A stretch of DNA of 64,000 bases from Halobaculum sp. CBA1158 (GCF_021431925.1 NZ_CP090371.1:2666001-2730000); one strand, 5' to 3'. Counted from the stretch's first letter, positions 1-64,000 are shown. The notes: generated by a model from the sequence alone, not told the origin. Made by a program: numbers and translations.

Positions 1-67
1 CGAGTTCGGTGCCGTCGGAGCCCATGACGGCTTTTCCCGAGAGGTTCTCGGCGAGGATGTCTGCCAT
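1..67 (-). CDS. PRC-barrel domain protein, 3' part beyond window
   Basis: Only the first 22 codons are inside the window. They read MADILAENLSGKAVMGSDGT and onward, which I recognise as the start of the small haloarchaeal PRC-barrel protein (a beta-barrel fold shared with photosynthetic reaction centre H subunit and RimM). The cellular role of the haloarchaeal protein is not established. The ATG lies 25-31 bases downstream of a TATA-like box, which fits a leaderless transcript. It diverges from the kinase gene that follows. The identification rests on the N-terminal signature only. Confidence 0.75.
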   Translation of the reverse strand, partial: MADILAENLSGKAVMGSDGTEL

Positions 68-91
68 ACCCACGACCACAGACGCGACGGT

Positions 92-98
92 CATAAAC
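92..98 (-). promoter_or_regulatory. TATA-like box of the PRC-barrel gene
   Basis: On the minus strand the bases read CGTTTATG, centred about 28 bases before the ATG at 67. This is the usual spacing for a leaderless haloarchaeal gene. Confidence 0.55.
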
Positions 99-189
99 GC
101 CACGCTGGCGTCCGTCCGACCGGCCCGACGGGGCGACGGCGTCGCCGGAGTCGAAAATACCGTATCGGGTACGGTGAACAGATCCCACA

Positions 190-196
190 GATATAT
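190..196 (+). promoter_or_regulatory. TATA-like box of the first kinase gene
   Basis: GATATATC lies about 30 bases before the ATG at 225 in otherwise GC-rich DNA. It decides the start: an earlier in-frame ATG at 9 would lie upstream of this promoter and inside the divergent PRC-barrel gene. Confidence 0.6.
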
Positions 197-224
197 CGAC
201 CGACGGGGGTACACACGGTCACAG

Positions 225-1385
225 ATGGGTAGGCCAGACCCGCCGGATGGCGGGACGTCGAGTCGACGAACGCTCCCGCTACCGTCGCTTATCTCGGCCG
301 GCGGCGGACTCCTCCTGCTGGTGGCGATCGCGCAGGGGGTCCGCGCGTTCACTACGGGGGAGGAAGCGCTGGTCGTGCTGCTGGATTTCGTGTTCGTCGC
401 CGCCCCCGCCGTGGCCTTCGTGTACACCGGCCTGTGGATGCCGCGATCGGCGATCGCCAGGACTCGGTATCCGCGTATCCTCGCGTGGTCGTTCGGCGGG
501 ATCGCGGTCATGTACGGCTTCATCCTGTTGCGCGACGTGCATCCCGGCGTCAGCGCCGAGTGGACGGTCGGGACGCAGGCGATCGCGTTGACGATCGGCT
601 CGATCGGGGGGTTGCTGATCGGCGTCGAGGAGACGAAGGCGACGATACGCACCGAACAACTGGAGGAACGCACGCGCGAACTCGAGGCGAACGAGCGGGA
701 GCTCACCCGCCACAACGAGCAGCTGGAACGCTTCGCGAGCGTGATCTCTCACGACCTCCGCAACCCGCTGAACGTCGCGCAGGGTCACCTCGCGCTGGCC
801 CGCGAGGAGCGCGACGACGAGCGCCTGCGGACCGTCGCGGACGCACACGACCGGATGGAGGCGCTGATCGAGGACGTGCTGGAGCTCGCGCGCCAGGGCG
901 AGGGGATCAGCGACACCGAGCCGGTCGGGCTCGCGGGGCTTGCGGACCGCTGCTGGGAGACGGTGGCGACCGCCGAGGCGACGCTGTCGGTCGAGACGGC
1001 CGCGACCGTCCGGGCCGACTCCGACCGCCTGCGGCAACTCCTCGAGAACCTGTTCGGGAACGCCATCGAGCACGGCGGCTCCAACGTGACCGTGACCGTC
1101 GGCGCGATCGAGGGTGACAGCGGCGACGGCGACAGTAACGGCGACAGCGACAGCGACGGCGACGGCTTCTACGTCGCCGACGACGGGCCCGGGATCCCCG
1201 AAGGCGTCCGGGAATCGGTGTTCGAGAGCGGCTACTCGACCGACGACGACGGGACCGGGTTCGGCCTCGCGATCGTCGCGGAGATCGTCGGGGCCCACGG
1301 GTGGGAGATCCGCGCGACCGAGAGCGCCGAGGGCGGGGCCCGCTTCGAGATCACCGGCGTCACGGTCGACGCTGACGGCGAGTAG
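225..1385 (+). CDS. Membrane sensor histidine kinase (orphan)
   Basis: 386 aa. The N-terminal 140 residues hold several hydrophobic segments (for example ISAGGGLLLLVAIA and VAFVYTGLW), so the sensor part is in the membrane with no recognisable extracellular domain. A coiled linker rich in Glu/Arg follows, then HisKA with phospho-acceptor His near residue 176 (ISHDLRNPLN). The HATPase domain has N box NAIEHGG, G1 DDGPGIP and G2 GTGFGLAIV. A run of Gly/Asp/Ser codons (1113-1165) is inserted between the N box and G1, which looks like expansion of a GACAGCGGC-type repeat. No response regulator is adjacent. The catalytic core closely resembles the GAF kinase at 28.2-29.9 kb, so the two are probably paralogues with different sensor modules. 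The signal is unknown. Confidence 0.88.
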   Translation: MGRPDPPDGGTSSRRTLPLPSLISAGGGLLLLVAIAQGVRAFTTGEEALVVLLDFVFVAAPAVAFVYTGLWMPRSAIARTRYPRILAWSFGGIAVMYGFILLRDVHPGVSAEWTVGTQAIALTIGSIGGLLIGVEETKATIRTEQLEERTRELEANERELTRHNEQLERFASVISHDLRNPLNVAQGHLALAREERDDERLRTVADAHDRMEALIEDVLELARQGEGISDTEPVGLAGLADRCWETVATAEATLSVETAATVRADSDRLRQLLENLFGNAIEHGGSNVTVTVGAIEGDSGDGDSNGDSDSDGDGFYVADDGPGIPEGVRESVFESGYSTDDDGTGFGLAIVAEIVGAHGWEIRATESAEGGARFEITGVTVDADGE

Positions 1386-1544
1386 CCGGCGACGGCGACG
1401 ACGACGGACCGACCCGCCCGCGACGGACTGGCCCGCCGGCGACGCCGCGTCGCGTCCGGCGGTCGACGGAGTCGAAGCCCTTACTTCGCGTCCGCGGTTC
1501 GGTACCCACAGGAACCGTTCTTCGCCGCAGAGAGGGATTCAGCC

Positions 1545-3368
1545 ATGTCAGACACCAACTCGGACGCCGACGCATCGACCGACGCCGGCCCGCTTCGCAC
1601 GCCGATCGTGGCGGTGCTGGGCCACGTCGACCACGGAAAGACCACGCTGCTCGACCGCATCCGCGGCTCCGCCGTCCAGGAGGGCGAGGCCGGCGCGATC
1701 ACCCAGCACATCGGGGCGACCGCGGTCCCGCTCGACACCATCTCGGAGATGGCCGGCTCGCTGGTCGATCCGACGGACTTCGACCTGCCCGGGCTGCTGT
1801 TCATCGACACGCCGGGACACCACTCCTTTTCGACGCTCCGGTCCCGAGGCGGCGCGCTGGCGGACATCGCCGTGCTCGTCGTCGACGTGAACGACGGCTT
1901 CCAGCCACAGACCGAGGAGGCGATCAACATCCTCAAGCGCACCGGCACGCCGTTCGTCGTCGCCGCCAACAAAGTCGACACGACGCCCGGGTGGAATCCG
2001 CAGGACGGAGAGCCGATCCAGCGGTCGCTGGAGGCGCAGTCAGACCGCGCTGAAGACCGGCTCAACGAGAACCTCTACGAGCTGATCGGCGATCTCTCGG
2101 AGGCGGGCTTCTCCGCGGACTTCTACTGGCGCGTCCAGGACTTCCGCTCGAACATCGGCGTCGTGCCGGTGTCGGCGCTGACGAGCGAGGGGATCCCGGA
2201 CCTCCTCACCGTCCTCATGGGCCTGTCCCAGCGGTACATGAAAGAGGACATGTCCGTCGACGTGAGCGGCCCCGGCGTCGGGACGGTGTTGGAGGTGAAA
2301 GACGAGCGCGGCTTCGGCGCGACGCTGGACGTGGTGCTGTACGACGGGGTCGTCCGCGAGGGCGACACGATCGTCGTCGGCGGCCGCGACGAGCCGATCG
2401 TCACCGAGGTCCGCGCCCTGTTGCAGCCCCGTCCGAACGCCGAGATCCGCGCCGAGAAGCAGTTCGAGCGCGTCGAGGAGGTCCGCGCGGCGGCGGGCGT
2501 GAAGATCGCCGCGCCCGACCTCGACGACGCGATGTCGGGCGCGCCGGTCCGGGTCGTCCGCGGCGACGACGAGGCGGCGCTGGAGGCGGTCAAACGCGAG
2601 GTTCGTGAGGAACTCGCCAAGATCGAGGTCGACACCGCCGAGGACGGCGTCGTCGTCAAGGCCGACACCCTCGGCAGCCTGGAGGCGATGGCCAACGCCC
2701 TCGACGAGGCCGAGGTGCCGATCCTCCGGGCCGAGGTCGGCGACATCGCCCCGCGGGACGTGACGGTGGCCGAGACGGCAAAGGAGTCCAAACACCAGGT
2801 GATCCTCGGGTTCAACGTCGACGTACTGCCCGACGCCGAGGAGGCGCTGGAGCACAGCGACGTGCGCCTGTTCGCCGACGACGTGATCTACCAGCTCGTC
2901 GAGGAGTACGACGAGCACGTCGCCGACCTGGAGCGCGCCCAACAGGAGAACGTCCTCGAGAAGATCACGAGACCGGCGCGCTTCCGGATCCTCGAGGACC
3001 ACACCTTCCGGCAGAACGACCCGGCGGTCGTCGGCGTCGAGGTCGTCTCCGGAACCGTCCAGAACAACCGTTCGGTCGCGAAGTTCGAGGGGAGCGAGCC
3101 GAACCGCGTCGGCACCCTCTCGGGCATCCAACACCAGGGCGACGACGTGGAGTCGGCGCAGGCGGGCGAGCGCGTCTCCGTCGCCATCGACGGCCCCACG
3201 GTGGGTCGCCAGATCGAGGAGGGCGACGAGCTGTGGATCGAGTTGCCCGAGAAGCACGCGAAGATCCTCGAACAGGAACTCGCCTCGGAGATCCGCGCCG
3301 ACGAGATCGAGGCACTAAAGGCGTATCTGGAGAAGCGTCGGAAGACGGACCCGTTCTGGGGGAAGTAG
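1545..3368 (+). CDS. infB: Translation initiation factor aIF5B (IF-2 homologue)
   Basis: 607 aa, the normal archaeal length. It is the GTPase that promotes subunit joining and initiator tRNA placement. G1 GHVDHGKT is at residues 26-33, G3 DTPGHH at about 88-93 and G4 NKVD at about 144. Beta-barrel domain II, domain III ([13 protein letters not shown] region) and the C-terminal barrel that contacts initiator tRNA follow in order. The ATG has a purine-rich AGAGGG 10-16 bases upstream, and a TATA-like CCTTAC lies near 1480, so unlike most neighbours this gene probably has a leader of about 35-40 bases. It ends facing the convergent DUF5811 gene. The assignment is secure. Confidence 0.97.
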
Positions 3369-3399
3369 CTCCCGATCTGACGCGCGTACTGCGGTCTGA

Positions 3400-3425
3400 G
3401 GTTTCGATAGCGTCCAACTGAAACC
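3400..3425. terminator. Inverted repeat between convergent genes
   Basis: GGTTTC at 3400-3405 is repeated inverted as GAAACC at 3420-3425, just past the infB stop. An overlapping GCGGT/ACCGC pair offers an alternative stem. The position between two convergent genes suits transcript ends, but archaeal terminators do not need a hairpin, so the role is inferred. Confidence 0.35.
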
Positions 3426-3484
3426 GCATGACTGCGAGGGAAATCGGAGGAATTGGCCGGGCTATCGAAGCCGAAGCGCCGCGA

Positions 3485-3865
3485 CTACCGCGCGGTCGGT
3501 TCGAGGTCGTCGCCGACGGCGGACATGACCTGGGCGGCGGCGCTGGCGGCGAGGCCACGGGCGACCTCCTCGCGGTCCTCGGCGTCGAGGCCGGACTCGA
3601 CGTCCTCGATGTCGGGCGCGAAGCCCGCCGAGACGGGGTGGCCCACCGGCGGTCGGACGGCGACGGTGGCCTCGGGGCCGCCGGAGCCGTAGGAGAGTTC
3701 GGAGCCGACGGCGTAGCCGTCGGGTAGGTACGACTCTGTGCGCGTGACGATGTTGGCGACGGCGCGCCGGAGCGCGTCCTTCTGGTCGGTCGTGAGGTCG
3801 ACCTCCTCGGGCCGACCCGCGTCGACGACGCCGGGTGCCCCCGCGTAGGGGTTGTTGCCGTTCAT
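3485..3865 (-). CDS. Haloarchaeal conserved protein (DUF5811-like)
   Basis: 126 aa, soluble and acidic, beginning MNGNNPYAGAPG. I recall this family as DUF5811, present across haloarchaea and of unknown function; no search was run. The C-terminal half (SAGFAPDIEDVESGLDAED and onward) is helical and Ala/Glu rich. The start is chosen from the promoter. An upstream in-frame ATG at 3898 lies inside the TATA-like element itself (CTTTATGAA on the minus strand, 3894-3901), whereas the ATG at 3865 lies 29 bases after it. Convergent with infB. Confidence 0.75.
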   Translation of the reverse strand: MNGNNPYAGAPGVVDAGRPEEVDLTTDQKDALRRAVANIVTRTESYLPDGYAVGSELSYGSGGPEATVAVRPPVGHPVSAGFAPDIEDVESGLDAEDREEVARGLAASAAAQVMSAVGDDLEPTAR

Positions 3866-3893
3866 CAGATACGCCCTCGCTTGGCGGCTTTCG

Positions 3894-3901
3894 TTCATAA
3901 A
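3894..3901 (-). promoter_or_regulatory. TATA-like box that fixes the DUF5811 start
   Basis: The minus strand reads TTTATGAA. The ATG inside it is an apparent start codon that cannot be used if this is the promoter. The next ATG at 3865 has leaderless spacing. Confidence 0.55.
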
Positions 3902-3974
3902 GCCGTCGGCGGTGGTGAACTGGACGCGGATAGAGGGGTGCAGACGAGCGCCGACCGGCCGACCGAGCCGGGAC

Positions 3975-3988
3975 GACTCGGCCGAGTC
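3975..3988. terminator. 14-base perfect palindrome after the lipoprotein gene
   Basis: GACTCGGCCGAGTC equals its own reverse complement and lies 4 bases past the stop codon of the minus-strand lipoprotein gene. It may mark the transcript end or a protein site; neither is shown by the sequence. Confidence 0.3.
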
Positions 3989-3992
3989 GCGG

Positions 3993-5039
3993 TCACCGAA
4001 GCTTCCAGACGCGCTTGGCCGGATCGGGAAGCTCCGAGGCCCCGAGGTAGGATCCGGGTCCGAACCGGAAGTAGAAGTACAGCGGGGAGGCGTCGCTCGG
4101 AACCTCGTACGCGAACGTGTACGCGTGTTCGCCCGGTTCGAGCGACATCGTGGCGGTCAGCCGGCGATCGTTCTCGTAGAACGACTGTCGCGGGGAGTGG
4201 CGCGAGCGGCCGTCGGCGAACTTGATCCCCCAGCGGGTACCCAACACCTCGATCGTCTCGTCACGCTCGTTGACGAGGGTCGCGTCGACGAGGACGAACT
4301 CGTTGCCCTCGCCCGCCTGCCTGTCGAAGGCGGTTCTGGAGAACTCGACGGAGTCGACCGTGGCGGCGAGGCCGTACCCGCCGGATCTCACCCGCTCGCC
4401 GATCTCCGGATGTGACCGATCGAACTCCTGTCGAAGCGTCGGCCCGTCGGTCGTCGAGTCGAGCGCGACCTCCGCGGTCTCGACGCCGCCGAAGTGGTCG
4501 GGATCGAGATCGAATCGAGCCGTCAAAGTGGCGTCGGTCGGCACCTCGTAGATCTGTCTGGCCCGTTCGACCTCTCCCGGGACGAGGACGGCCGCGAGCG
4601 GGCGGTTCTCGATCCCGCCGAACTTCGAGTCGTACGTCTCGCCCGTCCCGTCGACGAGCCTCGGGGAGTGTGTGTGGAACGCGTACCGTGGCGAGTCGCT
4701 GGCGTTCGCGACGGCGAACCGGAGGGTGAGGAACTCGTTGACCTCGCCGGGTTGGGTGCCGTCGAAGGAGTCCGCGCGGTCGATCGACTCGACGACGAGT
4801 CGGAGGTTCCGGCCGCGGACGAGTCCGCCGACGGCCGTCTCGACCGTGGACTCGACCTCGATCGGTTCGTCCGTCGGCGAGGCCGTGTCGGCGTCGGTCG
4901 GTGACCCGTCCGTCGCGGTGTCTGCGTCTGTCGCGGTGTCTGCGTTCGTGCCGCTGTCCGAGCTCCCGCCGGACGAACAGCCGGCGAAGGAAGTCGCCGT
5001 CGCCGCAGCGCCGATCGAGAGGAACGTTCGCCTCCGCAT
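3993..5039 (-). CDS. Tat lipoprotein with two DUF4352-like domains
   Basis: 348 aa. The N-terminus MRRRTFLSIGAAATATSFAGC has the twin-arginine motif and a lipobox Cys near residue 21, so it should be exported folded by Tat and anchored outside by a lipid. A low-complexity Thr/Asp/Ala linker (residues about 25-60) follows. Two similar immunoglobulin-like halves come next: one around LRLVVESIDRADSFDG to FDLDPDHFG, the other around YGLAATVDSVEFSRTAF to the end. Each has a region of the form NEFLTLRFAV or NEFVLVDATL, typical of DUF4352. Such proteins are extracellular and their ligands are unknown. It stands alone between DUF5811 and the arginine decarboxylase. Confidence 0.8.
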   Translation of the reverse strand: MRRRTFLSIGAAATATSFAGCSSGGSSDSGTNADTATDADTATDGSPTDADTASPTDEPIEVESTVETAVGGLVRGRNLRLVVESIDRADSFDGTQPGEVNEFLTLRFAVANASDSPRYAFHTHSPRLVDGTGETYDSKFGGIENRPLAAVLVPGEVERARQIYEVPTDATLTARFDLDPDHFGGVETAEVALDSTTDGPTLRQEFDRSHPEIGERVRSGGYGLAATVDSVEFSRTAFDRQAGEGNEFVLVDATLVNERDETIEVLGTRWGIKFADGRSRHSPRQSFYENDRRLTATMSLEPGEHAYTFAYEVPSDASPLYFYFRFGPGSYLGASELPDPAKRVWKLR

Positions 5040-5094
5040 ACCCCACCGATGTACACCGACTTGACAAGTAAGTTGCCCCGTGCGGGCCGACCAG

Positions 5095-5577
5095 TCAGGC
5101 GATCGGCTCGCCCTCGCCGTAGGCGGCGACGACGACGGCGGCGACGAACGCCCCCTCGTCGGTCTCGACGGTGGCGACGCGCGTCTCCTCGTCGTCGAAG
5201 GTCCACTCGCGGAGGTCCCGGCCCGCGGCCAGCCCCTCGCGGACGGTCTCGCGGACGGCGTCGGCGTCGGTGCCCTCGGCCTCGTAGAACAGCCCCGGGC
5301 CCGGGCCGGTCGCCCAGCCCAGACACGCGGTGACGGCGTCCGTGTCGTGGGCGTCGGCGGGCGTCGCCGACGCGTGCGCCTGGACGACCGTCAGGCGGTC
5401 GCCCGGCGACCCCAGGTCCGGGACGGTCTCGACGGACCTGACGGTCGCGTCGGCGGGGACGACCGACGAGACGACGACGAGGTTGAAGTCGCCGACCCCG
5501 GCGTCGGCGAGGGCGGCGTCGTAGGCGGCCAGCTCGGTGGGCCCGCGGCCGACGCCGGCGGCGACGTGGATCTCCAT
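5095..5577 (-). CDS. pdaD: Pyruvoyl-dependent arginine decarboxylase
   Basis: 160 aa, the usual length. It converts arginine to agmatine. In archaea agmatine feeds polyamine synthesis and is the substrate of TiaS for the agmatidine wobble base of tRNA-Ile2. The proenzyme cleaves itself between two serines to make the pyruvoyl cofactor; VVVSSVVPADA near residues 34-44 is that site. The C-terminal AYGEGEPIA also fits the family. Monocistronic, with a spacer containing a short tandem duplication upstream. Confidence 0.9.
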   Translation of the reverse strand: MEIHVAAGVGRGPTELAAYDAALADAGVGDFNLVVVSSVVPADATVRSVETVPDLGSPGDRLTVVQAHASATPADAHDTDAVTACLGWATGPGPGLFYEAEGTDADAVRETVREGLAAGRDLREWTFDDEETRVATVETDEGAFVAAVVVAAYGEGEPIA

Positions 5578-5668
5578 GTCGGAGAACGCGCGGGAGGCCG
5601 AAAGTGCGTGTCGGATCGCGGTCGCGGCCGGGGGACCACCGCGTCGGTGCGACGGTGCGACGCCGGGT

Positions 5669-5707
5669 CGACGGTCGGTTCCGGGCGCGCCGACGGTCAG
5701 TTCCGGG
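5669..5707. repeat. Short tandem duplication in a spacer
   Basis: A 17-base unit (CGACGGTCRGTTCCGGG) occurs at 5669-5685 and 5691-5707, one base differing. It lies between pdaD and pan. Similar two- or three-copy duplications occur in other spacers of this window. Confidence 0.7.
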
Positions 5708-5767
5708 GTCGCAGTCGCTGGCGAACGCGAGCGGATCGAAAGGACGCGCCGCGGGTCGGAGCCGTCG

Positions 5768-7003
5768 TCAGTACTGGTAGCGACCGAACTCGCCGTCGTT
5801 GAACACGGGGCCCTCGTCGTCGGTCTCGACCTTCTCGCGGGCCCGGTCGAAGTCCTCGCGGCGGACGGTCGTGCGCTCGTCGCGGATGGCGAACATTCCC
5901 GCCTCCGTGGCGAGCGCGGCGATGTCCGCGCCCGAGTAGTCCTCGAGTTGGAGCGCGAGGTCGGCGAACTCCACGTCGTCGGCGACGTTCATGTCTTCGG
6001 TGTGGATCTCGAGGACGCGCTCGCGACCCTCGGGCCCGGGCTTCGGCACCTCGATGAGTCGGTCGAACCGACCCGGACGGAGGATCGCCTCGTCGAGCAT
6101 GTCGAAGCGGTTGGTGGCGGCCATGATGCGCACCTCCCCGCGGTCGTCGAAGCCGTCCATCTCCGAGAGCAGCTGCATCATCGTGCGCTGGACCTCCGCG
6201 TCGCCGGAGGTCTTCGAGTCGGTCCGCTTGGCGGCGACGGCGTCGATCTCGTCGATGAAGATCACGGCGGGCTCGCGCTCGTTGGCGAGTTCGAACAGGT
6301 CACGCACCAGCCGCGCGCCCTCGCCGATGAACTTCCGGACGAGCTCGGAGCCGGCCATCTTGATGAAGGTGGCGTCGGTCTCGTTGGCGACGGCCTTCGC
6401 GAGCATCGTCTTGCCCGTCCCGGGCGGCCCGTGCAGCAGGACGCCGCTGGGCGGCTGGATGCCCACCTCGCGGAACTGTTCGGCGTTGACGAGCGGGTCC
6501 TCGACGGCCTCGCGGACGTCCCTGACCTGGTCGTCGATGCCGCCGATGTCGGCGTACTCCACCTCGGGGGAGGCGTCGACCTCCATCGCCTGCGCCCGGG
6601 CGTCGGTCTCGTCGTCGAGCACCGTCTGGACGCTGAAGGAGTCGTTGATCGCGACGCGGTCGCCCGCCTCCAGTTCGTCGTCGAGGCGAGAGGACAGCTC
6701 CGTGAGCACCTCCTGGTTGTTGCCGTGCTGTTTGATCACCGCGCCGTCCTCGGTGAGCTCCTCGACGGTAGCGATGTACAGCGATGAGGTCTTCAGCGTC
6801 TCGTTGCGCCGCTTGAGCTCGTCGACTTCCTCGCGGAGCTCGGTACGGCGGCCCTGGGCCTGTTCGAGGCGGTCGTCCAGCTCGTCGTTGACGCGGACGA
6901 TCCGCTCGAAGTGCTTGCGCAACGCCTCCAGGCGTTCCCCGTCGCTCATGTCGGGGTCGAGATCGAGGCGGGGGCGGTCTGGAAGGGACGGACTCCGAGA
7001 CAT
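5768..7003 (-). CDS. pan: Proteasome-activating nucleotidase (AAA ATPase)
   Basis: 411 aa. It is the hexameric ATPase that unfolds substrates and feeds them to the archaeal 20S proteasome. A coiled coil (about residues 20-70) and an OB domain (ETLKTSSLYIATVEEL and onward) are followed by the AAA module with Walker A GPPGTGKT near 193-200, Walker B FIDEIDA near 252, and sensor/arginine-finger region RPGRFDR. The C-terminus reads FGRYQY. The last residue is Tyr and the penultimate Gln, so it is not a textbook HbYX gate-opening tail, although aromatic residues are there. Start at 7003 is 26-33 bases after a TATA-like CATTAACG. Haloarchaea usually carry two Pan paralogues; which one this is cannot be told here. 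Confidence 0.95.
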   Translation of the reverse strand: MSRSPSLPDRPRLDLDPDMSDGERLEALRKHFERIVRVNDELDDRLEQAQGRRTELREEVDELKRRNETLKTSSLYIATVEELTEDGAVIKQHGNNQEVLTELSSRLDDELEAGDRVAINDSFSVQTVLDDETDARAQAMEVDASPEVEYADIGGIDDQVRDVREAVEDPLVNAEQFREVGIQPPSGVLLHGPPGTGKTMLAKAVANETDATFIKMAGSELVRKFIGEGARLVRDLFELANEREPAVIFIDEIDAVAAKRTDSKTSGDAEVQRTMMQLLSEMDGFDDRGEVRIMAATNRFDMLDEAILRPGRFDRLIEVPKPGPEGRERVLEIHTEDMNVADDVEFADLALQLEDYSGADIAALATEAGMFAIRDERTTVRREDFDRAREKVETDDEGPVFNDGEFGRYQY

Positions 7004-7028
7004 CTCTTGGTCACGGTTAGCGTCGGCC

Positions 7029-7036
7029 GTTAATGT
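7029..7036 (-). promoter_or_regulatory. TATA-like box of pan
   Basis: CATTAACG on the minus strand, 26-33 bases before the ATG at 7003, supports a leaderless transcript from the longest frame. Confidence 0.45.
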
Positions 7037-7122
7037 GGCTTTGGGTCCCGGGGGCGTTCGCCCCTCGTTCGGCCGACCCGACGTGAGGCCGATCGCGGCG
7101 ACTCCCGCGAACGGTCGCCGGG

Positions 7123-8925
7123 TTACAGTTCCAGCAGGGACTCGGCCTCGTCGAGGTAATCGTCGTAGACGGCGATGGCCGAGTCGATGGGCTCGCTGTC
7201 GGTCATATCGATGCCGGCGATCTCGAGCACGTCGATCGGGTACTCCGAGCCGCCCGCTCGCAGGGCCGCGCGGTACTCCTCGGCGGCGACCTCACCCTCG
7301 TCCTCGATGCGGTCGACGATCGCCGCGGCCGCCGAGATGCCCGTCGAGTACTGGTAGACGTAGAAGTTGTAGTAGAAGTGCGGGATCCGCATCCACTCGC
7401 GGCGGATGTGCTCGTCCACGTTCGCGTCGACGTGGCCGTAGAACTCCGCCTTCAGGTCGCCGTACAGTTCGTCGAAGACGTCGGGCGTCAGCGGCTTGCC
7501 GGCCTCGTCGTGCTCGTGGATCGCCTGCTCGAAGGCCGCGAACATCGTCTGGCGGAAGAGGGTCGAGCGGAAGCGTTCGAGGTACTGGTCGAGCGCGTGG
7601 ACCCGAAGCTCGTCGGAGTCGGCGTTCTCGAGCAGGTGCCTCGTGAGGAGCGTCTCGTTGACCGTGGAAGCGACCTCGGCGACGAAGATCTCGTAATCAG
7701 CGTACTGCCACGGCTGGGCGTCCTTCGCCAACTCGGAGTGCATAGAGTGACCCAGTTCGTGAGCCAGCGTGTACATCGAGGACACGTCGTCCTGGTAGTT
7801 CATCATGATGAACGGCTGGGTGTCGTAGGTGCCCGCAGAGTACGCGCCCGAGCGCTTCCCGCGGTTCTCGTACACGTCGACCCAGCGCGACTCCAGCCCC
7901 TCGGCCATGCGCTGCTGGTACTCCTCGCCGAGCGGCGCGACCGCCTCGACCACGTGCTCTTTGGCCTCCTCGTAGCTGATCTCGGGGCCCTCGTCGCCCG
8001 TCAGCGACATGTACAGGTCCCACATTTCGAGCGTGTCCACGTCCAGCGCCCGCCGCTTCAGGTCGGCGTGGCGGCCCAGCGAGTCGAGGTTGTCGCGGAC
8101 GGTGTCGACGAGCGTGTCGTACACCTCGACGGGGACGTTCGGGCCGTTCAGGGCAGCCTCACGAGCCGAATCGTAGTTGCGCGCCTCGGCCATCTTCACG
8201 TCCTTCTTGACGCTCTTGGCGAGCGTCGTGCCGACGGTGTTGCGGACGGTCTCCCACTCCGAGTAGAACTCCTCGTGGACGCGTTGGCGGAACTCGCGGT
8301 CCGGCTTCTGGAGCAGCGTCGTGAAGTTGCCCTGGGAGATCTCGACGTCGTCGCCTGCGGGGTCCTCCACCGTCGGGAACGTCATGTCCGCGTCCGACAG
8401 CATCGAGTACGCCTCGCTCGCGGCTCCGGTGACCTCGCTCAGGTCCGCGAGCAGCTCCTCCACCTCCGCCGAGCGCGTGTGCGGCTTCATCCGGAGCACG
8501 TCGTCGAGGAAGTGCTCGTACTCGGCGAGCGCCGGCTCCTCGTCGATCAGCTCTTCCACGTCGCTCCAGTCGAGTTCCTGGAGTTCGGGTTCGAGATAGC
8601 TGGACGCGCTCGACGCCTCCGCCGACAGCGCCTGCGCCTTCGAGGACATCGCCTGATACTCCTGGTCGCGGGTGTCCTCGTTCGAACGAAGCCGGGCGTA
8701 CGAGGTCACCTTCGACACCTCGCGGAACACCGCCTCGTAGGTGTCGAGCAGCTCGCGCAGCGTCGCCGCGCTCTCGGTCGCGCGACCCTCGTACGCGCGG
8801 AGGTCGTCGAGGCGCTCCTCACACTCCTCGTACGCCTCCTCCCACGCCCCGTCGTCGGCGTAGATGGAGTCGATGCTCCACTTGTACTCCGCGTCGATCT
8901 CGGATCGCTCGGGAACCGAACTCAT
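7123..8925 (-). CDS. pepF: Oligoendopeptidase F (M3B zinc peptidase)
   Basis: 600 aa, full length for PepF. This cytoplasmic zinc endopeptidase degrades peptides of roughly 7-20 residues, probably downstream of the proteasome. The zinc motif HELGHSMH (HExxH) is at about residues 390-397 and the third ligand region VAEVASTVNE follows about 25 residues later. N-terminal helical lobe from ERSEIDAEYKWSI onward. ATG at 8925 (MSSVPERSE) is preferred to an in-frame ATG at 8964, because the extension MARLTTAHGRDPY lacks family character and covers the likely promoter. It lies next to pan, so two proteolysis genes are neighbours but separately transcribed. Confidence 0.93.
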   Translation of the reverse strand: MSSVPERSEIDAEYKWSIDSIYADDGAWEEAYEECEERLDDLRAYEGRATESAATLRELLDTYEAVFREVSKVTSYARLRSNEDTRDQEYQAMSSKAQALSAEASSASSYLEPELQELDWSDVEELIDEEPALAEYEHFLDDVLRMKPHTRSAEVEELLADLSEVTGAASEAYSMLSDADMTFPTVEDPAGDDVEISQGNFTTLLQKPDREFRQRVHEEFYSEWETVRNTVGTTLAKSVKKDVKMAEARNYDSAREAALNGPNVPVEVYDTLVDTVRDNLDSLGRHADLKRRALDVDTLEMWDLYMSLTGDEGPEISYEEAKEHVVEAVAPLGEEYQQRMAEGLESRWVDVYENRGKRSGAYSAGTYDTQPFIMMNYQDDVSSMYTLAHELGHSMHSELAKDAQPWQYADYEIFVAEVASTVNETLLTRHLLENADSDELRVHALDQYLERFRSTLFRQTMFAAFEQAIHEHDEAGKPLTPDVFDELYGDLKAEFYGHVDANVDEHIRREWMRIPHFYYNFYVYQYSTGISAAAAIVDRIEDEGEVAAEEYRAALRAGGSEYPIDVLEIAGIDMTDSEPIDSAIAVYDDYLDEAESLLEL

Positions 8926-9281
8926 GTACGGGTCTCGCCCGTGCGCGGTGGTAAGTCTTGCCAAGCAGACCCGGCAGAATCGCCCGCAAGCGCCCCGTTA
9001 GTGGCGCTTTCGGTGGACCAGGCGAAACGAGCGTCTCGCCGGGGGCCGCCGACGGCCGCGGCCGACTGAGCCCCGCGTCGGCGAGCCACCCGTACGGCGA
9101 CTCGCGGGGAACACGTTCGTACCGGCGTATCGACGCCAACGGGGATACCCACCCGGCACCTCTATAAATCAAATAGCGCGATATAGAATGCCCGCTATCG
9201 CACGGGAATCGCTCGGTTCGACAGACTGCACGAGGGACGCTCACCCGCGGACTTTTGCCGCCGCTGGCCGATCCCGTCGGC
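8926..9281. other. 356-base spacer with an AT-rich island
   Basis: No gene is supported. Most of it is GC-rich, but 9160-9190 is strikingly AT-rich (TCTATAAATCAAATAG and onward). That island holds a strong TATA-like box at 9162-9168 and an inverted repeat ATAGCG/CGCTAT (9173-9178 and 9193-9198). An ATG at 9188 stands at leaderless distance from this TATA box, but the frame behind it soon becomes an Arg-rich shadow of the peptidase gene. The peptidase's own promoter is probably ACTTTTGC near 9250-9257. Confidence 0.6.
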
Positions 9282-10610
9282 ATGGATCTCGACGACGACA
9301 TCGCCGCGGCGGTCGGTCGCGCCTGGACCGACACCACGCCGTGGGAGTTCATCACCGATCTGACGGCGCTTGGCGGTCGGATGGGCGCGAGCGAGGGCGA
9401 GGCGCGGGCAGCCGACCTCGTCGCCGCCGCGTTCGAGGAGATCGGACTCGACCGCGTCCGGAGACAGCCGTTCGACGCGACCGAGTGGCGACGCGGCGAG
9501 ACGACGCTGCGGCTCACCGCGCCCGCCGATCGCACGTTCGACGCCATCGCGCTGCCGTACAGCCCCGCGGGCGAGGCGTCGGGCGAACTCGTCGACGTGG
9601 GATACGGTACACCGGCGGAGATCGACGAGACGGACGTGGACGGGAAGATCGCCGTCGCCTCGACGACGACGCCGGGCGACTCGCGGTTCGTCCACCGGAT
9701 GGAGAAGTTCGGCACCGCCGCCGAGGCGGGCGCGGAGGCGTTCGTCTTCGTCAACCACGTGCCCGGACAGCTGCCGCCGACCGGGTCGCTCACCTTCGGC
9801 GAGGAGGCGGCGATCCCGGCGGTCGGCGTGAGCGCGGAGACGGGCGCGTGGCTCACCGAGTACGCCAGCGAGGGCGGGGAGGCCGACCTGTCGGTCGACG
9901 CCGAGACCGTGCAGGGGGAGTCACAGAACGTCCTCGCGCGGACGGGTCCCGAGACCGACGAGTCCGTGCTCGTGGTCGCACACTACGACGGCCACGACAT
10001 CGCGGAGGGCGCGCTTGACAACGGCTGCGGGATCGCGACGCTGCTGGCGACCGCGCGGGTGCTCGCCGCCGCCGACCCCGACATCGGCGTCCGGTTCGCC
10101 GCCGTCGGCTGCGAGGAGACGGGGCTGCTCGGCTCCGAACACCTCGCGGCGACGACCGACCTGGACGGAGTGAAGGCCGTCGTCAACCTCGACGGAGCCG
10201 GCCGGTTTCGCGACCTCGTCGCGATGACGCACACCTCCGAGGCGACCGCCGGGGTCGCCGATCGCGTGAGCGACGAGACGCGACATCCGATCGAGGTGCG
10301 CGAGGAGCCGCACCCGTTCTCCGACCAGTGGCCGTTCGTCCGCCGGGGCGTGCCCGCGCTGCAGTTACACTCCGACTCCGGCGAGCGCGGGCGGGGATGG
10401 GGTCACACCCACGCCGACACCCGCGACAAGGTGGACGACCGGTGCATCCGCGAACACGGTGCGCTGGCGGCGCTGTCGATCCGGGAACTGGCCGACGAGT
10501 CGACCGAGGTGCCGTCGCTCGACGAGTACGAACTGGAGGCGGCGTTCCGGGAGGCCGACTTCGAGCCGGGGATGAAGGCCGCTGGGCTGTGGCCCGAGGA
10601 TTGGGCGTGA
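9282..10610 (+). CDS. M28 family zinc aminopeptidase
   Basis: 442 aa. Predicted co-catalytic two-zinc exopeptidase. The M28 ligands are visible in order: His/Asp in VVAHYDGHD, bridging Asp with Asn in GALDNGCG, Glu-Glu in VGCEETGLLGSE, Asp in VNLDGAG, and the final His in LQLHSDS or WGHTHADT. A PA-like insert (about residues 105-195) precedes the zinc domain. There is no signal peptide, so it is likely cytoplasmic. Start at 9282 gives MDLDDDIAAAVG and lies 25-31 bases after ACTTTTGC; a frame opening 27 bases earlier is less likely. It runs convergently into truA with 7 bases between stops. Confidence 0.88.
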   Translation: MDLDDDIAAAVGRAWTDTTPWEFITDLTALGGRMGASEGEARAADLVAAAFEEIGLDRVRRQPFDATEWRRGETTLRLTAPADRTFDAIALPYSPAGEASGELVDVGYGTPAEIDETDVDGKIAVASTTTPGDSRFVHRMEKFGTAAEAGAEAFVFVNHVPGQLPPTGSLTFGEEAAIPAVGVSAETGAWLTEYASEGGEADLSVDAETVQGESQNVLARTGPETDESVLVVAHYDGHDIAEGALDNGCGIATLLATARVLAAADPDIGVRFAAVGCEETGLLGSEHLAATTDLDGVKAVVNLDGAGRFRDLVAMTHTSEATAGVADRVSDETRHPIEVREEPHPFSDQWPFVRRGVPALQLHSDSGERGRGWGHTHADTRDKVDDRCIREHGALAALSIRELADESTEVPSLDEYELEAAFREADFEPGMKAAGLWPEDWA

Positions 10611-10617
10611 GCGCTCG

Positions 10618-11517
10618 TCACTCAGACGCCGCGGCGAGCACGTCGTCGAACACCCGGACGCGGGCCAGCGCGTCGACGCGACGCTCGGAGAACACCTCGC
10701 GGAGCGTCGCAACCGCCACGGGGTCGGGCTCGAACGCGACGCCCGGATAGGAGACGTCCGCGAGCACGAGCGGGTCCGGGGCCGCGGCCGCGACGCCGCG
10801 GGGCCCCGAGACTGGTTCGTCCCCGAGCACCTCGGCGATCCGGTCGAGGTCGGCGTCGCCGACGGCGACGCCCCTGACGACCGTCGCGATCCGGCGAACG
10901 CACTCGCGGGGGAAGCCGCCGGCGGCCACCGTGAGCGTGAGGAACTCGTCGCCGGCGCGGTCATCAGCGTCGCCTTCGACCCGATCACCGACGCGGTCGC
11001 CGGCGGCCGCGTCGTCGGACGCGACCGACACCGACAGATCGCGGCGCGTGTTCGGCCCGCGCGGGTCGCTCGTGAGGTTGTGCACGTCGTGCTCGCCCGA
11101 CAGCGCCGCGGCGGCGTCGCGGGCGCGGTCGCGGTCGGCCTCGGGCGCGTGGAGGTGATACCGGTACGTCCGGCGGGCCGCGTCGTGGGTCGCGTGGAAC
11201 TCCGGGTGTACGTCCGCGCTGGCCCACACCCGAACGCCCGCGGGGAGTTCGCTGGAGAAGGCGCGTGGCGTGAGCCAGTCGGGCGCGTCGAACGCGACCG
11301 TCTGGCGCACCGCGGAGACGCCGCGGTCGGTGCGGCCGGCGGCGGCGTAGCCGGGCGGGGTGTCACGGCCGCCGCCGCCCGCGTCGCGGTCGACCACGTC
11401 CAGAGCCGCAAGCGCGTCCAGGAGCGCGTCCTCGGCGGTCGGCACGTCGGGCTGGCGCTGGAAGCCGAAGAAGGGCCGGCCGTCGTAGGCGACGCGGTAC
11501 GCCCGACGGGTCGCCAT
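10618..11517 (-). CDS. truA: tRNA pseudouridine(38-40) synthase
   Basis: 299 aa. Isomerises uridines 38-40 in the anticodon stem-loop of tRNAs. The N-terminus YRVAYDGRPFFGFQRQ and the catalytic Asp in AAAGRTDRGVSAVRQT (about residue 63) are diagnostic. The C-terminal half has LTVAAGGFPRECVRRI, the usual TruA helix. A Gly/Asp/Ala insertion near residues 165-185 is a haloarchaeal feature. Its ATG overlaps the hisS stop by one base (TAATG), so it is translated from the hisS transcript. A much longer continuous frame runs upstream in this phase through hisS but is a shadow. Confidence 0.94.
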   Translation of the reverse strand: MATRRAYRVAYDGRPFFGFQRQPDVPTAEDALLDALAALDVVDRDAGGGGRDTPPGYAAAGRTDRGVSAVRQTVAFDAPDWLTPRAFSSELPAGVRVWASADVHPEFHATHDAARRTYRYHLHAPEADRDRARDAAAALSGEHDVHNLTSDPRGPNTRRDLSVSVASDDAAAGDRVGDRVEGDADDRAGDEFLTLTVAAGGFPRECVRRIATVVRGVAVGDADLDRIAEVLGDEPVSGPRGVAAAAPDPLVLADVSYPGVAFEPDPVAVATLREVFSERRVDALARVRVFDDVLAAASE

Positions 11518-12833
11518 TACGCGAAGTCGTCGAACGTCGGTCGGTCGAGTTCGCCCGGGAACTCGTCGACGGGCGCGGTCGTCTGGTCGCCGGAGGCCAT
11601 GTCCTTCACCGTCACCTCGTCGTTCGCGAGGTCCTGCTCGCCGGCGACGACGACCGTCTCGGCGTTGATCGAGTCGGCGTAGTTGAGCTGCGCGCCGAAG
11701 CTCCGGCCTGAGACGTCCGTCTCGACGACGTGACCCCGGGCCCGGAGGTCGCGGGCGATCCGTGCGGCGACGGGACGGGTGTCGCCGACCTGGAGGACGT
11801 AGTAGTCCGTCGAGACGGCGGCCTCGGGGGCGACGCCGGCGCGCTCGAGGAGGAGGCCGAGCGTGGCGTGCCCGGGCGCGACGCCGACGGCGGGGGTGGG
11901 CTGGCCGCCGAACTCCTCGATGAGGTCGTCGTAGCGGCCGCCGCCGAACACGGAGCGGCCGACCTCGCCGGTCGCGTCGAAGCACTCGAACACCGCGCCG
12001 GTGTAGTAGTCGAGCCCGCGAGCGGTTCGCAACGAGAGGTCGCAGTACTCGCCGACCCCGAAGTCGTCGGCCGCCGCGAGCACCGCGCGGAGGTTGTCGA
12101 CGGCCTCGGCGAGCTCCTCGCTGGCGGGCGCGAAGTCGGCGAGTTCCCCGAGGTTCGCGGGGTCGTCGACGCCGAGGAGGTCGTCGAACTCCCGGGCCTG
12201 GTCGTACGCGAGACCGGCGTCGTGCAGCAGGTCGAGATACTCGTTCTCGTCGACCTTCTCGGACTTGTCGACCGCGCGGATCGCCGCCGTCACGTCCACG
12301 TCCGCCTCGAACGACCGCAGCAGCGATCCGAGGATGTCGCGGTGGCTGACGCGGAACTCGAAGTCGTCGCCCGCGAGGCCCAGTTCCCGCAGCGCGTCGG
12401 CGGCGGTCGCGAGCACCTCGGCGTCGGCCGCCGGCTCCGACGAGCCGAAGACGTCGATGTTCGTCTGGTGGAACTCCCGGAAGCGGCCCTGCTGGACCGC
12501 CTCGTAGCGCCAGAACGGTCGCGTCGATACCCACTTCACGGGCTTGGACAGCTCCTGGGCCTTCGCGGCGTACATCCGCGCCACCGTCGGGGTGAGCTCC
12601 GGCGCGAGCGTCACGTGGCGGCCGCCGTGGTCCTCGAAGGCGTACAGCTCGTCGACGATGTCGTCGCCGGACTTGTCGGTCCACATCTCCGCCGGCTCCA
12701 GTCGCGGCGTGTCGATCTCGCGGAAGCCGTACCGCCGGGCGACCGACTCCAGCGTGTCGGTCACCTCCCGGCGGACGGCCATCTCGGGGGGGTAGAAATC
12801 GCGGAACCCCTTCAGGCGCTCGTAGGTGGGCAT
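11517..12833 (-). CDS. hisS: Histidyl-tRNA synthetase
   Basis: 438 aa, class II synthetase charging tRNA-His. Motif 1 region RLKGFRDFYPPEM, then TPTVARMYA, motif 2 REFHQTNIDVFG, the histidine A motif around ARGLDYYTGAVFECFD, motif 3 near APGHATLGLL, and a C-terminal anticodon domain (TDYYVLQVGDTRPVAARI). First gene of a hisS-truA operon. A TATA-like box GTTAAAC sits 26-32 bases before the ATG. Confidence 0.96.
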   Translation of the reverse strand: MPTYERLKGFRDFYPPEMAVRREVTDTLESVARRYGFREIDTPRLEPAEMWTDKSGDDIVDELYAFEDHGGRHVTLAPELTPTVARMYAAKAQELSKPVKWVSTRPFWRYEAVQQGRFREFHQTNIDVFGSSEPAADAEVLATAADALRELGLAGDDFEFRVSHRDILGSLLRSFEADVDVTAAIRAVDKSEKVDENEYLDLLHDAGLAYDQAREFDDLLGVDDPANLGELADFAPASEELAEAVDNLRAVLAAADDFGVGEYCDLSLRTARGLDYYTGAVFECFDATGEVGRSVFGGGRYDDLIEEFGGQPTPAVGVAPGHATLGLLLERAGVAPEAAVSTDYYVLQVGDTRPVAARIARDLRARGHVVETDVSGRSFGAQLNYADSINAETVVVAGEQDLANDEVTVKDMASGDQTTAPVDEFPGELDRPTFDDFA

Positions 12834-12857
12834 TACCGACCATGTATCGCGTCCGGG

Positions 12858-12865
12858 AGTTTAAC
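12858..12865 (-). promoter_or_regulatory. TATA-like box of the hisS-truA operon
   Basis: GGTTAAAC on the minus strand, 25-32 bases before the hisS ATG, gives leaderless spacing. Confidence 0.5.
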
Positions 12866-12907
12866 CCCGTGGTTCCGCTCGGGGGCACCGCGGGTCGACG
12901 GGGGCGG

Positions 12908-13798
12908 TCACACCGCCAGCAGGCCGACGCCGACGACCGCGAGCGCGGCGGCGACGAGGCGGGTCCCGAGCCGTCGTTCGCCGAGGAGCACCCCGCCGAG
13001 CAGGACGGCGACGACCGCCTGCGTGTTCACGACCGGCGAGGCGACGCTGGCCGGGAGCAGCGAGAAGGCGACCGAGGTGAGGTGTTCGGCCGTCGCGACG
13101 AGGAGGCCGAGCGCGATGAACGTCGTCGCCGGCGGTGTCGCCCGGTCGCCCGGCCAGTCGCGGGCGGCCAACGGGAGGAGGACGAGTAGGACGCCGCCGA
13201 GCACGACCACGACCAGCGCCTCCGGCGGCAGTCCCACGCCGTCGAGGACGGCCCGCTTGGACACGTCGCCGACGGCGTACGCGCCCGCCGACAGCAACGC
13301 CAACTGGGCGGGCCGGACCGTCACCGCCCGTCGGAGCGGCTCGGTCGGGTCGCCGCCGCGGTAGTTGGCGACGTACACCGCGACCGTGACGACGGCGATG
13401 CCGACGAACGCCAGCGCCGGGAGGTCGGCACCGAGCAGCAACAACTCCAGGGGAAGCACGAACGCGGGGACGACCTTGTTGATCGGCGTGACGTACGACA
13501 CCTCGCCGAGCGCGAGCGCGTTCACGAACAGGACGAATCCGACGCCGACGCCCAGCACCGACCCCACGAGCGCGAGCGACCCGCCGAGGCCCAGCGTCGC
13601 CGGCGTTGGCACGTCACCCGGAGAGAGCCGCGACAGCGCGACCGGCGCGTACCACGCCAGCGCGCAGGCGTTCACGAGGACGGTGAGCACCGTCGCGGGA
13701 ACGCCGGCGACGTAGCGCTTCAGCGCGAACAGATAGACGCCCCACAGCACCGCGGCCGCGACGGCGACGGCGATGCCGGGGGCGACGAGTGCGGACAC
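12908..13798 (-). CDS. EamA/DMT-superfamily permease
   Basis: 296 aa, almost entirely hydrophobic, about ten membrane helices arranged as two EamA repeats (VAVAAAVLWGVYLFALKRY at the start, and LALLSAGAYAVGDVSKRAVL opening the second half). The family exports or imports metabolites such as amino acids, sugars or purines; the substrate cannot be inferred. Convergent neighbours and separate spacing suggest a single-gene transcript, with a TTTTC box near 13825. Confidence 0.85.
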   Translation of the reverse strand: MSALVAPGIAVAVAAAVLWGVYLFALKRYVAGVPATVLTVLVNACALAWYAPVALSRLSPGDVPTPATLGLGGSLALVGSVLGVGVGFVLFVNALALGEVSYVTPINKVVPAFVLPLELLLLGADLPALAFVGIAVVTVAVYVANYRGGDPTEPLRRAVTVRPAQLALLSAGAYAVGDVSKRAVLDGVGLPPEALVVVVLGGVLLVLLPLAARDWPGDRATPPATTFIALGLLVATAEHLTSVAFSLLPASVASPVVNTQAVVAVLLGGVLLGERRLGTRLVAAALAVVGVGLLAV

Positions 13799-13904
13799 GC
13801 TGACCGCTCGGCGGTCGGGGGTGAAAACGCCGCGGATGTGCGCCGTCGAGCGCCGTCCCTCGGCCGCGGTCCGCCGGCCGTCTCAGCACAGTCCGACGGC
13901 CGTC

Positions 13905-14495
13905 TCAACGCGTCCCGCGCACGTACGTCTGTTCGTGTTCGGGGAACACCTCGCGGACGGCGTCGTCGCCCGCCTCCTCTCGGAGGAGCGCGCGGAGTTC
14001 GCCCTCGTAGTCGGCCTTGGGCACCTCCTCGGAGGGACCCGACTCCACGTCGAGGGTGGCGTCGACGAGGCGGTCGACCGCGCCGCGGCCGAACCCGGAG
14101 AGCGGGGAGATGTAGTCGATCTCGTGGCGGTCCTCCAGGCTCTGGGCGAACGCGCGCGAGACGCTCGGAACGCGATCGTCGCGGCGGGTGCCGTCGGCGA
14201 CGGCGTCAACGTCGCGCTCGGCGACCGACTCCAGGGCGTGCTCGTGGACGAGTTGGATGCCGTTGCGGGGGAAGCCGTCCTCGCGCATCGTCTCGACGGC
14301 CTCGCGAGCCACTTCGGGGTCGAGTTCGTTGGTGTCGAACGGGAATCCCAGCGCCTCGGCCGCCTCGCGGGCGTGCTCGTGGTCGTCGGTGACGCCGAAG
14401 TGCGTCGTCACCAGCGTCACGTCGTAGAAGCGATCGAGGACGAGCGCGGCGAGCGAGGAGTCCTTCCCGCCGCTGTAACACAGTGCCAGTTCCAC
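13905..14495 (-). CDS. PP-loop ATPase, asparagine-synthase-like
   Basis: 196 aa. SGGKDSSLAAL at residues 8-18 is the PP-loop that binds ATP in N-type pyrophosphatases. The rest resembles the alpha hydrolase fold of DUF7411/asparagine-synthase-like archaeal proteins, a group that includes tRNA and diphthamide modification enzymes. Conserved-looking later motifs are GTRRDDRVPSVSR and ISPLSGFGRGAVD. It follows the PDCD5 gene after 7 bases, so it is probably co-transcribed with it and S19e, hinting at a translation-linked job. The actual substrate is unknown. Confidence 0.8.
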   Translation of the reverse strand: MELALCYSGGKDSSLAALVLDRFYDVTLVTTHFGVTDDHEHAREAAEALGFPFDTNELDPEVAREAVETMREDGFPRNGIQLVHEHALESVAERDVDAVADGTRRDDRVPSVSRAFAQSLEDRHEIDYISPLSGFGRGAVDRLVDATLDVESGPSEEVPKADYEGELRALLREEAGDDAVREVFPEHEQTYVRGTR

Positions 14496-14502
14496 GCGTG
14501 CG

Positions 14503-14856
14503 TCAGCGACGACGGATGTCGAAGCTCTTCTGGTCGGGCTGCAGCTCCCGCAGCAGCTCCTTCATCTGGTCCTCGTCGATGCGGCCGTTCACGCGACCGC
14601 TCTTCGCCAGCGCCGTCACCTGCTGTTTCACCTTCGCGGCGAACTCGGGCTTGCTCATCTCGACGGCGTTGAGCCGCTGGCGCGCGCCGTCGGTGAGGTG
14701 CTGCTTGAGCAGCGCCTCCTGCTGGCGCTCGGCCTGCTCCTGGGCGGCCTGCTGTGCCTCTTGATCCTGCCCCTGTCCCTGGGCCTGCTCCTGGAGCTCC
14801 TGCATCTTCTGCTCGCGCAGTTCCTCTAGTCGCTCGTCGTCGGGTGTGTCGCCCAT
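14503..14856 (-). CDS. PDCD5/TFAR19 family DNA-binding protein
   Basis: 117 aa. It begins with a long charged helix rich in Gln and Glu, followed by the three-helix core [36 protein letters not shown]. It ends in ITEDQ-like [15 protein letters not shown] and KSFDIRRR, as usual for archaeal PDCD5. The family binds DNA weakly and is linked to ribosomal protein genes in archaea; its function is poorly defined. It sits between rps19e upstream and the PP-loop gene downstream. A TATA-like GTTTTGAG lies about 30 bases before its ATG, so it may also have its own transcript. Confidence 0.92.
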
Positions 14857-14883
14857 GTCGGATGGAAGTTGCCCGCGAGCGCT

Positions 14884-14891
14884 CAAAACGA
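14884..14891 (-). promoter_or_regulatory. TATA-like box of the PDCD5 gene
   Basis: GTTTTGAG on the minus strand, 28-35 bases before the ATG at 14856, suggests a promoter in addition to read-through from rps19e. Confidence 0.4.
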
Positions 14892-14990
14892 TTGTGGGTG
14901 GGCGCGCTCGGGGCTCGCGGGGGCGGTCCGACGCGGACGGAGAGAACGGCGAGAACGGTCGACCGAACGGTCGGACGGCCGGACGGCCGC

Positions 14991-15446
14991 TCAGGCGTAG
15001 CGTTCCAGCTCGGGACGGTCGAGCTCCTCGAGCACGTCGCCGGCGACATCGTCGAGGAACGCGCGCCCGTCGTCGGTGATGCGGCGGCCCTCGCCCTGTG
15101 CGGTCTCGACGAAGCCCTCCTCCTCGAGCTGCTGGAGCGCGACGCGGATGATCTTCCGGGAGCCGCCCTCGTGCTCGGGCGGGCGGACGATGTACCGGTT
15201 CGAGCCGCGCTTCGCGCCGCCGTACTCGGTGGCGAGGCGCTCGACGCCGACGGGTCCGTTGTCGGCGACCTTCCGCAGCAGCGAGGCGGCGCGACGGAAC
15301 CAGAAGTCCTCCTGCTGGGGGGGAAGCTCGCGGTCCTGGCCGGACTTGACGAACTGCACCCACTCCGGCTGCTCGATGCGATCCTCCAGTCGAGCGGCGA
15401 CCTCGTCGATGAGGTCCTCCGCCGGGACGTCGTAGAGGGTAACCAT
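14991..15446 (-). CDS. rps19e: 30S ribosomal protein S19e
   Basis: 151 aa. Ribosomal small-subunit protein found in archaea and eukaryotes. The signatures [35 protein letters not shown] and a winged-helix-like segment [24 protein letters not shown] are typical. Start at 15446 lies about 25-31 bases after CTTTAAA, giving a leaderless messenger. First gene of the S19e, PDCD5, PP-loop set. Confidence 0.96.
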
Positions 15447-15470
15447 ACGGCCGAATTCACCGTCGTTCCG

Positions 15471-15477
15471 TTTAAAG
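15471..15477 (-). promoter_or_regulatory. TATA-like box of rps19e
   Basis: CTTTAAA on the minus strand 25-31 bases before the ATG, in GC-rich surroundings. Confidence 0.55.
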
Positions 15478-15578
15478 TCGTCGTATCACCGTCGCGGGTG
15501 TCATCCGTCCCCGGGGACCTGCAGTCGCGGACGCCGCGGCTCGCGGCCGTCGCGGCTCGCGGGCGTCGCGGCCCGTCC

Positions 15579-16607
15579 TCAGCTGACGCTGTCGGCTCCG
15601 ATCACGCTCACGACGGTTCCACCGATGATCACCGGAACCCAGTAGACGGCACCGCGATAGATGACGACAGCGCCCAGCGCCGCCGACGCCGAGATGGACA
15701 CCGACGGGAGCGCCGCGAGCACGGCGACGAGCACCGCCTCGATGCCGCCCGTACCGCCCGGCAACGGCGTGACGCCCGCGATCGCGCCCATCGGCACGAC
15801 GAACAGCATCGCCGAGAACGGGACGGGCTGGCCGATCGCCAGGAACGCGAGATACAGCGCGACCATCTGGAGCACCCAGCCGAGCGTCGAGGCCCCCAGC
15901 GAGACGGCGATCCCGGTTCGGTCGCCCGCGACGCGCTCGATCGCGCCGAAGAAGTGACCGATGCGCGACTCGACGGCCGCCTCGGTCGGCGCTGAGAACA
16001 CGGGCAGGAGGCGGGCGACCCGACGGATCGCCGGGACGAAGACGGCGATAGCGCGGTGTTCGAGCGCGTAGCGGTTGCGCCACCCGAGGTAGACGATCGC
16101 AGGGACGAGGAGCGCGAGCGCGACGACGACGCCGGTCGCGAACTGGAGACGGGTACCGAACGTCGTCTCGGTGGCGAAGTACGCCGCGCCGACGAGCGCG
16201 AGCGTGATGGAGGGAACGAAGTTGAGCGTGTCGACGCTGGCGATGGCGGCCAGCCCGCGCTCGTACTCGGTGTCCGCCACCGTCGCGATGAGCAGCGCGG
16301 TGATCGGCTCGCCTCCGGCCTGTCCGAACGGCGTGACGTTGTTGGAGAACATCGCGCCGCTGAACACGAGGAACGACCGCACGACCGAGAGCCGAATCCC
16401 GAGCACCCCGAGCACGGTTCTGAGCGCGACGGACCAGGCGACGAGCCAGCCGAGGGTCGCGAGCACGACGAACCCGACCATCTCGAGGGAGGCCCCCCGA
16501 AGCACGTCGAGGAGGTCGCCGACGCCGACGAGATACAGGAGTCCGCCGAGGACCGCGAACGCGCCGAGGAACCCGAGGACGGTAGCGCGTAGCTGGTCCG
16601 AGTCCAT
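15579..16607 (-). CDS. Flippase-like membrane protein (UPF0104/LPG synthase TM family)
   Basis: 342 aa with about eight membrane helices. The pattern FSGAMFSNNVTPFGQAGGEPI near residues 85-105 and GAIAGVTPLPGGTGGIEAVLV near the C-terminus are the two hallmark loops of the lysylphosphatidylglycerol synthase transmembrane family. Archaeal members include AglD-type proteins and putative lipid-linked sugar flippases. No catalytic domain is attached. The ATG at 16607 (MDSDQLRATVLGF) is preferred over one 30 bases upstream. The substrate is unknown. Confidence 0.82.
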   Translation of the reverse strand: MDSDQLRATVLGFLGAFAVLGGLLYLVGVGDLLDVLRGASLEMVGFVVLATLGWLVAWSVALRTVLGVLGIRLSVVRSFLVFSGAMFSNNVTPFGQAGGEPITALLIATVADTEYERGLAAIASVDTLNFVPSITLALVGAAYFATETTFGTRLQFATGVVVALALLVPAIVYLGWRNRYALEHRAIAVFVPAIRRVARLLPVFSAPTEAAVESRIGHFFGAIERVAGDRTGIAVSLGASTLGWVLQMVALYLAFLAIGQPVPFSAMLFVVPMGAIAGVTPLPGGTGGIEAVLVAVLAALPSVSISASAALGAVVIYRGAVYWVPVIIGGTVVSVIGADSVS

Positions 16608-16717
16608 GCGCCGACGGTGGGTCGGCGAGCGCTTCAAGCCTCCGAACCGCGAGTGGGCCGACGGACTGCCGTCCGGAAGGGAAACACCGTTGTCGCCGGC
16701 GGGAGAACGATCCGACG

Positions 16718-17605
16718 ATGGACGAACGCGAGGCGCTCGCGCGGCTGGCGGCGACGCTCCCGGCCGCCGGCGACGACTGCGCGGTCGTCGGCGACCGCGT
16801 GCTCACGACGGACATGCTCCACGAGGCCACGGACTTCCCCGCCGGCGTCGACCGCTACACCGCCGGCTGGCGCTCGGTCGCCGCCTCGCTGTCGGACGTG
16901 GCCGCGATGGGTGCCGACGCCGAGGCGGCCGTCGCCGCCTACGGCGCGCCGACGTTCGACCCCGACGAGGTCGCCGACTTCGTCCGCGGCGCGCGCGACG
17001 CGTGCGCGGCGGTCGACGCCGAGTACGTCGGCGGCGACCTCGACGAGCACGGGGAGTTCACGGTCGCGACGACCGCGCTCGGGGCCACGACCGACCCGGT
17101 CCGTCGGGGGGGCGCGCGCCGCGGCGACGCCGTCTGCGTCACGGGGACGTTCGGCCGGAGCGCCGCCGCCCTCCGGGCGTTCGAGGCCGGCGACGCCGAG
17201 CGCGGGAACGAGCTGTTTCGGTTCACCCCCCGCGTCGCCGCCGGCGTCGCGCTCCGCCCGTACGCGACGGCGATGATGGACTCCAGCGACGGGCTCGCGC
17301 GCTCGCTGCACCAGCTCGTCGAGGCGAGCGACGTGAGCGACCTCGGGATGGACATCACCGAGTCGTACGTTCCCGTCGACGACGCGGTGCGGGAGGAGTT
17401 CGACGACCCCGAGGAGCGCCGAGAGGCGGCGCTGTTCTTCGGCGAGGACTTCGAGCTGGTGTTCACGCTCCCGAGCGACGCCGTCGAGGACGCCCGCGAA
17501 GCCTCGCCGACGCCGATCTCGGTGATCGGAAACGTGACGTGGGACGGGATCAGGATCGACGGCGAGCCCCTCCCCGACCGCGGCTACGGACACGGCGGCG
17601 GCTGA
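16718..17605 (+). CDS. thiL: Thiamine-monophosphate kinase
   Basis: 295 aa. Phosphorylates thiamine monophosphate to the active diphosphate with ATP. DDCAVVGDRVLTTDMLHEATDF (family DDAAV-type metal-binding start), SLSDVAAMGA, CVTGTFGRSAAALRA and MDSSDGLARSLHQL are the expected AIR-synthase-fold motifs, and the late GEDFELVFT matches ThiL. Divergent from the flippase gene. Confidence 0.94.
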   Translation: MDEREALARLAATLPAAGDDCAVVGDRVLTTDMLHEATDFPAGVDRYTAGWRSVAASLSDVAAMGADAEAAVAAYGAPTFDPDEVADFVRGARDACAAVDAEYVGGDLDEHGEFTVATTALGATTDPVRRGGARRGDAVCVTGTFGRSAAALRAFEAGDAERGNELFRFTPRVAAGVALRPYATAMMDSSDGLARSLHQLVEASDVSDLGMDITESYVPVDDAVREEFDDPEERREAALFFGEDFELVFTLPSDAVEDAREASPTPISVIGNVTWDGIRIDGEPLPDRGYGHGGG

Positions 17606-17680
17606 GTCGCCGCCGGCGGCCGCGTTGGGCCGGCGGCTGCGTCGGTCGGCGGGAACTACGCAATCACCGCGACGATGGTC

Positions 17681-17740
17681 CGATCGCGGGCGACGACGAC
17701 CCGACCGCGGGCGACGACGACCCGACCGCGGACGACGACC
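17681..17740. repeat. Three tandem 21-base units between thiL and a site-2 protease
   Basis: Units start at 17681, 17702 and 17723 (the last 18 bases long) and share CGCGGGCGACGACGACC. They end at the stop codon of the minus-strand protease gene. They could be translated as GDDDPTA repeats in one frame, but no gene there is convincing. Confidence 0.7.
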
Positions 17741-18868
17741 TCACGACGACACTTGGATCGGGACCAGCAGGAAACACAGCAGTCCCAGTCCGAAGGTGAT
17801 CAGGCCGACGGCCATCCGTCCGGGGTCGATCGCGGAGTCGTCGATCGGGTCCGCCGGACCGCGGTAGGCGATGAACGCCGAGAACAGCCCCCAGAAGGCC
17901 CACAGACCGACCGAGTCGTTGATCCCGCGGTTCTGGACGAAGTAGAGGTACCCCGCGAGGCCGAACAGGACGAACGGCACCAGCGCGGCGACCGTCTCCT
18001 GGCGCTCGCCGACCATCGCGCGGACGATGTGTCCACCGTCGAGTTGGCCGACCGGGAGGAGGTTGAGGACGGTGAAGAACATCCCGACCCACGCGCCCAT
18101 GATCACCGGATGGGCGGTCTGTCCTCGGCCGTACTCGGTGGGTTGGCCGATCGCGTCGGCGATCAGTTCGAGCAACAGCGGCGTTCGGAACTCGATGTAC
18201 TGGCCGGCGGTGACCTGCTCGGGAGCCGGGAACGGTCCGAGCGAGAGCCCGACGACGGTGACGACGACCGTCGCCGCGAGCCCCGCGAGCGGTCCCGCGA
18301 CGCCGATGTCGAACAGCGCCTCGCGGTCGGGCATCTGGCCGCGCATACGGATGATCGCGCCCATCGTCCCGAACGGGACGACGAACGGGATGACGTACGG
18401 CAGCGACACGTCGACGCCGTGGCGGCGACCCATGACGTAGTGACCCAGTTCGTGGGTCAACAGCACCCCGAGCACGGCGGCGGTGAAGGGCCACGCCTCC
18501 AGCATCGCGAGGGGGTTCGCCCGGATCGCCTCAAACGGAACGCGGTACCAGGCGGTCGCCCCGACGAACAGGGTCGACAGTACGGTCGCGAGGAGCAGTC
18601 CGAGGTTGACCCAGGGGATCCCGTCAAGTCCGTTCGAGAACGGGCGGGCGACGACCACGTCGAGTCCGGTGTCGGTCTGGACCACCTGTACCTCGTACCC
18701 CCTCTCGCGGAACGCGGGCCAGATGCGCCGGGTCAACTCGCGCTCGCTCACGTCGCTCACGCCGTAATAGAGGACGCGATCGCCGTCCGTTCGAACCTCC
18801 GAGCAATGGAAGACGGCGTCGAGTTCGGGGGGACGCGGATGCTCCTCGGAAACCGCCTCACTCATCAT
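17741..18868 (-). CDS. Site-2 protease family (M50) intramembrane metalloprotease
   Basis: 375 aa. About seven membrane helices. The zinc motif HELGHYVMGRRHG (HExxH) and the third ligand motif NLLPVGQLDGGH are both present in hydrophobic segments, so it should be an active intramembrane protease. The N-terminal 100 residues are soluble (VFHCSEVRTDGDRVLYYGVSDV and onward). Such enzymes release membrane-bound regulators; the target is unknown. Two adjacent ATGs at 18868 and 18865 are possible; a CTTAT element about 25 bases before supports the first. A second M50 protein lies at 23.9 kb. Confidence 0.88.
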   Translation of the reverse strand: MMSEAVSEEHPRPPELDAVFHCSEVRTDGDRVLYYGVSDVSERELTRRIWPAFRERGYEVQVVQTDTGLDVVVARPFSNGLDGIPWVNLGLLLATVLSTLFVGATAWYRVPFEAIRANPLAMLEAWPFTAAVLGVLLTHELGHYVMGRRHGVDVSLPYVIPFVVPFGTMGAIIRMRGQMPDREALFDIGVAGPLAGLAATVVVTVVGLSLGPFPAPEQVTAGQYIEFRTPLLLELIADAIGQPTEYGRGQTAHPVIMGAWVGMFFTVLNLLPVGQLDGGHIVRAMVGERQETVAALVPFVLFGLAGYLYFVQNRGINDSVGLWAFWGLFSAFIAYRGPADPIDDSAIDPGRMAVGLITFGLGLLCFLLVPIQVSS

Positions 18869-19013
18869 CGCTCGTTCGGGACGTATCGGCATAAGTCCTC
18901 GGCGACGGAGAGGGTCCGCTGCGACGGTCGCCTCGGACCGTCACACGCAGAAAGCGACGCGGGGACCGACGCGGGGGCGCGGGGACCGCGAGTGCGCAGC
19001 CGCGTGTCGGGAC

Positions 19014-19295
19014 TCAGTTCGTCGGCTCGATGCGCCACGTGGTCGCGGAGGTGTACGACCACTTCTCGATCGACAGGCCGCAGGCGGTGTCCTTGAGCTT
19101 CACCATCAGCGCGCCGATCTCCTTGGGCGAGAGGCCGACCTCGTCGGCGATGAACTTGCTCTTGAAGTAGAGGTCGCCGTCCTCTGCCTTCTCGCGCAGG
19201 AACGCCGCGAGGCGCTCCTCCTTGGAAGGCTCCTCGCTGGAGGGGTCGTCACTCGAGACGCGGTCGGTGTCGGAGGGTTGCACGGTTGCGCTCAT
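19014..19295 (-). CDS. Small winged-helix-like protein (DUF7123-like)
   Basis: 93 aa. After a Ser/Asp/Glu-rich disordered N-terminus, residues 25-93 look like a compact winged helix: YFKSKFIADEVGLSPKEIGALMVKL as the helix-turn-helix and a wing ending in TSATTWRIEPTN. I recall this as the haloarchaeal family DUF7123, probably a DNA-binding protein; not searched. It has a clear GAGGTGA Shine-Dalgarno 7-13 bases before the ATG and a TATA box about 40 bases upstream, so it is a leadered message, unusual among its neighbours. Confidence 0.78.
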   Translation of the reverse strand: MSATVQPSDTDRVSSDDPSSEEPSKEERLAAFLREKAEDGDLYFKSKFIADEVGLSPKEIGALMVKLKDTACGLSIEKWSYTSATTWRIEPTN

Positions 19296-19301
19296 TGTGT
19301 C

Positions 19302-19308
19302 ACCTCGA
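19302..19308 (-). promoter_or_regulatory. Shine-Dalgarno of the DUF7123-like gene
   Basis: GAGGTGA on the minus strand ends 6 bases before the ATG at 19295. Strong ribosome binding sites are rare in this window, where most genes look leaderless. Confidence 0.6.
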
Positions 19309-19331
19309 CTCGGTCTACGGAGTCGGGAGGG

Positions 19332-19339
19332 GATATAAA
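19332..19339 (-). promoter_or_regulatory. TATA box of the DUF7123-like gene
   Basis: TTTATATC on the minus strand, 37-44 bases before the ATG, predicts a leader of about 10-15 bases that would contain the GAGGTGA site. Confidence 0.6.
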
Positions 19340-19637
19340 GTCCAGTCCGTTGACGGGGATTCGGCTCCGTTCAGGTCGATTCCCGGAGTAAAACGGACGG
19401 CACGGACGTTTCACGACTCTTCGTGAAGCAGTTAGAACGTTTATACTCGATTCTGAGAGCGTTTTCCGGATCGATGACGCCGTCGTTCGATTCGTCGCGT
19501 ATGACAATCATTTCGCCGATCTAGTGGAGAATTATTCCGGCAGCCGTCAAGCGCGCGCTCGACAGCGGACGAAACGGCACCGAAAACGGCCGAGGAAGTG
19601 GTAGGGAGCTGATGCGTCTGGCGCGGTCGCCGCGGCG

Positions 19638-20486
19638 TCACTCGGAGCGCTCGTGGACCCAGAACTCCTCGGACTCGGTGGTCTCCTTTTTGAATATGGG
19701 GACCTCGTCCTTGAGCCGGTCGATACCGTCCTCGACGGTCCGGAACGCCTCCCTCCGGTGGCCCGCGAGCACGACGACGAAGACGATGTCCTCGCCGTCG
19801 ACGATCGTGCCGACGCGGTGGTGCATCCGCACGTCGAAGACCCCCTCGCGTTCCTCGAGTTCGCGCTCGATGCGGGCCATGCGGTCGGCGGCGACCCCCT
19901 CGTACTTCTCGAAGGTGAGCGCCTCCGTCCGGTCGTCGTCGGGGGAGTCGCGCGCTCGAACGCGACCGGTGAACGTCGCGATCGCGCCCGAGCGGTCGGC
20001 CCCCTCGGCGGCCTTCGACGCCGCGACGAGCGACTCCAAGGTGACGTACGGGTCCGCGTCGCGGACGCGGTCGGCCAGGTCGGCCGGATCGAGGTCGGCC
20101 GCGTCGTCGACGCGCTCGATCACGTCGCCGGGGATGGCCTCGTCGCCGACGACGACCGTCGGGAGCCGGAGCCGCGAGACCCCCGCGAGGAGCGCGTAGT
20201 CGTGGGCGGGCGCGAGTCGGTCGAGCAGGTCGTCGACGCCGCCGTCGGTCCCCGCGCCGGTCCACGTCCCGTCGGAGTCGATCCGGTAGGCCGAGTCGGC
20301 GTCGGTGTCGTCGAGGCGGGCGTCGGCTCCGGCGTCGACGGCGACCCCGCCGTCGGCCTCGACGGCGTCGTCGACCGACTCGTCGCGGTCCTCGGATCGG
20401 ACCGTGGCGACCCGACCGTCGAGGCGCGCCGCGAGCGGGGCGAGGAGGTCGGCCGTTCCCGGACCGACCAGCGAGAGCGTGCGCAT
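19638..20486 (-). CDS. moaE: MoaE (molybdopterin synthase large subunit) with N-terminal extension
   Basis: 282 aa, about twice the length of bacterial MoaE. The C-terminal 140 residues are MoaE: GAIATFTGRVRARDS, LTFEKYEG, VRMHHRVGTIVDGEDIVFV, AGHRREAF and the catalytic Lys region PIFKKETT. This subunit transfers sulfur from MoaD thiocarboxylate to precursor Z, making molybdopterin for Mo or W enzymes. The N-terminal 120 residues (MRTLSLVGPGTADLLAPLAARLDG and onward) look like a MobB-type domain that has kept only a degenerate nucleotide loop (GPGTADLL in place of GxxGxGKT). This fusion is usual in haloarchaea. A TATA-like GGTCTAAG lies 25-32 bases before the ATG. Confidence 0.88.
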   Translation of the reverse strand: MRTLSLVGPGTADLLAPLAARLDGRVATVRSEDRDESVDDAVEADGGVAVDAGADARLDDTDADSAYRIDSDGTWTGAGTDGGVDDLLDRLAPAHDYALLAGVSRLRLPTVVVGDEAIPGDVIERVDDAADLDPADLADRVRDADPYVTLESLVAASKAAEGADRSGAIATFTGRVRARDSPDDDRTEALTFEKYEGVAADRMARIERELEEREGVFDVRMHHRVGTIVDGEDIVFVVVLAGHRREAFRTVEDGIDRLKDEVPIFKKETTESEEFWVHERSE

Positions 20487-20574
20487 GTGTGAGAGAGGGG
20501 AAGCGAGCGGCTTAGACCTTCGGCTCGTTCACCGGCGACCGCGACCCGGAACCGGGGATCGTCGTCCGCAGGCC

Positions 20575-20700
20575 GCGACGGCGACAGCGGGACCGCACCG
20601 CGACCGCGACGGCGACCCGGCCGCAACGCGATCGCGACAGCGCCGCGACCGCGACAGCGACAGCACCGCGACCGCGACAGCGACCGCACCGCGACGGGTC
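20575..20700. repeat. Low-complexity GCGACCGCGACAGCGAC repeats
   Basis: The spacer between the divergent moaE and pyrH genes contains many imperfect copies of CGACAGCG, CGACCGCG and ACCGCGAC with a period of about 6-24 bases. No gene is supported. It ends just before the pyrH TATA box. Confidence 0.75.
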
Positions 20701-20712
20701 CGCTCCGGGAGC

Positions 20713-20719
20713 CTTAAGA
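20713..20719 (+). promoter_or_regulatory. TATA-like box of pyrH-lysS
   Basis: CTTAAGA, 25-31 bases before the pyrH ATG. Confidence 0.5.
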
Positions 20720-20743
20720 GCGAAACGGGGGTAGGCGGGAGCA

Positions 20744-21460
20744 ATGAGAGTAGTGCTGTCGCTCGGCGGGAGCGTCCTCGCGCCGGAGCTCGACGCCGAA
20801 CGGGTGGCGACGTACGCGGACGCCGTCGAGCGGCTGGTGGGGGACGGATGCGAGCTCGGGATCGTCGTCGGCGGCGGCGGCGTCGCTCGGGAGTACATCG
20901 GGGCGGCCCGAGACCTCGACGCCAACGAGGTCCAACTCGACCAGCTCGGTATCGACGTGACGCGGGTGAACGCCCGGCTGCTGATCACGGCGCTCGGCTC
21001 CTCGGTCGACCCGTCGCCGGCCCACGACTACGACGAGGCGGCCGACGCCATCCGCCGCGGCGACGTGTCCGTGATGGGCGGCGTCACGCCGGGGCAGACG
21101 ACCGACGCCGTCGCGGCGGCCCTGGGCGAGTACGTCGACGCGGACCTCCTCGTGTACGCCACCGGCGCGGACGGGATCTACGACGCCGACCCGAACGTCG
21201 ACGAGACCGCAGAGCAGTTCGCCGAGATGACCCCCGAGGAGCTCGTCGAGGTTATCGTCCCGATGAGCCGGGACGCGGGCGCGTCCGCCCCGGTCGACCT
21301 GCTGGCGGCGAAGCTGATCCAGCGCGCCGGGATGCGGACGATCGTGCTCGACGGTCACGACCCCGAGGCGGTCGAGAACGCGGTACTGTACGGCGAACAC
21401 ACCGGAACGGACGTGGTTCCCGCCGGCGGGGAGGAGCCGTCGTACTGGGCGCAGCGATGA
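20744..21460 (+). CDS. pyrH: Archaeal UMP kinase
   Basis: 238 aa. Amino-acid-kinase fold enzyme making UDP from UMP and ATP. VVLSLGGSVL at the N-terminus, IVVGGGGVAREYIGAAR, the conserved DQLGIDVTRVNARLL segment and GVTPGQTTDAVAA are characteristic of the archaeal/eubacterial hexameric UMPK. A TATA-like CTTAAGA lies about 28 bases before the start. Its stop overlaps the lysS start as ATGA, so the two are co-translated. Confidence 0.95.
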   Translation: MRVVLSLGGSVLAPELDAERVATYADAVERLVGDGCELGIVVGGGGVAREYIGAARDLDANEVQLDQLGIDVTRVNARLLITALGSSVDPSPAHDYDEAADAIRRGDVSVMGGVTPGQTTDAVAAALGEYVDADLLVYATGADGIYDADPNVDETAEQFAEMTPEELVEVIVPMSRDAGASAPVDLLAAKLIQRAGMRTIVLDGHDPEAVENAVLYGEHTGTDVVPAGGEEPSYWAQR

Positions 21461-23136
21461 GCGCCGACGACCGGAGCCCCGACATCGATCCGCACGCCGT
21501 CGGGGGGCGCGGCGGCGACGGGGAAGCCGACGGGCACCGCGCCTTCTGGGCCGACGAGGTCGCCGACGAGGTGGAGGCGCGCGACCCCGACGAGCCGATC
21601 GTGATCAAGGGCGGGGTCTCGCCCTCCGGCATCGCCCACATCGGCAACTTCAACGAGATCATCCGCGGGTACTTCGTCGCCGAGGTGCTGCGCGAGCGCG
21701 GTCACGAGGTCCGGCAGGTGTTCACCAGCGACGACAAGGACGCCCTCCGGAAGCTCCCCCGGAAGCTCGCGGACACCGACGGCGACATCGTCGAACTGGG
21801 CGACGTGAACGCCGGCGCGCTCGGGGAGAACCTCGGGACGCCGTACACGGACATCCCGGACCCGTTCGAGGACGGCCACGACTCCTACGCCGCCCACTTC
21901 GCGGCCCTCCTGGCGGCCGACGCCGAGGCGCTCGGGATCCCCGTCGAGATGGTGTCGAACACCGACCTGTACGCCGACGGCGACTTCGACGACGTGGTCG
22001 AGCGCGTGCTCCGCAACGCCGACGCGGCCCGGGAGACGCTCGGCCAGTACCAGGACACGGTCGACGAGGACTACGTCCCGTTCATGCCCCAGTGTTCCGA
22101 GTGCGGCATGCTCACTCAGGACGTTGGCGAGGTCGACGTGGACGCTCGCGAGGTCCGGTACCGCTGCTCGGGCATCGAGGCCGGCGACCGATTCATGGAC
22201 GGCTGCGGCCACGAGGGCGTCGCGTCCTTCCGCGAAGGGAAGCTCCCGTGGCGCTTCGAGTGGCCCGCCCAATGGGAGGTGCTCGGGGTCGACTTCGAGC
22301 CGTTCGGGAAGGACCACGCCGAGGGCTCGTGGCCCAGCGGCGTCGACATCGCGCGGAACGTGCTCGGAAACGAGCCGCCGGTACCGATGGTGTACGAGTG
22401 GTTCACGCTCAACGGCGAGTCGCTCTCCTCCTCGGAGGGACACGTCGTCACCGTCAAGGAGGTGCTCGATCTCATCGAGCCGGAGGTGCTTCGCTACTTC
22501 TTCGCGCGGAACCCGAAGAAGGCGAAGGACTTCGACGTCGAGCGGCTGGACCAGCTCGTCAACGAGTTCGACCGCTTCGAGCGCGCGTACTTCGGCGAGG
22601 AGGAGGCCGACGAGCGCTTCGCCGCGGTCGCCGAGCGGGCGTACCCGTTCGTCGTCGACGAGGTGCGCGAGGGGCGCGTCCGCCTGCCGTACACCTTCGC
22701 CGCCGTGCTGGGCATGGTCGACGACCGGGAGTTCCGGGTCCAACTGGCGAGAGACGAGGGACACTTCACCGACGAGACGCCCGAGTGGGCCATCGAGGAC
22801 GCCCTCGACCGCGTCGAGCGCGCGCGTCGGTGGGCCGAGCGCTGCGACAACGAGTACAACTACCGCCTCCAGTCGGAGCTGCCCGAGCACGAGTTCGACG
22901 CGACCGTCGAGGACGCGCTCGACGACCTGGCCGACTTCGTCGAGGCGGGACACGACGGCGAGGAGATCCAAGGCGAGATCTACGAGACGGCCCGCCGGCA
23001 CGACGTTGACGTGGGCGACTTCTTCTCGGCCGGCTACCGGCTGTTCTTCGACGAGACGCAGGGGCCCCGGCTGGGTGAGTTCCTCGGCGAACTCGAGCGC
23101 GAGTTCGTCGTCGCCCGCCTGCGCCGAGAGGCGTAG
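21457..23136 (+). CDS. lysS: Class I lysyl-tRNA synthetase
   Basis: 559 aa. Charges tRNA-Lys by the class I fold used in most archaea instead of the class II enzyme of bacteria. The HIGH-type motif is PSGIAHIGNFNE. A zinc-ribbon insertion shows CSEC and the later CGHEG (CSECGMLTQD, then MDGCGHEG). The KMSKS-type loop is SLSSSEGHVV. The start overlaps the pyrH stop; a longer frame extends upstream but belongs to shadow sequence. A cognate tRNA-Lys(TTT) lies at 53.0 kb. Confidence 0.95.
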   Translation: MSADDRSPDIDPHAVGGRGGDGEADGHRAFWADEVADEVEARDPDEPIVIKGGVSPSGIAHIGNFNEIIRGYFVAEVLRERGHEVRQVFTSDDKDALRKLPRKLADTDGDIVELGDVNAGALGENLGTPYTDIPDPFEDGHDSYAAHFAALLAADAEALGIPVEMVSNTDLYADGDFDDVVERVLRNADAARETLGQYQDTVDEDYVPFMPQCSECGMLTQDVGEVDVDAREVRYRCSGIEAGDRFMDGCGHEGVASFREGKLPWRFEWPAQWEVLGVDFEPFGKDHAEGSWPSGVDIARNVLGNEPPVPMVYEWFTLNGESLSSSEGHVVTVKEVLDLIEPEVLRYFFARNPKKAKDFDVERLDQLVNEFDRFERAYFGEEEADERFAAVAERAYPFVVDEVREGRVRLPYTFAAVLGMVDDREFRVQLARDEGHFTDETPEWAIEDALDRVERARRWAERCDNEYNYRLQSELPEHEFDATVEDALDDLADFVEAGHDGEEIQGEIYETARRHDVDVGDFFSAGYRLFFDETQGPRLGEFLGELEREFVVARLRREA

Positions 23137-23140
23137 GGAG

Positions 23141-23218
23141 CCGCTGCGGCGTCGCCGGCGCTGTTCCGTCGCTTCGATGTGGTGTCGTCGCTGCGGCGTC
23201 GCCGGCGCTGTCCCGTCG
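23141..23218. repeat. Direct repeat after lysS
   Basis: CGCTGCGGCGTCGCCGGCGCTG plus one further base is found at 23142-23164 and again at 23189-23211, with similar flanks (TYCCGTCG). It lies between the lysS stop and the PadR promoter. Confidence 0.65.
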
Positions 23219-23243
23219 ATCCGAGATCGGCCGCGAGACGAAC

Positions 23244-23258
23244 TTACCAGTCAGTCAA
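23244..23258. promoter_or_regulatory. Candidate operator of the PadR gene
   Basis: TTACCAGTCAGTCAA lies about 20 bases upstream of a TATA-like ACTCTTAG (23278-23285) and 52 bases before the PadR start. The internal CAGTCAGTCA repetition and the partial symmetry with TTGACTGACTGG suggest a regulator site, perhaps for autoregulation. Confidence 0.35.
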
Positions 23259-23310
23259 TCGGGTTTCCCGGACCGAAACTCTTAGTGACCGACACCGGAA
23301 ACGTCGGGTG

Positions 23311-23895
23311 ATGCGGAAGAGCGGCCCGCCGCGTGGCCTCATCTCGTACATCGTGCTCGAACTCCTCGAGGAGAAGCCGCGGTACGGCTACGAGATCCTC
23401 AAGGAGATCACCGACATCAGCGGCGGGCATTGGGAACCGTCCTACGGCTCCGTCTATCCCATCCTCTACAAGTTCGAAGAGGAGGGGTACGCCGAACGGA
23501 TCGAACGCGAGGACGAACCCGACCGGAAGTACTTCGCGCTCACCGACGAGGGTCACGAGCACCTCGCCGAGAAGCGTCGCGAGGTCGGCGGGAAGGCCCG
23601 CGACTTCGCGGACGTGATCCTGGGTTTCTATCACATGTACGTCGCGTTCGCGACCGACGGGCGCTTCGATGTCGACCCCTCGGACGACGACTGGTGCTTC
23701 GACGACGAGTACTCCGCGTGGATCGCAGAGCAGGTGATCCGCCACCACGAGCGCGACTTCGGTGAGTTCGAGCGCATCTCCGACAGCCCCGATGAGTTCC
23801 ACGCGCGACGGGGCGACGCGGACGCCGGCGACGACGCAGAAGAGCGCCCCGGGGAACCGGAGGCGGCCCCCGATGGCGGCGCGCGCGACGCCTGA
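23311..23895 (+). CDS. PadR family transcriptional regulator
   Basis: 194 aa. The winged helix is clear: LISYIVLELLEEKPRYGYEILKEI, then the recognition region SYGSVYPILYKFEEEGYAERI and wing DRKYFALTDEGHEHL. These are the PadR signatures. A C-terminal helical region for dimerisation follows, then an acidic, disordered tail. PadR proteins repress their own gene or a neighbour; the adjacent M50 protease gene is convergent, so the target is not obvious. Confidence 0.9.
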   Translation: MRKSGPPRGLISYIVLELLEEKPRYGYEILKEITDISGGHWEPSYGSVYPILYKFEEEGYAERIEREDEPDRKYFALTDEGHEHLAEKRREVGGKARDFADVILGFYHMYVAFATDGRFDVDPSDDDWCFDDEYSAWIAEQVIRHHERDFGEFERISDSPDEFHARRGDADAGDDAEERPGEPEAAPDGGARDA

Positions 23896-23948
23896 AGGCC
23901 GGTCGGGGCGATCCGGACGGCGCGGACGTCTTTCTCACCCCGAACCGC

Positions 23949-25736
23949 TCACAGCACCTGCGAGGCGAACATGACGACCAGCAGCGCTGCCAGCATCGTG
24001 AGCCCGATCGAGGTGGTGAGCGTCGTCACCAGTCGGTCGCGGTTCGCGACCGGGAGCCGGGAGACGACTCCCTCGGCCCCCATGCGGAGGATCCGTCCGC
24101 CGTCGAGCGGGTAGCCGGGGATGCAGTTGAAGATCCCCAGTTGGATGTTGATCCAGCCGGTCCAAAAGAGGACGTTCGCGAGGAGGAACACCGGCCCCTC
24201 GCCGAGGACCGCGAGCGGTCCGGTCACCTCGTAGAAGCCCGCGAAGTCGCCGTAAAAGCCCGCGAAGTTGTACGGGAGCGCCGGGGTGACGATGCTCGCG
24301 AGCGGGAGCAACAGCGCGGCGTACACGAGGCCCAGCGCCGACCCGGTGATGCCGCCGAGCCCGGGCGGGGGCGCGCCCGACCCGCCCAGCAGCGCGAGGT
24401 ACGACTCCGCCGGGTACCGCTGGACGCCGAGGTCGTCGACGACGACGCCGGAGACGCCGCGGGCGACGGCGACCCCGATCAGGGGGTCCTCGTCGGTGCC
24501 GCCGAGGCGCACGTCGACCTCGCGGAACTCCCCGTCGGCGTACACCCGCAGGGTGACCGTGTCGCCCGCGTCGTAGGCGTCACCCGAGAGCGTTCGGTCG
24601 AGGTCGTCGTACTCCAGGATGCGCTCGCCGTCGATCTCGGTGATCGTGAGCGATCCCGAGAGGTCCGTCTGGTTGGCGAGCGCCCCGTTCGCGGAGACGT
24701 TCGAGACGTACGCGCCCAGCGGGGCGACCGTCTCCCCGTCGCTGGTCTCGACGCGCGCCAATTGGTGCTCGCGGGCGACCTCGCGGAACTGCGCGACCGT
24801 CCGGACCTCCGTGCCGTTGACCGCGGTGACCCGGACGGCGTCGCCCTCGGGGTCGATCGAGACGCCGAGGGGGTTCCCATCGGTCGCGCCGACGGCCGTG
24901 ACCTCCCTGTCGACGGTGACGGTTTCGCCGCCCGCGAGCGTCACCTCGATCGACGGGTCGGTCGCGTTCGCGATCGCGGCGTCGAAGGCGTCGGCGTCGG
25001 CGACGGACGCCCCGTCGACGGCGGTGATACGGTCGCCGCCCTCGATCCCGGCCTCGGCTGCGGGCGCGCCCGAGTACGCGCCGCCGACAGCGAGGCCGGC
25101 GGCCGGAGCGATCGAGGCGACCACCGGACCGAACAGCAGCGCGAACGCGATCGCGGTGACGGCGAAGTTGTTGGTGACGCCGGCGGCGAACATCCGACTG
25201 CGCGCGCCGCGATCGGCGTTCGCCTGGCTCTCCTCGTCGGGTTCGACGAACGCGCCGACGGGGATCAGGGTGAGCAGGACGACGCCCATGGAGTCGATGT
25301 CGATGTCCTCGACCCGGCACAGCAGGCCGTGGCCCCCCTCGTGGACCACGAGCGCGATCAGCAGTCCGAGGACGATCTCGGGGGCGACCGCCAGCGGGAG
25401 GAAGTCGTTGACGCCGGGGATGATGAGGAAGTTCGAGGGCTGGTTCGCCTGCGTCTGGACGGGGTTCTGCAGGGTCGCCAGCGCCGAGAACACCAGGAAT
25501 CCGAACATCCCGACCATCACGACGACGGCGATGCCGACGCCGACGTTGCTCCAGGCGCGCCAGAACCGCCTGGGGGTCGACAGCCAGTTGAGGAACGCGC
25601 GACCGCGGCCGGTGTGGATCGTCGTCAGCGGACCCTGGACGCGGACGCCGTTCGGGAGGTAGCCCCGCGACGCGAGCGTCATCATCGCGAACGAGTACGC
25701 GAGGGCTCCCACGAGGACCCACAGGAGCGTATTCAT
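23949..25736 (-). CDS. Site-2 protease (M50) with PDZ domains
   Basis: 595 aa. The N-terminal membrane region carries the zinc motif VVHEGGHGLLC near residue 130. It is followed by two PDZ-like domains outside the membrane (GGAYSGAPAAEAGIEGGDRITAVDG near 225-250, and a second around SLTITEIDGERILEYDD). The third ligand segment CIPGYPLDGGRILRMG lies near 550. This is the RseP/S2P-like arrangement, but with a large central region. Start at 25736 (MNTLLWVLVGALAYSF) begins directly with a membrane helix and is preferred to an in-frame site 27 bases upstream. The substrate is unknown. Confidence 0.88.
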   Translation of the reverse strand: MNTLLWVLVGALAYSFAMMTLASRGYLPNGVRVQGPLTTIHTGRGRAFLNWLSTPRRFWRAWSNVGVGIAVVVMVGMFGFLVFSALATLQNPVQTQANQPSNFLIIPGVNDFLPLAVAPEIVLGLLIALVVHEGGHGLLCRVEDIDIDSMGVVLLTLIPVGAFVEPDEESQANADRGARSRMFAAGVTNNFAVTAIAFALLFGPVVASIAPAAGLAVGGAYSGAPAAEAGIEGGDRITAVDGASVADADAFDAAIANATDPSIEVTLAGGETVTVDREVTAVGATDGNPLGVSIDPEGDAVRVTAVNGTEVRTVAQFREVAREHQLARVETSDGETVAPLGAYVSNVSANGALANQTDLSGSLTITEIDGERILEYDDLDRTLSGDAYDAGDTVTLRVYADGEFREVDVRLGGTDEDPLIGVAVARGVSGVVVDDLGVQRYPAESYLALLGGSGAPPPGLGGITGSALGLVYAALLLPLASIVTPALPYNFAGFYGDFAGFYEVTGPLAVLGEGPVFLLANVLFWTGWINIQLGIFNCIPGYPLDGGRILRMGAEGVVSRLPVANRDRLVTTLTTSIGLTMLAALLVVMFASQVL

Positions 25737-25779
25737 TATCGGTTTCAAGCCGCGAGCGCTCAAATGGGTTCGGGTCGGC

Positions 25780-25823
25780 GGTCGCGAACCGCGACAGCGC
25801 GGTGGTCGCGAACCGCGACAGCG
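25780..25823. repeat. Tandem 24-base duplication
   Basis: GGTCGCGAACCGCGACAGCG occurs at 25780-25799 and 25804-25823, separated by four bases. It fills the spacer between the M50 start and the end of the acetyltransferase gene. Confidence 0.75.
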
Positions 25824-25838
25824 ACGGGGTCGATCCCC

Positions 25839-26363
25839 TCACAGCCGGCGTTCGAGCACGGGCGCGTCGAACGGTCGGTGGTCGAGTTCCTGGAGGCCGA
25901 TCCGCTCGTAGCCGCGGTCGGCGTACCAGTCGAGCAGGAACGGGTGGTCGCTGAACGATCGGAGGCGAACCCGGTCGCCGCCGCGATTCGCGACGACGCC
26001 CTCGGCGTGATCGAGCAGGGCCGCGCCGATCCCCGTGCGCTGCTGTTCGGGCGCGACCGCGAGGCGACACACCTCCGGGCAGGGCCAGTCGTCGCGCTCG
26101 CGGAGTTGGACCGCGCCGACGATATCGCCGTCACGGCCGGCGTCGCCTGCATCCCCAGCGTCGGTCCGGTGGGCGTGTCCGCGGGCGCGGGTCGCGACCC
26201 AGCACTCGCGCTCGGCGAGCCAGCCTCGAACGGCGTCCGCGTCGGCGTCGGCCGCGCTGCTCGGGAACCCGGCGTCGGCGAGGCGGCCGTAGGCGGCGCG
26301 ATACAGCGCCGCGAGCGCAGGCGCGTCGGCCGACTCGGCCGGCCGGATCGCGGGGTCGGTCAC
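25839..26363 (-). CDS. GNAT family N-acetyltransferase
   Basis: 174 aa from a GTG start (VTDPAIRPAESADAPAL). The acetyl-CoA binding motif A is VCRLAVAPEQQRTGIGAALLDHAEG; the late RGYERIGLQELDHRPF is the usual motif B end. The acceptor is unknown. An Asp/Ala/Gly-rich insertion (about residues 66-80) corresponds to a run of GGCGAC-type repeats. The reading frame stays open further upstream but without family similarity. Divergent from pitA. Confidence 0.85.
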   Translation of the reverse strand: MTDPAIRPAESADAPALAALYRAAYGRLADAGFPSSAADADADAVRGWLAERECWVATRARGHAHRTDAGDAGDAGRDGDIVGAVQLRERDDWPCPEVCRLAVAPEQQRTGIGAALLDHAEGVVANRGGDRVRLRSFSDHPFLLDWYADRGYERIGLQELDHRPFDAPVLERRL

Positions 26364-26483
26364 GGCCGGGACTGCGGCGCTGGCGGGCAAGAGGGGATCG
26401 GTCGCGGCAGCACGCCGAGGGGAGACGACCCGGCGGCGCGACGCTGACGTAAGCCCCAAGCCCCCCGCGTCCGAACGTCGCGT

Positions 26484-28079
26484 ATGGCGAATCCCCCACG
26501 AACGGAGGAGGGCTGGTACGCGCTCCACGACTTCCGGTCGATCGACTGGGACGCGTGGCGCGCGGCCCCCGACCGCGAGCGCGAACTGGCCGTCGAGGAG
26601 GGCGTCGCGTACCTCGAGGAGCACGAGCGCGTCGCCGACGCGGAGGCGGGTGCCTCGGCGGCGTTCTCGGTGCTGGGCCACAAGGCCGACCTCATGATCG
26701 TCCACTTCCGGCCGACGCTGGACGCGCTGTCGGCGGCCGAACGGCGCTTCGAGTCGACGGCGCTGGCCGACTTCACCGAGCAGCCGACCTCCTACGTCTC
26801 GGTGACTGAGGTGTCCGACTACGTCTCGGAGTCGTACTTCGACGACGACGACGAGGAGACCGACGAGGGGATCAGACGCTACATCGAGGGGAAGCTGAAG
26901 CCGGAGATCCCGGACACGGAGTACGTCTCCTTCTACCCGATGAATCGCAAGCGCGAGGTCGGACAGAACTGGTACTCGCTGCCGTACGAGGAGCGCGCCG
27001 ACCTCCTGTCGGCCCACGGCGAGATCGGCCGCGAGTACGCCGGGAAGATCAAACAGGTGATCGCCTCCTCGGTCGGCCTCGACGACTACGAGTGGGGCGT
27101 CACCCTCTTCGGCGGCGACCCGGCGGACATCAAGGACATCGTCTACGAGATGCGCTTCGACGAGGCGAGCGCGGAGTACGGCGAGTTCGGCCCGTTCTAC
27201 ATCGGCCGACGCTTCCCGCCGACGGACCTCGGCGCGTATCTCGACGGCGAGCAGGTGCCGACGAGCGAGCACGACGCCGGTAGCCATCACGGTGACGACG
27301 CCGGGTCCGGTGATCCCCACGGCGAGGGTGGTCACCACGGCGATCACGGCGGGAGCGGCCACGGCGGCGACGAACACGGCGGCAGCCACCACGGCGGCGA
27401 CGGAGACGGCAGCAGCCACCACGACGGCGGCGACGGAGACGGCGGCAGCCACCACGGCGACGACGACGGTCACGGCGACAGCGCCGGCGACGAGGAGGAG
27501 AGCATCCGCGCCGAACTGGAAGACCTGGACATCTACGCCGGCCAGCCCCACGGCGAGGACGTGTTCGCGACTGTGCTGTACTCGGAGGCCGACCCCGACG
27601 AGCTGTTCGAGGAGGTCGAGGGCCTGCGGGGCAACTTCGAGCACTACGGCACGCACGTGAAGACCGCAGTCTACACCGGGACGGAGACCGACCGGGCCGC
27701 GGTCGTGAGCATCTGGGACACCGCGAGCGCCGCCGAGACGGCCGCGGGGTTCCTCTCGGAGCTTCCGGGAATCGTCGAGCGCGCCGGCGAGGAGTCAGGG
27801 TTCGGAACGATGGGGATGTTCTACACCGTCAAGTCCGAGCACCGCGAGGACTTCGTCGAGAAGTTCGACGTCGTCGGCGACGTGCTCGCCGACATGGACG
27901 GCCACCACGAGACGGACCTGATGGTGAACCGCGAGGACGAGAACGACATGTTCATCGCGAGCCAGTGGGCCTCCCGAGAGGACGCGATGGGCTTCTTCCG
28001 CTCGGACGACTTCCGCGACACAGTCTCGTGGGGGCGGGACGTGCTCGCCGACCGGCCGCGTCACGTGTTCCTCGCGTGA
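26484..28079 (+). CDS. pitA: PitA-type heme protein: chlorite-dismutase-like plus ABM domain with His-rich linker
   Basis: 531 aa. Residues 1-260 are the chlorite dismutase/HemQ family: EEGWYALHDFRSIDW, FRPTLDALSAAERRFESTALADF, YPMNRKREVGQNWYSLPYEERADLL and YEWGVTLFGGDPADIKDIVYEMRFDEASAEYGEFGPFYIGRRF follow the coproheme decarboxylase pattern. Residues about 266-335 are a linker made of Gly, His, Asp and Ser with many HH pairs. Residues 340-531 hold antibiotic-biosynthesis-monooxygenase (ABM) type segments, the last around FIASQWASREDAMGFFRSDDF. This is the architecture described for Haloferax PitA. HemQ-like activity would make protoheme from coproheme; the ABM part could bind or break down heme. 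Which activity applies here is not shown. Confidence 0.88.
   Translation: MANPPRTEEGWYALHDFRSIDWDAWRAAPDRERELAVEEGVAYLEEHERVADAEAGASAAFSVLGHKADLMIVHFRPTLDALSAAERRFESTALADFTEQPTSYVSVTEVSDYVSESYFDDDDEETDEGIRRYIEGKLKPEIPDTEYVSFYPMNRKREVGQNWYSLPYEERADLLSAHGEIGREYAGKIKQVIASSVGLDDYEWGVTLFGGDPADIKDIVYEMRFDEASAEYGEFGPFYIGRRFPPTDLGAYLDGEQVPTSEHDAGSHHGDDAGSGDPHGEGGHHGDHGGSGHGGDEHGGSHHGGDGDGSSHHDGGDGDGGSHHGDDDGHGDSAGDEEESIRAELEDLDIYAGQPHGEDVFATVLYSEADPDELFEEVEGLRGNFEHYGTHVKTAVYTGTETDRAAVVSIWDTASAAETAAGFLSELPGIVERAGEESGFGTMGMFYTVKSEHREDFVEKFDVVGDVLADMDGHHETDLMVNREDENDMFIASQWASREDAMGFFRSDDFRDTVSWGRDVLADRPRHVFLA
27280..27490 (+). repeat. His/Gly/Asp-coding repeats inside pitA
   Basis: Imperfect repeats of CACCACGGCGGCGACGG-type units encode the linker. 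There are at least six HH pairs, so metal or heme binding is plausible. The period is irregular and the tract probably varies in length between strains. Confidence 0.75.
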
Positions 28080-28089
28080 TCGGGTCGCA

Positions 28090-28111
28090 GACGCCGTGAC
28101 GGATCGGCGTC
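28090..28111. terminator. Hairpin after pitA
   Basis: GACGCCG at 28090-28096 and CGGCGTC at 28105-28111 form a perfect 7-base-pair stem with an 8-base loop, 11 bases past the pitA stop codon. Confidence 0.4.
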
Positions 28112-28189
28112 GGAGCTCCGGGCGGAATCGGGGAACGTCGACCCGACGACCCGCGTCGGAGTATCCGATCTGATTCTCCTGGATCGGGA

Positions 28190-28196
28190 TTTATAT
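28190..28196 (+). promoter_or_regulatory. TATA box of the GAF kinase gene
   Basis: TTTATAT 24-30 bases before the ATG at 28220, a near-ideal haloarchaeal TATA box. Confidence 0.6.
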
Positions 28197-28219
28197 CGGG
28201 GCGACGGGTACGTTCGATA

Positions 28220-29854
28220 ATGACGGCCGATGGGGCCGGGAACGCCGCCACCGGGAGCGTCGAGCGACTCCGGGCGGTGTCCGCGGCGACCCGGGACCTG
28301 ATGACGGCGACGACGCGCGAGGCGCTGTGTTCGGTCGTCGTCGAGGTGAGCGTCGGCGTTCTCGGCTACGACCTGACCGGCGTCCACCTCCGCGGCGACG
28401 ACGGGGTGGGGCTGGAACCGGCGGCGTACCCCGACGCGGTCCGGCGAGAGTTCGACGACGAGCCGCCGACGTACACCCCCGGCGACCGGGTGTACGGCGT
28501 GTTCGATCGCGGGGAGCCGCTCCGCCTCGGCGACGCGGGCGACGACCCCGGCGGCGTCGTGGTTCCGATCCCGGATCACGGCGTGCTCATCGCCGGCACG
28601 GACGCGGCGGTCGAGGCCGGGACCGAAACGCCGCCGGCGTCGATCGAGCCGGTCGAGTTGCTCGCGGACAACGCGGCGGTCGCGCTCGACCGGCTGAAGC
28701 GCGAGGAGCGGCTGAACGGCCTCCACGGGGCGACCCGGGAGCTGATGACGGCGCGCGACACGGCGGCCGTGGCCGCCACCGCGACGAACACGGCCCACGA
28801 GGTGCTCGGGCTCCGGACGAACGCCGTATGTCTCCGGTCGACCGACGGGGAGCGACTCGTCCCGGTGAGCGTGACCAGCGAGGCGCGCGAGCGCTTCGGC
28901 GACGTGCCCGACCTCACCCCCGACAGCGTCGCGTGGGAGGTGTACGAGCGCGGCGAGCTCGCGCGGTACGACAGCGCCGAGCGGGCGGGAAGCGTCGCGG
29001 ATCCGGGGACGGCGATCGAGAGCGAACTGGTGTTGCCCCTGGGCGACCACGGCGTCTTTCTGGCCGGGAGCACGCGCCCCGACGAGTTCGGCGACCGGGA
29101 CGTGACGCTCGCGCGGGTGTTCGCGGACAACGTGGAAGCGGCGCTCGGGCGCGCCGACCGCGAGGCGGTCTCGCGGCAGCGCGAGCGCGAACTCGCCAGA
29201 CAGAACGAGCGCCTCGACGAGTTCGCGAGCGTCGTGAGCCACGACCTCAGAAACCCGCTCAACGTCGCACAGGGGAGGCTCGAGCTCCTCGGCGACGACT
29301 GCGACAGCCCGCACATCTCCCACATCGCGGAGGCGCACGACCGCATGGAGACGCTCATCGACGACCTGCTCGCGCTGGCGCGCACCGGTCAGTCGATGGG
29401 CGACACCGAGGCGGTGGCGCTGGCCTCGACCGTCGAGACCGTCTGGGAGACCGTCGACGGCGGCGAGGACCTCACCGTCGCCGACGACGTTGGACACGTC
29501 GAGGCCGACCCCTCGCGACTGCGAGAGCTGTTCGAGAACCTCCTGCGCAACGCCGTCGAACACGGCGGGGACGACGTACGCGTCCGCGTCGGCCGCTTCG
29601 AGGACCCCGACGGTGACGCCGGCGTCTACGTCGCCGACGACGGGCCCGGGATCGCTCCCGAACGCCGGGACCGGGTGTTCGAGCGCGGCCACACGAGCAC
29701 CGACGACGGCACGGGCTTCGGCCTCGCGATCGTCGCGGAGGTGGTCCGCGCCCACGGCTGGGACGTGCGCGCGACCGACGCCGAGACCGGCGGGGCGCGC
29801 TTCGAGATCGTCCTCGACAGCGACGGCGAGCGCGACGACTCCGCCGGCGACTGA
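28220..29854 (+). CDS. Soluble histidine kinase with two GAF-like domains
   Basis: 544 aa with no membrane helix. Two tandem GAF-type sensor domains span about 20-160 (LMTATTREALCSVVVEVSVG to GVLIAGTD) and 175-310 (ELMTARDTAAVAATATNTAHE to GVFLAGST). HisKA follows with His in VVSHDLRNPLNVAQG (near residue 340). The HATPase has NAVEHGG, DDGPGIAPE and GTGFGLAIV. GAF domains commonly bind small molecules or sense redox or light; no bound cofactor can be inferred. No response regulator nearby. Its catalytic half is strongly similar to the membrane kinase at 225-1385. Confidence 0.9.
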   Translation: MTADGAGNAATGSVERLRAVSAATRDLMTATTREALCSVVVEVSVGVLGYDLTGVHLRGDDGVGLEPAAYPDAVRREFDDEPPTYTPGDRVYGVFDRGEPLRLGDAGDDPGGVVVPIPDHGVLIAGTDAAVEAGTETPPASIEPVELLADNAAVALDRLKREERLNGLHGATRELMTARDTAAVAATATNTAHEVLGLRTNAVCLRSTDGERLVPVSVTSEARERFGDVPDLTPDSVAWEVYERGELARYDSAERAGSVADPGTAIESELVLPLGDHGVFLAGSTRPDEFGDRDVTLARVFADNVEAALGRADREAVSRQRERELARQNERLDEFASVVSHDLRNPLNVAQGRLELLGDDCDSPHISHIAEAHDRMETLIDDLLALARTGQSMGDTEAVALASTVETVWETVDGGEDLTVADDVGHVEADPSRLRELFENLLRNAVEHGGDDVRVRVGRFEDPDGDAGVYVADDGPGIAPERRDRVFERGHTSTDDGTGFGLAIVAEVVRAHGWDVRATDAETGGARFEIVLDSDGERDDSAGD

Positions 29855-29986
29855 GCCGACGCAAGCGACACGACAGGGGTGCGGAGTGAAAGTGAACAAC
29901 CCACAGATCGGGGGCGCGCTGTCGTGCGTTTTGGAGGCGAACCGAAGGGGTCGCGATCGGGTGGCGATCGGGGACGGGCCGCCCGG

Positions 29987-30181
29987 TCAGCGCCGGCGGA
30001 GGTAGCCGGCGACTCCGAACAGGCCGCCGAGCATCGTGAGCGCCGCCCAGCGTCGGCCGGACACGTCGCGGCCGGCGGCGTCGCGGTGGACCAGCGCCGC
30101 GAGGACGGCGTGGACGACGAGCGTCACGGCCGCGAGTCGACCCAGCCGGCGGGCGTACCTGCTCGCGCGGTCGTCGGTCAC
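29987..30181 (-). CDS. Small two-helix membrane protein
   Basis: 64 aa. Two hydrophobic segments, AAVTLVVHAVLAALV and WAALTMLGGLFGVAGYL, flank an Arg/Asp loop, and the protein ends in LRRR. It starts 9 bases after the reductase gene ends and is on the same strand, so the two may be one transcript. I do not recognise a family. It is accepted because of its clean membrane topology and tight spacing, but a chance open frame cannot be excluded. Confidence 0.5.
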   Translation of the reverse strand: MTDDRASRYARRLGRLAAVTLVVHAVLAALVHRDAAGRDVSGRRWAALTMLGGLFGVAGYLRRR

Positions 30182-30190
30182 GACACCACC

Positions 30191-31258
30191 TCAGTCGGCG
30201 GGCTCCTCGAGCGGGAGGACGCCGGCGTCGCGGAGGTCCGCGCCGTCGACGGACGTGCGGAAGTCCTCCGGGTTCATGCCGTCGTCGCGGTCGATCCCGA
30301 AGTTCTCGGCGTACAGTTCGTCCACGCGCTCGCGCTCCTCGTCGCTGAGGCGGGGCGTGTCGGGCGCGGCCGCCCACTCGTCGATGTCGTCGAGCGAGCG
30401 GAAGGTGGGCACGACGCTGGCGACCTCCTCGTCGTCGAGGAGGTACTGGATCGACGCCTGGCCCATCGTGCGCTCGCCGTTTCGCTCGAGGAACTCGATC
30501 GCGTCGACCTTCTCCCAGCCGGTCTCGAACCACGCGTCCGGGCGGTGCGCGCGGTGGTCGCCCTTGCCGAGTTCGGTGTCCGGGCGCACCTGCTTGTTCA
30601 GCAGGCCCGAGGAGTGCGGGACGCGCGCGATGAGGCTCGTGTCGGCACCCTCCTCGCGGATGGTGTTCAGGAAGTGGCGGCCGGGCGTCTGCTCGAGGAG
30701 GTTGTAGACGGTCTGGACCGCGTCGAAGTCGAGTTCGATCGCGCGGTCGCCCTCGGCGAGCCAGCCGATCGACGGGCCGAGCGCCCAGCCGAGCGCGTCG
30801 TACAGCCCCTCCTCGCGCATGGCGTACAGCTCCTCGAGCGCCTCGTCGGTCACCTCGTCGACGTTCGCGTTGTGGAGGAACAGCACGTCGAGGTACTCCA
30901 TGTCGAGGCGCTCGAGGCTGCCCTCGACGGCGTCGCGGAGATACTCCGGCGAGAGGTCCTTCGGGATCTCGCCGTGGCCGGCCTGCGCGTTGTTGTAGAA
31001 GTCGTAGCCGACCTTCGTCGAGACGGTGACCTCCTCGCGGCGTTCGCCGAGCGCCTCGCCGATCAGTTCCTCGGAGCGCCCGTGGCCGTACACGTCGCCG
31101 GTGTCGAAGAACGTGATCCCCTCGTCCAGCGCGTGCTGGACCATGTCGATCGCGTCCCCGTCCGAGCGGTCGCCCCACCAGTCGGTGCCGACGACCCACG
31201 CGCCGAAGGCCACCTCGCTCACTTCGACCCCCGAGTCGCCGAGTTCTCGGTACTGCAT
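30191..31258 (-). CDS. Aldo/keto reductase
   Basis: 355 aa. TIM-barrel NAD(P)H-dependent oxidoreductase of the voltage-gated K-channel beta-like group. The catalytic Asp/Tyr lie in FFDTGDVYGHGRSEELIGEAL, the Lys in EVTVSTKVGYD and the His in YLDVLFLHNAN. A C-terminal cofactor segment SIQYLLDDEEVASVVPTFRS is typical. The substrate (aldehyde, ketone or sugar) is unknown. Divergent from the acyltransferase gene. Confidence 0.9.
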   Translation of the reverse strand: MQYRELGDSGVEVSEVAFGAWVVGTDWWGDRSDGDAIDMVQHALDEGITFFDTGDVYGHGRSEELIGEALGERREEVTVSTKVGYDFYNNAQAGHGEIPKDLSPEYLRDAVEGSLERLDMEYLDVLFLHNANVDEVTDEALEELYAMREEGLYDALGWALGPSIGWLAEGDRAIELDFDAVQTVYNLLEQTPGRHFLNTIREEGADTSLIARVPHSSGLLNKQVRPDTELGKGDHRAHRPDAWFETGWEKVDAIEFLERNGERTMGQASIQYLLDDEEVASVVPTFRSLDDIDEWAAAPDTPRLSDEERERVDELYAENFGIDRDDGMNPEDFRTSVDGADLRDAGVLPLEEPAD

Positions 31259-31405
31259 GCGCCGGAGTTGGGGCTACCGGCACTTATCGAACCCGGTTGC
31301 TCGGACGCTCTCGGTGCCCGGCCTCGGCATGCGGCAAGGCCGTCGGGTTGTCGTGGGGTACGCACATCCGAACCCATTTGTCCCGCGACGGCGAAGCGAT
31401 CTGGT

Positions 31406-32329
31406 ATGACCAAGCGTCACGTGTCGCTCCCGGCTGAGGCTGAGGAGGGAGTCGCGGCCTTCATCGAGCGGGTGGACGAGCGGCTCTCCTCGGAGGAGGA
31501 CACCTGCGAGGTCGTCCGCGACACGCTCGTCGACCTGTTCGGCGACCGGGACGCCTACGAGCGGTGGCAGGGCGGCGGCGACGTGACGCCCGCCGAGCGC
31601 GTCCGACTCCAGGGGTACGACCCGTGCAACGCCACCCTGGAGTCGGAGTACTACGCCGAGAAGGACGAGGAGCGGTTCACGCGCTCGAAGCACCTCCAGT
31701 GGCTGTGGCGGCAGTTCGACGCGACGCCGATGGCCGACAACATCGCGTTCGCGCTGCGCTTCCGGCAGATGCTCGCGAACCACCTGTTCGCCGACGCCGG
31801 TGACGGCCTCCGGCTGTTCAAGGGGATCACCTTCACCTACGGCCACAACATCGAGATCGGCGACAACACCGTCGTCCACGACGACGTGCACCTCGACGAC
31901 CGCGGGAAGCTGACGATCGGCGACCGCGTCTCGATCTCCGATTCGGCGCACGTGTACAGCCACGACCACGACGTGAACGACCAGACCGCCATCGAGAACT
32001 TCCACACGATCATCGACGACGACGCGCGCGTCACCTACGACGCGATGGTCCGCGCCGGCTGTCGGATCGGGAAGAACGCCGTCGTCGGCGCGAAGTCGAC
32101 CGTCCAGGGCGACGTGCCCGACCACCACATCGTCGCGGGGTCGCCCGCCCGCGACATCCGGGTGAAACCCGGGTGGGAGTCCGTCGCCGAGCCGGTCGGC
32201 GAGAAGCTACCGAACCGCGCGGACGAGCGCCGAATCGAGTTCGACCTCCCGGACGACCTCGACGCGTTCGACGAGTTCGGCCGCGACCTCACGCCGCCGG
32301 ACGACGTGGAACCGCCCGAGGCGGAGTAG
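31406..32329 (+). CDS. Hexapeptide-repeat O-acyltransferase
   Basis: 307 aa. The C-terminal half is a left-handed beta helix: repeats such as IEIGDNTVVHDDVHLDDRGKLTIGDRVSISDSAHVYSHDHD and RIGKNAVVGAKSTVQGDVPDHHIVAGSPARDIRVKPG. This is the maltose/galactoside acetyltransferase type with the catalytic His in YSHDHD. The N-terminal 130 residues are helical and specific to haloarchaea (HVSLPAEAEEGVAAFIERVDERL). Possible acceptors are sugars of glycans or lipids; none is indicated. An ATG 27 bases after a TTTGTCC-type element is used. Confidence 0.85.
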   Translation: MTKRHVSLPAEAEEGVAAFIERVDERLSSEEDTCEVVRDTLVDLFGDRDAYERWQGGGDVTPAERVRLQGYDPCNATLESEYYAEKDEERFTRSKHLQWLWRQFDATPMADNIAFALRFRQMLANHLFADAGDGLRLFKGITFTYGHNIEIGDNTVVHDDVHLDDRGKLTIGDRVSISDSAHVYSHDHDVNDQTAIENFHTIIDDDARVTYDAMVRAGCRIGKNAVVGAKSTVQGDVPDHHIVAGSPARDIRVKPGWESVAEPVGEKLPNRADERRIEFDLPDDLDAFDEFGRDLTPPDDVEPPEAE

Positions 32330-32336
32330 CCGACGG

Positions 32337-33002
32337 TCACGCCCGCGGGTCCCGATCCGGGCCCGGATACGCTCCCTCACACGCTTCCGGATACAGCGAT
32401 TCGGCGTCGAACAGCGTCGCGAACGCCCGCGGCTCGCGGACGCTCACCGGGAAGCGGTCGTTCAGTCCCGCGCCGGTGCCGGCGGCGGTGAGGCGGTCGT
32501 CGGACGAGAGCACGTGCATCGCGCCGCCGCGGTACGCCGACGCCAGCGCCGGGTGGTCGCCCGCGGGGTGAGCGACCGGCTCGCGCCACGCCTCAGTGCG
32601 CTCGCGCCAGTCGGCCGCGAGATCGGAGTCGGCGAGCGCGGCGATCACCGTCTCCGCGTCGGCGACGAGGTCGTCGCTGGCGACGAGCGTCGTCCACGAG
32701 TGGCCCCGGAGGCCGTCCAGCGCCGCTCGGGGGTCGCCGCCGACGAGCAGGTCCGCCGCGAGCACGTCCGCGTCGGCGACGACGCGGGCCGGCGAGGGGT
32801 CGTCGCTCGGCGGATCCGGAGCAGGCCCGTCGCTTGCGCGGTCGCTCGCGTCGGCCCGACCGTCGCTCGCGTCGCCGACGGCGGCCCCGCGGTCGTCACG
32901 GCCGGACCCAGGGTCGCGTCGCTCCGCGAGCGTCGACCGGATCGCCGCCTCGTCGACGCCGAACGCCTCCGCCCGATCGAACAGCGCGGCCCACGTCTCC
33001 AT
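32337..33002 (-). CDS. PIN-like domain protein (DUF7384-like)
   Basis: 221 aa. The core begins RVVADADVLAADLLVGG, which looks like the first strand and acidic residues of a PIN-type nuclease fold, and continues to TLVASDDLVADAETVIAAL and LSSDDRLTAAGTGAGL. It is preceded by a variable Asp/Ser/Pro-rich insertion (residues 30-75). I recall the haloarchaeal name DUF7384; not searched. Whether enough acidic residues remain for catalysis is unclear. It faces the acyltransferase and follows the MOT1 transporter gene by 44 bases on the same strand. Confidence 0.65.
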   Translation of the reverse strand: METWAALFDRAEAFGVDEAAIRSTLAERRDPGSGRDDRGAAVGDASDGRADASDRASDGPAPDPPSDDPSPARVVADADVLAADLLVGGDPRAALDGLRGHSWTTLVASDDLVADAETVIAALADSDLAADWRERTEAWREPVAHPAGDHPALASAYRGGAMHVLSSDDRLTAAGTGAGLNDRFPVSVREPRAFATLFDAESLYPEACEGAYPGPDRDPRA

Positions 33003-33046
33003 ACCCAATCGAGGATCCGCGGGAGGAAAAGCGGTCCCGTCGCGCC

Positions 33047-34147
33047 TCAGGCGGCCGGCAGCCGCCGCCGGGCCGCGTCGACGCCGACGCCGACGAGGAA
33101 CGCCGCGCCGACGTTCCACAGGAGGCCGACGCAGCCGACGACCGCCACCAGCGCGAGCGCCCGACGGCCGTCCACGTCGACCGCGCGGCGGCCCAGGTGG
33201 CCCGCGACGACGACGAGCAACACGCCGAGCACGGCCATCGGGAACGCGGCGACGACGCCCGCGAACGGGACGGCCGCGAGGTAGAGCCCCCCGAGCACGA
33301 GGTTCGCGCCGCCGGTTCGCGCGCCGAAGGCGTGCTTGCCCGCGAGGCCGCCCGAGCCGTGACACATCGGGATCCCGCCCAGCGGGATCGCCGAGAGACA
33401 CATCGCGCCCATGCTCCCCGAGAGCCGGTCGGCCGACACGTCGGCGTCGAACAGATCCGACAGGAGGAGGCTCGTCGCGACGGCGGCGTTGCCGACGGTC
33501 ATCGCGAGTTGCCCCGTCGTCGCCGACAGCGCGTTCGTCGTGACCGCGGGCGCGCCGGCCGGGAAGAGCGCGAGCGCGGGGAGGTCGGCGGCGGGAACCC
33601 CCGCGTCGGCGACCGCGAGCGCGAGGCCGACGCCCAGCACCGCCAGCGCCGCGCCCCGGCGAAAGCCCGCGACTGCGACGACGACCGCGACGCCGGCGGC
33701 GACGACCGCGAGCGCCGGGTCCGCCAGCCCCAAATCGATCCCCGAGCGGACGAGCACCAGCGCGACGGCCAGTTGGATCCCGCGGATCACGGGCTCGCTC
33801 ACGTACCGCTGGACCCGTCCGAGCGCCCCGGTCGCCGCCGCCGCGAGGAGGACGACGCCCGCGAGCAAGCCGGCGGCGACGTACTCGCCGGCGGTGACCG
33901 TGCCGGCCAGCGCCAGCCCCGCCAGCGCCTTCATCGGCTCCACCGAGAGGGGGAGCCCGTAGGCGAGCCCCCACACGACCTGAAAGACGCCGAAGAACAG
34001 CAGCGCGTGCGCCAGCGAGACCGGCGTCAGCGCCGCCAGCCCCACGACTATCGGGAGGACCGTAACCGAATCCCCCAACGCGCCGGTCCACTCGCCGGCG
34101 TCGAACCGGAGCCCGTATTTCGCGTCGAGTCGCTCCGAGATCGCCAC
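33047..34147 (-). CDS. MOT1-family molybdate/sulfate transporter
   Basis: 366 aa from a GTG start, about ten to eleven membrane helices. EWTGALGDSVTVLPIVVGLA and the later GGIPMCHGSGGLAGKHAFGARTG are hallmarks of the MOT1/SulP-related molybdate transporters. It lies beside the tupCBA operon on the same strand, which supports an oxyanion (molybdate, tungstate or sulfate) role. The promoter region carries a 10-base-pair inverted repeat. Confidence 0.83.
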   Translation of the reverse strand: MAISERLDAKYGLRFDAGEWTGALGDSVTVLPIVVGLAALTPVSLAHALLFFGVFQVVWGLAYGLPLSVEPMKALAGLALAGTVTAGEYVAAGLLAGVVLLAAAATGALGRVQRYVSEPVIRGIQLAVALVLVRSGIDLGLADPALAVVAAGVAVVVAVAGFRRGAALAVLGVGLALAVADAGVPAADLPALALFPAGAPAVTTNALSATTGQLAMTVGNAAVATSLLLSDLFDADVSADRLSGSMGAMCLSAIPLGGIPMCHGSGGLAGKHAFGARTGGANLVLGGLYLAAVPFAGVVAAFPMAVLGVLLVVVAGHLGRRAVDVDGRRALALVAVVGCVGLLWNVGAAFLVGVGVDAARRRLPAA

Positions 34148-34187
34148 GAATCAGGGTTGGAAGCCTCGTACTTGAGGCTGTCCGGAA

Positions 34188-34218
34188 ACCGAACACGACT
34201 CACCCGAACGTGTTCGGT
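34188..34218. promoter_or_regulatory. 10-base-pair inverted repeat before the MOT1 gene
   Basis: ACCGAACACG (34188-34197) and CGTGTTCGGT (34209-34218) are perfect inverted copies with 11 bases between. It lies 41-71 bases before the GTG start and 70 bases past the tupC stop. It could be an operator for the transporter or a transcript end for tupCBA; there is no T-run. Confidence 0.55.
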
Positions 34219-34287
34219 AACCACGAGTAGTTACTCCGGGCGAGGAGAGAGACGGGGCGGGGAGAGCGCGCGGAGCGCACTCGAGCC

Positions 34288-35052
34288 TCAGTACACCAGT
34301 TCCCCGGAGATGAACTTCCGGGTGCGCTCGTCGGCCGGGTTCTCGAAGATCGTCTCCGTGGGTCCGATCTCGGTGAAGCCGTCGCCCAGCAGCACGCCGA
34401 CGCGGTCGGCGATCCGCTCGGCCTGGTGCATGTCGTGGGTCGCGACGACGACCCCGATGCCGCGGTCGCGAGCCTCCCCGATCGCGTCCTCGATCAGCCC
34501 CGTGTTGCGCGGGTCGAGATCGGAGGTCGGCTCGTCGAGCAGGAGGTACTCCGGCTCGTACGCCAGCGCCCGCGCGAACGAGACCCGCTGGGCCTCGCCC
34601 CCCGACAGCGATCCGGCCTCCTGGTCGAGTTTGCCGTTCAGGCCGACGACGTCGACGGCCTCCTCGACGGCCGCCGGCGGCGCGGTTGACCCGACGAGCG
34701 AGCGGAGTTGGTCCCGGATTCGCTCGTCCCACGACTGCCGAACCCGGAGGCCGTACTCCACGTTGCGGGCGACTGTGGCGTCGAACAGGCTCGCGTCTTG
34801 GAACACCATGCCGACGCGTCGCCGCAGCGCCAGTCGCCGCTCCTCGTCGGCGTCCCAGGCCGCGTCGCCGTCGAGTTCGACGGTCCCGTCGTCGGGACGG
34901 AGGAACAGCGCGAGGACCCGCAGCAGGGTCGTCTTCCCGACGCCGGAGGGGCCGATGACCCCCACGACCTCGCCCGGTTCGACCGACAGGGAGGCGTCCT
35001 CGACGACGGTCTCGCCGTCGTAGGCGTGAGAGACGTTCGACAGCCGGATCAT
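34288..35052 (-). CDS. tupC: Tungstate ABC transporter ATP-binding protein
   Basis: 254 aa. Walker [15 protein letters not shown], signature [15 protein letters not shown], Walker [14 protein letters not shown]-loop [13 protein letters not shown]. Powers tungstate import with TupB and TupA. The start overlaps the tupB stop (ATGA). No C-terminal TOBE regulatory domain is present; the separate TOBE protein at 36.9 kb may fill that role. Confidence 0.9.
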
Positions 35053-35774
35053 CGGTTCACCGCCCCCGTGTCACCCAGGCGGACGACGATGGCGTTGACC
35101 GTCAACACGACCACCACGAGGACCGCCCCGATCACCATCGCCGTCTCGTAGCGGCCCTGTCGAGCCTCCAGTTGGATCGCGGTCGTCAGCGTTCGCGTCT
35201 TCGAGATGCCGTCGGCGCTGGTGATGTTCCCGCCGACGATGAGCACCGACCCGACCTCGCTGATCGCGCGGCCGAACCCGGCGAGCACGGCGGTCGCGAT
35301 GCCGTAGCGCGCCTCCTTGATTACGACGAGCGCCGTGTCGAGGCGCGTGCCGCCGAGGACGCGGGCGGCGTCCCGGACGTTGTCGCTCACGCCGGTGATG
35401 GCGGCGAGGCTGATCGCCGTGATCGGCGGCGTCGCGAGCACGAACTGCGACATGATCATCGCCTCCTTGGTGAAGATGAGATCGAGCGCCCCGAGGGGTC
35501 CCTGGTTCGAGACGGCAAACAGCACGAGCAGGCCAACGACGACGCTGGGAAACCCCATCCCCGTGTTGATCACCGACTTCACGAACTGCTTGCCGGGGAA
35601 GTCGGTGAACCCCATCACGAGCGCGAGCGGGATGCTGAACAGCGTACTCAGCGTCACCGCGATGAGACTCACGTACAGCGAGACGTAGATGATGCTCGAG
35701 ACGTACCCCTCCTCGAACGGGAACCCGGCGACCGCCGGGACGAGCTGTGCGACCGGATCGAGCGGCATGGTCAC
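35049..35774 (-). CDS. tupB: Tungstate ABC transporter permease
   Basis: 241 aa, about six membrane helices. The inner-membrane loop [44 protein letters not shown] contains the EAA motif and the family-specific AISEVGSV. Tungstate/TupB-type permeases have this spacing. Start is GTG at 35774 overlapping the tupA stop, or ATG two codons on; the overlap favours translational coupling. Confidence 0.9.
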
Positions 35775-36730
35775 CCGTCGGTGGAGTTGCTACTCCAGCC
35801 TTCCGGAACGTACTGCTGGAAGTCGGGGTCCTCGGAGACCGCCCTCGGGAAGAACAGCTGCTCCCCGTTGACCTGGTACTCCGAGATCGCCTCCTGCGTT
35901 TCGGGACTGGTGATCCAGCCGATGTACGCCATCGAGAGGTCGTAGTTGGCGTTGTCGTGGACGCCGGGGTTGACCGCCATGATCCCGTACGGGTTCGCGA
36001 GGATCTCCGGGCCCCCTCCGATGGGACCCTGCACCAGGATCGTGAGGTCGATCTCCGAGCGCTGGGAGATGAACGTCCCGCGGTCCGAGAGCGTGTACCC
36101 GTCCTGCTGGTTGGCGACGTTCAGCGCCTCCCCCATCCCCGTACCGGTCTCCTGGTACCAGTCGCCGCCCGGCTCGGTGCCGGCGGCCTCCCAGAGGTTG
36201 AGCTCCTTCGTGTGGGTCCCGGAGTTGTCGCCGCGGGAGACGAACGTCGCCTCCGCCTCGGCGATCGCCGTCAGCGCCTCCGTCGCCGAGTCCATCCCCT
36301 GGATCCCGGCGGGGTCGCTCTCGGGGCCGACGATCACGAAGTCGTTGAACATCAGGTCGCGACGGTTGACCCCGTAGCCGTTGCGCAGGAACTCGTCCTC
36401 CAGCCCGCGGGCGTGGACCATCACCACGTCCGAGTCGCCGTTGCGCGCCGACTCGAGGGCCGCGCCCGTCCCCTGCGCGACCGCGTCGACGGTCACGCCG
36501 TACATCTCCTCGAAGTCCGGGTGGATCGCGTCGAGCAGCCCCGTGTCGTACGTGCTCGTCGTCGTCGTGAGCGTCAGCGTCTCGCCGGAGACGCCCGCCT
36601 GGTTCTCCTCTTGGCCGCCGGTGATACCCGAACAGCCCGCGAGCGCGCCCGTGACGCCGGTCCCGGCCGCCGCCAGGAACGCCCGCCTGCTGGTCGATCG
36701 CTCGCGTCCGTCGTTCCGTTGTTTCGACAT
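35771..36730 (-). CDS. tupA: Tungstate-binding lipoprotein
   Basis: 319 aa. The Tat motif [12 protein letters not shown] and lipobox LAGC (Cys near residue 33) make it a surface lipoprotein. [22 protein letters not shown] is the signature of TupA, which binds tungstate with high selectivity over molybdate; the late [18 protein letters not shown] and YPYG-type [11 protein letters not shown] are further family marks. First gene of tupABC. A TATA box lies 24-30 bases before the ATG with an inverted repeat over it. Tungsten is needed for aldehyde ferredoxin oxidoreductase-type enzymes in haloarchaea. Confidence 0.93.
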
Positions 36731-36753
36731 AGAAACAACGATCGACCACGGTG

Positions 36754-36760
36754 GTATATA
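36754..36760 (-). promoter_or_regulatory. TATA box of tupABC
   Basis: TATATAC on the minus strand, 24-30 bases before the tupA ATG. Confidence 0.6.
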
Positions 36761-36777
36761 ACTGTTGCAATCAGTTA
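36759..36777. promoter_or_regulatory. Candidate operator for tupABC and the TOBE regulator
   Basis: TAACTG (36759-36764) and CAGTTA (36772-36777) are perfect inverted copies around TTGCAAT. The site overlaps the upstream edge of the tupA TATA box, so a bound protein should block tupABC transcription. It lies in the divergent spacer shared with the TOBE gene, the natural candidate regulator. Confidence 0.5.
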
Positions 36778-36899
36778 CTATTTCTCGGATATCCGCCGTC
36801 TCGGAATCGATTCCAGTTTCGATCCGCGACAGCGCGCTCGCGGGGAAAGAGAGACGGCGCGCGCAACGGTTTTCCGACGGGTCGCCGAACCGATCGGCG

Positions 36900-37670
36900 A
36901 TGGGAACGAACGACGCGGGCGCGGGCGAGGGGTCCGCCGGCGACGACGGCGCGGCGGGGTTCGCGGCGAGCCTGGTCGCCGACGGCGTGACCTTCGACGG
37001 GCGCGACGCGGCGCTGTTGGGGGCCGTCGACGCCGCCGGCTCGGTCAGCGGTGCCGCCGCCGACCTGGGTCGCTCGCGGGCACGGGCGCTCTCGCGCCTG
37101 GAGACGCTCGAGGCGGCCTTCGGCGACCTCGTGGAGCGCCGCCGCGGCGGTGCCGACGGCGGGGGAAGCGAGCTGACGCCGGGAGCACGGGCGCTGCTCG
37201 CGCGCTTCGAGCGACTGACGGCGGCGCTTGCGGGCACCGCGGGCGCGGCGGAGTCGGTGTTCGCGGGGACTGTCTCCGGGCGCGACGGCGAGCTCGCGGC
37301 GGTGGAGACAGACGCGGGAGCGCTTCGCGCGCTGGCGGTCGGCGACCCGGAGGCGACGCCGGGCGACCGCGTGGAGGTCGCCGTGCGCGCCGACGCCGTG
37401 ACCCTCCACGACCCGGCGGGCACGCCGGCGGCGGACGCGACGAGCGCCCGAAACAGACTGCGCGGGACCGCGACGGCCGTCGACCGCGGCGACGCCGTCG
37501 TGGACGTGCGCGTCGACGTCGGCGCGGGCGAGCCGGTGTGTGCGCTCGTGACCGTCGACAGCGCCGACCGGCTCGGCCTGCGCGAGGGCGGCGAGGTCGT
37601 CGCGTCGTTCAAGGCGACGGCGACGCGGGCGACGGTCGCGGGCGCGGAGACTCAGTCGTCGAGCAGGTGA
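36900..37670 (+). CDS. ModE-like regulator with TOBE/Mop domain
   Basis: 256 aa. N-terminal winged helix of the ModE type ([46 protein letters not shown]), where SVSGAAADL corresponds to the ModE pattern SISQAAK. The C-terminal 70 residues ([27 protein letters not shown] to [18 protein letters not shown]) are a single TOBE/Mop oxyanion-binding fold. The likely role is sensing tungstate or molybdate and controlling the divergent tupABC operon. Start ATG at 36900. The 3' end overlaps the convergent DapA-family gene by 19 bases. Confidence 0.85.
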
Positions 37671-38530
37671 CCGACGGCCGCCAGTCGCTCGTCCAGCGCC
37701 GCCTCGGCGTCGCTCTCGGGCGGGCGGTGCGGCGACCGGGCGTTGCCGGCGGGCGCGCCGCGTTCGCGCATCGCGTACTTCAGCCCGGGGATCCCGTACT
37801 CGGCGGTGACCGCGTGGTTCAGGTCAGCGAGCGCGGCGGTCAGCTCCCGGGCGCGCTCGGCGTCGCCGGCGGCGTGGGCGTCGTAGATCGCGCTCGCGCC
37901 CTCCGGGGCGATGTTTGCGAGCGCGAGCACGCCCCCGGAGCCGCCGGCCGCGAGCGCCTGCCCGAACACGCCCCCGGCACCGACCATGAGGTCGAAGTCG
38001 GCGTCGGCGGTGCGCTCGCGGATGCGCTGGAACGCCGAGATGTCGCCCGAGGAGTCCTTCATGCCGGCGACGTTCGAGTGCTGGGCGAGGTCGCCGACGG
38101 TTTCGGGGTCGAGGCTCGCGTCGGTGTAGGGGGGCACCGAGTAGAGGTACACCGGGATCGGCGACTCGTCGGCGACCTCGCGGTAGTACGCCGCCAGCGT
38201 CTCCTGGTCGTGGTCGTAGTAGAACGGCGTGACCACGAGCGCGGCGTCCGCGCCCGCGTCGGCGGCCGCCTCCGTCGCCGCCAGCGTCTCGCGCTTCCCG
38301 GGGCTACCCGTGCCCGCGAGCACCGGCACCGAGGCCGCCTCGGCGACGACCTCGACGACCCGCGTGCGCTCGTCGGCGGTCATGAGTTCGGCCTCGCTGT
38401 TCGACCCGCACGGGACGAGGAAGTCGACGCCGCGGGCCTCGACCCACTCGACCAGATCGCGAAGCGCCGACTCGTCGAGGTCGCCGTCGGCGTCGAACGG
38501 CGTGACGAGCGGCGGTCCGGTTCCCTGCAT
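37652..38530 (-). CDS. DapA/N-acetylneuraminate-lyase superfamily aldolase
   Basis: 292 aa. TIM-barrel class I aldolase. GTGSPGKRETLAATEAAADAGADAALVVTPFYY is the family core, YLYSVPPY holds the catalytic Tyr, and AGMKDSSGDI carries the Schiff-base Lys. In haloarchaea such proteins include 2-keto-3-deoxysugar aldolases as well as dihydrodipicolinate synthase, and no linked lysine genes are here, so a sugar-acid role is as likely. ATG at 38530 (MQGTGPPLVTPFDADG) is preferred over one 27 bases upstream. A C-terminal Pro/Arg-rich segment differs from standard DapA. Confidence 0.83.
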   Translation of the reverse strand: MQGTGPPLVTPFDADGDLDESALRDLVEWVEARGVDFLVPCGSNSEAELMTADERTRVVEVVAEAASVPVLAGTGSPGKRETLAATEAAADAGADAALVVTPFYYDHDQETLAAYYREVADESPIPVYLYSVPPYTDASLDPETVGDLAQHSNVAGMKDSSGDISAFQRIRERTADADFDLMVGAGGVFGQALAAGGSGGVLALANIAPEGASAIYDAHAAGDAERARELTAALADLNHAVTAEYGIPGLKYAMRERGAPAGNARSPHRPPESDAEAALDERLAAVGHLLDD

Positions 38531-38862
38531 GGACGGCCGATGGGCGGCGGGTGTCAAGAGCGTTGGCTCACCGGCCAGCCGCGACCGCGGTCGGAGCGAG
38601 TCACACGCCCGTCGGACGCGTGACCGCCGTCTGACGAGGATTTATTCCCGACCCGCGACAGCACCGAGTGGGCGCGAGAACACCCGACCCCTCGACCGTC
38701 GCGACGAGGTCGCTCGCCTCGGCGGTCCGTTTCGAGCGCCCGGCACACCCACCCCTCTCGACGCGCGCCGCGGACCCGCGCACCCCCATCGGTCCGCCGG
38801 GGTCGCGTTCGACCCCGCCGTTCCCCCGTTCGACAGCCGCGCTCGCGGCCGTCGCTCGCCGC
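38531..38862. other. 332-base spacer without a recognised gene
   Basis: It lies between the aldolase start and the TrkA stop, both on the minus strand. It is C-rich in its second half. A GGATTTATTCCC element near 38637-38648 would be a plus-strand promoter, and a GTG stands about 28 bases after it, but the frame runs antisense through the TrkA gene and is not credible. No structure beyond the aldolase promoter is evident. Confidence 0.4.
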
Positions 38863-39522
38863 TCAGGCGGCCCCGAGCAGCGCTCCTCGCACGTCGGCGA
38901 CGCGCTCCGTTTCCGCGAGCACCGCGAGCCGGTCGCCGGGCTCGACCGTCGTACCGGGCAACGGCACGGTGAGCGGCTCGCGCTCGCGGCCGTGGGCGTA
39001 CACCCGGCCGCCCTCGACCGAGAGTTCGTGCACGCGCGTGCCGACGATAGGCGCGTCCTCGTCGACCGAGACGGTGACGAGCTGGAGCCGCTCGGTGAGG
39101 TCGCCGATCGCGTTGAAATCTCCCCCGAGCATCGCGGTCTTCGCGCCGGCCGCGCCGAGGCGCTCGGGGTAGATCACCTCGTCGACGTTGCGCTCGTACT
39201 CGTCGTACACGTCGGCGCTGAACTCCTCGGAGATCCGCATGACCGTCCGGCAGTCGCCCGCGTCCCGCGCGATCGTGCAGATCTCGAAGTTGCGCGCCGG
39301 GTCGCCGGTGATCGCGCCGACGCCGTCCGCCTCGGCGACGCCCGCCTCCGCCAGCACCGCGGCGTCGGTGCCGTCGCCCTCGACGACAGTCAGCCCGCGC
39401 TCGCGGGCGCGCTCGACCTTCGTGTGGTCGTCGTCGACGACGACCACGTCGTGGCCCTCCTCGTCGAGCACCCGCGCGGTCCGCGATCCGACCCGACCGT
39501 AGCCGACGATGACGATCCGCAT
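38863..39522 (-). CDS. TrkA-type K+ uptake regulatory protein (RCK N and C)
   Basis: 219 aa. An N-terminal Rossmann NAD-binding RCK domain (IVIVGYGRVGSRTARVLDEEGHDVVVVDDD, Asp after the second strand) and C-terminal TrkA-C (GTRVHELSVEGGRVYAHGRE and PGTTVEPGDRLAVLAE) are both present. Gates a potassium transporter or channel in the membrane, central for an organism with molar internal potassium. No Trk/Ktr membrane partner is in the window. A TATA box lies 23-29 bases before the ATG. Confidence 0.9.
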   Translation of the reverse strand: MRIVIVGYGRVGSRTARVLDEEGHDVVVVDDDHTKVERARERGLTVVEGDGTDAAVLAEAGVAEADGVGAITGDPARNFEICTIARDAGDCRTVMRISEEFSADVYDEYERNVDEVIYPERLGAAGAKTAMLGGDFNAIGDLTERLQLVTVSVDEDAPIVGTRVHELSVEGGRVYAHGREREPLTVPLPGTTVEPGDRLAVLAETERVADVRGALLGAA

Positions 39523-39544
39523 AGCGTGTCATGCTACGCCATAC

Positions 39545-39551
39545 CATATAT
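39545..39551 (-). promoter_or_regulatory. TATA box of the TrkA gene
   Basis: GATATATG on the minus strand, 23-29 bases before the ATG at 39522. Confidence 0.55.
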
Positions 39552-39652
39552 CGCTGTCGCCCGTCGGGTCACACCGGTGCCGCCCGCGACGCCCCGTCGT
39601 GTGAGCGCACGGCTCGCGGCCGATTTTTGTCCGGCGAGCGCGTAGCCGGGGC

Positions 39653-40279
39653 ATGATGGCGACGACGCACGTCCTCGCGGGCGTGCTGGTGGGGGTGGGC
39701 CTGCACGCGGTCGCGCCCGGAGCCGGGGCGGGGCCGACGGCGACGACGACGGTGCTCGCCGGCGGGTTGGGCGGTCTCGCGCCCGACTTCGACCTGCTCG
39801 GGGAGCACCGGAAGGACCTCCACTTTCCCGCCTACGGGAGCCTCGCGGCGCTGCTGGCCGTCGTCGTCGCGGTCGCGGTACCCGCGCCGGCGACGCTGGC
39901 GGCCGCGGCGTTCCTCCTCGCGGCGGCGCTGCACGCCGTGAGCGACGCCGTCGGCGGCGACCTGGAACTTCGACCCTGGGAGGCGACCGGCGACCGGGCG
40001 GTGTACGAGCACCTCCGCGGCCGGTGGCACGGGCCTCATCGGTGGGTCCGGTACGACGGCGCGCCCGAGGACTTCCTGCTCGGCGTCGCGCTGGCGATCC
40101 CCGCGCTGGCGACGCTCTCGGGGCCGGGACGGGCGGTCGTGGCGGCGCTGCTCGTCGTCTCGGCGGTGTACGCGCTCGTCCGTCGTCGGCTGGTGGACGC
40201 CGGCGAGCGCGCCGTGGGCGCGCTCCCGGAGTCCGTGCTCGCGGCCGTCCCCGAGACGGTCATCGAGGACCTCAGGTGA
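39653..40279 (+). CDS. Membrane-bound metal-dependent hydrolase (YdjM/DUF457 type)
   Basis: 208 aa. THVLAGVLVGVGLHAV at the N-terminus carries the family His, LGGLAPDFDLLGEHRKDLHFPAYG has the PDxD-H pattern, and AALHAVSDAVGG the later His. Several membrane helices surround these. The family is related to phospholipase C-like metal hydrolases and the function is not known. A TTTTT element lies about 27 bases before the double ATG (39653 and 39656). Confidence 0.8.
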   Translation: MMATTHVLAGVLVGVGLHAVAPGAGAGPTATTTVLAGGLGGLAPDFDLLGEHRKDLHFPAYGSLAALLAVVVAVAVPAPATLAAAAFLLAAALHAVSDAVGGDLELRPWEATGDRAVYEHLRGRWHGPHRWVRYDGAPEDFLLGVALAIPALATLSGPGRAVVAALLVVSAVYALVRRRLVDAGERAVGALPESVLAAVPETVIEDLR

Positions 40280-40361
40280 CGGGCCCGGCGACCCCCGACG
40301 GGGACGCTCACGTGGGTCCGTCAGTCGGTAGCCTGATACCCGGACGAACCCGAGTTACGGT

Positions 40362-41387
40362 ATGACACCCCTCGCATCGTCGCTAACGACGGCGGGGATC
40401 GCCGCGCTCCCCATGGAGGTGGCTGTCGTCGCCGAGGACGGGACGATCGTCCTGGTGAACGACGCGTGGCGTCGGTTCGCCGACGAGAACCACGGCGTAC
40501 ACCCCGACTACTGGGTCGGCGAGAACTATCTCGACGTGGGAGAACGGGCGTTCGAGGACCCGTACGCCCGCGAGACCGTCGACGGGCTCCGCGCGCTCCT
40601 GGACGGGTCCGAGGAACACCTCGCGATCGAGTACCCGTGTCACTCCCCGACGGAGCAACGCTGGTTCCGACTCGACGCCGCCGGGTTCGCGCTGGACGGC
40701 GAGCGATACGCGATGGTCGTCCATCACGACATCACCGTCCAGCGCCTCGCCGAGTTGCGCTCTGCGGCGCGACAGTCGCAGCTCGAAACGCTGCTCGGCG
40801 TTCTCACGCACGACATCCGCAACCCGCTGAACGTCATCGAGGGGTACGCCGACCTGGTCGCCGACGAGATCGGCGACACCGCGGAGATCGACACGATCCG
40901 ACGCGCGGCGGTTCGGATCGCCGAGATCGCCGAGGCGACGCTGGAGTTCACCGAAAGCGGCGCGCTGTCGACGGTGGAGCCGGTCAGGCCGTCCGACCTC
41001 GCGCGGGAGGCGTGGGACACCGTGGCGACCCCGGACGCGACCGTGACCGTCCACCGGACGGGGGTCGTCCACGGCGACAGACGACTGCTGTTGCAGTTGC
41101 TGGAGAACCTCTTTCGCAACGCCGTCACCCACGCGGGACCCGACTGCGCGGTGACCGTCGGTCCGCTCCCCGACGGCTTCTACGTCGAGGACGACGGGCC
41201 GGGCGTTCCGCCGGCGGTCCGCGACCGAGCCGCCGAGGCGGACTTCTCGACGGCCGGAACGGGCGGCCTCGGACTGGCGATCGTCAGGGCGGTCGTCGAC
41301 GCCCACGGGGGAACGCTGTCGATCACGGACGCCGAGTCCGGCGGGGCGCGCTTCGAGATCACCCACGTCGACGTGGCCCCCGAGTAG
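40362..41387 (+). CDS. PAS-domain histidine kinase
   Basis: 341 aa, soluble. The N-terminal PAS domain (PMEVAVVAEDGTIVLVNDAWRRFADENHG to YAMVVHHDITVQRLAEL) resembles PAS-4-type sensors. HisKA has LTHDIRNPLNVIEGYADL with His near residue 148. The HATPase has NAVTHAGP, DDGPGVPPAV and GTGGLGLAIVRAVV. No adjacent response regulator. The following cupin gene has its own promoter. Confidence 0.9.
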   Translation: MTPLASSLTTAGIAALPMEVAVVAEDGTIVLVNDAWRRFADENHGVHPDYWVGENYLDVGERAFEDPYARETVDGLRALLDGSEEHLAIEYPCHSPTEQRWFRLDAAGFALDGERYAMVVHHDITVQRLAELRSAARQSQLETLLGVLTHDIRNPLNVIEGYADLVADEIGDTAEIDTIRRAAVRIAEIAEATLEFTESGALSTVEPVRPSDLAREAWDTVATPDATVTVHRTGVVHGDRRLLLQLLENLFRNAVTHAGPDCAVTVGPLPDGFYVEDDGPGVPPAVRDRAAEADFSTAGTGGLGLAIVRAVVDAHGGTLSITDAESGGARFEITHVDVAPE

Positions 41388-41390
41388 CGG

Positions 41391-41446
41391 ACGACCGCCG
41401 TCGCGGCACGGCCGGGGCGACGACCGCCGTCGCGGTACTGCCGGGG
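41391..41446. repeat. Tandem duplication before the cupin gene
   Basis: A 27-base unit sharing ACGACCGCCGTCGCGG and GCCGGGG occurs at 41391-41417 and 41420-41446 with three differences. The second copy abuts the TTTTT promoter element of the cupin gene. Confidence 0.75.
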
Positions 41447-41476
41447 TTTTTGCTCGTCCGAGACCGAGCCGTCGGC

Positions 41477-41926
41477 ATGGAACCGGTGACGCTCTCGGAG
41501 GCGTTCGACTCGTTCGATGAGCCGTGGTCGCCCAGGCTGGCGGCGGAGTTGAACGGGCAGGCGGTGAAGCTCGCGCGCCTCGACGGGTCGTTCGTCTGGC
41601 ACAGCCACCCCGACGCGGACGAGCTGTTCTGGGTGATCGAGGGGGGACCGCTCGACATCGAGTTCCGCGAGGAGCCGACGGCGACGCTGGAGCCGGGCGA
41701 ACTGCTCGTCGTCCCCGCGGGCGTCGACCACCGACCGGTCGCCCGCGAGCCGGCGAAGGTGGCGCTGTTCGAGCCGGCCGGCACCGAGAACACCGGCGAC
41801 GCCGGCGACACCGGCGACGAGCGCACCAGCGACGTGACCGAACTGGCGACGGGCGTGAGTCGCGGCCGCGTCGGCGTCTCCGGCGACGCTGGCGACGATA
41901 GCAGCGACCACGATGAACCCCGGTGA
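41477..41926 (+). CDS. Single-domain cupin protein
   Basis: 149 aa. WHSHPDADELFWVIEGG is cupin motif 1 (metal-binding HxH and Glu) and EPGELLVVPAGVDHRPVA is motif 2 (His). The C-terminal 45 residues are a Gly/Asp/Thr-rich disordered tail (TGDAGDTGDERTSD). Function within the family is too diverse to infer. Start ATG lies about 28 bases after a TTTTT element. Confidence 0.82.
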   Translation: MEPVTLSEAFDSFDEPWSPRLAAELNGQAVKLARLDGSFVWHSHPDADELFWVIEGGPLDIEFREEPTATLEPGELLVVPAGVDHRPVAREPAKVALFEPAGTENTGDAGDTGDERTSDVTELATGVSRGRVGVSGDAGDDSSDHDEPR

Positions 41927-41973
41927 CACCGATGTCAGCGAGCGGCTAAGTGGCCGGAGCCCGTCGCTCCGAT

Positions 41974-42630
41974 ATGGCAACGGACGACCGCGACGACGGC
42001 GACGTGCCCCCGGCGGACCGCTCTGACATTCCCGTGACGGCCGAGACGCCCGACAGCGCGCTCTCGGTGACGGGCACCGACCACATCACCCTGATCGGGA
42101 GCAACGAGGAGGACACCGTCGAGTTCTACCGCGACGTGCTCGGCATGCCGCTTGTGATGCGCCAGCCGAACCTCGACGCGCCCGAGGTCACCCACCTGTT
42201 CTTCGACAGCGGCGACGGCCGCATCATCACGTTCTTCGTCGAGGAGAGCCGCGAGTCGGCCGCGGGGCAGCGTCCCGGCATCGGCGCGGTCCACCACCTC
42301 GCGTTCTCCATCGAGGCCGAGGAGTTGCCCGATATCAAGGAGGCGCTCTCGGAGCACGGTCACCGATTCAGCGAGTTCGACCGCGGCGCGTTCCACTCGC
42401 TGTACACCCGCGATCACAACGGTCTCACCATCGAGCTGGTCGTCGACAAGTACGAACTGCCCGACGACCGCCGCGGCGAGGTGATGGCGCTGGCGCAGTC
42501 GAAGCGCGTCGCCGCCGGCGACGACTACGTCGACGACGAGCACATGGAGGCCGCCATCGACGAACTCGGCCTCGACGTGGTGCGAAACGAGGTGCCCGAC
42601 GCCGCGACCGGAACCGGCTACACCGAGTAG
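41974..42630 (+). CDS. VOC family (glyoxalase/extradiol dioxygenase-like) protein
   Basis: 218 aa. TDHITLIGSNEEDTVEFYRDVLGMPLV opens the fold, VHHLAFSIEAEEL gives the second metal His and HNGLTIELVVDKYELP the Glu, so the metal site is complete. The spacing His, His, Glu fits type I ring-cleaving or glyoxalase-like enzymes. The substrate is unknown. The disordered acidic N-terminus (30 residues) and a C-terminal helical tail are additions. An in-frame ATG 24 bases upstream is possible but lacks family character. Confidence 0.85.
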   Translation: MATDDRDDGDVPPADRSDIPVTAETPDSALSVTGTDHITLIGSNEEDTVEFYRDVLGMPLVMRQPNLDAPEVTHLFFDSGDGRIITFFVEESRESAAGQRPGIGAVHHLAFSIEAEELPDIKEALSEHGHRFSEFDRGAFHSLYTRDHNGLTIELVVDKYELPDDRRGEVMALAQSKRVAAGDDYVDDEHMEAAIDELGLDVVRNEVPDAATGTGYTE

Positions 42631-42727
42631 TCGGCCGACGGTACGCCGGCGTTCATATAGCTCGCGTATCAGAGGCGATTTCTATTCGGGCGTTTTACTC
42701 CTCGATTCAGCTAATTGTCGAATAGAA

Positions 42728-42734
42728 TTTTATA
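42728..42734 (+). promoter_or_regulatory. TATA box of the UbiA gene
   Basis: TTTTATA in a long AT-rich region (42655-42735). The ATG used is 66 bases downstream, so the message has a leader of about 40 bases. A GTG at 42737 is too close to the TATA box to start translation. Confidence 0.5.
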
Positions 42735-42799
42735 CCGTGGAGCCGGAACACCGACGACGGTGCGATCGACGCCGATCCGTCGCACGCCGTCGACGACAC

Positions 42800-43756
42800 A
42801 TGCCACACGAGCAGAACCACACCGCCGAGGGGTACGATCGAAGCGACATCGGTGATCGGGTACGCGAACCAGGGGCCCACGTCGTCGAGCGAGTGACCGA
42901 CATCGGCGAGCGAGCCGGGAACGCGCTGGTGTACAGTTCCGCGTATCTGGCGGTCGTCGCGATGGCGGAGGTGGCGATCGCGATGACGCTGTTGTCGCTG
43001 CCGCCGAGTCCGGCCCCGCTGGTCGTGGGGCTGGTGACGTTCGCGGTGTACACCCACGATCGGGTCGCCGACGCCGACACCGACGCCGTCTCCGACCCCG
43101 AGCGTTCGGCGTTCGTCCGCCGGCATCGGAACGCGTTGTACCTGCTGGGATCGGTGTCGTACGGGCTGGCGCTCGCGCTCGCCGTGCTGGGCGGCCCCGT
43201 CGCGCTGGCGGCGACGCTGATCCCCGGGGCGTTCTGGCTCGCGTACGCGGCCGACGTGATGCCCGCGTTCGGCTCGCGACTGCGCCGCCTGAAGGAGGTG
43301 TTCCTCGTCAACTCCCTGATCGTCGCGCTGGCGTGGGCGACGACGCTGACGGCGCTGCCGGTGGCGTTCACCGACGCCGCCGTGACGCCGACGACGCTTG
43401 TCGTGTTCGGATACTTCCTGTTGCGGTCGTTCGTCGACACCGAGATCCCCAACGTGGGCGACGTGGTCGCCGACCGCGCGATCGGGGTGTCGACGCTGCC
43501 GACGGTCCTCGGCGTGTCGGCGACCCGGCGGGCGCTGGTCGCGGTCGACCTCTGTACCGTCGGCGTCGTCGCGGCCGCGGTCGCGACGGGGGCGCTGTCG
43601 GCGGCTCCCGCGGTCGCCCTCGGCGTCGGCGTGGCGTACTCCGTCGGAGTGATCGCCATGCTCGACCGCGTCGACGCCGACGCGGTCGCGCTGGCGGCCG
43701 AGTGCGAGTACCTCGTCGTCGCCGCGGTGCTGTTCGCGCCGGCGTTGGTCGCGTAG
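42800..43756 (+). CDS. UbiA-superfamily prenyltransferase
   Basis: 318 aa with eight or nine membrane helices. The two Asp-rich magnesium-diphosphate loops are VYTHDRVADADTD and RSFVDTEIPNVGDVVADRAIGVSTLP. The first has DxxxD but lacks the Asn usually four residues earlier, so the sub-family is unusual. UbiA enzymes attach prenyl chains to aromatic rings or to glycerol phosphate lipids. Neighbours give no pathway. A cytoplasmic N-terminal extension of about 45 residues precedes the first helix. Confidence 0.82.
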   Translation: MPHEQNHTAEGYDRSDIGDRVREPGAHVVERVTDIGERAGNALVYSSAYLAVVAMAEVAIAMTLLSLPPSPAPLVVGLVTFAVYTHDRVADADTDAVSDPERSAFVRRHRNALYLLGSVSYGLALALAVLGGPVALAATLIPGAFWLAYAADVMPAFGSRLRRLKEVFLVNSLIVALAWATTLTALPVAFTDAAVTPTTLVVFGYFLLRSFVDTEIPNVGDVVADRAIGVSTLPTVLGVSATRRALVAVDLCTVGVVAAAVATGALSAAPAVALGVGVAYSVGVIAMLDRVDADAVALAAECEYLVVAAVLFAPALVA

Positions 43757-43905
43757 TCCCCCGACTGCTCGGGGATCGGTACGGGATCGGTCCGAGGCTG
43801 CTCCGAGATCGCCCCGGGATCGCCGAGTGTCGACCGGGGATCGGCCGGAACTGTCCGCCATCGGCCGTCTCCCCCGGGGATTCACACCGGGAATTCGGAG
43901 GGTGT

Positions 43906-43913
43906 AATTTATT
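43906..43913 (+). promoter_or_regulatory. TATA box of the 7TM kinase gene
   Basis: AATTTATT, 22-29 bases before the ATG at 43935. Confidence 0.55.
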
Positions 43914-43934
43914 ACCTCGCTCCCCGGACACCGG

Positions 43935-45800
43935 ATGCACGTGCTCGCGTCGGGGACGCTGGTCGCTGTGATGCTGGTCACGATCGCGGTCGGGACGACG
44001 GCCGCGCTGCTCGCGTGGCGCGAGCGACCCGAACAGGGAGCGGTGCCGCTGGCGGCGATGCTGGCCGGACAGGTGTGGTGGTCGGTGTTCTTCGTGTTCG
44101 AGATCCGGGCGTCCACGTACGCCGGGAAGGTGTTCTACTCCGACATCCAGTGGGTCGGCGTGGTGGTCATCCCGGTGGCGTGGTTCCTGTTCGCGATGGA
44201 GTACACCGGCCGCGACCAGTACGTCCGCCCGCGGTACGTCGCCCTGCTGCTCGCGATTCCGGCCGTGACGGTCGCGCTCGCGTTCACCCAGAACGCACAC
44301 GACCTGCTGTACCTCGAGACGACGCTCGTCACCGAGGACGGCGTTCGGCTGTTGCGACGGACCGGCGGGCCGTGGTACTGGATCGTCACCGGGTACACGT
44401 ACCTGCTCGGCCTGCTGGGGTCGATCCCGCTGCTCGGACTGGTGAACAGCGACGCGGTCCCGTTCCGGGGACAGAGCCTCGGCCTGCTCGTCGGGACGGT
44501 CGCCCCGTGGGCGAGCAACGCGCTGTTTCTCCTGGGCGTGATGCCCACTCCCGGGCTCGATCCGACGCCGGTGTTCTTCGCGATCTCGGGAGTCGCGTAC
44601 CTCGGCGCGCTCACCCGCTTTCGCCTGCTCGGGACGAGCCCCTCGCCGAATCACCGCGCGCGACGGCTCGTGTTCGAACGGATGCGCGAGGGCGCAGTCG
44701 TCGTCGACCGCCACGGCTACGTCGTCGACATGAACGAGCAGGCCGCGGACGTCCTCGGTGTCGACCCCGACGACGCGCTCGGGCGACCGGCCGACGGGGT
44801 GATCCCGCGGTACGACCGACTGCCCGCGGAGGGCCACTCGACGCGACACCTCACGGTCGACGCCGGCACCGCGAGCCGCCAGTACGACGCGACCGTCACC
44901 GCGATCGAGGACTTCCACGACCGTCCGCTGGGTCGAGTTATCTCGTTTCACGACGTGAGCGACCACCTCCGCCAGCAGCAACGGCTGGAGGTGTTGAACC
45001 GCGTCCTCCGGCACAACATCCGGACGGAGACGAACCTCATCTACGGCCACGCGGACCTCATGTCCGCCGCCGACGACCGCGTGGACGCGGTGAAGGAGGG
45101 GGCGCTTCGCATCGAGGAGATCAGCGACAAGGCCCGCGACGTGATCGACATCTTCGAGCGCGGCCGTCGGCAGGGAGAGTCTGTGCCGCTGGAACCGGTG
45201 TTGCGGGAGTGCGCCGAGCGCGTCCACGAGCGCTTCCCCGCGGTCGACGCCGAGGTGACCGTCGACGCCGGCGACGCCGCCGTCTCCCCGGTGGTGACGG
45301 CCGTCTTCGAGAACCTCGTCGAGAATGCCGCCGAGCACAACACCGCCGACGACCCGCGGGTTCGCGTGCGGGCGACCCGCGTCTCCGTCGACGGGGGACG
45401 CGACGACGGCGACCGACCGGAGGGATCGGCTCCGGATCGCTCCCGCGGCGACCCACGCGGCGTCGCCGACGGCGAGAGGGTCCGCGTGCGCGTCGTCGAC
45501 AACGGCCCCGGAATCGACGACCACGAGCGGGCCGTGCTCGACCGCGGCAACGAGACCGCCCTGGAGCACGGGAGCGGCCTCGGCCTGTGGCTGGTCGTCT
45601 GGGGCACCGACATGGCCGGCGGCGAGGTCCGCTTCGAGGACCGCGAGGGGGGCGGCACGGCCGTCACCGTCGAGGTGCCCGTGGTCGACGAGGGCGACGG
45701 AGGCGGCGGGGGCGACGGGGCGGACTCGAGCGGTGACGGAGGCGGATCGGTCGACCGGGAGCGTCACGGGGGCGGGGACCGTCGAGACCACGAGGCGTGA
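43935..45800 (+). CDS. Histidine kinase with 7TM sensor and PAS domain
   Basis: 621 aa. Seven N-terminal helices (about residues 1-220; SGTLVAVMLVTIAVGTTAALLAWRERPEQGAVPLAAMLAGQVWW at the start) match the histidine-kinase N-terminal 7TM region. A PAS domain follows (REGAVVVDRHGYVVDMNEQAADVLGVDPDDALG), then HisKA with His in NRVLRHNIRTETNLIYGHADL, and a HATPase with NAAEHNTADDP, VVDNGPGIDDHE and GSGLGLWLV. An Arg/Asp/Gly insertion splits the HATPase and the C-terminus is a Gly/Asp/Ser tail. No response regulator is adjacent. The ligand is unknown. Confidence 0.9.
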   Translation: MHVLASGTLVAVMLVTIAVGTTAALLAWRERPEQGAVPLAAMLAGQVWWSVFFVFEIRASTYAGKVFYSDIQWVGVVVIPVAWFLFAMEYTGRDQYVRPRYVALLLAIPAVTVALAFTQNAHDLLYLETTLVTEDGVRLLRRTGGPWYWIVTGYTYLLGLLGSIPLLGLVNSDAVPFRGQSLGLLVGTVAPWASNALFLLGVMPTPGLDPTPVFFAISGVAYLGALTRFRLLGTSPSPNHRARRLVFERMREGAVVVDRHGYVVDMNEQAADVLGVDPDDALGRPADGVIPRYDRLPAEGHSTRHLTVDAGTASRQYDATVTAIEDFHDRPLGRVISFHDVSDHLRQQQRLEVLNRVLRHNIRTETNLIYGHADLMSAADDRVDAVKEGALRIEEISDKARDVIDIFERGRRQGESVPLEPVLRECAERVHERFPAVDAEVTVDAGDAAVSPVVTAVFENLVENAAEHNTADDPRVRVRATRVSVDGGRDDGDRPEGSAPDRSRGDPRGVADGERVRVRVVDNGPGIDDHERAVLDRGNETALEHGSGLGLWLVVWGTDMAGGEVRFEDREGGGTAVTVEVPVVDEGDGGGGGDGADSSGDGGGSVDRERHGGGDRRDHEA

Positions 45801-45827
45801 TCGAACCCCTCCCGCCGGCGTGGCCGA

Positions 45828-46115
45828 CTACTCGCCGGTCACCTGCTCCACGTCGTGTCCCGTGTTGCGTTCGTGTCTATCGATTCCGACGGGGCGATAG
45901 AAGATCGACTTACACTCGCGACACCGATACATCGGAACCCGTTCGTCGTTCCGGTACAGCAGGTACAACAGCGCCGCGAACACGCCGAACACCAGCGTCG
46001 CGAGGCCCCACAGCCACGAGTTTCCCCGCCTCGCGGCGTCGTCCGTGATCGCGACGGTGATGACCAGCCAACCGAGCGCGACCACGCCGAAGGCCCACGT
46101 GAGTTCCACGCTCAC
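45828..46115 (-). CDS. Two-helix membrane protein with C-terminal C2H2 zinc finger
   Basis: 95 aa. Two membrane helices (FGVVALGWLVITVAI and LWGLATLVFGVFAALLYLLY) are followed by a basic linker and YRCRECKSIFYRPVGIDRHERNTGHDV. The Cys-X2-Cys and the His-X5-His form an apparent C2H2-type zinc finger. With both ends of the hairpin in the cytoplasm the finger would face inside. I know no named family with this exact architecture. It lies between a kinase and the low-GC phosphatase gene, on the opposite strand from both. Confidence 0.7.
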   Translation of the reverse strand: MSVELTWAFGVVALGWLVITVAITDDAARRGNSWLWGLATLVFGVFAALLYLLYRNDERVPMYRCRECKSIFYRPVGIDRHERNTGHDVEQVTGE

Positions 46116-46288
46116 CCGAACACAGCCGCCGGGATATGTGTACTGGTCCGGTCAGCGATGAGTGGGGTCGAGTGGTGAAATCGGATTCGACGCGTTGCTC
46201 TCGGAGAGTATCTAACCACCGCGGGTAGTAGACGGGCAGAACTTAACCGAATAGTGTCTGTAGCTACCTCTCACCAGGGCGATTTTGG

Positions 46289-46705
46289 ATGGACGAAGTA
46301 TTCAAAAGTATCTACGTAGGGACAGAATCCGACGCCAACGACGAGTCACTTCTACGGAACCACGGTGTCGACGTCGTCATCTCGTTGACCCACAGCAACC
46401 CGGAGACAGGAGACATCGCCCTTGTAGATGTACCAATGGTAGACGGCCCTCAGAACAGTTACCAGGCATTCGCTGAAGCCGTAGAAACGGTCGTGGGACA
46501 CCGTGAAAACGATCGGTGCGTCCTGGTTCACTGTTCGGCCGGATCCTCTCGAAGCCCGTCAGTCGCCGCAGCGGCGATACCGAGACTGTCGGATACCACG
46601 CTCGACGAGGCTTTCGAGCAGATACTCGAACGGAGGCCGGAAACCGATCCACACGACGCACTGGTTCGTCAGGCCGTCAAAATCACTCGTGAGGGAAGTG
46701 GTTGA
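46289..46705 (+). CDS. Dual-specificity protein phosphatase-like, low GC
   Basis: 138 aa. CVLVHCSAGSSRSPSVAAAA contains HCxxGxxRS, the catalytic Cys/Arg P-loop of cysteine-based phosphatases, and the N-terminal KSIYVGTESDANDESLLRNHGVDVVISL is the dual-specificity layout. The general-acid Asp is probably in VDVPMVDG. The gene and its flanks (46190-46780) are visibly lower in GC, near 50 percent, with codons such as AAA, GTA and ACA that neighbours avoid. This suggests transfer into the site beside tRNA-Thr. Possible roles are Ser/Thr/Tyr protein dephosphorylation or polyphosphorylated substrates. Confidence 0.85.
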   Translation: MDEVFKSIYVGTESDANDESLLRNHGVDVVISLTHSNPETGDIALVDVPMVDGPQNSYQAFAEAVETVVGHRENDRCVLVHCSAGSSRSPSVAAAAIPRLSDTTLDEAFEQILERRPETDPHDALVRQAVKITREGSG

Positions 46706-46707
46706 AT

Positions 46708-46720
46708 CAAGAAATTCTTG
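46708..46720. terminator. Palindrome after the phosphatase gene
   Basis: CAAGAA and TTCTTG around a single A, beginning 3 bases past the stop codon. Confidence 0.35.
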
Positions 46721-46747
46721 CTCACCGACTCTGTACCAGGGTGATAA

Positions 46748-46763
46748 CCCGGTGACTGCCGGG
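46748..46763. terminator. Hairpin between phosphatase and tRNA-Thr
   Basis: CCCGG (46748-46752) and CCGGG (46759-46763) pair around TGACTG. It lies just past the 3' end of the minus-strand tRNA and may end either transcript. Confidence 0.35.
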
Positions 46764-46779
46764 CACAACAGAGATAGGA

Positions 46780-46851
46780 AGCCTAGGCCGGGATTTGAAC
46801 CCGGGCTCTCGTCCTTACCAAGGACGCGCTTTACCGCTAAGCTACCCAGGC
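46780..46851 (-). tRNA. tRNA-Thr(GGT)
   Basis: Read on the minus strand, the acceptor GCCTGGG pairs with CCTAGGC (one G-T). The anticodon stem CGTCC/GGACG holds loop TTGGTAA, so the anticodon is GGT. The T arm CCGGG TTCAAAT CCCGG is perfect and the discriminator is T at 46780. CCA is not encoded and there is no intron. No variable-arm anomaly. A CCTAAAG box lies about 29 bases upstream. Confidence 0.96.
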
Positions 46852-46876
46852 GCGAGTAGGGATAGCCGGGAGTCGT

Positions 46877-46883
46877 CTTTAGG
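46877..46883 (-). promoter_or_regulatory. TATA-like box of tRNA-Thr
   Basis: CCTAAAG on the minus strand, 26-32 bases before the first tRNA base. Confidence 0.5.
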
Positions 46884-46958
46884 CGTTACGATTGGACCCC
46901 GCCAGCGACACGAGGTATCACGATACGACGCCGGGACGATCGCGGTCGATCCGGCCGT

Positions 46959-47621
46959 TCAGGTGTCGGCCGACGACGCCACGCGGTCGTCGTCGGCCAG
47001 CGAGGCGATCCGGTCGCCGGCGGACTCGGGCAGCGACCCGACGGCGGGCATGCGGTCGTCGTCGCCGGCGAGGTCGGCGGCGTAGGAGAGCAGTTCGGCG
47101 GGTGCAGAGCCGCCGACGGCGGCGGTTCCGGCGACGACCGCGAGCTCGAACACGTCCGCCTCCAAGTCGCGATCGAGGGCGGCCGCCTCCGCGGGGTCGG
47201 CGTCGCGACGGCGGGTCTGGTCGCGGCCGAAGGCCCGGACCGTCTCGACGGCCTTGTCCGCGGCGGCCGTGCGCGCGAGGAGGTAGAAGCCGCGCGAGAC
47301 CGACACGTCGGCCGCGAGCACGTCCAGGTCGGCGTCGATGTCGCCCTCCGCGTCGAGGTCGACCTCGGCCCACGGCTCCGTCTGTGCGAGTTCGCGGGTG
47401 AGTCGGAGGCCCTCGTAAATGAGTTGGACGCCGGCGGCGTGCTCCTCGATACCCGAGGCGTCGACGCCGGGATCGAGCGCCCGGGCGGACAGGAGGGTGA
47501 GCGTCCCGGGGGTCATCCCGGCCTCGGCGAAGCGGTCCGTCAGGGCGGCGCGAAGCGCCGGCGGCTCGACATCGGCGACCGCCCGCTCCGCGGCGGCACG
47601 GACCCGCGCGGCGTCGTCCAT
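46959..47621 (-). CDS. Haloarchaeal conserved protein (DUF7114-like)
   Basis: 220 aa, all-helical, very acidic (DLDAEGDIDADLDVLAADVSVSRGFYLLARTAAADKAV in the centre). I recall the family as DUF7114; the helical pattern with a central Asp-rich loop is reminiscent of the polyprenyl-synthase-like fold, but the DDxxD motifs are not evident and I do not assign an activity. Start ATG at 47621 (MDDAARVRAAAERAV) is preferred over one 24 bases earlier. Divergent from enoyl-CoA hydratase with only 61 bases between. Confidence 0.65.
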   Translation of the reverse strand: MDDAARVRAAAERAVADVEPPALRAALTDRFAEAGMTPGTLTLLSARALDPGVDASGIEEHAAGVQLIYEGLRLTRELAQTEPWAEVDLDAEGDIDADLDVLAADVSVSRGFYLLARTAAADKAVETVRAFGRDQTRRRDADPAEAAALDRDLEADVFELAVVAGTAAVGGSAPAELLSYAADLAGDDDRMPAVGSLPESAGDRIASLADDDRVASSADT

Positions 47622-47682
47622 CGAAGCGAGATACGCCGGGGACACGCAAAGACCTTTGGAAACGGGGGGCCATCCCGTCGGC

Positions 47683-48387
47683 GTGATCCGAGCCGAACGG
47701 GCCGCCGACGGCGACTACCGAATCGTGACGCTGGACCGTCCGGCGGCCCGCAACGCCCTCACGCCGGCCGACCTCGACGCGCTGGCGGCAGCCGTCGCCG
47801 AAGCCGACGAGCCGGTCGTGCTCCTCCGAGGTGCCGGATCGGCCTTCTGTGCGGGCGCGGACCTCGACGTGGTGGCCGACCTCGACGACCCGGCGGCGTT
47901 CGCCGCACACGGCCAGCGCGTCGCGTCGACCATCGAGTCGGCCGATCCGGTCGTCCTCGCCGGCGTCGACGGCGCGGCTCGCGGCGGCGGCGTGGAACTC
48001 GCGCTGGCGTGTGACCTCCGGGTGGCGACGCCGGCGGCGACGTTCGCGGAGACGGGGGTGGCGCTGGGGCTGTTCGGCGCGTGGGGCGGCACCGCCCGGC
48101 TCCCCCGGGTCGTCGGCGAGGGCGCGGCGCTGGACATCGCCTGCTCGGCGCGGATCCTCGACGCCGAGACGGCGCTGAATCTGGGGCTCGTCTCCCGGGT
48201 GGTCGCCGATCCCGAGACGGTCGCTCGTGAGGTCGCCGACAACGATCACGACGCTGTGGCCGCGGTGAGACGACTCGTCCGAGCGGGGAGTCGCGGCGAG
48301 TCGGCCGAGGCGACCGAGCGGGCCGAGCGCGAGGCGTTCGCCCGACTCCACGCCGAGCAGTTCGGCGACGGGGATCGCGGGCGGTAG
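47683..48387 (+). CDS. Enoyl-CoA hydratase/isomerase family
   Basis: 234 aa from a GTG start (VIRAERAADGDYRIVTLDRP). Crotonase fold: RNALTPADLDAL, the oxyanion-hole segments GSAFCAGADLDVV and GVDGAARGGGVELALACD, and the catalytic-Glu region TPAATFAETGVALGLFG. Acts on CoA thioesters, either in fatty-acid beta-oxidation or a specific catabolic step. No beta-oxidation genes are linked, so the substrate is open. Confidence 0.87.
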   Translation: MIRAERAADGDYRIVTLDRPAARNALTPADLDALAAAVAEADEPVVLLRGAGSAFCAGADLDVVADLDDPAAFAAHGQRVASTIESADPVVLAGVDGAARGGGVELALACDLRVATPAATFAETGVALGLFGAWGGTARLPRVVGEGAALDIACSARILDAETALNLGLVSRVVADPETVAREVADNDHDAVAAVRRLVRAGSRGESAEATERAEREAFARLHAEQFGDGDRGR

Positions 48388-48435
48388 CTCCCGGCGACCG
48401 GAAGGGTTGAATCCTCGCAGTCACGAGGGCATGAC

Positions 48436-49029
48436 ATGACGGACGAACACGTCCCCGCGGACCGGACATCGCCCTCGCTCTCCAGACGCCGCGTCCTCGG
48501 CGTCGCCGGGGCCGGTGCGGTCGGGGCGCTCGCGGGCTGTCTCGGCGGTGGCGGTGGTGGCGGAGCCGGGTCGCTTCCCGAGAACGGCGACCCGGAGCTG
48601 CTGTCCGACGTGGAGTCGTTCCCGTCGGAGGGCGTCGAGCACGTCGAGCGCGGGACCGACATCGAGTACGACACGCGCCCCCCGACCTCGGGCCCCCACT
48701 ACAGCGGCGTCGTGAACGCCGGCTTCTACGAGGAGCCGCAGGCGATGGGCGACGTGGTCCACACGCTGGAACACGGCGCTGTGGTCGCCTACTACGCCCC
48801 CGACGCGCTGACCGAGGAGGCGGAGTCGAGCCTCACGGAGTGGGCGAACACCTACACCGACACCTGGCAGAGCTTCGTCGCGATGCCGTACCCCTACGAC
48901 GACCCCGAGGCATCCTACGCGCTCACCGCCTGGCGACACCGCCTCCGGATGGACGAGTACGACGAGGACGTCGTCCGGGCGTTCGCCGCCGAGTACATCG
49001 GACGCGGGCCGGAGAACGCGGTCCGGTAG
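48436..49029 (+). CDS. Tat lipoprotein with DUF3105 domain
   Basis: 197 aa. SLSRRRVLGVAGAGAVGALAGC is a Tat signal with lipobox Cys near residue 35, followed by a Gly run. The mature part has TRPPTSGPHYSGVVNAGFYEEP and VVHTLEHGAVVAYYAP, the PTSGPHY and HxLEHG motifs of DUF3105, an extracellular domain of unknown function whose conserved His residues could bind a metal. It ends facing nadE. Confidence 0.87.
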   Translation: MTDEHVPADRTSPSLSRRRVLGVAGAGAVGALAGCLGGGGGGGAGSLPENGDPELLSDVESFPSEGVEHVERGTDIEYDTRPPTSGPHYSGVVNAGFYEEPQAMGDVVHTLEHGAVVAYYAPDALTEEAESSLTEWANTYTDTWQSFVAMPYPYDDPEASYALTAWRHRLRMDEYDEDVVRAFAAEYIGRGPENAVR

Positions 49030-49032
49030 CGC

Positions 49033-49049
49033 CCCGGGCATCGCCCGGG
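49033..49049. terminator. Hairpin between convergent DUF3105 and nadE genes
   Basis: CCCGGGC and GCCCGGG pair perfectly around ATC, starting 4 bases past the DUF3105 stop and ending 10 bases before the nadE stop. Confidence 0.45.
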
Positions 49050-49058
49050 CGTTCGGCG

Positions 49059-49892
49059 CTACAGCGAGAGGTCCTCGGGCGCGGGGGGCATCGCGCGCTT
49101 GTGTTTCGACGACTCGTACAGCTCCTCGACGCGGGCGACGTCCTCGGCGGTCACGTCCAGCGCGCGGACGGTCGCACTCGTCGACAGGGGGCCGTCGATG
49201 TGGAGCGCGAGGACGGCATCGAGCGTGTCGTAGTTCAGCCCCAACTCCTCCTCGTCGGTCTGGCCGGTCCACATCTCCGCGGACGGGGTCTTCATCACCA
49301 GGTCGTGAGGAACGCCGACGTGGGCGGCGAGCTGGCGCACCTGCTGTTTGTACAGGGTGCCGATCGGATTGCAGTCGACCGCCTGATCACCGTACTTCGT
49401 GAAGTAGCCGGTGAGCGCCTCGCTTCGGTTGCCGGTGCCGAGCACGAGTCGGTCGTCGGCGTTCGCCGCGAGGTAGTTGAGCACCGCCCGCACCCGGACG
49501 CGGACGTTGCTCTCGGCCATTCGGTCGTCAGCGGCCGCGGGGAGCGCGTCGTAGAACGCCTCGGCGATGGGTTCGATCTCGACCACGTCGTACTCGATGC
49601 CGAGGTCCTCGGCGACGCGCTCGGCGTCGCTCATGTTCGCTGCGGTGTTGACCGACCCGGGCATCACCAGTCCGCGCAGGCCGTCCGCGCCGAGCGCGTC
49701 GACCGCGAGGTGCGCGACCGTCGTCGAGTCGATCCCGCCCGAGAGGCCGAGCACCGCGCCGGACGCGCCCGCGGCGTCGACCCGGTCGGCGATGAAGTCT
49801 GTGACGTGCTCGTGCACCCGGTCGAGTTCCGCCTCCGAGAGCCGGAGGTCGAGGGGCGTCGATTCCTCGTCCAACAGGACGGATTCGCTCAT
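49059..49892 (-). CDS. nadE: NAD+ synthetase (ammonia-dependent type)
   Basis: 277 aa. Amidates nicotinate adenine dinucleotide to NAD with ATP. The PP-loop LGLSGGIDSTTVAHLAV, GTGNRSEALTGYFTKYGD, PIGTLYKQQVRQLA and the C-terminal KTPSAEMWTGQTDEEELG are the diagnostic motifs. No N-terminal glutaminase domain, so ammonia is the direct amide donor. Start at 49892 (MSESVLLDEESTPLDL). Confidence 0.95.
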   Translation of the reverse strand: MSESVLLDEESTPLDLRLSEAELDRVHEHVTDFIADRVDAAGASGAVLGLSGGIDSTTVAHLAVDALGADGLRGLVMPGSVNTAANMSDAERVAEDLGIEYDVVEIEPIAEAFYDALPAAADDRMAESNVRVRVRAVLNYLAANADDRLVLGTGNRSEALTGYFTKYGDQAVDCNPIGTLYKQQVRQLAAHVGVPHDLVMKTPSAEMWTGQTDEEELGLNYDTLDAVLALHIDGPLSTSATVRALDVTAEDVARVEELYESSKHKRAMPPAPEDLSL

Positions 49893-50094
49893 CGATCCCG
49901 GATACGGCGTCGCGGGACAAATAGTCCCCCTTCGTCCGTCGGGCGGTGGACGCACGTCCAGTTTCGGCGTCGACGTGTGCGACCGATTGGTTGAAGTGCG
50001 GCGATCGAATACGTCGAGGTACACACGAGCGCCGTCGGCGAGCGATCCCGGAGGAATCGCGAGCCTCGGGGCGCGAGTGGGTGAAACGAAGCGA

Positions 50095-50165
50095 GCGCCG
50101 TTGGTCCAGTGGTAGGACATTAGCTTCCCAAGCTAATAGCCCGGGTTCAATTCCCGGACGGCGCA
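50095..50165 (+). tRNA. tRNA-Gly(CCC)
   Basis: Acceptor GCGCCGT pairs perfectly with ACGGCGC. The anticodon stem TTAGC/GCTAA holds loop TTCCCAA, giving anticodon CCC. The T arm is CCGGG TTCAATT CCCGG and the discriminator is A at 50165. CCA is not encoded and there is no intron. The last 22 bases plus 2 flanking bases (50144-50167) recur exactly at 50251-50274. Confidence 0.96.
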
Positions 50166-50191
50166 TTTCTGCCGAACGAAGTGAGGCGAAA
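50166..50191 (+). repeat. GA-capped mini-hairpin directly after tRNA-Gly
   Basis: Left stem TTTC(T)GCC pairs with GGCGAAA (one bulged T). The top is GA, AC, triloop GAA, GT, GA. AC and GT pair; the two GA dinucleotides face each other as tandem G-A mismatches. It is one of seven hairpins of this class in the window. Confidence 0.75.
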
Positions 50192-50199
50192 TTGCCGAC

Positions 50200-50262
50200 G
50201 GGAATTGAAGTAGACCAGTCGCGCGCAGCGAAGCGAGCACGTCTGGGCGTGGTTCAATTCCC
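50200..50262 (+). ncRNA. Candidate structured element of tRNA-Gly locus
   Basis: Parsed 5' to 3': GGGAATTGAA (50200-50209, an inverted copy of the T arm of the adjacent tRNA-Gly); GTAGA (50210-50214); CCAGTCGCGC; apex with GC(GAA)GC at 50228-50234; GCACGTCTGG (pairs with the previous stem, two mismatches); GCGTGG (50247-50252); TTCAATTCCC (50253-50262, part of the second direct copy). Basal stem 10 perfect pairs. The same order and the same internal loop occur after tRNA-Lys. Whether it acts as RNA or as folded DNA is unknown; the ncRNA type is a working label. Confidence 0.5.
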
Positions 50263-50274
50263 GGACGGCGCATT
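50251..50274 (+). repeat. Exact 24-base copy of the tRNA-Gly 3' end
   Basis: Identical to 50144-50167, covering from two bases before the T loop through the discriminator and two flanking bases, 107 bases downstream. The 5' half of the tRNA is not copied. It looks like an integration-type target duplication, but only about 83 bases lie between the copies. A second GA-capped hairpin (50276-50292, top GA AC GGA GT GA) follows this copy too. Confidence 0.85.
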
Positions 50275-50292
50275 CTTCGAACGGAGTGAGAA

Positions 50293-50486
50293 CCGCGGCC
50301 GTTGACCGGCGGAAGCGCCGGGTTCTCGTCCGATCCCCGAGCACCGCGGGCGGCGGTCACCCTCCGGATCGAACCGACACTCGGCCCGGGCGCTCCGGTC
50401 GCGACGGGGGCCCGTTCGCGTCGGCGCGGCCCCGCTCGTCGCCGGCGTCGCCGCGGTCACGCGAGCGCCGACGGAGAAAGCGGCAG
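50293..50486. other. Remainder of the spacer before the Nmad3 gene
   Basis: With the tRNA tail repeats this makes a 321-base gene-free region. After 50293 it is GC-rich and without further copies, hairpins of the class, or a plausible gene. Confidence 0.4.
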
Positions 50487-51242
50487 TCACTCGGCGTCGC
50501 GACGGATCCACGCGGCGGGGTCGTCGTCGAGGCGGCCCCGGAGGTCGGCGGTCGCGTCGGCGTCGTACCGGAGGACGCGCCGCCACCAGGGACCCTTCCC
50601 GGAATCGCTCGACAGCTCGGTGACCAGTCGGTTCGCCGTCGCGCCGGCGTCGGGGGACGACAGCGGGACCGCGCGGTCGAACAGCCGCGATCCGTCGGGG
50701 TCGCCCCGGACGAGCACGGACGCGTCGAACGACTCGCGGCGGACGTGTGCGTTCGAGGCGAACCGCTCCCGGGTCGCCGCGTCGGCCTCGCGGTACTCGT
50801 CGCCGCCGAGCACCTCGGCGACGCGGAACTCGCCGATCAGGAAGCAGCCCCACTCCGGAGGGAGCCAATCGACGGGGTCGCCGTCGCTGTCGCCGTCGCC
50901 GTCACCGTCGGCGGCGACGGTCAGCGTCGCGTAGAACAACAGCGAGTCGCCGGGGTCGAGTTCGGCGATCGGGCCGGCCTTCACGCCGTGCGGGTCGCCG
51001 TAGGTGTGCGACTCCCGGCCGAGGACGCCCGCGAACTCCGGGTCGAGGTGGACCGGCAGGTCCGCGGCCTCGGGTGGGACGAACCGAGTCAGGCCCAGGT
51101 CGGCGTAGGTGGGCACCGGCTCGGCGGTCGGCTCGCGCTCGGGGATCGGGACGTAGACGAACGAGCCGTCCGGGTACACAGGCCCGCGGCGACCCGGGAG
51201 GTTCGTGTTGGCGGCGACGTTGATGGCGACCGCGCGGGGCAT
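50487..51242 (-). CDS. Nmad3-type putative nucleotide-modification protein
   Basis: 251 aa. MPRAVAINVAANTNLPGRRG and VYPDGSFVYVPIPE are the opening I associate with the Nmad3 family, predicted from comparative genomics to modify nucleotides in DNA or nucleotide pools. The middle (DPGDSLLFYATLTVA, WGCFLIGEFRVAEVL) is a beta-rich fold with possible nucleotide binding; a Gly/Asp run (residues 120-130) comes from expanded GTCGCC codons. The activity is unproven. It is adjacent to rdgB, which cleans non-canonical purine nucleotides, but on its own promoter. Confidence 0.75.
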   Translation of the reverse strand: MPRAVAINVAANTNLPGRRGPVYPDGSFVYVPIPEREPTAEPVPTYADLGLTRFVPPEAADLPVHLDPEFAGVLGRESHTYGDPHGVKAGPIAELDPGDSLLFYATLTVAADGDGDGDSDGDPVDWLPPEWGCFLIGEFRVAEVLGGDEYREADAATRERFASNAHVRRESFDASVLVRGDPDGSRLFDRAVPLSSPDAGATANRLVTELSSDSGKGPWWRRVLRYDADATADLRGRLDDDPAAWIRRDAE

Positions 51243-51364
51243 GCGACGGCGTTGCGTCGGCGACGGCTTAGCGTCGGCGACCGTCCCGAGCGAGCCCAAC
51301 GGCTTCTCACTAGCGTTCGGCGAACCACGCCGAGACCCTCGCTCCGCTCGGGCCTCGTCTACTA

Positions 51365-52018
51365 TCAGTCGCTACGCTCCTGATACCACTCCCCGAACTT
51401 CTCCAGCGCCCGCCCGCGGTGGGAGATCGCGTTCTTCTCACCGGGACCCATCTCGGCGAACGTCGAGCCGTCGTACTCGAAGATCGGGTCGTAGCCGAAG
51501 CCGCCGTCGCCGCGGGCCTCGACGACCTCGCCGCGGACGACGCCGGCGAACAGCTTCACCGGGAGGGACTCCGTTCCCTCCCCGTCGGCGTCGCTCGCGG
51601 GGTCGCTGTCGGCTCCCGCGGCCGCGGCGGCGACGCGGTCACCGCGGTCGACCGGGTCCGGCGAGGCGTCGAACGGCTCGCCGTCGCAGTAGGCGAGGAC
51701 GCAGCGGAACTCGGCGCGGCGGTCGTCGAGTTCGCGGTGGACGAGCCGCCGGACGGCCTCGACGCCGAGGGTGTCCTCGGCGTACGCGGAGTAGGGGCCG
51801 GGGAAGCCGTCGAGGCCGCGGACGAACAGCCCGGCGTCGTCGACGATCACCGGCTCGCCCGCGTGGCGGTACGCCTCCCTGGCACCGCGGGCGGCGATCG
51901 GTTCGAGGTCGTGCGCCTGGACCTCCGCGTAGTCGAACTCGAGTTGGGCGACCGCGTCGCCGAGGTACTCCTCGGCCTCGCGGACCTTGCCCGGGTTGGT
52001 CGTGACGTACCGAAGCAT
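51365..52018 (-). CDS. rdgB: XTP/dITP diphosphatase (RdgB/HAM1)
   Basis: 217 aa. Hydrolyses ITP, dITP and XTP so they are not built into nucleic acids. TTNPGKVREAEEYLG at the start, the catalytic VDDAGLFVRGLDGFPGPYSAY, and GFGYDPIFEYDGSTFAEMGPGEKNAISHRGRALEKF at the end are all family signatures. A 25-residue Ala/Asp/Ser insertion in the middle (near 125-150) is a haloarchaeal expansion. Start 52018 (MLRYVTTN). Confidence 0.94.
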   Translation of the reverse strand: MLRYVTTNPGKVREAEEYLGDAVAQLEFDYAEVQAHDLEPIAARGAREAYRHAGEPVIVDDAGLFVRGLDGFPGPYSAYAEDTLGVEAVRRLVHRELDDRRAEFRCVLAYCDGEPFDASPDPVDRGDRVAAAAAGADSDPASDADGEGTESLPVKLFAGVVRGEVVEARGDGGFGYDPIFEYDGSTFAEMGPGEKNAISHRGRALEKFGEWYQERSD

Positions 52019-52161
52019 ACCGGCGCTGGGGTCGGCCCCGGCAAAGCCGCGTCGATGTCCGGTTCCGAACGTGCGGGAGGAGACCCAACCGGCGTCAGAG
52101 CAGTCGGCGAGAACGGCCACCCCCGGGAGCCTTTTGCTTCGTCGGGTCCGACTCACGCTCG

Positions 52162-52944
52162 ATGAGTGACGAGCGCCCCGACGGCGGCGACCGCGGCGGT
52201 CGCGCCGGCGATGACGATCGCGACGATCGCCGCGGTCGCGGGGATCGCAGCGATCGCGGCGGCCGCCGCGGGGATGTCGATCACCGCGACGGCGACTCGG
52301 GGCTTCGGCCCGCGGACCGGCGAGCCGAGGTCGGCGAGCCGGTCGTTCGCGGCGACCCGGCGGTCGCCGGCGAACGCGCCGAGCGGGCCGCGCGCTTCGA
52401 CCCCGACGACGACGAGAGCCTCGCCGAGGCCGCCGAGACCGTCCGTCAGTTCGCCGGCGACGCCGTCGGCGGCGACGACAACGTCGTGATGCTGCGCGGG
52501 GCGGCCGCCTGCGCGGCGCTCGTGCGCGGCCACGGTTCGTACAAGGCGGCCGCCGAGGCCGCCGGCGACGGCGTGCAGGTGTCGTTCATCCGGAAGTGGG
52601 CGCGGGTGCACGACCTCCCCGAGTCCGTCCGGCGACACGTCGCCCGCGGCGACATCGCCCCGACGGCGGCGAAGCACGTCGCCCGCGTCGCCGGCGACGC
52701 GCGCTTCCGGGTGGCGTGGGCGATCCTCGACGCCGATCTCACGGTCCGAGAGGTCCGCCGGATCGCCTCGGCGATCAACGACGGCACCGACCCCGAGATC
52801 GCCCTGCGCGAGGAGGGCGTCACCCCCGGCAGACTTCGGGTCGACCTCCCGCCGGCGGTGTACCGACGGCTCAGGGACCGCGCCTCCCTGGAGAACCGCG
52901 AGCCCGGCGACGTGATCGCCGACGCGCTCGAGACCTACCGCTGA
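52162..52944 (+). CDS. ParB-HTH-like plus ribbon-helix-helix protein (DUF7119-like)
   Basis: 260 aa. The first 70 residues are a disordered Arg/Asp/Gly tract. Residues about 100-205 read like the HTH part of ParB: HGSYKAAAEAAGDGVQVSFIRKWARVHDLPESVRRHVARGDIAPTAAKHVARV and then AWAILDADLTVREVRRIASAI. Residues 220-260 (GRLRVDLPPAVYRRLRDRASLENREPGDVIADALETY) match a ribbon-helix-helix DNA-binding unit. I recall the haloarchaeal name DUF7119. No ParA or N-terminal ParB CTPase domain is present. It is likely a DNA-binding protein; its target is unknown. Divergent from rdgB. Confidence 0.72.
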   Translation: MSDERPDGGDRGGRAGDDDRDDRRGRGDRSDRGGRRGDVDHRDGDSGLRPADRRAEVGEPVVRGDPAVAGERAERAARFDPDDDESLAEAAETVRQFAGDAVGGDDNVVMLRGAAACAALVRGHGSYKAAAEAAGDGVQVSFIRKWARVHDLPESVRRHVARGDIAPTAAKHVARVAGDARFRVAWAILDADLTVREVRRIASAINDGTDPEIALREEGVTPGRLRVDLPPAVYRRLRDRASLENREPGDVIADALETYR

Positions 52945-52982
52945 TCGGGGGCGGTCGTCGCGTCGGCGACGCTTCGTAAACG

Positions 52983-52988
52983 CTTATG
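52983..52988 (+). promoter_or_regulatory. TATA-like box of tRNA-Lys
   Basis: CTTATG, 26-31 bases before the first tRNA base, preceded by AT-richer TTCGTAAA. Confidence 0.5.
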
Positions 52989-53013
52989 CGGGCACGACGG
53001 TAAGTCCGGCCCA

Positions 53014-53087
53014 GGGCTGGTAGCTCAGTTAGGGAGAGCGTCCGGCTTTTAACCGGACGGTCGGGGGTTCGAATCCCTCCCAGCCCG
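53014..53087 (+). tRNA. tRNA-Lys(TTT)
   Basis: Acceptor GGGCTGG pairs with CCAGCCC. The anticodon stem TCCGG/CCGGA holds loop CTTTTAA, anticodon TTT. T arm GGGGG TTCGAAT CCCTC (one G-T pair), discriminator G at 53087. CCA not encoded, no intron. The last 22 bases plus 2 flanking bases (53066-53089) recur exactly at 53192-53215. Confidence 0.96.
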
Positions 53088-53091
53088 CTCC

Positions 53092-53133
53092 CGTGTGCCG
53101 CACGTGACGAACAAAGTGAGGAGCCGCGGCGCA
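53092..53133 (+). repeat. Hairpin after tRNA-Lys with GA-class top
   Basis: GTGTGCCGC and GCGGCGCAC form a nine-pair outer stem (one G-T). Its loop contains GA, AC, triloop AAA, GT, GA (53110-53120), the same class as after tRNA-Gly although the triloop is AAA and the inner flanks are unpaired. Confidence 0.6.
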
Positions 53134-53145
53134 CGGACGGTGTCC

Positions 53146-53205
53146 GAGGGATCCGAAGTAGACGGCGGCGAGCGAAGCGAGCCGACGGCGTGGTTCGAAT
53201 CCCTC
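53146..53205 (+). ncRNA. Candidate structured element of tRNA-Lys locus
   Basis: Parsed 5' to 3': GAGGGATCCGAA (53146-53157, an inverted copy of the tRNA-Lys T arm with one mismatch); GTAGA (53158-53162); CGGCGGC; apex GAGCGAAGCGA (53170-53180); GCCGACG (pairs with the previous stem, one mismatch); GCGTGG (53188-53193); TTCGAATCCCTC (53194-53205, in the second direct copy). The basal stem differs from the tRNA-Gly locus exactly as the two tRNAs differ, while GTAGA, GCGTGG and the apex core are unchanged. ncRNA type is a working label. Confidence 0.5.
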
Positions 53206-53215
53206 CCAGCCCGCT
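53192..53215 (+). repeat. Exact 24-base copy of the tRNA-Lys 3' end
   Basis: Identical to 53066-53089 and 126 bases downstream. It covers the same part of the tRNA and has the same length as the tRNA-Gly copy. Confidence 0.85.
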
Positions 53216-53244
53216 GTTCTCACGAGCGAAGCGAGTGTGAACAG
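53214..53244 (+). repeat. GA-capped mini-hairpin after the tRNA-Lys copy
   Basis: CTGTTCTCAC pairs with GTGTGAACAG (one mismatch); the top is GA, GC, GAA, GC, GA. This includes the GCGAAGC heptamer, known as an exceptionally stable DNA mini-hairpin. Confidence 0.8.
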
Positions 53245-53301
53245 CGCTCGCTGGAGGGGTTCGAACTACGGCACGAGTGAGCAAAGCAGGTCGGCGAGTC
53301 G

Positions 53302-55158
53302 CTACCGGAGTTCCCGTTCGAGGAACGTCACGGCGTCGTCGACGGCCGCCCCGTCGTCCGCGGCTCGGGGGAGCAGCAGGCGATAGGTCGTGCCGCCGGC
53401 GTCGAGCACCACGGCGTCGCGCTCGCGGGCGACCGCCGTCAGCGACCGGTACGGCACGACGAGTCGCCCCCCGTCGTCGCCGTCGACCACGACGACCGCG
53501 GCGGTGTCGGTGAACGCGACGGCGGCGGCCCCCCGCAGGGACGAGCCGCAGGAGCCGCCGACCGGGTCGCCCGCGCGGAGGCGCAGGAGGTGATGCGGCT
53601 GTTCGTGCTCGGAGAGCGCGTCCGACACCGGCGGGAAGCCGCGGGCGTCGCCGGCGAGGCGGTCGGCCGTCACCGAGTCGCCGACGGCCGCCGCGACGGT
53701 CTCGGTCGTCTCCCGGGTGGAGTCCCGTCGGTCGGCTGACGCGGAGGTGTTCTCGCGGTCCGTCGAGTCGGCCTCGGCGGCGTGCGAATCCGAGGGGTCG
53801 ACGGAGTTCGCGTCGGGAAGGCCGGTCGGGGGCGAATCGAGCGACGGAGCGGGGTCTGTCCCGGGGTCGGGATCGGGACTCGCGTCGGGGAGTGAACGGT
53901 CGGCGGCCGTCGCCTGCTCGGGCCGATCACTCGGGGGGCGCGCGGGGCGGGAGCCGACGCCGTCCGTCGGGGGGAGGATCCCGGTCGACGGGTCCACATC
54001 CGCGGGGGTCGAGGCGGGACCCGACCCGTCCGCGATGCTCTCGGCGGTGTGGGCCGGTGCGTCCGGGTCGTCGTGGGACGCGTCCGGGTCGGTGCGGGAC
54101 CCGTCCGATCCCTCCCGGGACAGAGCCGACTCGTCGCCGCGGCGGAAGCCGAGCGTGAAGACGGTTCCGTCGGGGTCGTTCGCGCGGATGTCGACTTCGC
54201 CTCCGTACACCTCCATGAGTCGGTCGACGAAGAACAGGCTCAGCCCCTCGCCGTGTTCGACCTGGGTGTGCTCGCCGTAGCCGAATATCTCGTCGTGGCG
54301 GGACGGGTCGATCCCGGGACCGTTGTCGGCGATCGAGAGGACGACCCGATCGTCCTCCTCTCGGGCCGAGAGGTGGAGTCGCGGGTGAGCGGCGTCGTTG
54401 TGTTCGATCGCGTTCTCGACGACGGCGTACAGCGCCGACGGCAGCATCTCGTCGGCCAGCACCGGCAGCGGGCCGGACACCTCGTCGGTCACGGAGACGT
54501 CGGCGGTCGGGGCGTCGGCGACCGCTTCCTCGAGGGCCGCCGCCAGATCGATCGGCCGAAGCGTGCCGGTGTCGCCCGCGAGGACGCCGCTGAAGCGACG
54601 GGTCGTGCGTGCGCGTTCGAGCATGTCGTCGACGCGGTCGGCGGCGGTGTCGAGCGAGTCCAGCAGCGACGCGACGCCCGGACCGTCGACGCGCTCTGCG
54701 ACCTCGTCGGCGACGCGCTCGACGTGGCCCAACACCACGTTCGCGTCGTTCCGGAGGTTGTGTCTGAGGACGCGATTGAGGATGCGAAGCGACTCCTCGT
54801 AGCGTCGGCGACGCGTCATGTCCGAGAACACGAGGGCGTACCCGCGCGTGTCGCCGTCGATCACCAGCGGAGAGGCGCAGCCGTGACCGTAGACGAGGCC
54901 CCCGTCTCGGGTCGTGAACTCGAACTCGTCCGCCCAGCGCTCGCCCTCGCGGACCGTCTCCTCGATGTCGGCGTACACCGCCTCGTCGCTGACGAACGTC
55001 GCCGGCGTCGATCCGATCAGTTCCTCTCGGTCGTATCCGGTGAACTCCCGCGCCGCGTCGTTGACATCGGTGATGACGAGATCGGTGTCGGTGATGACGG
55101 CCGGATCGACCGTCTCCCGAAACGCCTCGCGGTACACGACCGGATCGTTCGTCGACAT
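53302..55158 (-). CDS. PAS histidine kinase with disordered linker and PH-like C-terminal domain
   Basis: 618 aa, soluble. PAS at residues 10-120 (REAFRETVDPAVITDTDLVITDVNDAAREFTGYDREELIGSTPATFV). HisKA His in NRVLRHNLRNDANVV (near 135). HATPase with NAIEHNDAA, IADNGPGIDPSRH and GEGLSLFFVDRLM. A Ser/Asp/Pro-rich linker covers about 345-515. The last 90 residues (GDPVGGSCGSSLRGAAAVAFTDTAAVVVVDG to AVDDAVTFLERELR) look like a small PH-like barrel ending in a helix, with VVPYRSLTAVARERDAVVLDAGGTTYRLLL in the centre. That extension is not standard for kinases. No regulator gene is adjacent. Confidence 0.87.
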   Translation of the reverse strand: MSTNDPVVYREAFRETVDPAVITDTDLVITDVNDAAREFTGYDREELIGSTPATFVSDEAVYADIEETVREGERWADEFEFTTRDGGLVYGHGCASPLVIDGDTRGYALVFSDMTRRRRYEESLRILNRVLRHNLRNDANVVLGHVERVADEVAERVDGPGVASLLDSLDTAADRVDDMLERARTTRRFSGVLAGDTGTLRPIDLAAALEEAVADAPTADVSVTDEVSGPLPVLADEMLPSALYAVVENAIEHNDAAHPRLHLSAREEDDRVVLSIADNGPGIDPSRHDEIFGYGEHTQVEHGEGLSLFFVDRLMEVYGGEVDIRANDPDGTVFTLGFRRGDESALSREGSDGSRTDPDASHDDPDAPAHTAESIADGSGPASTPADVDPSTGILPPTDGVGSRPARPPSDRPEQATAADRSLPDASPDPDPGTDPAPSLDSPPTGLPDANSVDPSDSHAAEADSTDRENTSASADRRDSTRETTETVAAAVGDSVTADRLAGDARGFPPVSDALSEHEQPHHLLRLRAGDPVGGSCGSSLRGAAAVAFTDTAAVVVVDGDDGGRLVVPYRSLTAVARERDAVVLDAGGTTYRLLLPRAADDGAAVDDAVTFLERELR

Positions 55159-55318
55159 GTGTTGATACGGCCCGACGCCGAAGTACGTGCCAGTCTTTCA
55201 CGACATACAAACAGTCTTTCGTCAGACGCCTGTCGGCTGTTGACCGGGAACACCCGGTTCGGGTCGGGAGCGGACAGGCGAGAGACGGGCGGAGACGGAG
55301 GAACGTCGCCCTCCGCGG

Positions 55319-55777
55319 TCAGGACTCGCCGTGGTAGGTGCCGTCGTATCGTCCCTCGTGGTCGGCGGCCGCGATGACGAACTGTGCCACGCGCGCGCCG
55401 GGTTCGATCTCGATCGAGTGGCCCACCTGGAGGAGTCCCTCGCCGCGACCCTCGTAGCCGGCGTCCCACACGGCGGTGTTGAGCATGCACGAGTTACGCA
55501 GGAGCGTCGACCGCGGGTAGACGAAGCCGACGTGATCGTCGGGGACGGTGATCCGCTCGCCGTACTTCAGGACGTACGCGCCGGGGTCGAGGCGGTACGA
55601 ACCGTCCTCGGGGGCGACCTCGGCGCGCTCGCCGACCGACTTCTCGTCGCGGCCGATCCGACCGGGCTCGACCTGTTCGTACACCGCGTCGACGGTGAGA
55701 TCGACGCCGTTGGGCTGGATCTGCTCGTCCGCGACGGGGTCGAGGTGCCGTGCGACGGTCGGGCCGGATTCGAACAT
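55319..55777 (-). CDS. dut: dUTPase of the archaeal DCD/DUT family
   Basis: 152 aa. IQPNGVDLTVDAV, VGFVYPRSTLLRNSCMLNTAVWDAGYEGRGEGLL and IEIEPGARVAQFV are the motifs of the trimeric dUTPase/dCTP deaminase fold. The short length and the QPNGVDL opening match haloarchaeal dUTPase more than dCTP deaminase, which is about 195 aa. It removes dUTP and supplies dUMP for thymidylate. Start 55777 (MFESGPTVARHL); an upstream in-frame ATG lacks family character. Confidence 0.87.
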   Translation of the reverse strand: MFESGPTVARHLDPVADEQIQPNGVDLTVDAVYEQVEPGRIGRDEKSVGERAEVAPEDGSYRLDPGAYVLKYGERITVPDDHVGFVYPRSTLLRNSCMLNTAVWDAGYEGRGEGLLQVGHSIEIEPGARVAQFVIAAADHEGRYDGTYHGES

Positions 55778-55973
55778 ACCCGAGGGAGATACAGGCCGAC
55801 CAAAAAGCACGCCGGTCGCCAACCGTCGAGGACCCGTCCGAGGTGACCGTCTACCGAACCGACCGATCGGAAAACGTTCGGTCGGATTCGCGCCGGTCGG
55901 ACGAATCGATCACGCAATAATTACCGGACGGAATGGCGGTCTATCACGAACGTCGAGGTCATAACTCGCCGGA

Positions 55974-55980
55974 TTTATAT
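55974..55980 (+). promoter_or_regulatory. TATA box of aconitase
   Basis: TTTATAT, 27-33 bases before the ATG at 56007. Confidence 0.6.
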
Positions 55981-56006
55981 CCGCCGGGCGACGATACGCG
56001 GACGAT

Positions 56007-57992
56007 ATGGGACAGACGATTACAGAGCAGATTCTCGACGACCACCTCGTCGAGGGTGAGCTGACACCCGGCGAGGAGATCGGAATCGAGATCGACCAGG
56101 TCCTCACGCAGGACACGACGGGGACGATGGTGTGGCTGCAGTTCGAGGCGCTTGACCTCGACGAGGTCCAGACGGAACTGGCCGCGCAGTACTGCGACCA
56201 CCAGACGTACCAGTTCGACTTCAAGAACACCGACGACCACCGCTTCCTGCGTTCGGCCGCGGGCACCTTCGGCGCGTACTTCTCCCGTCCGGGCAACGGC
56301 ATCTGCCACCAGGTCCACAAGGAGAACTTCGCCGCGCCCGGGAAGACGCTCCTCGGCTCGGACTCCCACACGCCGACCCCCGGCGGGCTCGGCCAGCTTG
56401 CGATCGGCGCGGGCGGCCTCGACATCGCCGTCGCGATGGGCGGCGGCCCCTACTACGTCGAGATGCCCGAGGTCGTGAACGTCCAACTCGAGGGCGAGCT
56501 TCCCGACTGGGCGACGGCGAAGGACATCGCGCTACACCTGCTGGGCGAGCTGACCGTCAAGGGCGGCGTCGGCAAGGTGCTGGAGTACACCGGTTCCGGC
56601 GTCGAGGACCTCACGATCCCCGAGCGGACGACGATCACGAACCTCGGCACGGAGCTCGGTGCCACCTCCTCGATCTTCGGCACCGACGAGAAGACGAAAG
56701 ACTGGCTGGCGCGCCAGGACCGCGAGGAGGAGTACGTCGACCTCTCGCCCGACGAGGACGCCGAGTACGCCGAGACCATCGAGGTCGACCTCTCGGATCT
56801 GGAGCCGCTCATCGCCACGCCGTCGATGCCCGACAACGTCGTGCCCGTCAGCGAGGTGGCCGGCGAGGACGTCGAGCAGGTCATCATCGGCTCCTGTACG
56901 AACGGTGCCTACGAGGACATCCTCCCCGGCGCGAAGATGCTGGAGGGCCGCGAGGTCGCCAAGAAGACCGAGATGATCGTCGCGCCCGGCTCCAAGCAGG
57001 CCTCCGAGATGCTCGCCCGCGAGGGCTGGACGGCCGAGATGATGGCCGCCGGCGTGAACTTCTCGGAGGCGACGTGCGGTGCCTGCATCGGCATCGGCCA
57101 CGTGCCCGCCTCCGACTCCGTCTCGCTGCGCACGTTCAACCGCAACTTCGAGGGCCGCTCGGGCATCGAGGACGACTCGGTGTACCTGTGCTCGCCCGAG
57201 GTCGCCACGGCGGCGGCCATCGCCGGCGAGATCGTCGACCCGCGTGACCTGGCCGACGAACTCGGCGACCTCGAGGCGCCCGGTCTCGAGATGGGCACGA
57301 AGTACGGTCCCGGGATGGGCGAGTCCGACCCGGACATCATCAGCCCCGACGAGGCCGTCGACGACGGGCTCATCAAGGGTCCGAACATCGGCGACGTCCC
57401 CCTGAAGGACGGGATCGCCTCCGACATCCGCGGCGAGGCGCTCCTGAAGATGGAGGACAACATCACGACCGACCACATCATCCCGGCGACGGCGGACATC
57501 CTCAAGTTCCGCTCGAACATCGAGAAGCTCTCGGAGTTCACGCTCTCGCGCGTCGACGACACGTTCGCCCAGCGCGCGCTGGACGCCGACGGCGGCTTCC
57601 TCGTCGCCGGCGAGAACTACGGACAGGGGTCCTCGCGTGAGCACGCGGCCCTGTGCCCGATGTTCCTCGGGATCGAGGGCGTGCTCGCGCAGAGCTTCGC
57701 CCGCATCCACAAGGCGAACCTGTTCAACTTCGGCCTCGTCCCGCTCACCATCGACGAGGAGACGTACGAGAACATCGAGCAGGGCGACGACGTTGAGATC
57801 GTCGACGACGTGGACGAGGGCGTCCGCAACGGCCAGACCGAGTTCACCGTCCGCGTGAACGACGACTGGGAGGCCACGGCGCACCTCGACGCCTCCGAGC
57901 GCGAGCGCAAGATCCTCGCGGCCGGCGGCAAGCTCTCGTGGACGAAACAGCAGCACCAGTCCGGCAGCGGCGCAGCGCCCGCTGACGACTAG
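56007..57992 (+). CDS. acn: Aconitate hydratase
   Basis: 661 aa. Interconverts citrate and isocitrate in the TCA cycle with a 4Fe-4S cluster. LLGSDSHTPTPGGLGQLAIGAGGLDIA, the cluster Cys in IIGSCTNGAYEDI and SEATCGACIGIGHVPA, and the swivel-domain GENYGQGSSREHAALCPMFLG are all present and correctly ordered. The length is that of the archaeal/mitochondrial type. Strong TATA box; probably a highly expressed leaderless gene. Confidence 0.96.
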   Translation: MGQTITEQILDDHLVEGELTPGEEIGIEIDQVLTQDTTGTMVWLQFEALDLDEVQTELAAQYCDHQTYQFDFKNTDDHRFLRSAAGTFGAYFSRPGNGICHQVHKENFAAPGKTLLGSDSHTPTPGGLGQLAIGAGGLDIAVAMGGGPYYVEMPEVVNVQLEGELPDWATAKDIALHLLGELTVKGGVGKVLEYTGSGVEDLTIPERTTITNLGTELGATSSIFGTDEKTKDWLARQDREEEYVDLSPDEDAEYAETIEVDLSDLEPLIATPSMPDNVVPVSEVAGEDVEQVIIGSCTNGAYEDILPGAKMLEGREVAKKTEMIVAPGSKQASEMLAREGWTAEMMAAGVNFSEATCGACIGIGHVPASDSVSLRTFNRNFEGRSGIEDDSVYLCSPEVATAAAIAGEIVDPRDLADELGDLEAPGLEMGTKYGPGMGESDPDIISPDEAVDDGLIKGPNIGDVPLKDGIASDIRGEALLKMEDNITTDHIIPATADILKFRSNIEKLSEFTLSRVDDTFAQRALDADGGFLVAGENYGQGSSREHAALCPMFLGIEGVLAQSFARIHKANLFNFGLVPLTIDEETYENIEQGDDVEIVDDVDEGVRNGQTEFTVRVNDDWEATAHLDASERERKILAAGGKLSWTKQQHQSGSGAAPADD

Positions 57993-58478
57993 AGCGAGGT
58001 CGAGCGGAGCGAGACCTCGGTAAAGCGGCGGAGCGGTCTTTTGTGCCGCTCCGCCCATAGGAAGAGCGAGCCGACGAAGTCGGCTCGGTGAAACGGCGTT
58101 CACGAGACGCTGCGCGTCTCGTGAGCTCACGAGAGCTTCGCTCTCGTGAACGGCGAGGTGTCCGCGGCCGACCGCAGGGAGGCCGCATGGCCCGAGCCGC
58201 CCACCAAGAACCTCTTTTCGCCTCGGGTTTCCTCGCGCTCGCCGGAGGCGAGCGCTGCGGGAACCACTCGGCGAAAACCCGTTCATGTCGTCGGATTCCT
58301 CCGGAATCCGACTGCTGACGGGAAATCGAAGAGTTTCCGTAATGCCGAAAGGCCGCTCGCTCGGCCTCCGGCCTCGCTCGCGGTATGATACGTTAACCGC
58401 ACCGCAACCATCTACTGCTCTCCTGGCGAACGTTCATCCGCCAGTTCACTTATGCGTACAACCTCCAAAGAGCGGGGC
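57993..58478. repeat. Array of about ten hairpins between acn and rimI
   Basis: 486 bases without a gene. Perfect stems: 57995-58019 (7 bp, top GA GC GGA GC GA), 58027-58055 (10 bp, 9-base T-rich loop), 58067-58087 (9 bp, loop GAA), 58101-58123 (10 bp, TGC), 58127-58149 (10 bp, TTC), 58164-58186 (6 bp, top GA CC GCA GG GA), 58235-58255 (9 bp, GGA), 58290-58312 (10 bp, TCC), 58363-58373 (4 bp, TCC). One more at 58321-58338 has a bulge (loop GAA). On one strand every triloop is GNA closed by C-G. The stems themselves are unrelated in sequence. CTCGGTRAARCGGCG follows two of the hairpins. Confidence 0.8.
58448..58455 (+). promoter_or_regulatory. TATA-like box that fixes the rimI start
   Basis: ACTTATGC includes an in-frame ATG at 58452 and lies 24-31 bases before the GTG at 58479. 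The spacing favours the GTG as the leaderless start. Confidence 0.5.
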
Positions 58479-59051
58479 GTGACCACCTCGCGCGACTCCG
58501 CCGCCGGCGACAGCACGCGCGGCGACGCCCGGATCCGGCCGGTCGAGCGCGCGGACCTTCTGGGGGTGTTCCGCATCGAGAAGGCCGTGTTCGCCCAGCC
58601 GTGGCCGTACGCCGCCTTCGAGCGTCTGCTCGACGCGCCGGCGTTCCTCGTCGCCGAGGGCGGCGATCCCGAGGACGCCCCCGACCGCATCGATTCGGGG
58701 ACGGTCCTCGGGTACGTCGTCGGCGACGTGACGCCGAATCACGGACGCGATATCGGCCACGTCAAGGACATCGCCGTCCGTCCCGACGCCCAGGGGCGCG
58801 GGCTCGGCCGGCGACTCCTCCGGACGGCGCTGACGGAGCTGGCGGCCGCCGGCGCGAGCGTCGTGAAGCTGGAGGTGCGCGAGAGCAACCACCGGGCGCA
58901 GGAACTGTACGTCGACGAGGGGTTCGAGCCGAGCCGTCGGGTCCCGAGCTACTACGGCGACGGGGAGGCGGCGTTCGTGATGCGACTGGACGTGGGCGCG
59001 TGGGTCCGCCGCCGCAACGCCGCCGGCGACGCGGACGACGGCGCACGCTGA
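58479..59051 (+). CDS. rimI: Ribosomal-protein-alanine N-acetyltransferase
   Basis: 190 aa from GTG. GNAT enzyme of the RimI/NAT type that acetylates protein N-termini. ARIRPVERADLLGVFRIEKAVFAQPWPYAAFE is the RimI opening, IGHVKDIAVRPDAQGRGLGRRLLRTAL is the acetyl-CoA loop, and LEVRESNHRAQELYVDEGFEPSRRVPSYY contains the typical NxxAxxLY and the Tyr pair. An ATG 27 bases upstream lies inside the TATA-like element and is probably not used. Confidence 0.88.
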   Translation: MTTSRDSAAGDSTRGDARIRPVERADLLGVFRIEKAVFAQPWPYAAFERLLDAPAFLVAEGGDPEDAPDRIDSGTVLGYVVGDVTPNHGRDIGHVKDIAVRPDAQGRGLGRRLLRTALTELAAAGASVVKLEVRESNHRAQELYVDEGFEPSRRVPSYYGDGEAAFVMRLDVGAWVRRRNAAGDADDGAR

Positions 59052-59122
59052 CATCCTCCTCGCGTCCCGTTGCTCACGGCGGACGGCGGGTGTTTTTGCA
59101 CGCCGAGCCCCGAGTCGGGCGC

Positions 59123-59671
59123 ATGGGATACGCCTGTCCGGTGTGTGAGACGCCCCAGCGCGACGGCGAGCACCTGGCGAACCACCTCGCGTTCACGGCG
59201 ATGCTCCACGGCGACGACCACGAGGAGTGGCTGGACGAGCACGTCGACGGCTGGGGCGACCGGACGCCCGCCGACCTCGCGTCGGTCGTCACCGACCACG
59301 CGAGCGAGACCGAGTACGACGAGGTGTTCGAGGACACGACGGGGGCGGCCGGGGGGAGCCCCCGAGGCGAGCACGACGGTCACGGCGACCCGGGCCGACC
59401 CGACGCTGCCGACGACGCGATGGGCGACGCCGTGGGCGGCGCGGCGGAGGCCGTCGTCGACGAGGCGGTCGAGTCCGTGCTCGCGGAGGCGCAGGAACTC
59501 ACCGAGGAGATGTACGGGATGGACGACTCGAACGACGAGCACGAGGGCGAGGACACGGCCGGAGACGACGGAACGGCGGACGATGAGGCCACGGCCGGAG
59601 GCGACGGAACGACGGACGACGAGGACACGGAGGAGAGCGACGCGACGGCCGGCGAGGCGGACGAGCGGTAG
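59123..59671 (+). CDS. Haloarchaeal zinc-ribbon protein (DUF5810-like)
   Basis: 182 aa. MGYACPVCETPQRDGEHLANHLAFTAML: the Cys pair and the His residues make a small zinc-binding head. ESEYDEVFED-like segments follow, then an amphipathic helix (AVVDEAVESVLAEAQELTEEMYG) and a Gly/Asp/Thr-rich tail. I recall this as DUF5810, function unknown, usually next to DUF5809 as here. A TTTTT element is 27 bases before the ATG. Confidence 0.75.
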   Translation: MGYACPVCETPQRDGEHLANHLAFTAMLHGDDHEEWLDEHVDGWGDRTPADLASVVTDHASETEYDEVFEDTTGAAGGSPRGEHDGHGDPGRPDAADDAMGDAVGGAAEAVVDEAVESVLAEAQELTEEMYGMDDSNDEHEGEDTAGDDGTADDEATAGGDGTTDDEDTEESDATAGEADER

Positions 59672-59757
59672 CGGATCGATCGCGGGACGGCCGACGAGGG
59701 GCAGATCGGTCGGCGGGAAGGGAACCACTCTTGGCTCGCACGCCCGCAGCGTCGGGT

Positions 59758-60261
59758 ATGGACACCGAAGGGACGCTCGCGCCGGCGACGCCCGCCGAGG
59801 CGCGCGAGGAGTACGAGGCGCTCGTGCCCGCCGCGAAAGTCGCCGTCCGCGAGGCGACGCGGGCGATGGAGTTCGACCGCGAGGAGTACGCCGAGCGCGT
59901 CACCGGCGAGGTGATCGAGACGGTCAGGGACGCGCTGTTCGCGTCGCTGCTGCGCGTCCACGTCGGGACGCGCGAGGAGTACGAGGCGTGGCTCGACGAC
60001 CACCCCGAGTACGAGTCGGACATGGCCGGCAGCGACACCGTCGACAACGTCGTCTGGCACCCCGTCGCGTTCGCGCCCGACGGCGAGGGCCCCAAGCCCG
60101 TGGTCGCGGCGACGTGGCAGGCCGAGCGCGAGGCCGCGCTCGGAACGCTCCGCCGGCGCGCGTTCGGCCGAGCGTACCGTCCGGTCGTCGACGGCGACCG
60201 CGACGCGGCCGACGGCGACCGCGGGGGCGACGCAGACCCCGATTCCGAGCCGGAGCCGTAA
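59758..60261 (+). CDS. Haloarchaeal conserved protein (DUF5809-like)
   Basis: 167 aa, helical, soluble, acidic. PAKVAVREATRAMEFDREEYAERVTGEVIETVRDALFASLLRVHVGTREEY is the core, then VDNVVWHPVAFAPDG. I recall the family as DUF5809; no activity is known. Its constant pairing with DUF5810 suggests a shared job, but the sequence gives no catalytic motif. C-terminal Asp/Gly-rich tail. Confidence 0.72.
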   Translation: MDTEGTLAPATPAEAREEYEALVPAAKVAVREATRAMEFDREEYAERVTGEVIETVRDALFASLLRVHVGTREEYEAWLDDHPEYESDMAGSDTVDNVVWHPVAFAPDGEGPKPVVAATWQAEREAALGTLRRRAFGRAYRPVVDGDRDAADGDRGGDADPDSEPEP

Positions 60262-60292
60262 CCGGTTTTCGCGGGCGGGCCCAACCGCCCCC

Positions 60293-60694
60293 ATGCGATC
60301 GGTCACCCGAAAGACGCTCGTGGGCCTCGGCGTCGTAGTCCTCCTCCTGCTCGCGCTCGGGGCCCTCCCGTCGTACCTCGGGTCGGGCGACCCGTACTAC
60401 CTGGAGGCGACCCCCGCCGACGACGCCGAGGGACCGGCCTACGAGCTGAACGCGACCGAAGACGGCATCGCCGAACAGCGCTTCCAGTACTTCTTCGCGG
60501 CCGTCGAGGCCGACGACGGCCGGTCGGAGGGGTACCAACGCGGTGCCTACGGACTGAAAGAGGAGTTCGCCCATTCCCCGTTCGACGAGGTGGCGACGTT
60601 CCGGGAGTTCGCGCCCGCCGGGGCCGTCGAGGGGGACGCCGTCTTCGTCCGATACAACGATACCCGCTACCGCGTAACGGTGACGCAACCGTGA
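60293..60694 (+). CDS. Membrane-anchored hypothetical protein
   Basis: 133 aa. One N-terminal membrane helix (LVGLGVVVLLLLALGALPSYL) and an extracellular domain of about 105 residues with no Cys, ending in YNDTRYRVTVTQP. The domain is alpha/beta with a central FQYFFAAVEADDGRSEGYQRGAYGLKEEF. I do not recognise a family. The stop overlaps the NUDIX start as GTGA, so the two are co-translated. Confidence 0.72.
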   Translation: MRSVTRKTLVGLGVVVLLLLALGALPSYLGSGDPYYLEATPADDAEGPAYELNATEDGIAEQRFQYFFAAVEADDGRSEGYQRGAYGLKEEFAHSPFDEVATFREFAPAGAVEGDAVFVRYNDTRYRVTVTQP

Positions 60695-61326
60695 GTGACG
60701 AGCGATCCGACGGCGACCGCGACGGCGGCGAGCACGAGGCGGCGTGGACGAGCGACGCCCCCGAGTTCGACGACGGGAGGCGACACGACTGGCCCGGCGA
60801 GCCGGACTGGCCGGTGGTGGAGACGGCCGTCGAGTACGAGACCGGCTGGGTGACCGCCGGCTACGACCTGGTCGAGCACCCCGACGGCTCGACGAAGCGC
60901 TACTACTGGGCGGAGCTGGCGACGGCGGTCGTCGTCCTCGCTCGCGCCGGCGACGACCTCCTGGTGGTCGAGCAGTACCGCCCGACGGTCCGCAACACCC
61001 AACTGGAACTCCCCGCGGGCATCGTCGAGGCCGGCGAGTCGTACACCGCCGCGGGCCGCCGCGAACTCCGCGAGGAGACCGGCTTCGACGCCGACTCGCT
61101 CTCGCTGCTCGGGGAGGTGCAGTGCACGACCGGCCTGCTGCGTCACACGCGGGGGTTCGTCTTCGCGGAGGGGCTGGAGGCGGTCGGACAGGAGCTGGAC
61201 GACAACGAGTACCTGGTCCCTCGAACCGTCCCCGTCGACGAGGCCGCCGCCGTGGCGCGCACGCCCCCGACGAACGACGCGACGCTGGAGGGCGTGCTGC
61301 TGGCTCGCGAGGAGGGGCTGCTGTAG
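60691..61326 (+). CDS. NUDIX hydrolase (ADP-ribose pyrophosphatase-like)
   Basis: 211 aa from GTG, coupled to the previous gene. The Nudix box is GESYTAAGRRELREETGFDA within LELPAGIVEAGESYTAAGRRELREETG, matching GX5EX7REUXEEXGU. The upstream RYYWAELATAVVVLARAGDDLLVVEQYRPTVR and the ELPAG lead-in resemble ADP-ribose or sugar-nucleotide pyrophosphatases. The substrate is unproven. Confidence 0.88.
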   Translation: MSDERSDGDRDGGEHEAAWTSDAPEFDDGRRHDWPGEPDWPVVETAVEYETGWVTAGYDLVEHPDGSTKRYYWAELATAVVVLARAGDDLLVVEQYRPTVRNTQLELPAGIVEAGESYTAAGRRELREETGFDADSLSLLGEVQCTTGLLRHTRGFVFAEGLEAVGQELDDNEYLVPRTVPVDEAAAVARTPPTNDATLEGVLLAREEGLL

Positions 61327-61434
61327 GGCGGCCGGACGCGAGCGCGTGACGGCGGGGCGCACGTCGGGCACGCCGCGCGTGGTCGCGTCGCCGGCGGCGG
61401 AGCGCTTTTCACCGGGCGACGGCACCCCACGTGC

Positions 61435-61800
61435 ATGGACGGCGAGATATCACCCGAGGAGGTCGAGCGACTCCTCGACGAGGGCGCGGACGTCCGCGTC
61501 GTCGACATCCGCTCGCCGGGGGCGTACGCGCGCGGCCACATCCCCGGCTCCGAGAACGTCCCGTTCCAGCAACTGCCCGACCGCGTCGCCTCGCTGACGG
61601 GCAGCGAGCGCGTCGTGACCGTCTGCCCGCACGGGAAAGCCAGCGTGCAGGCGGCGAACCTCATCGCGTCGTTCGAGGGCACGGCCGACGCGCGCGTCGA
61701 GAGCATGGCCGGCGGGCTGGAGGCGTGGACCGGCGACCTCGAGGCCGGCGGCGACGACGCCGAGGCGGAGACCGACGAGGGGCCCCAGTCGCCGTTCTGA
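61435..61800 (+). CDS. Single-domain rhodanese
   Basis: 121 aa. VVDIRSPGAYARGHIPGSENVPFQQLP is the CH2A motif and VVTVCPHGKASVQAANLIAS holds the active-site Cys loop CPHGKAS. It transfers sulfane sulfur in cyanide, iron-sulfur or tRNA thiolation chemistry. The acidic C-terminal tail (DDAEAETDEGPQSPF) is disordered. TTTTC element about 27 bases upstream. Confidence 0.88.
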   Translation: MDGEISPEEVERLLDEGADVRVVDIRSPGAYARGHIPGSENVPFQQLPDRVASLTGSERVVTVCPHGKASVQAANLIASFEGTADARVESMAGGLEAWTGDLEAGGDDAEAETDEGPQSPF

Positions 61801-61875
61801 CCGGGCGGATCAGACCGAGAGAGACCGGACCGACCGAGACCCGATCGACAGAGATCGATCGGAGCCGCGAGCCGC

Positions 61876-64000
61876 CTACGTCTGCCCGTCCCGGTTCCGA
61901 CCGAGCGCCGCGAGTACGACCGACAGCGCCAGCGCCGCCAGCGCGCCGCCCGCGCCGAGGCCCGGGAGCGACGTGTCGGTGCCGTTCCGGTCGTCGTCGA
62001 TCGGGTCGACGGTGGCGCTCGTCGACTGCTCGCCTCCGGTCGTCCGGTCGTCCGCGTCGGTCGTCGTCGCGTCCGCGGTCACGGTTATCGTCACGCGCTC
62101 GTCGCCGACGGCGACCGTGTGCTCGCCGGGCCCGTCGAACGAGACCGGGATCCGGACCGTTCGCGTCTCGCCGGGGGCGACCGAGACCGACTCGGTCCCG
62201 ACGCGCTCGCCGTCCACCCGGACCGCGAGGTCGCCGACCGTGGGCACGGAGTTCCCGGCGACGACGGTCGCCTCGAGGGTCACGGATTCGCCGACGGCGA
62301 CGGTCGATCGATCGACCGACAGCGACGACACCGCGGGCGGGTCCGGCTCCGACACCCGCACCTCGTAGGTCCGTCCGGGGACGCCCACCCGGTAGGTCCC
62401 CGTCGCGTTCGGCGTCCACGACAGGCGGCGAGTCTCGGCGGCGTTCGCGCTCAGGGTGCCGGTCGCGTTCGCGACGGGGGCACCGTCGACCGTGAGCGTG
62501 ACCCGGTAGTCGCCGGACTCGCCGCCGACGTTCTCCACCTCGACCGGGACGGACACCGTCTCGCCGACGGCGACCGTGGGCGTCGGGCCGACCGTCGCGT
62601 TCCGGGAGGAGCCGTTCACCCGAAGCTCCGTCCCCGAGGAGATCCGTATCTGTGCGGCGAGGCGACCGAACGCCGCCTCGTGCTCCTCGGCCGACCACGC
62701 CTCGGGCGTCGCCTCCGTGCGGGTGAACCGCCGCGCGTCGTCGGCGACGGCGTCGTCGGCCACGTCAGCGACGACGTCGAGGAGGCGGTCCTCGGAGATC
62801 GGCTGGGCGTTCGGGTCCGACGCGTCGGACTCGGCGTTCAGTCGCCGCAGCACGGTTCCGAGCGTCGCGCCGCCGTCGCTGGCCAGCCGGATCCGACGGT
62901 CGAGGTCGCCGGCGACGAGCGCGCCCTTGCGGTACTGCGCGTCGGCGGTCCACGTGTCGGGGTCGGCGAGCACGGCGTCGGCGTACGCGTCGCGCTCGCC
63001 GCGCGCGAGGGCGTCGGCGAACGTCCGGAAGTCGATCCGGTCCTGGCGGAGCGCGAGCGCCGCGGCGTAGTAGGTGGCCGACCCCTCGATCGTCCAGCGG
63101 GTCTCGGGCGTCGTGCGGTACGCCTGTCTGGTGTGGACGTACTCGTGGAGCCACGCGTTTCGAGCCGCGTCGAGGGGTTCGTCGGCTCGCACCCACGCGT
63201 CCGCGTCGCCGGTCTGGAGGCCGGCCACGCCCCAGTCGACCCCGGTCGGGGCGGCCACGAGGAACACCGACTCGTCGCGGTCGCCGACGCGCATGGAGTC
63301 GGACGCCGACGCGAGCGAGTCGAATACGGCCGCGGGCTCGACGCGCATCGAGTCGGACGCCGCCGCCGGGACGACCAGCCGGAACGTCTGCCCGTGGGCC
63401 GTGTGCTCGTGGACCTCGTGCTCGCCGAGGAACGCGATCCGCTCGCCGACCGCGCCGGGACCGTTGACGGTCGGGTCGCGGACCACGCGGGGCTGGGTGT
63501 CGCCGTAGTAGCGGAACGACACCGAGACCGTCGGCGTCGAGACGAGCGCCCACGGACCGGTATCGACGAATCGGTACCCACCGTCGTCGCCGACGGAGGC
63601 GGCGTCACCGGCGAGGTCCGCGGGCGAGACCGCGCCGGCCCCGCCGCCGCGGTCCTCCCGGGCGAGCCGCGACGACCGGACGGTCTGGTTGGCGGGGAGC
63701 CGGTAGCTGATCGTCGGCGACGCGGTGTCGCCGTCCCACTCGTAGGTCCCGTCGCCGGCGGCGGCGAAGCCGTCGGTCTCGACGCCGGTCGCGCGGGCGT
63801 CGACCGTCGGCGAGAGCTCGCTCACCCGGTCGGGCACGTCGAACCGAAGGGTGACGTCGACCTCGCCGGGGCGCTCGGGCGTGAGCGACAGCGTCGTCCG
63901 CACGTGGATGGTGTCCTCGTCCGCGGCGGTCACGGCGGTCCCGGCGGCCGCGTCGCCGGCGGCGACGTCGGCGGTCGCCGACGCCGGCGACGGCGTCGGC
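61876..64000 (-). CDS. Surface metallopeptidase with CARDB-like domains, 5' end missing
   Basis: At least 708 aa; the frame is open to the window edge, so the signal peptide and true start are outside. A GTG at 63933 is internal. The N-terminal part is beta-rich (TLSLTPERPGEVDVTLRFDVPDRV). The zinc site is WLHEYVHTRQAYRTTPETRWTIEGSATYYAA: HExxH followed by a Glu about 19 residues later, the gluzincin order of M1/M61-like peptidases. Two CARDB/Ig-like domains follow (VSVPVEVENVGGESGDYRVTL, then SVSVAPGETRTVRIPVSFDG). The tail SLPGLGAGGALAALALSVVLAALGRNRD resembles the PGF-CTERM signal processed by archaeosortase, here PGLG. It is therefore likely a lipid-anchored, S-layer-associated protease. 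Confidence 0.85.
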   Translation of the reverse strand, partial: PTPSPASATADVAAGDAAAGTAVTAADEDTIHVRTTLSLTPERPGEVDVTLRFDVPDRVSELSPTVDARATGVETDGFAAAGDGTYEWDGDTASPTISYRLPANQTVRSSRLAREDRGGGAGAVSPADLAGDAASVGDDGGYRFVDTGPWALVSTPTVSVSFRYYGDTQPRVVRDPTVNGPGAVGERIAFLGEHEVHEHTAHGQTFRLVVPAAASDSMRVEPAAVFDSLASASDSMRVGDRDESVFLVAAPTGVDWGVAGLQTGDADAWVRADEPLDAARNAWLHEYVHTRQAYRTTPETRWTIEGSATYYAAALALRQDRIDFRTFADALARGERDAYADAVLADPDTWTADAQYRKGALVAGDLDRRIRLASDGGATLGTVLRRLNAESDASDPNAQPISEDRLLDVVADVADDAVADDARRFTRTEATPEAWSAEEHEAAFGRLAAQIRISSGTELRVNGSSRNATVGPTPTVAVGETVSVPVEVENVGGESGDYRVTLTVDGAPVANATGTLSANAAETRRLSWTPNATGTYRVGVPGRTYEVRVSEPDPPAVSSLSVDRSTVAVGESVTLEATVVAGNSVPTVGDLAVRVDGERVGTESVSVAPGETRTVRIPVSFDGPGEHTVAVGDERVTITVTADATTTDADDRTTGGEQSTSATVDPIDDDRNGTDTSLPGLGAGGALAALALSVVLAALGRNRDGQT

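Follow-up and report, generated by a model that had tools for sequence, protein, structure and literature searches.

Elements that enter tRNA genes and folded recombination sites

Elements that integrate into tRNA genes by means of tyrosine recombinases enter near the 3′ end of the gene, supply a tail that restores it and leave the old tail behind as a direct repeat whose last position is the discriminator base; the T stem-loop is among the tRNA regions targeted by archaeal recombinases (review, PMC8371274). The short hairpin units that we describe here behind tRNA genes of haloarchaea resemble such elements in their position, in a direct repeat of the tRNA 3′ end that is bounded by the gene end and in their precise empty sites, but not in encoding an integrase. 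Unlike the islands and proviruses found in tRNA genes, they measure 80-190 bp, hold neither genes nor cargo, end in a hairpin whose left arm forms an inverted repeat of the T-arm, and stand in stacked arrays behind many tRNA species throughout a class.

The attC sites of integrons offer a second likeness, as they are folded hairpins with a duplex foot, an unpaired asymmetric spacer and a variable upper part, set in modular arrays of one orientation with an exchange point before a GTT-like foot. The units differ from attC in having the foot GTTCRAA rather than GTTRRRY, in carrying no gene cassettes and in having a tRNA gene instead of attI as their target. Archaeal integrons are reported only from metagenome-assembled genomes of nine phyla, in a text where a word search gave no mention of Halobacteria (PMC9668308), and among 24 genomes that we searched for the integron integrase (TIGR02249), none exceeded the cut-off (best score 50 bits versus 265). 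REP elements, which are associated with RAYT transposases, are likewise short palindromes with mismatches, and one of our loop families (family A) has a GTAG 5′ foot like theirs; the GTAG (or CGTC) tag is, however, confined to family A and missing from the families CAGGGA/GACCG and CCCTG/CTCCGG, and the units, unlike REP elements, are tied to tRNA tails. A survey of REP elements gave no haloarchaeal entry in a word search (PMC3733652). PATEs and the IS200/IS605-type elements of haloarchaea share with the units the absence of genes and the near-terminal palindromes (PMC3119063), but PATEs make no target duplication, whereas the units duplicate a tRNA tail of 20-22 nt. Lastly, 11 partial tRNAs, several directly adjacent to a full copy, are listed for Haloferax gibbonsii LR2-5 (PMC7921747) and are possibly the same objects as our units; partial tRNAs beside full ones are also mentioned for haloarchaea elsewhere (PMC3119063). 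Neither genome report, in the portions available, describes a hairpin, a left arm, loop families or a class-wide pattern, and apart from these passing mentions we found no earlier description of the hairpins in the open-access literature.

Two hairpins behind tRNA genes of Halobaculum

The window, by which we mean the whole stretch of DNA analyzed, comprises 64,000 nt of Halobaculum sp. CBA1158 (GCF_021431925.1 NZ_CP090371.1:2666001-2730000), with the hairpin region at 50200-53205. A reading made from the sequence alone had placed two stem-loops at 50200-50262 and 53146-53205 and parsed both in the same way, and our analysis bore out the coordinates as well as the parse. The first hairpin follows the tRNA-Gly-CCC gene (50095-50165, plus strand, as are all parts of both units; ARAGORN and Rfam RF00005), whose own tail from T54 to the discriminator base 73 lies at 50146-50165. 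Between the end of the gene and the hairpin, the sequence holds a spacer hairpin, S (TTTCTGCC..GGCGAAA and TTGCCGAC; 50166-50199), which is replaced as a block at orthologous loci within the genus. The left arm, L (GGGAATTGAA; 50200-50209), is the reverse complement of the tRNA-Gly-CCC T-loop and 3′ T-stem and leads into a family A core (50210-50252) made of the GTAGA loop, an upper hairpin with a GC(GAA)GC apex and the GCGTGG loop; the tail copy, T1 (50253-50272), matches the tRNA-Gly-CCC tail at 20 of 20 positions. The tRNA-Lys-TTT gene (53014-53088; ARAGORN and Rfam RF00005; own tail 53068-53087) is followed by the same series: a spacer with its hairpin S (GTGTGCCGC..GCGGCGCAC; 53088-53147, from the sequence), a left arm with a single mismatch against the tail copy (GGGATCCGAA; 53148-53157), a family A core with GTAGA loop, upper hairpin and GCGTGG loop (53158-53193) and a tail copy again identical to the tRNA-Lys-TTT tail at 20/20 positions (53194-53213).

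The sequence-only reading had recognized that the arms derive from tRNA and stopped there; each in fact matches the specific tRNA gene beside it. Its claim that the stems differ between the two elements and nevertheless stay paired holds overall, with the one mismatch in the Lys basal stem, and carries weight for the upper stems, whereas the basal difference by itself is not independent structural evidence, since the right arm repeats the tail of whichever tRNA precedes it. The constancy of GTAGA/GCGTGG and of the apex core, likewise, is a property of family A, and other units of the same genome have other loops. As RNA, both hairpins fold more stably than dinucleotide shuffles (z-scores -4.2 and -2.7), and as plus-strand DNA their z-scores are -4.3 and -2.9. 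A covariance model matched the Gly core with an E value of 1.9e-18 and the Lys core with 6.6e-12, each sequence being itself part of the model seed. Rfam returned no family above its gathering score in the window other than tRNAs, and the host genome has just two matches to the motif GAAGTAGA..GCGTGGTTC, those described here.

A family spread through the class Halobacteria

The motif pattern was present in 21 of 170 genomes of the family, with about 25 matches linked to tRNA genes, and a reversed control pattern gave no match in the same 170 genomes. A scan of 84,980 species genomes yielded 58 loci, nearly all of them haloarchaeal; the few others have no tRNA nearby, and matches outside the haloarchaea are due to chance. 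The covariance-model search that had been proposed for haloarchaeal homologues found them in 228 of 242 Halobacteria genomes (~94%) and 70 of 74 genera, with up to 22 matches per genome, and in none of ~124 other genomes of the phylum, and the two hairpins in the window are members of this class-wide family. We found no support for a viral or plasmid origin: phage records contained no hairpin, IMG/VR gave a chance match only, and two plasmid matches were again both linked to tRNA genes.

We assessed covariation in 57 distinct family A sequences retrieved with a pattern that fixed the loops and left the stems free, so that loop invariance in this alignment is not evidence. Standard pairs filled 92.8% of the cells, as against 74.4 +/- 0.9% in shuffles; over the whole structure 179 cells were changed on both sides (53 +/- 6.6 in shuffles), and the covariation score reached 0.484, compared with 0.160 in shuffles and at most 0.125 in slid controls. 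A selected nucleic-acid structure with covarying stems, as originally suggested, is therefore borne out, and pairing, whose loss in homologues would have spoken against it, is kept. The same can be read at a single orthologous locus, that of tRNA-Gly-CCC, where the upper stem is CCAG/CTGG, CGAG/CTCG or TCGG/CCGA in sister species.

The general anatomy was derived from 121 units collected by their tail copy and not by their loops, the loci themselves coming partly from the loop pattern. The tail copy is 95-100% identical to the adjacent tRNA over positions 53-73, and identity drops toward background directly after 73; against other tRNA types, most acceptor positions match at only 26-57%. Copies of the common type start at G53 and end at the discriminator base 73, and pairing of the left arm covers T54 to about 64 (T-loop and 3′ T-stem) and leaves out the acceptor part, while type Z units copy and pair the T-stem/acceptor part only. 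Most often the arms enclose an upper hairpin flanked by loops of 5 nt on the left and 6 nt on the right, with loop families such as GTAGA/GCGTGG, CAGGGA/GACCGNGG, CCCTG/CTCCGG, CACG/GGGAG and CTACG/ATCGAG, and a second hairpin, the spacer S, separates the left arm from the end of the tRNA gene. We considered a K-turn or loop E motif in GTAGA/GCGTGG and rejected it, as the right strand lacks GA. Units nearly always stand 3′ of a tRNA gene, on the same strand and in a single orientation; up to five follow one tRNA, and first units have a median period of 118 nt.

DNA as the favored target of selection

Wobble pairs made up 3 of 8 non-Watson-Crick cells in the upper stems (small counts) and 11 of 43 in the basal stems, compared with 32 of 38 in the tRNA acceptor stems of the same loci, and the basal-arm mismatches G-T and A-C stood at 28:26; the wobble share does not exceed what neutral change would produce. 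Apex loops, typed with a simple script that left the rest of the 103 cores unclassified, were GNA in 29 (28 closed by C-G), GNYA in 13 and GNRA in 2. Loops of the GNA and GNNA type on two G-C pairs are reported to form extraordinarily stable DNA mini-hairpins (PMC4686876). The lack of a wobble excess, together with apex loops of this stable-DNA type, is indirect evidence that leads us to favor DNA, not RNA, as the probable selected molecule.

Clean presence and absence of units

At the tRNA-Gly-CCC locus a unit is present in 7 of 11 species of the genus and absent from 4. Comparison of empty with filled sites showed an insertion of exactly one unit, of 106 nt in one species pair (G018 versus G017) and of 113 nt in another (G013 versus G015), in each case at the tRNA end, after which homology resumes. 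Deletion between the 20-bp direct repeats could be an alternative source of empty sites. In Halomicrococcus gelatinilyticus, a core of 49 nt and another of 60 nt each recur unchanged behind tRNA-Gly-CCC and tRNA-Gly-TCC; around the shorter core the arms fit each tRNA exactly, around the longer one less closely, and spacers and cores have been reassorted independently of each other. The tRNAs beside units are intact, with the exception of a tRNA-Cys in a tRNA array on a Haloarcula plasmid, which such a hairpin splits at G53|T54, with a single tail. An archaeal tRNA intron is not indicated there: no bulge-helix-bulge (BHB) motif was seen by eye, and the RNA fold of the interrupted tRNA-Cys suggested none. 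A link to TROVE proteins and Y RNA, which the same plasmid brought to mind, was dropped since the host genome contains no TROVE protein.

A duplication limited to the tRNA 3′ end, combined with clean empty sites, is characteristic of elements that insert into tRNA genes and make them whole again. Units appear and disappear cleanly from one related species to the next, a sign of a hitherto undescribed family of very small mobile elements with tRNA genes as landing sites.

A proposed mechanism and its alternatives

We propose, at a probability of about 0.45, that the units are gene-less mobile elements which enter tRNA genes through a folded-DNA attachment site with the help of a tyrosine recombinase acting in trans. 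Each unit would be a DNA element of ~80-190 bp that enters at the junction G53|T54 and supplies a replacement tail, which would leave the gene intact and displace the old tail downstream. The tail and the spacer hairpin would be joined by a third part, a folded attachment hairpin, in which the inverted repeat of the T-arm encloses an asymmetric internal loop and an upper stem with a DNA mini-hairpin of very stable type as its cap. A site-specific, tyrosine-type recombinase would recognize this hairpin, probably as extruded or single-stranded DNA, and exchange strands at the T-loop. Repeated excision may keep the displaced tail perfect, because excision would rebuild the tRNA gene from it; pairing cannot explain the kept acceptor part, for the match of the left arm is limited to T54 to about 64. 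Of the two roles suggested earlier, a protein-binding site for a recombinase would fit better than a processing signal with the precise presence and absence, the copy ending at the discriminator and the lack of a G-U preference.

Tyrosine recombinases are encoded in all 24 genomes tested; their number did not differ between hairpin-rich and hairpin-free genomes, and none could be identified as cognate to the units. The matches to one integrase query lay at island or tRNA-Arg loci only, among the contigs examined. We saw neither circular forms nor excision products. If arms came from the donor tRNA, mismatches in the left arm should cluster at positions where tRNAs differ; they do not, so that every move would have to be followed by renewed copying of the arms or by selection on them. 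All cores face in the same direction, an outcome that simple exchange between inverted arms would leave to chance. More tentatively, and with some doubt, we also consider that Halobacteria may have an integron-like system of their own, in which folded-DNA hairpins dock at the T-arm as a universal site, hairpin cassettes are inserted, stacked and exchanged behind any tRNA gene, and arms are rewritten from the recipient tRNA at each move.

Run-on transcription could instead make the unit a structured RNA in the tRNA trailer, the hairpin and tail copy serving in 3′ processing or as a switch. Strong covariation would suit such an RNA, as would the nearly constant position 3′ of a same-strand tRNA gene in one orientation, and a switch role is conceivable because the left arm can also pair with the real tRNA tail: in the lowest-energy fold of 50150-50275 it pairs with the genuine tRNA-Gly tail and not with the copy. 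We nonetheless judge this unlikely, as the acceptor part of the copy to base 73 lies outside the hairpin and is still kept at 95-100%, G-U is not favored over A-C as it is in tRNA stems of the same genomes, the tetraloops are GNYA rather than GNRA, and sister species live without whole units. The pairing might also have arisen without function, if slippage or failed integration duplicates the tail and replication, by switching templates at palindromes, then creates the left arm and keeps the stems paired. Near-perfect Watson-Crick stems with few wobble intermediates, spacer hairpins swapped as blocks inside conserved flanks and arms that usually match the local tail are all expected of such a mutational product; template switching should, however, erase internal loops, and GTAGA/GCGTGG and other sets recur throughout the class, which has the units in 94% of its sampled genomes as against 0 of ~124 relatives in the phylum, while copies of the common type are bounded exactly, from G53 to 73. 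This, too, seems improbable to us. Still less probable is a benefit to the host from a decoy or spare tail that shields tRNA genes against the integration of viruses and islands or acts as a repair donor. The units or remnants beyond islands in Halopiger, Natronococcus and the host genome, where they are separated from their tRNA, do mark tRNA ends as contested sites, but in these cases the island appears to have gone into the true tRNA despite the unit, and a decoy would need neither the hairpin nor a matching left arm.

If mobile as proposed, the units would add to archaeal genomes a class-wide family of minimal mobile units, carried by ~94% of sampled Halobacteria and so far apparently recorded only as stray "partial tRNAs," with a bearing both on the annotation of partial tRNAs and on the hunt for new recombinases. 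Should recombination act on folded DNA, the units would join integrons and some phage attachment sites as another natural example, one in which the target is rewritten to match each tRNA.

Other units and islands in the host genome

In the tRNA flanks taken from the host genome we found about 23 units, belonging to several internal-loop families, behind 16 of ~45 tRNAs. Entry at the T-loop by tyrosine recombinases probably occurs in this genome, since the tail copy left by an island at tRNA-Thr-CGT begins with GGTTC and has a tyrosine recombinase ~0.6 kb away. We also considered the hairpin as the attachment site of an adjoining integrase island in Halopiger (L079) and Natronococcus (L072), and rejected it: the right end of the island (CTGCAGCGCCCA) precedes the spacer hairpin, which indicates that the island entered upstream of an existing unit. 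The covariance-model matches listed for the host genome all follow a tRNA, with two exceptions. The first comes after a displaced tRNA-Thr tail, ~38 kb from its tRNA; the other is a solo family A core in the window (GTAGACGAGGCC..GGTCTCGGCGTGGTTC; 51320-51372, minus strand; covariance model E 5e-5), which is located behind an XTP/dITP diphosphatase frame, has no tRNA arms and has a counterpart in a sister species (L030).

A core of family A, the GTAGA/GCGTGG loop family, lies without tRNA arms at window positions 51320-51372 (minus strand), immediately 3' of the XTP/dITP diphosphatase frame, and the XTP/dITP diphosphatase gene of a sister species (L030) likewise has a family-A core. Given these occurrences, we propose that cores may settle beyond tRNA loci as well. 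A second design among the tRNA-tail hairpins is the Z-type unit, found at L104, L114 (host genome), L141, L150, L151, L152, and L196; in these units the tail copy begins within the T-stem, and the left arm has the acceptor strand as its pairing partner.

In the host genome, a displaced tail copy of tRNA-Thr-CGT with a degenerate hairpin unit (L191, C1:538000-539300) is separated by about 38 kb from tRNA-Thr-CGT itself (C1:576848-576920), and the displaced tail has a tyrosine recombinase gene about 0.6 kb away, the layout expected of an integrated island. In G016, a sister-species genome, tRNA-Gly-CCC (L131, about 10270-13800) is broken in the anticodon arm by a 3.4-kb insert, with the hairpin unit still attached to the old 3' half. 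On the Haloarcula halophila plasmid NZ_CP119561.1, tRNA-Cys-GCA (L203, about 3900-4060) is interrupted exactly at the T-loop junction G53|T54 by a spacer hairpin and a family-C hairpin; this split gene, part of an array of about 20 tRNAs adjoining a TROVE-domain gene, could represent a T-loop intron or a dead gene.

Short mini-hairpins with GA/GA steps and GNA loops, such as GAACGGAGTGAG and GAGCGAAGCGAG, are found after haloarchaeal tRNA tails and possibly constitute a family general to haloarchaea; they occur at window positions 50273-50291 and 53215-53243 and in many spacers, and are exchanged blockwise among orthologous loci.
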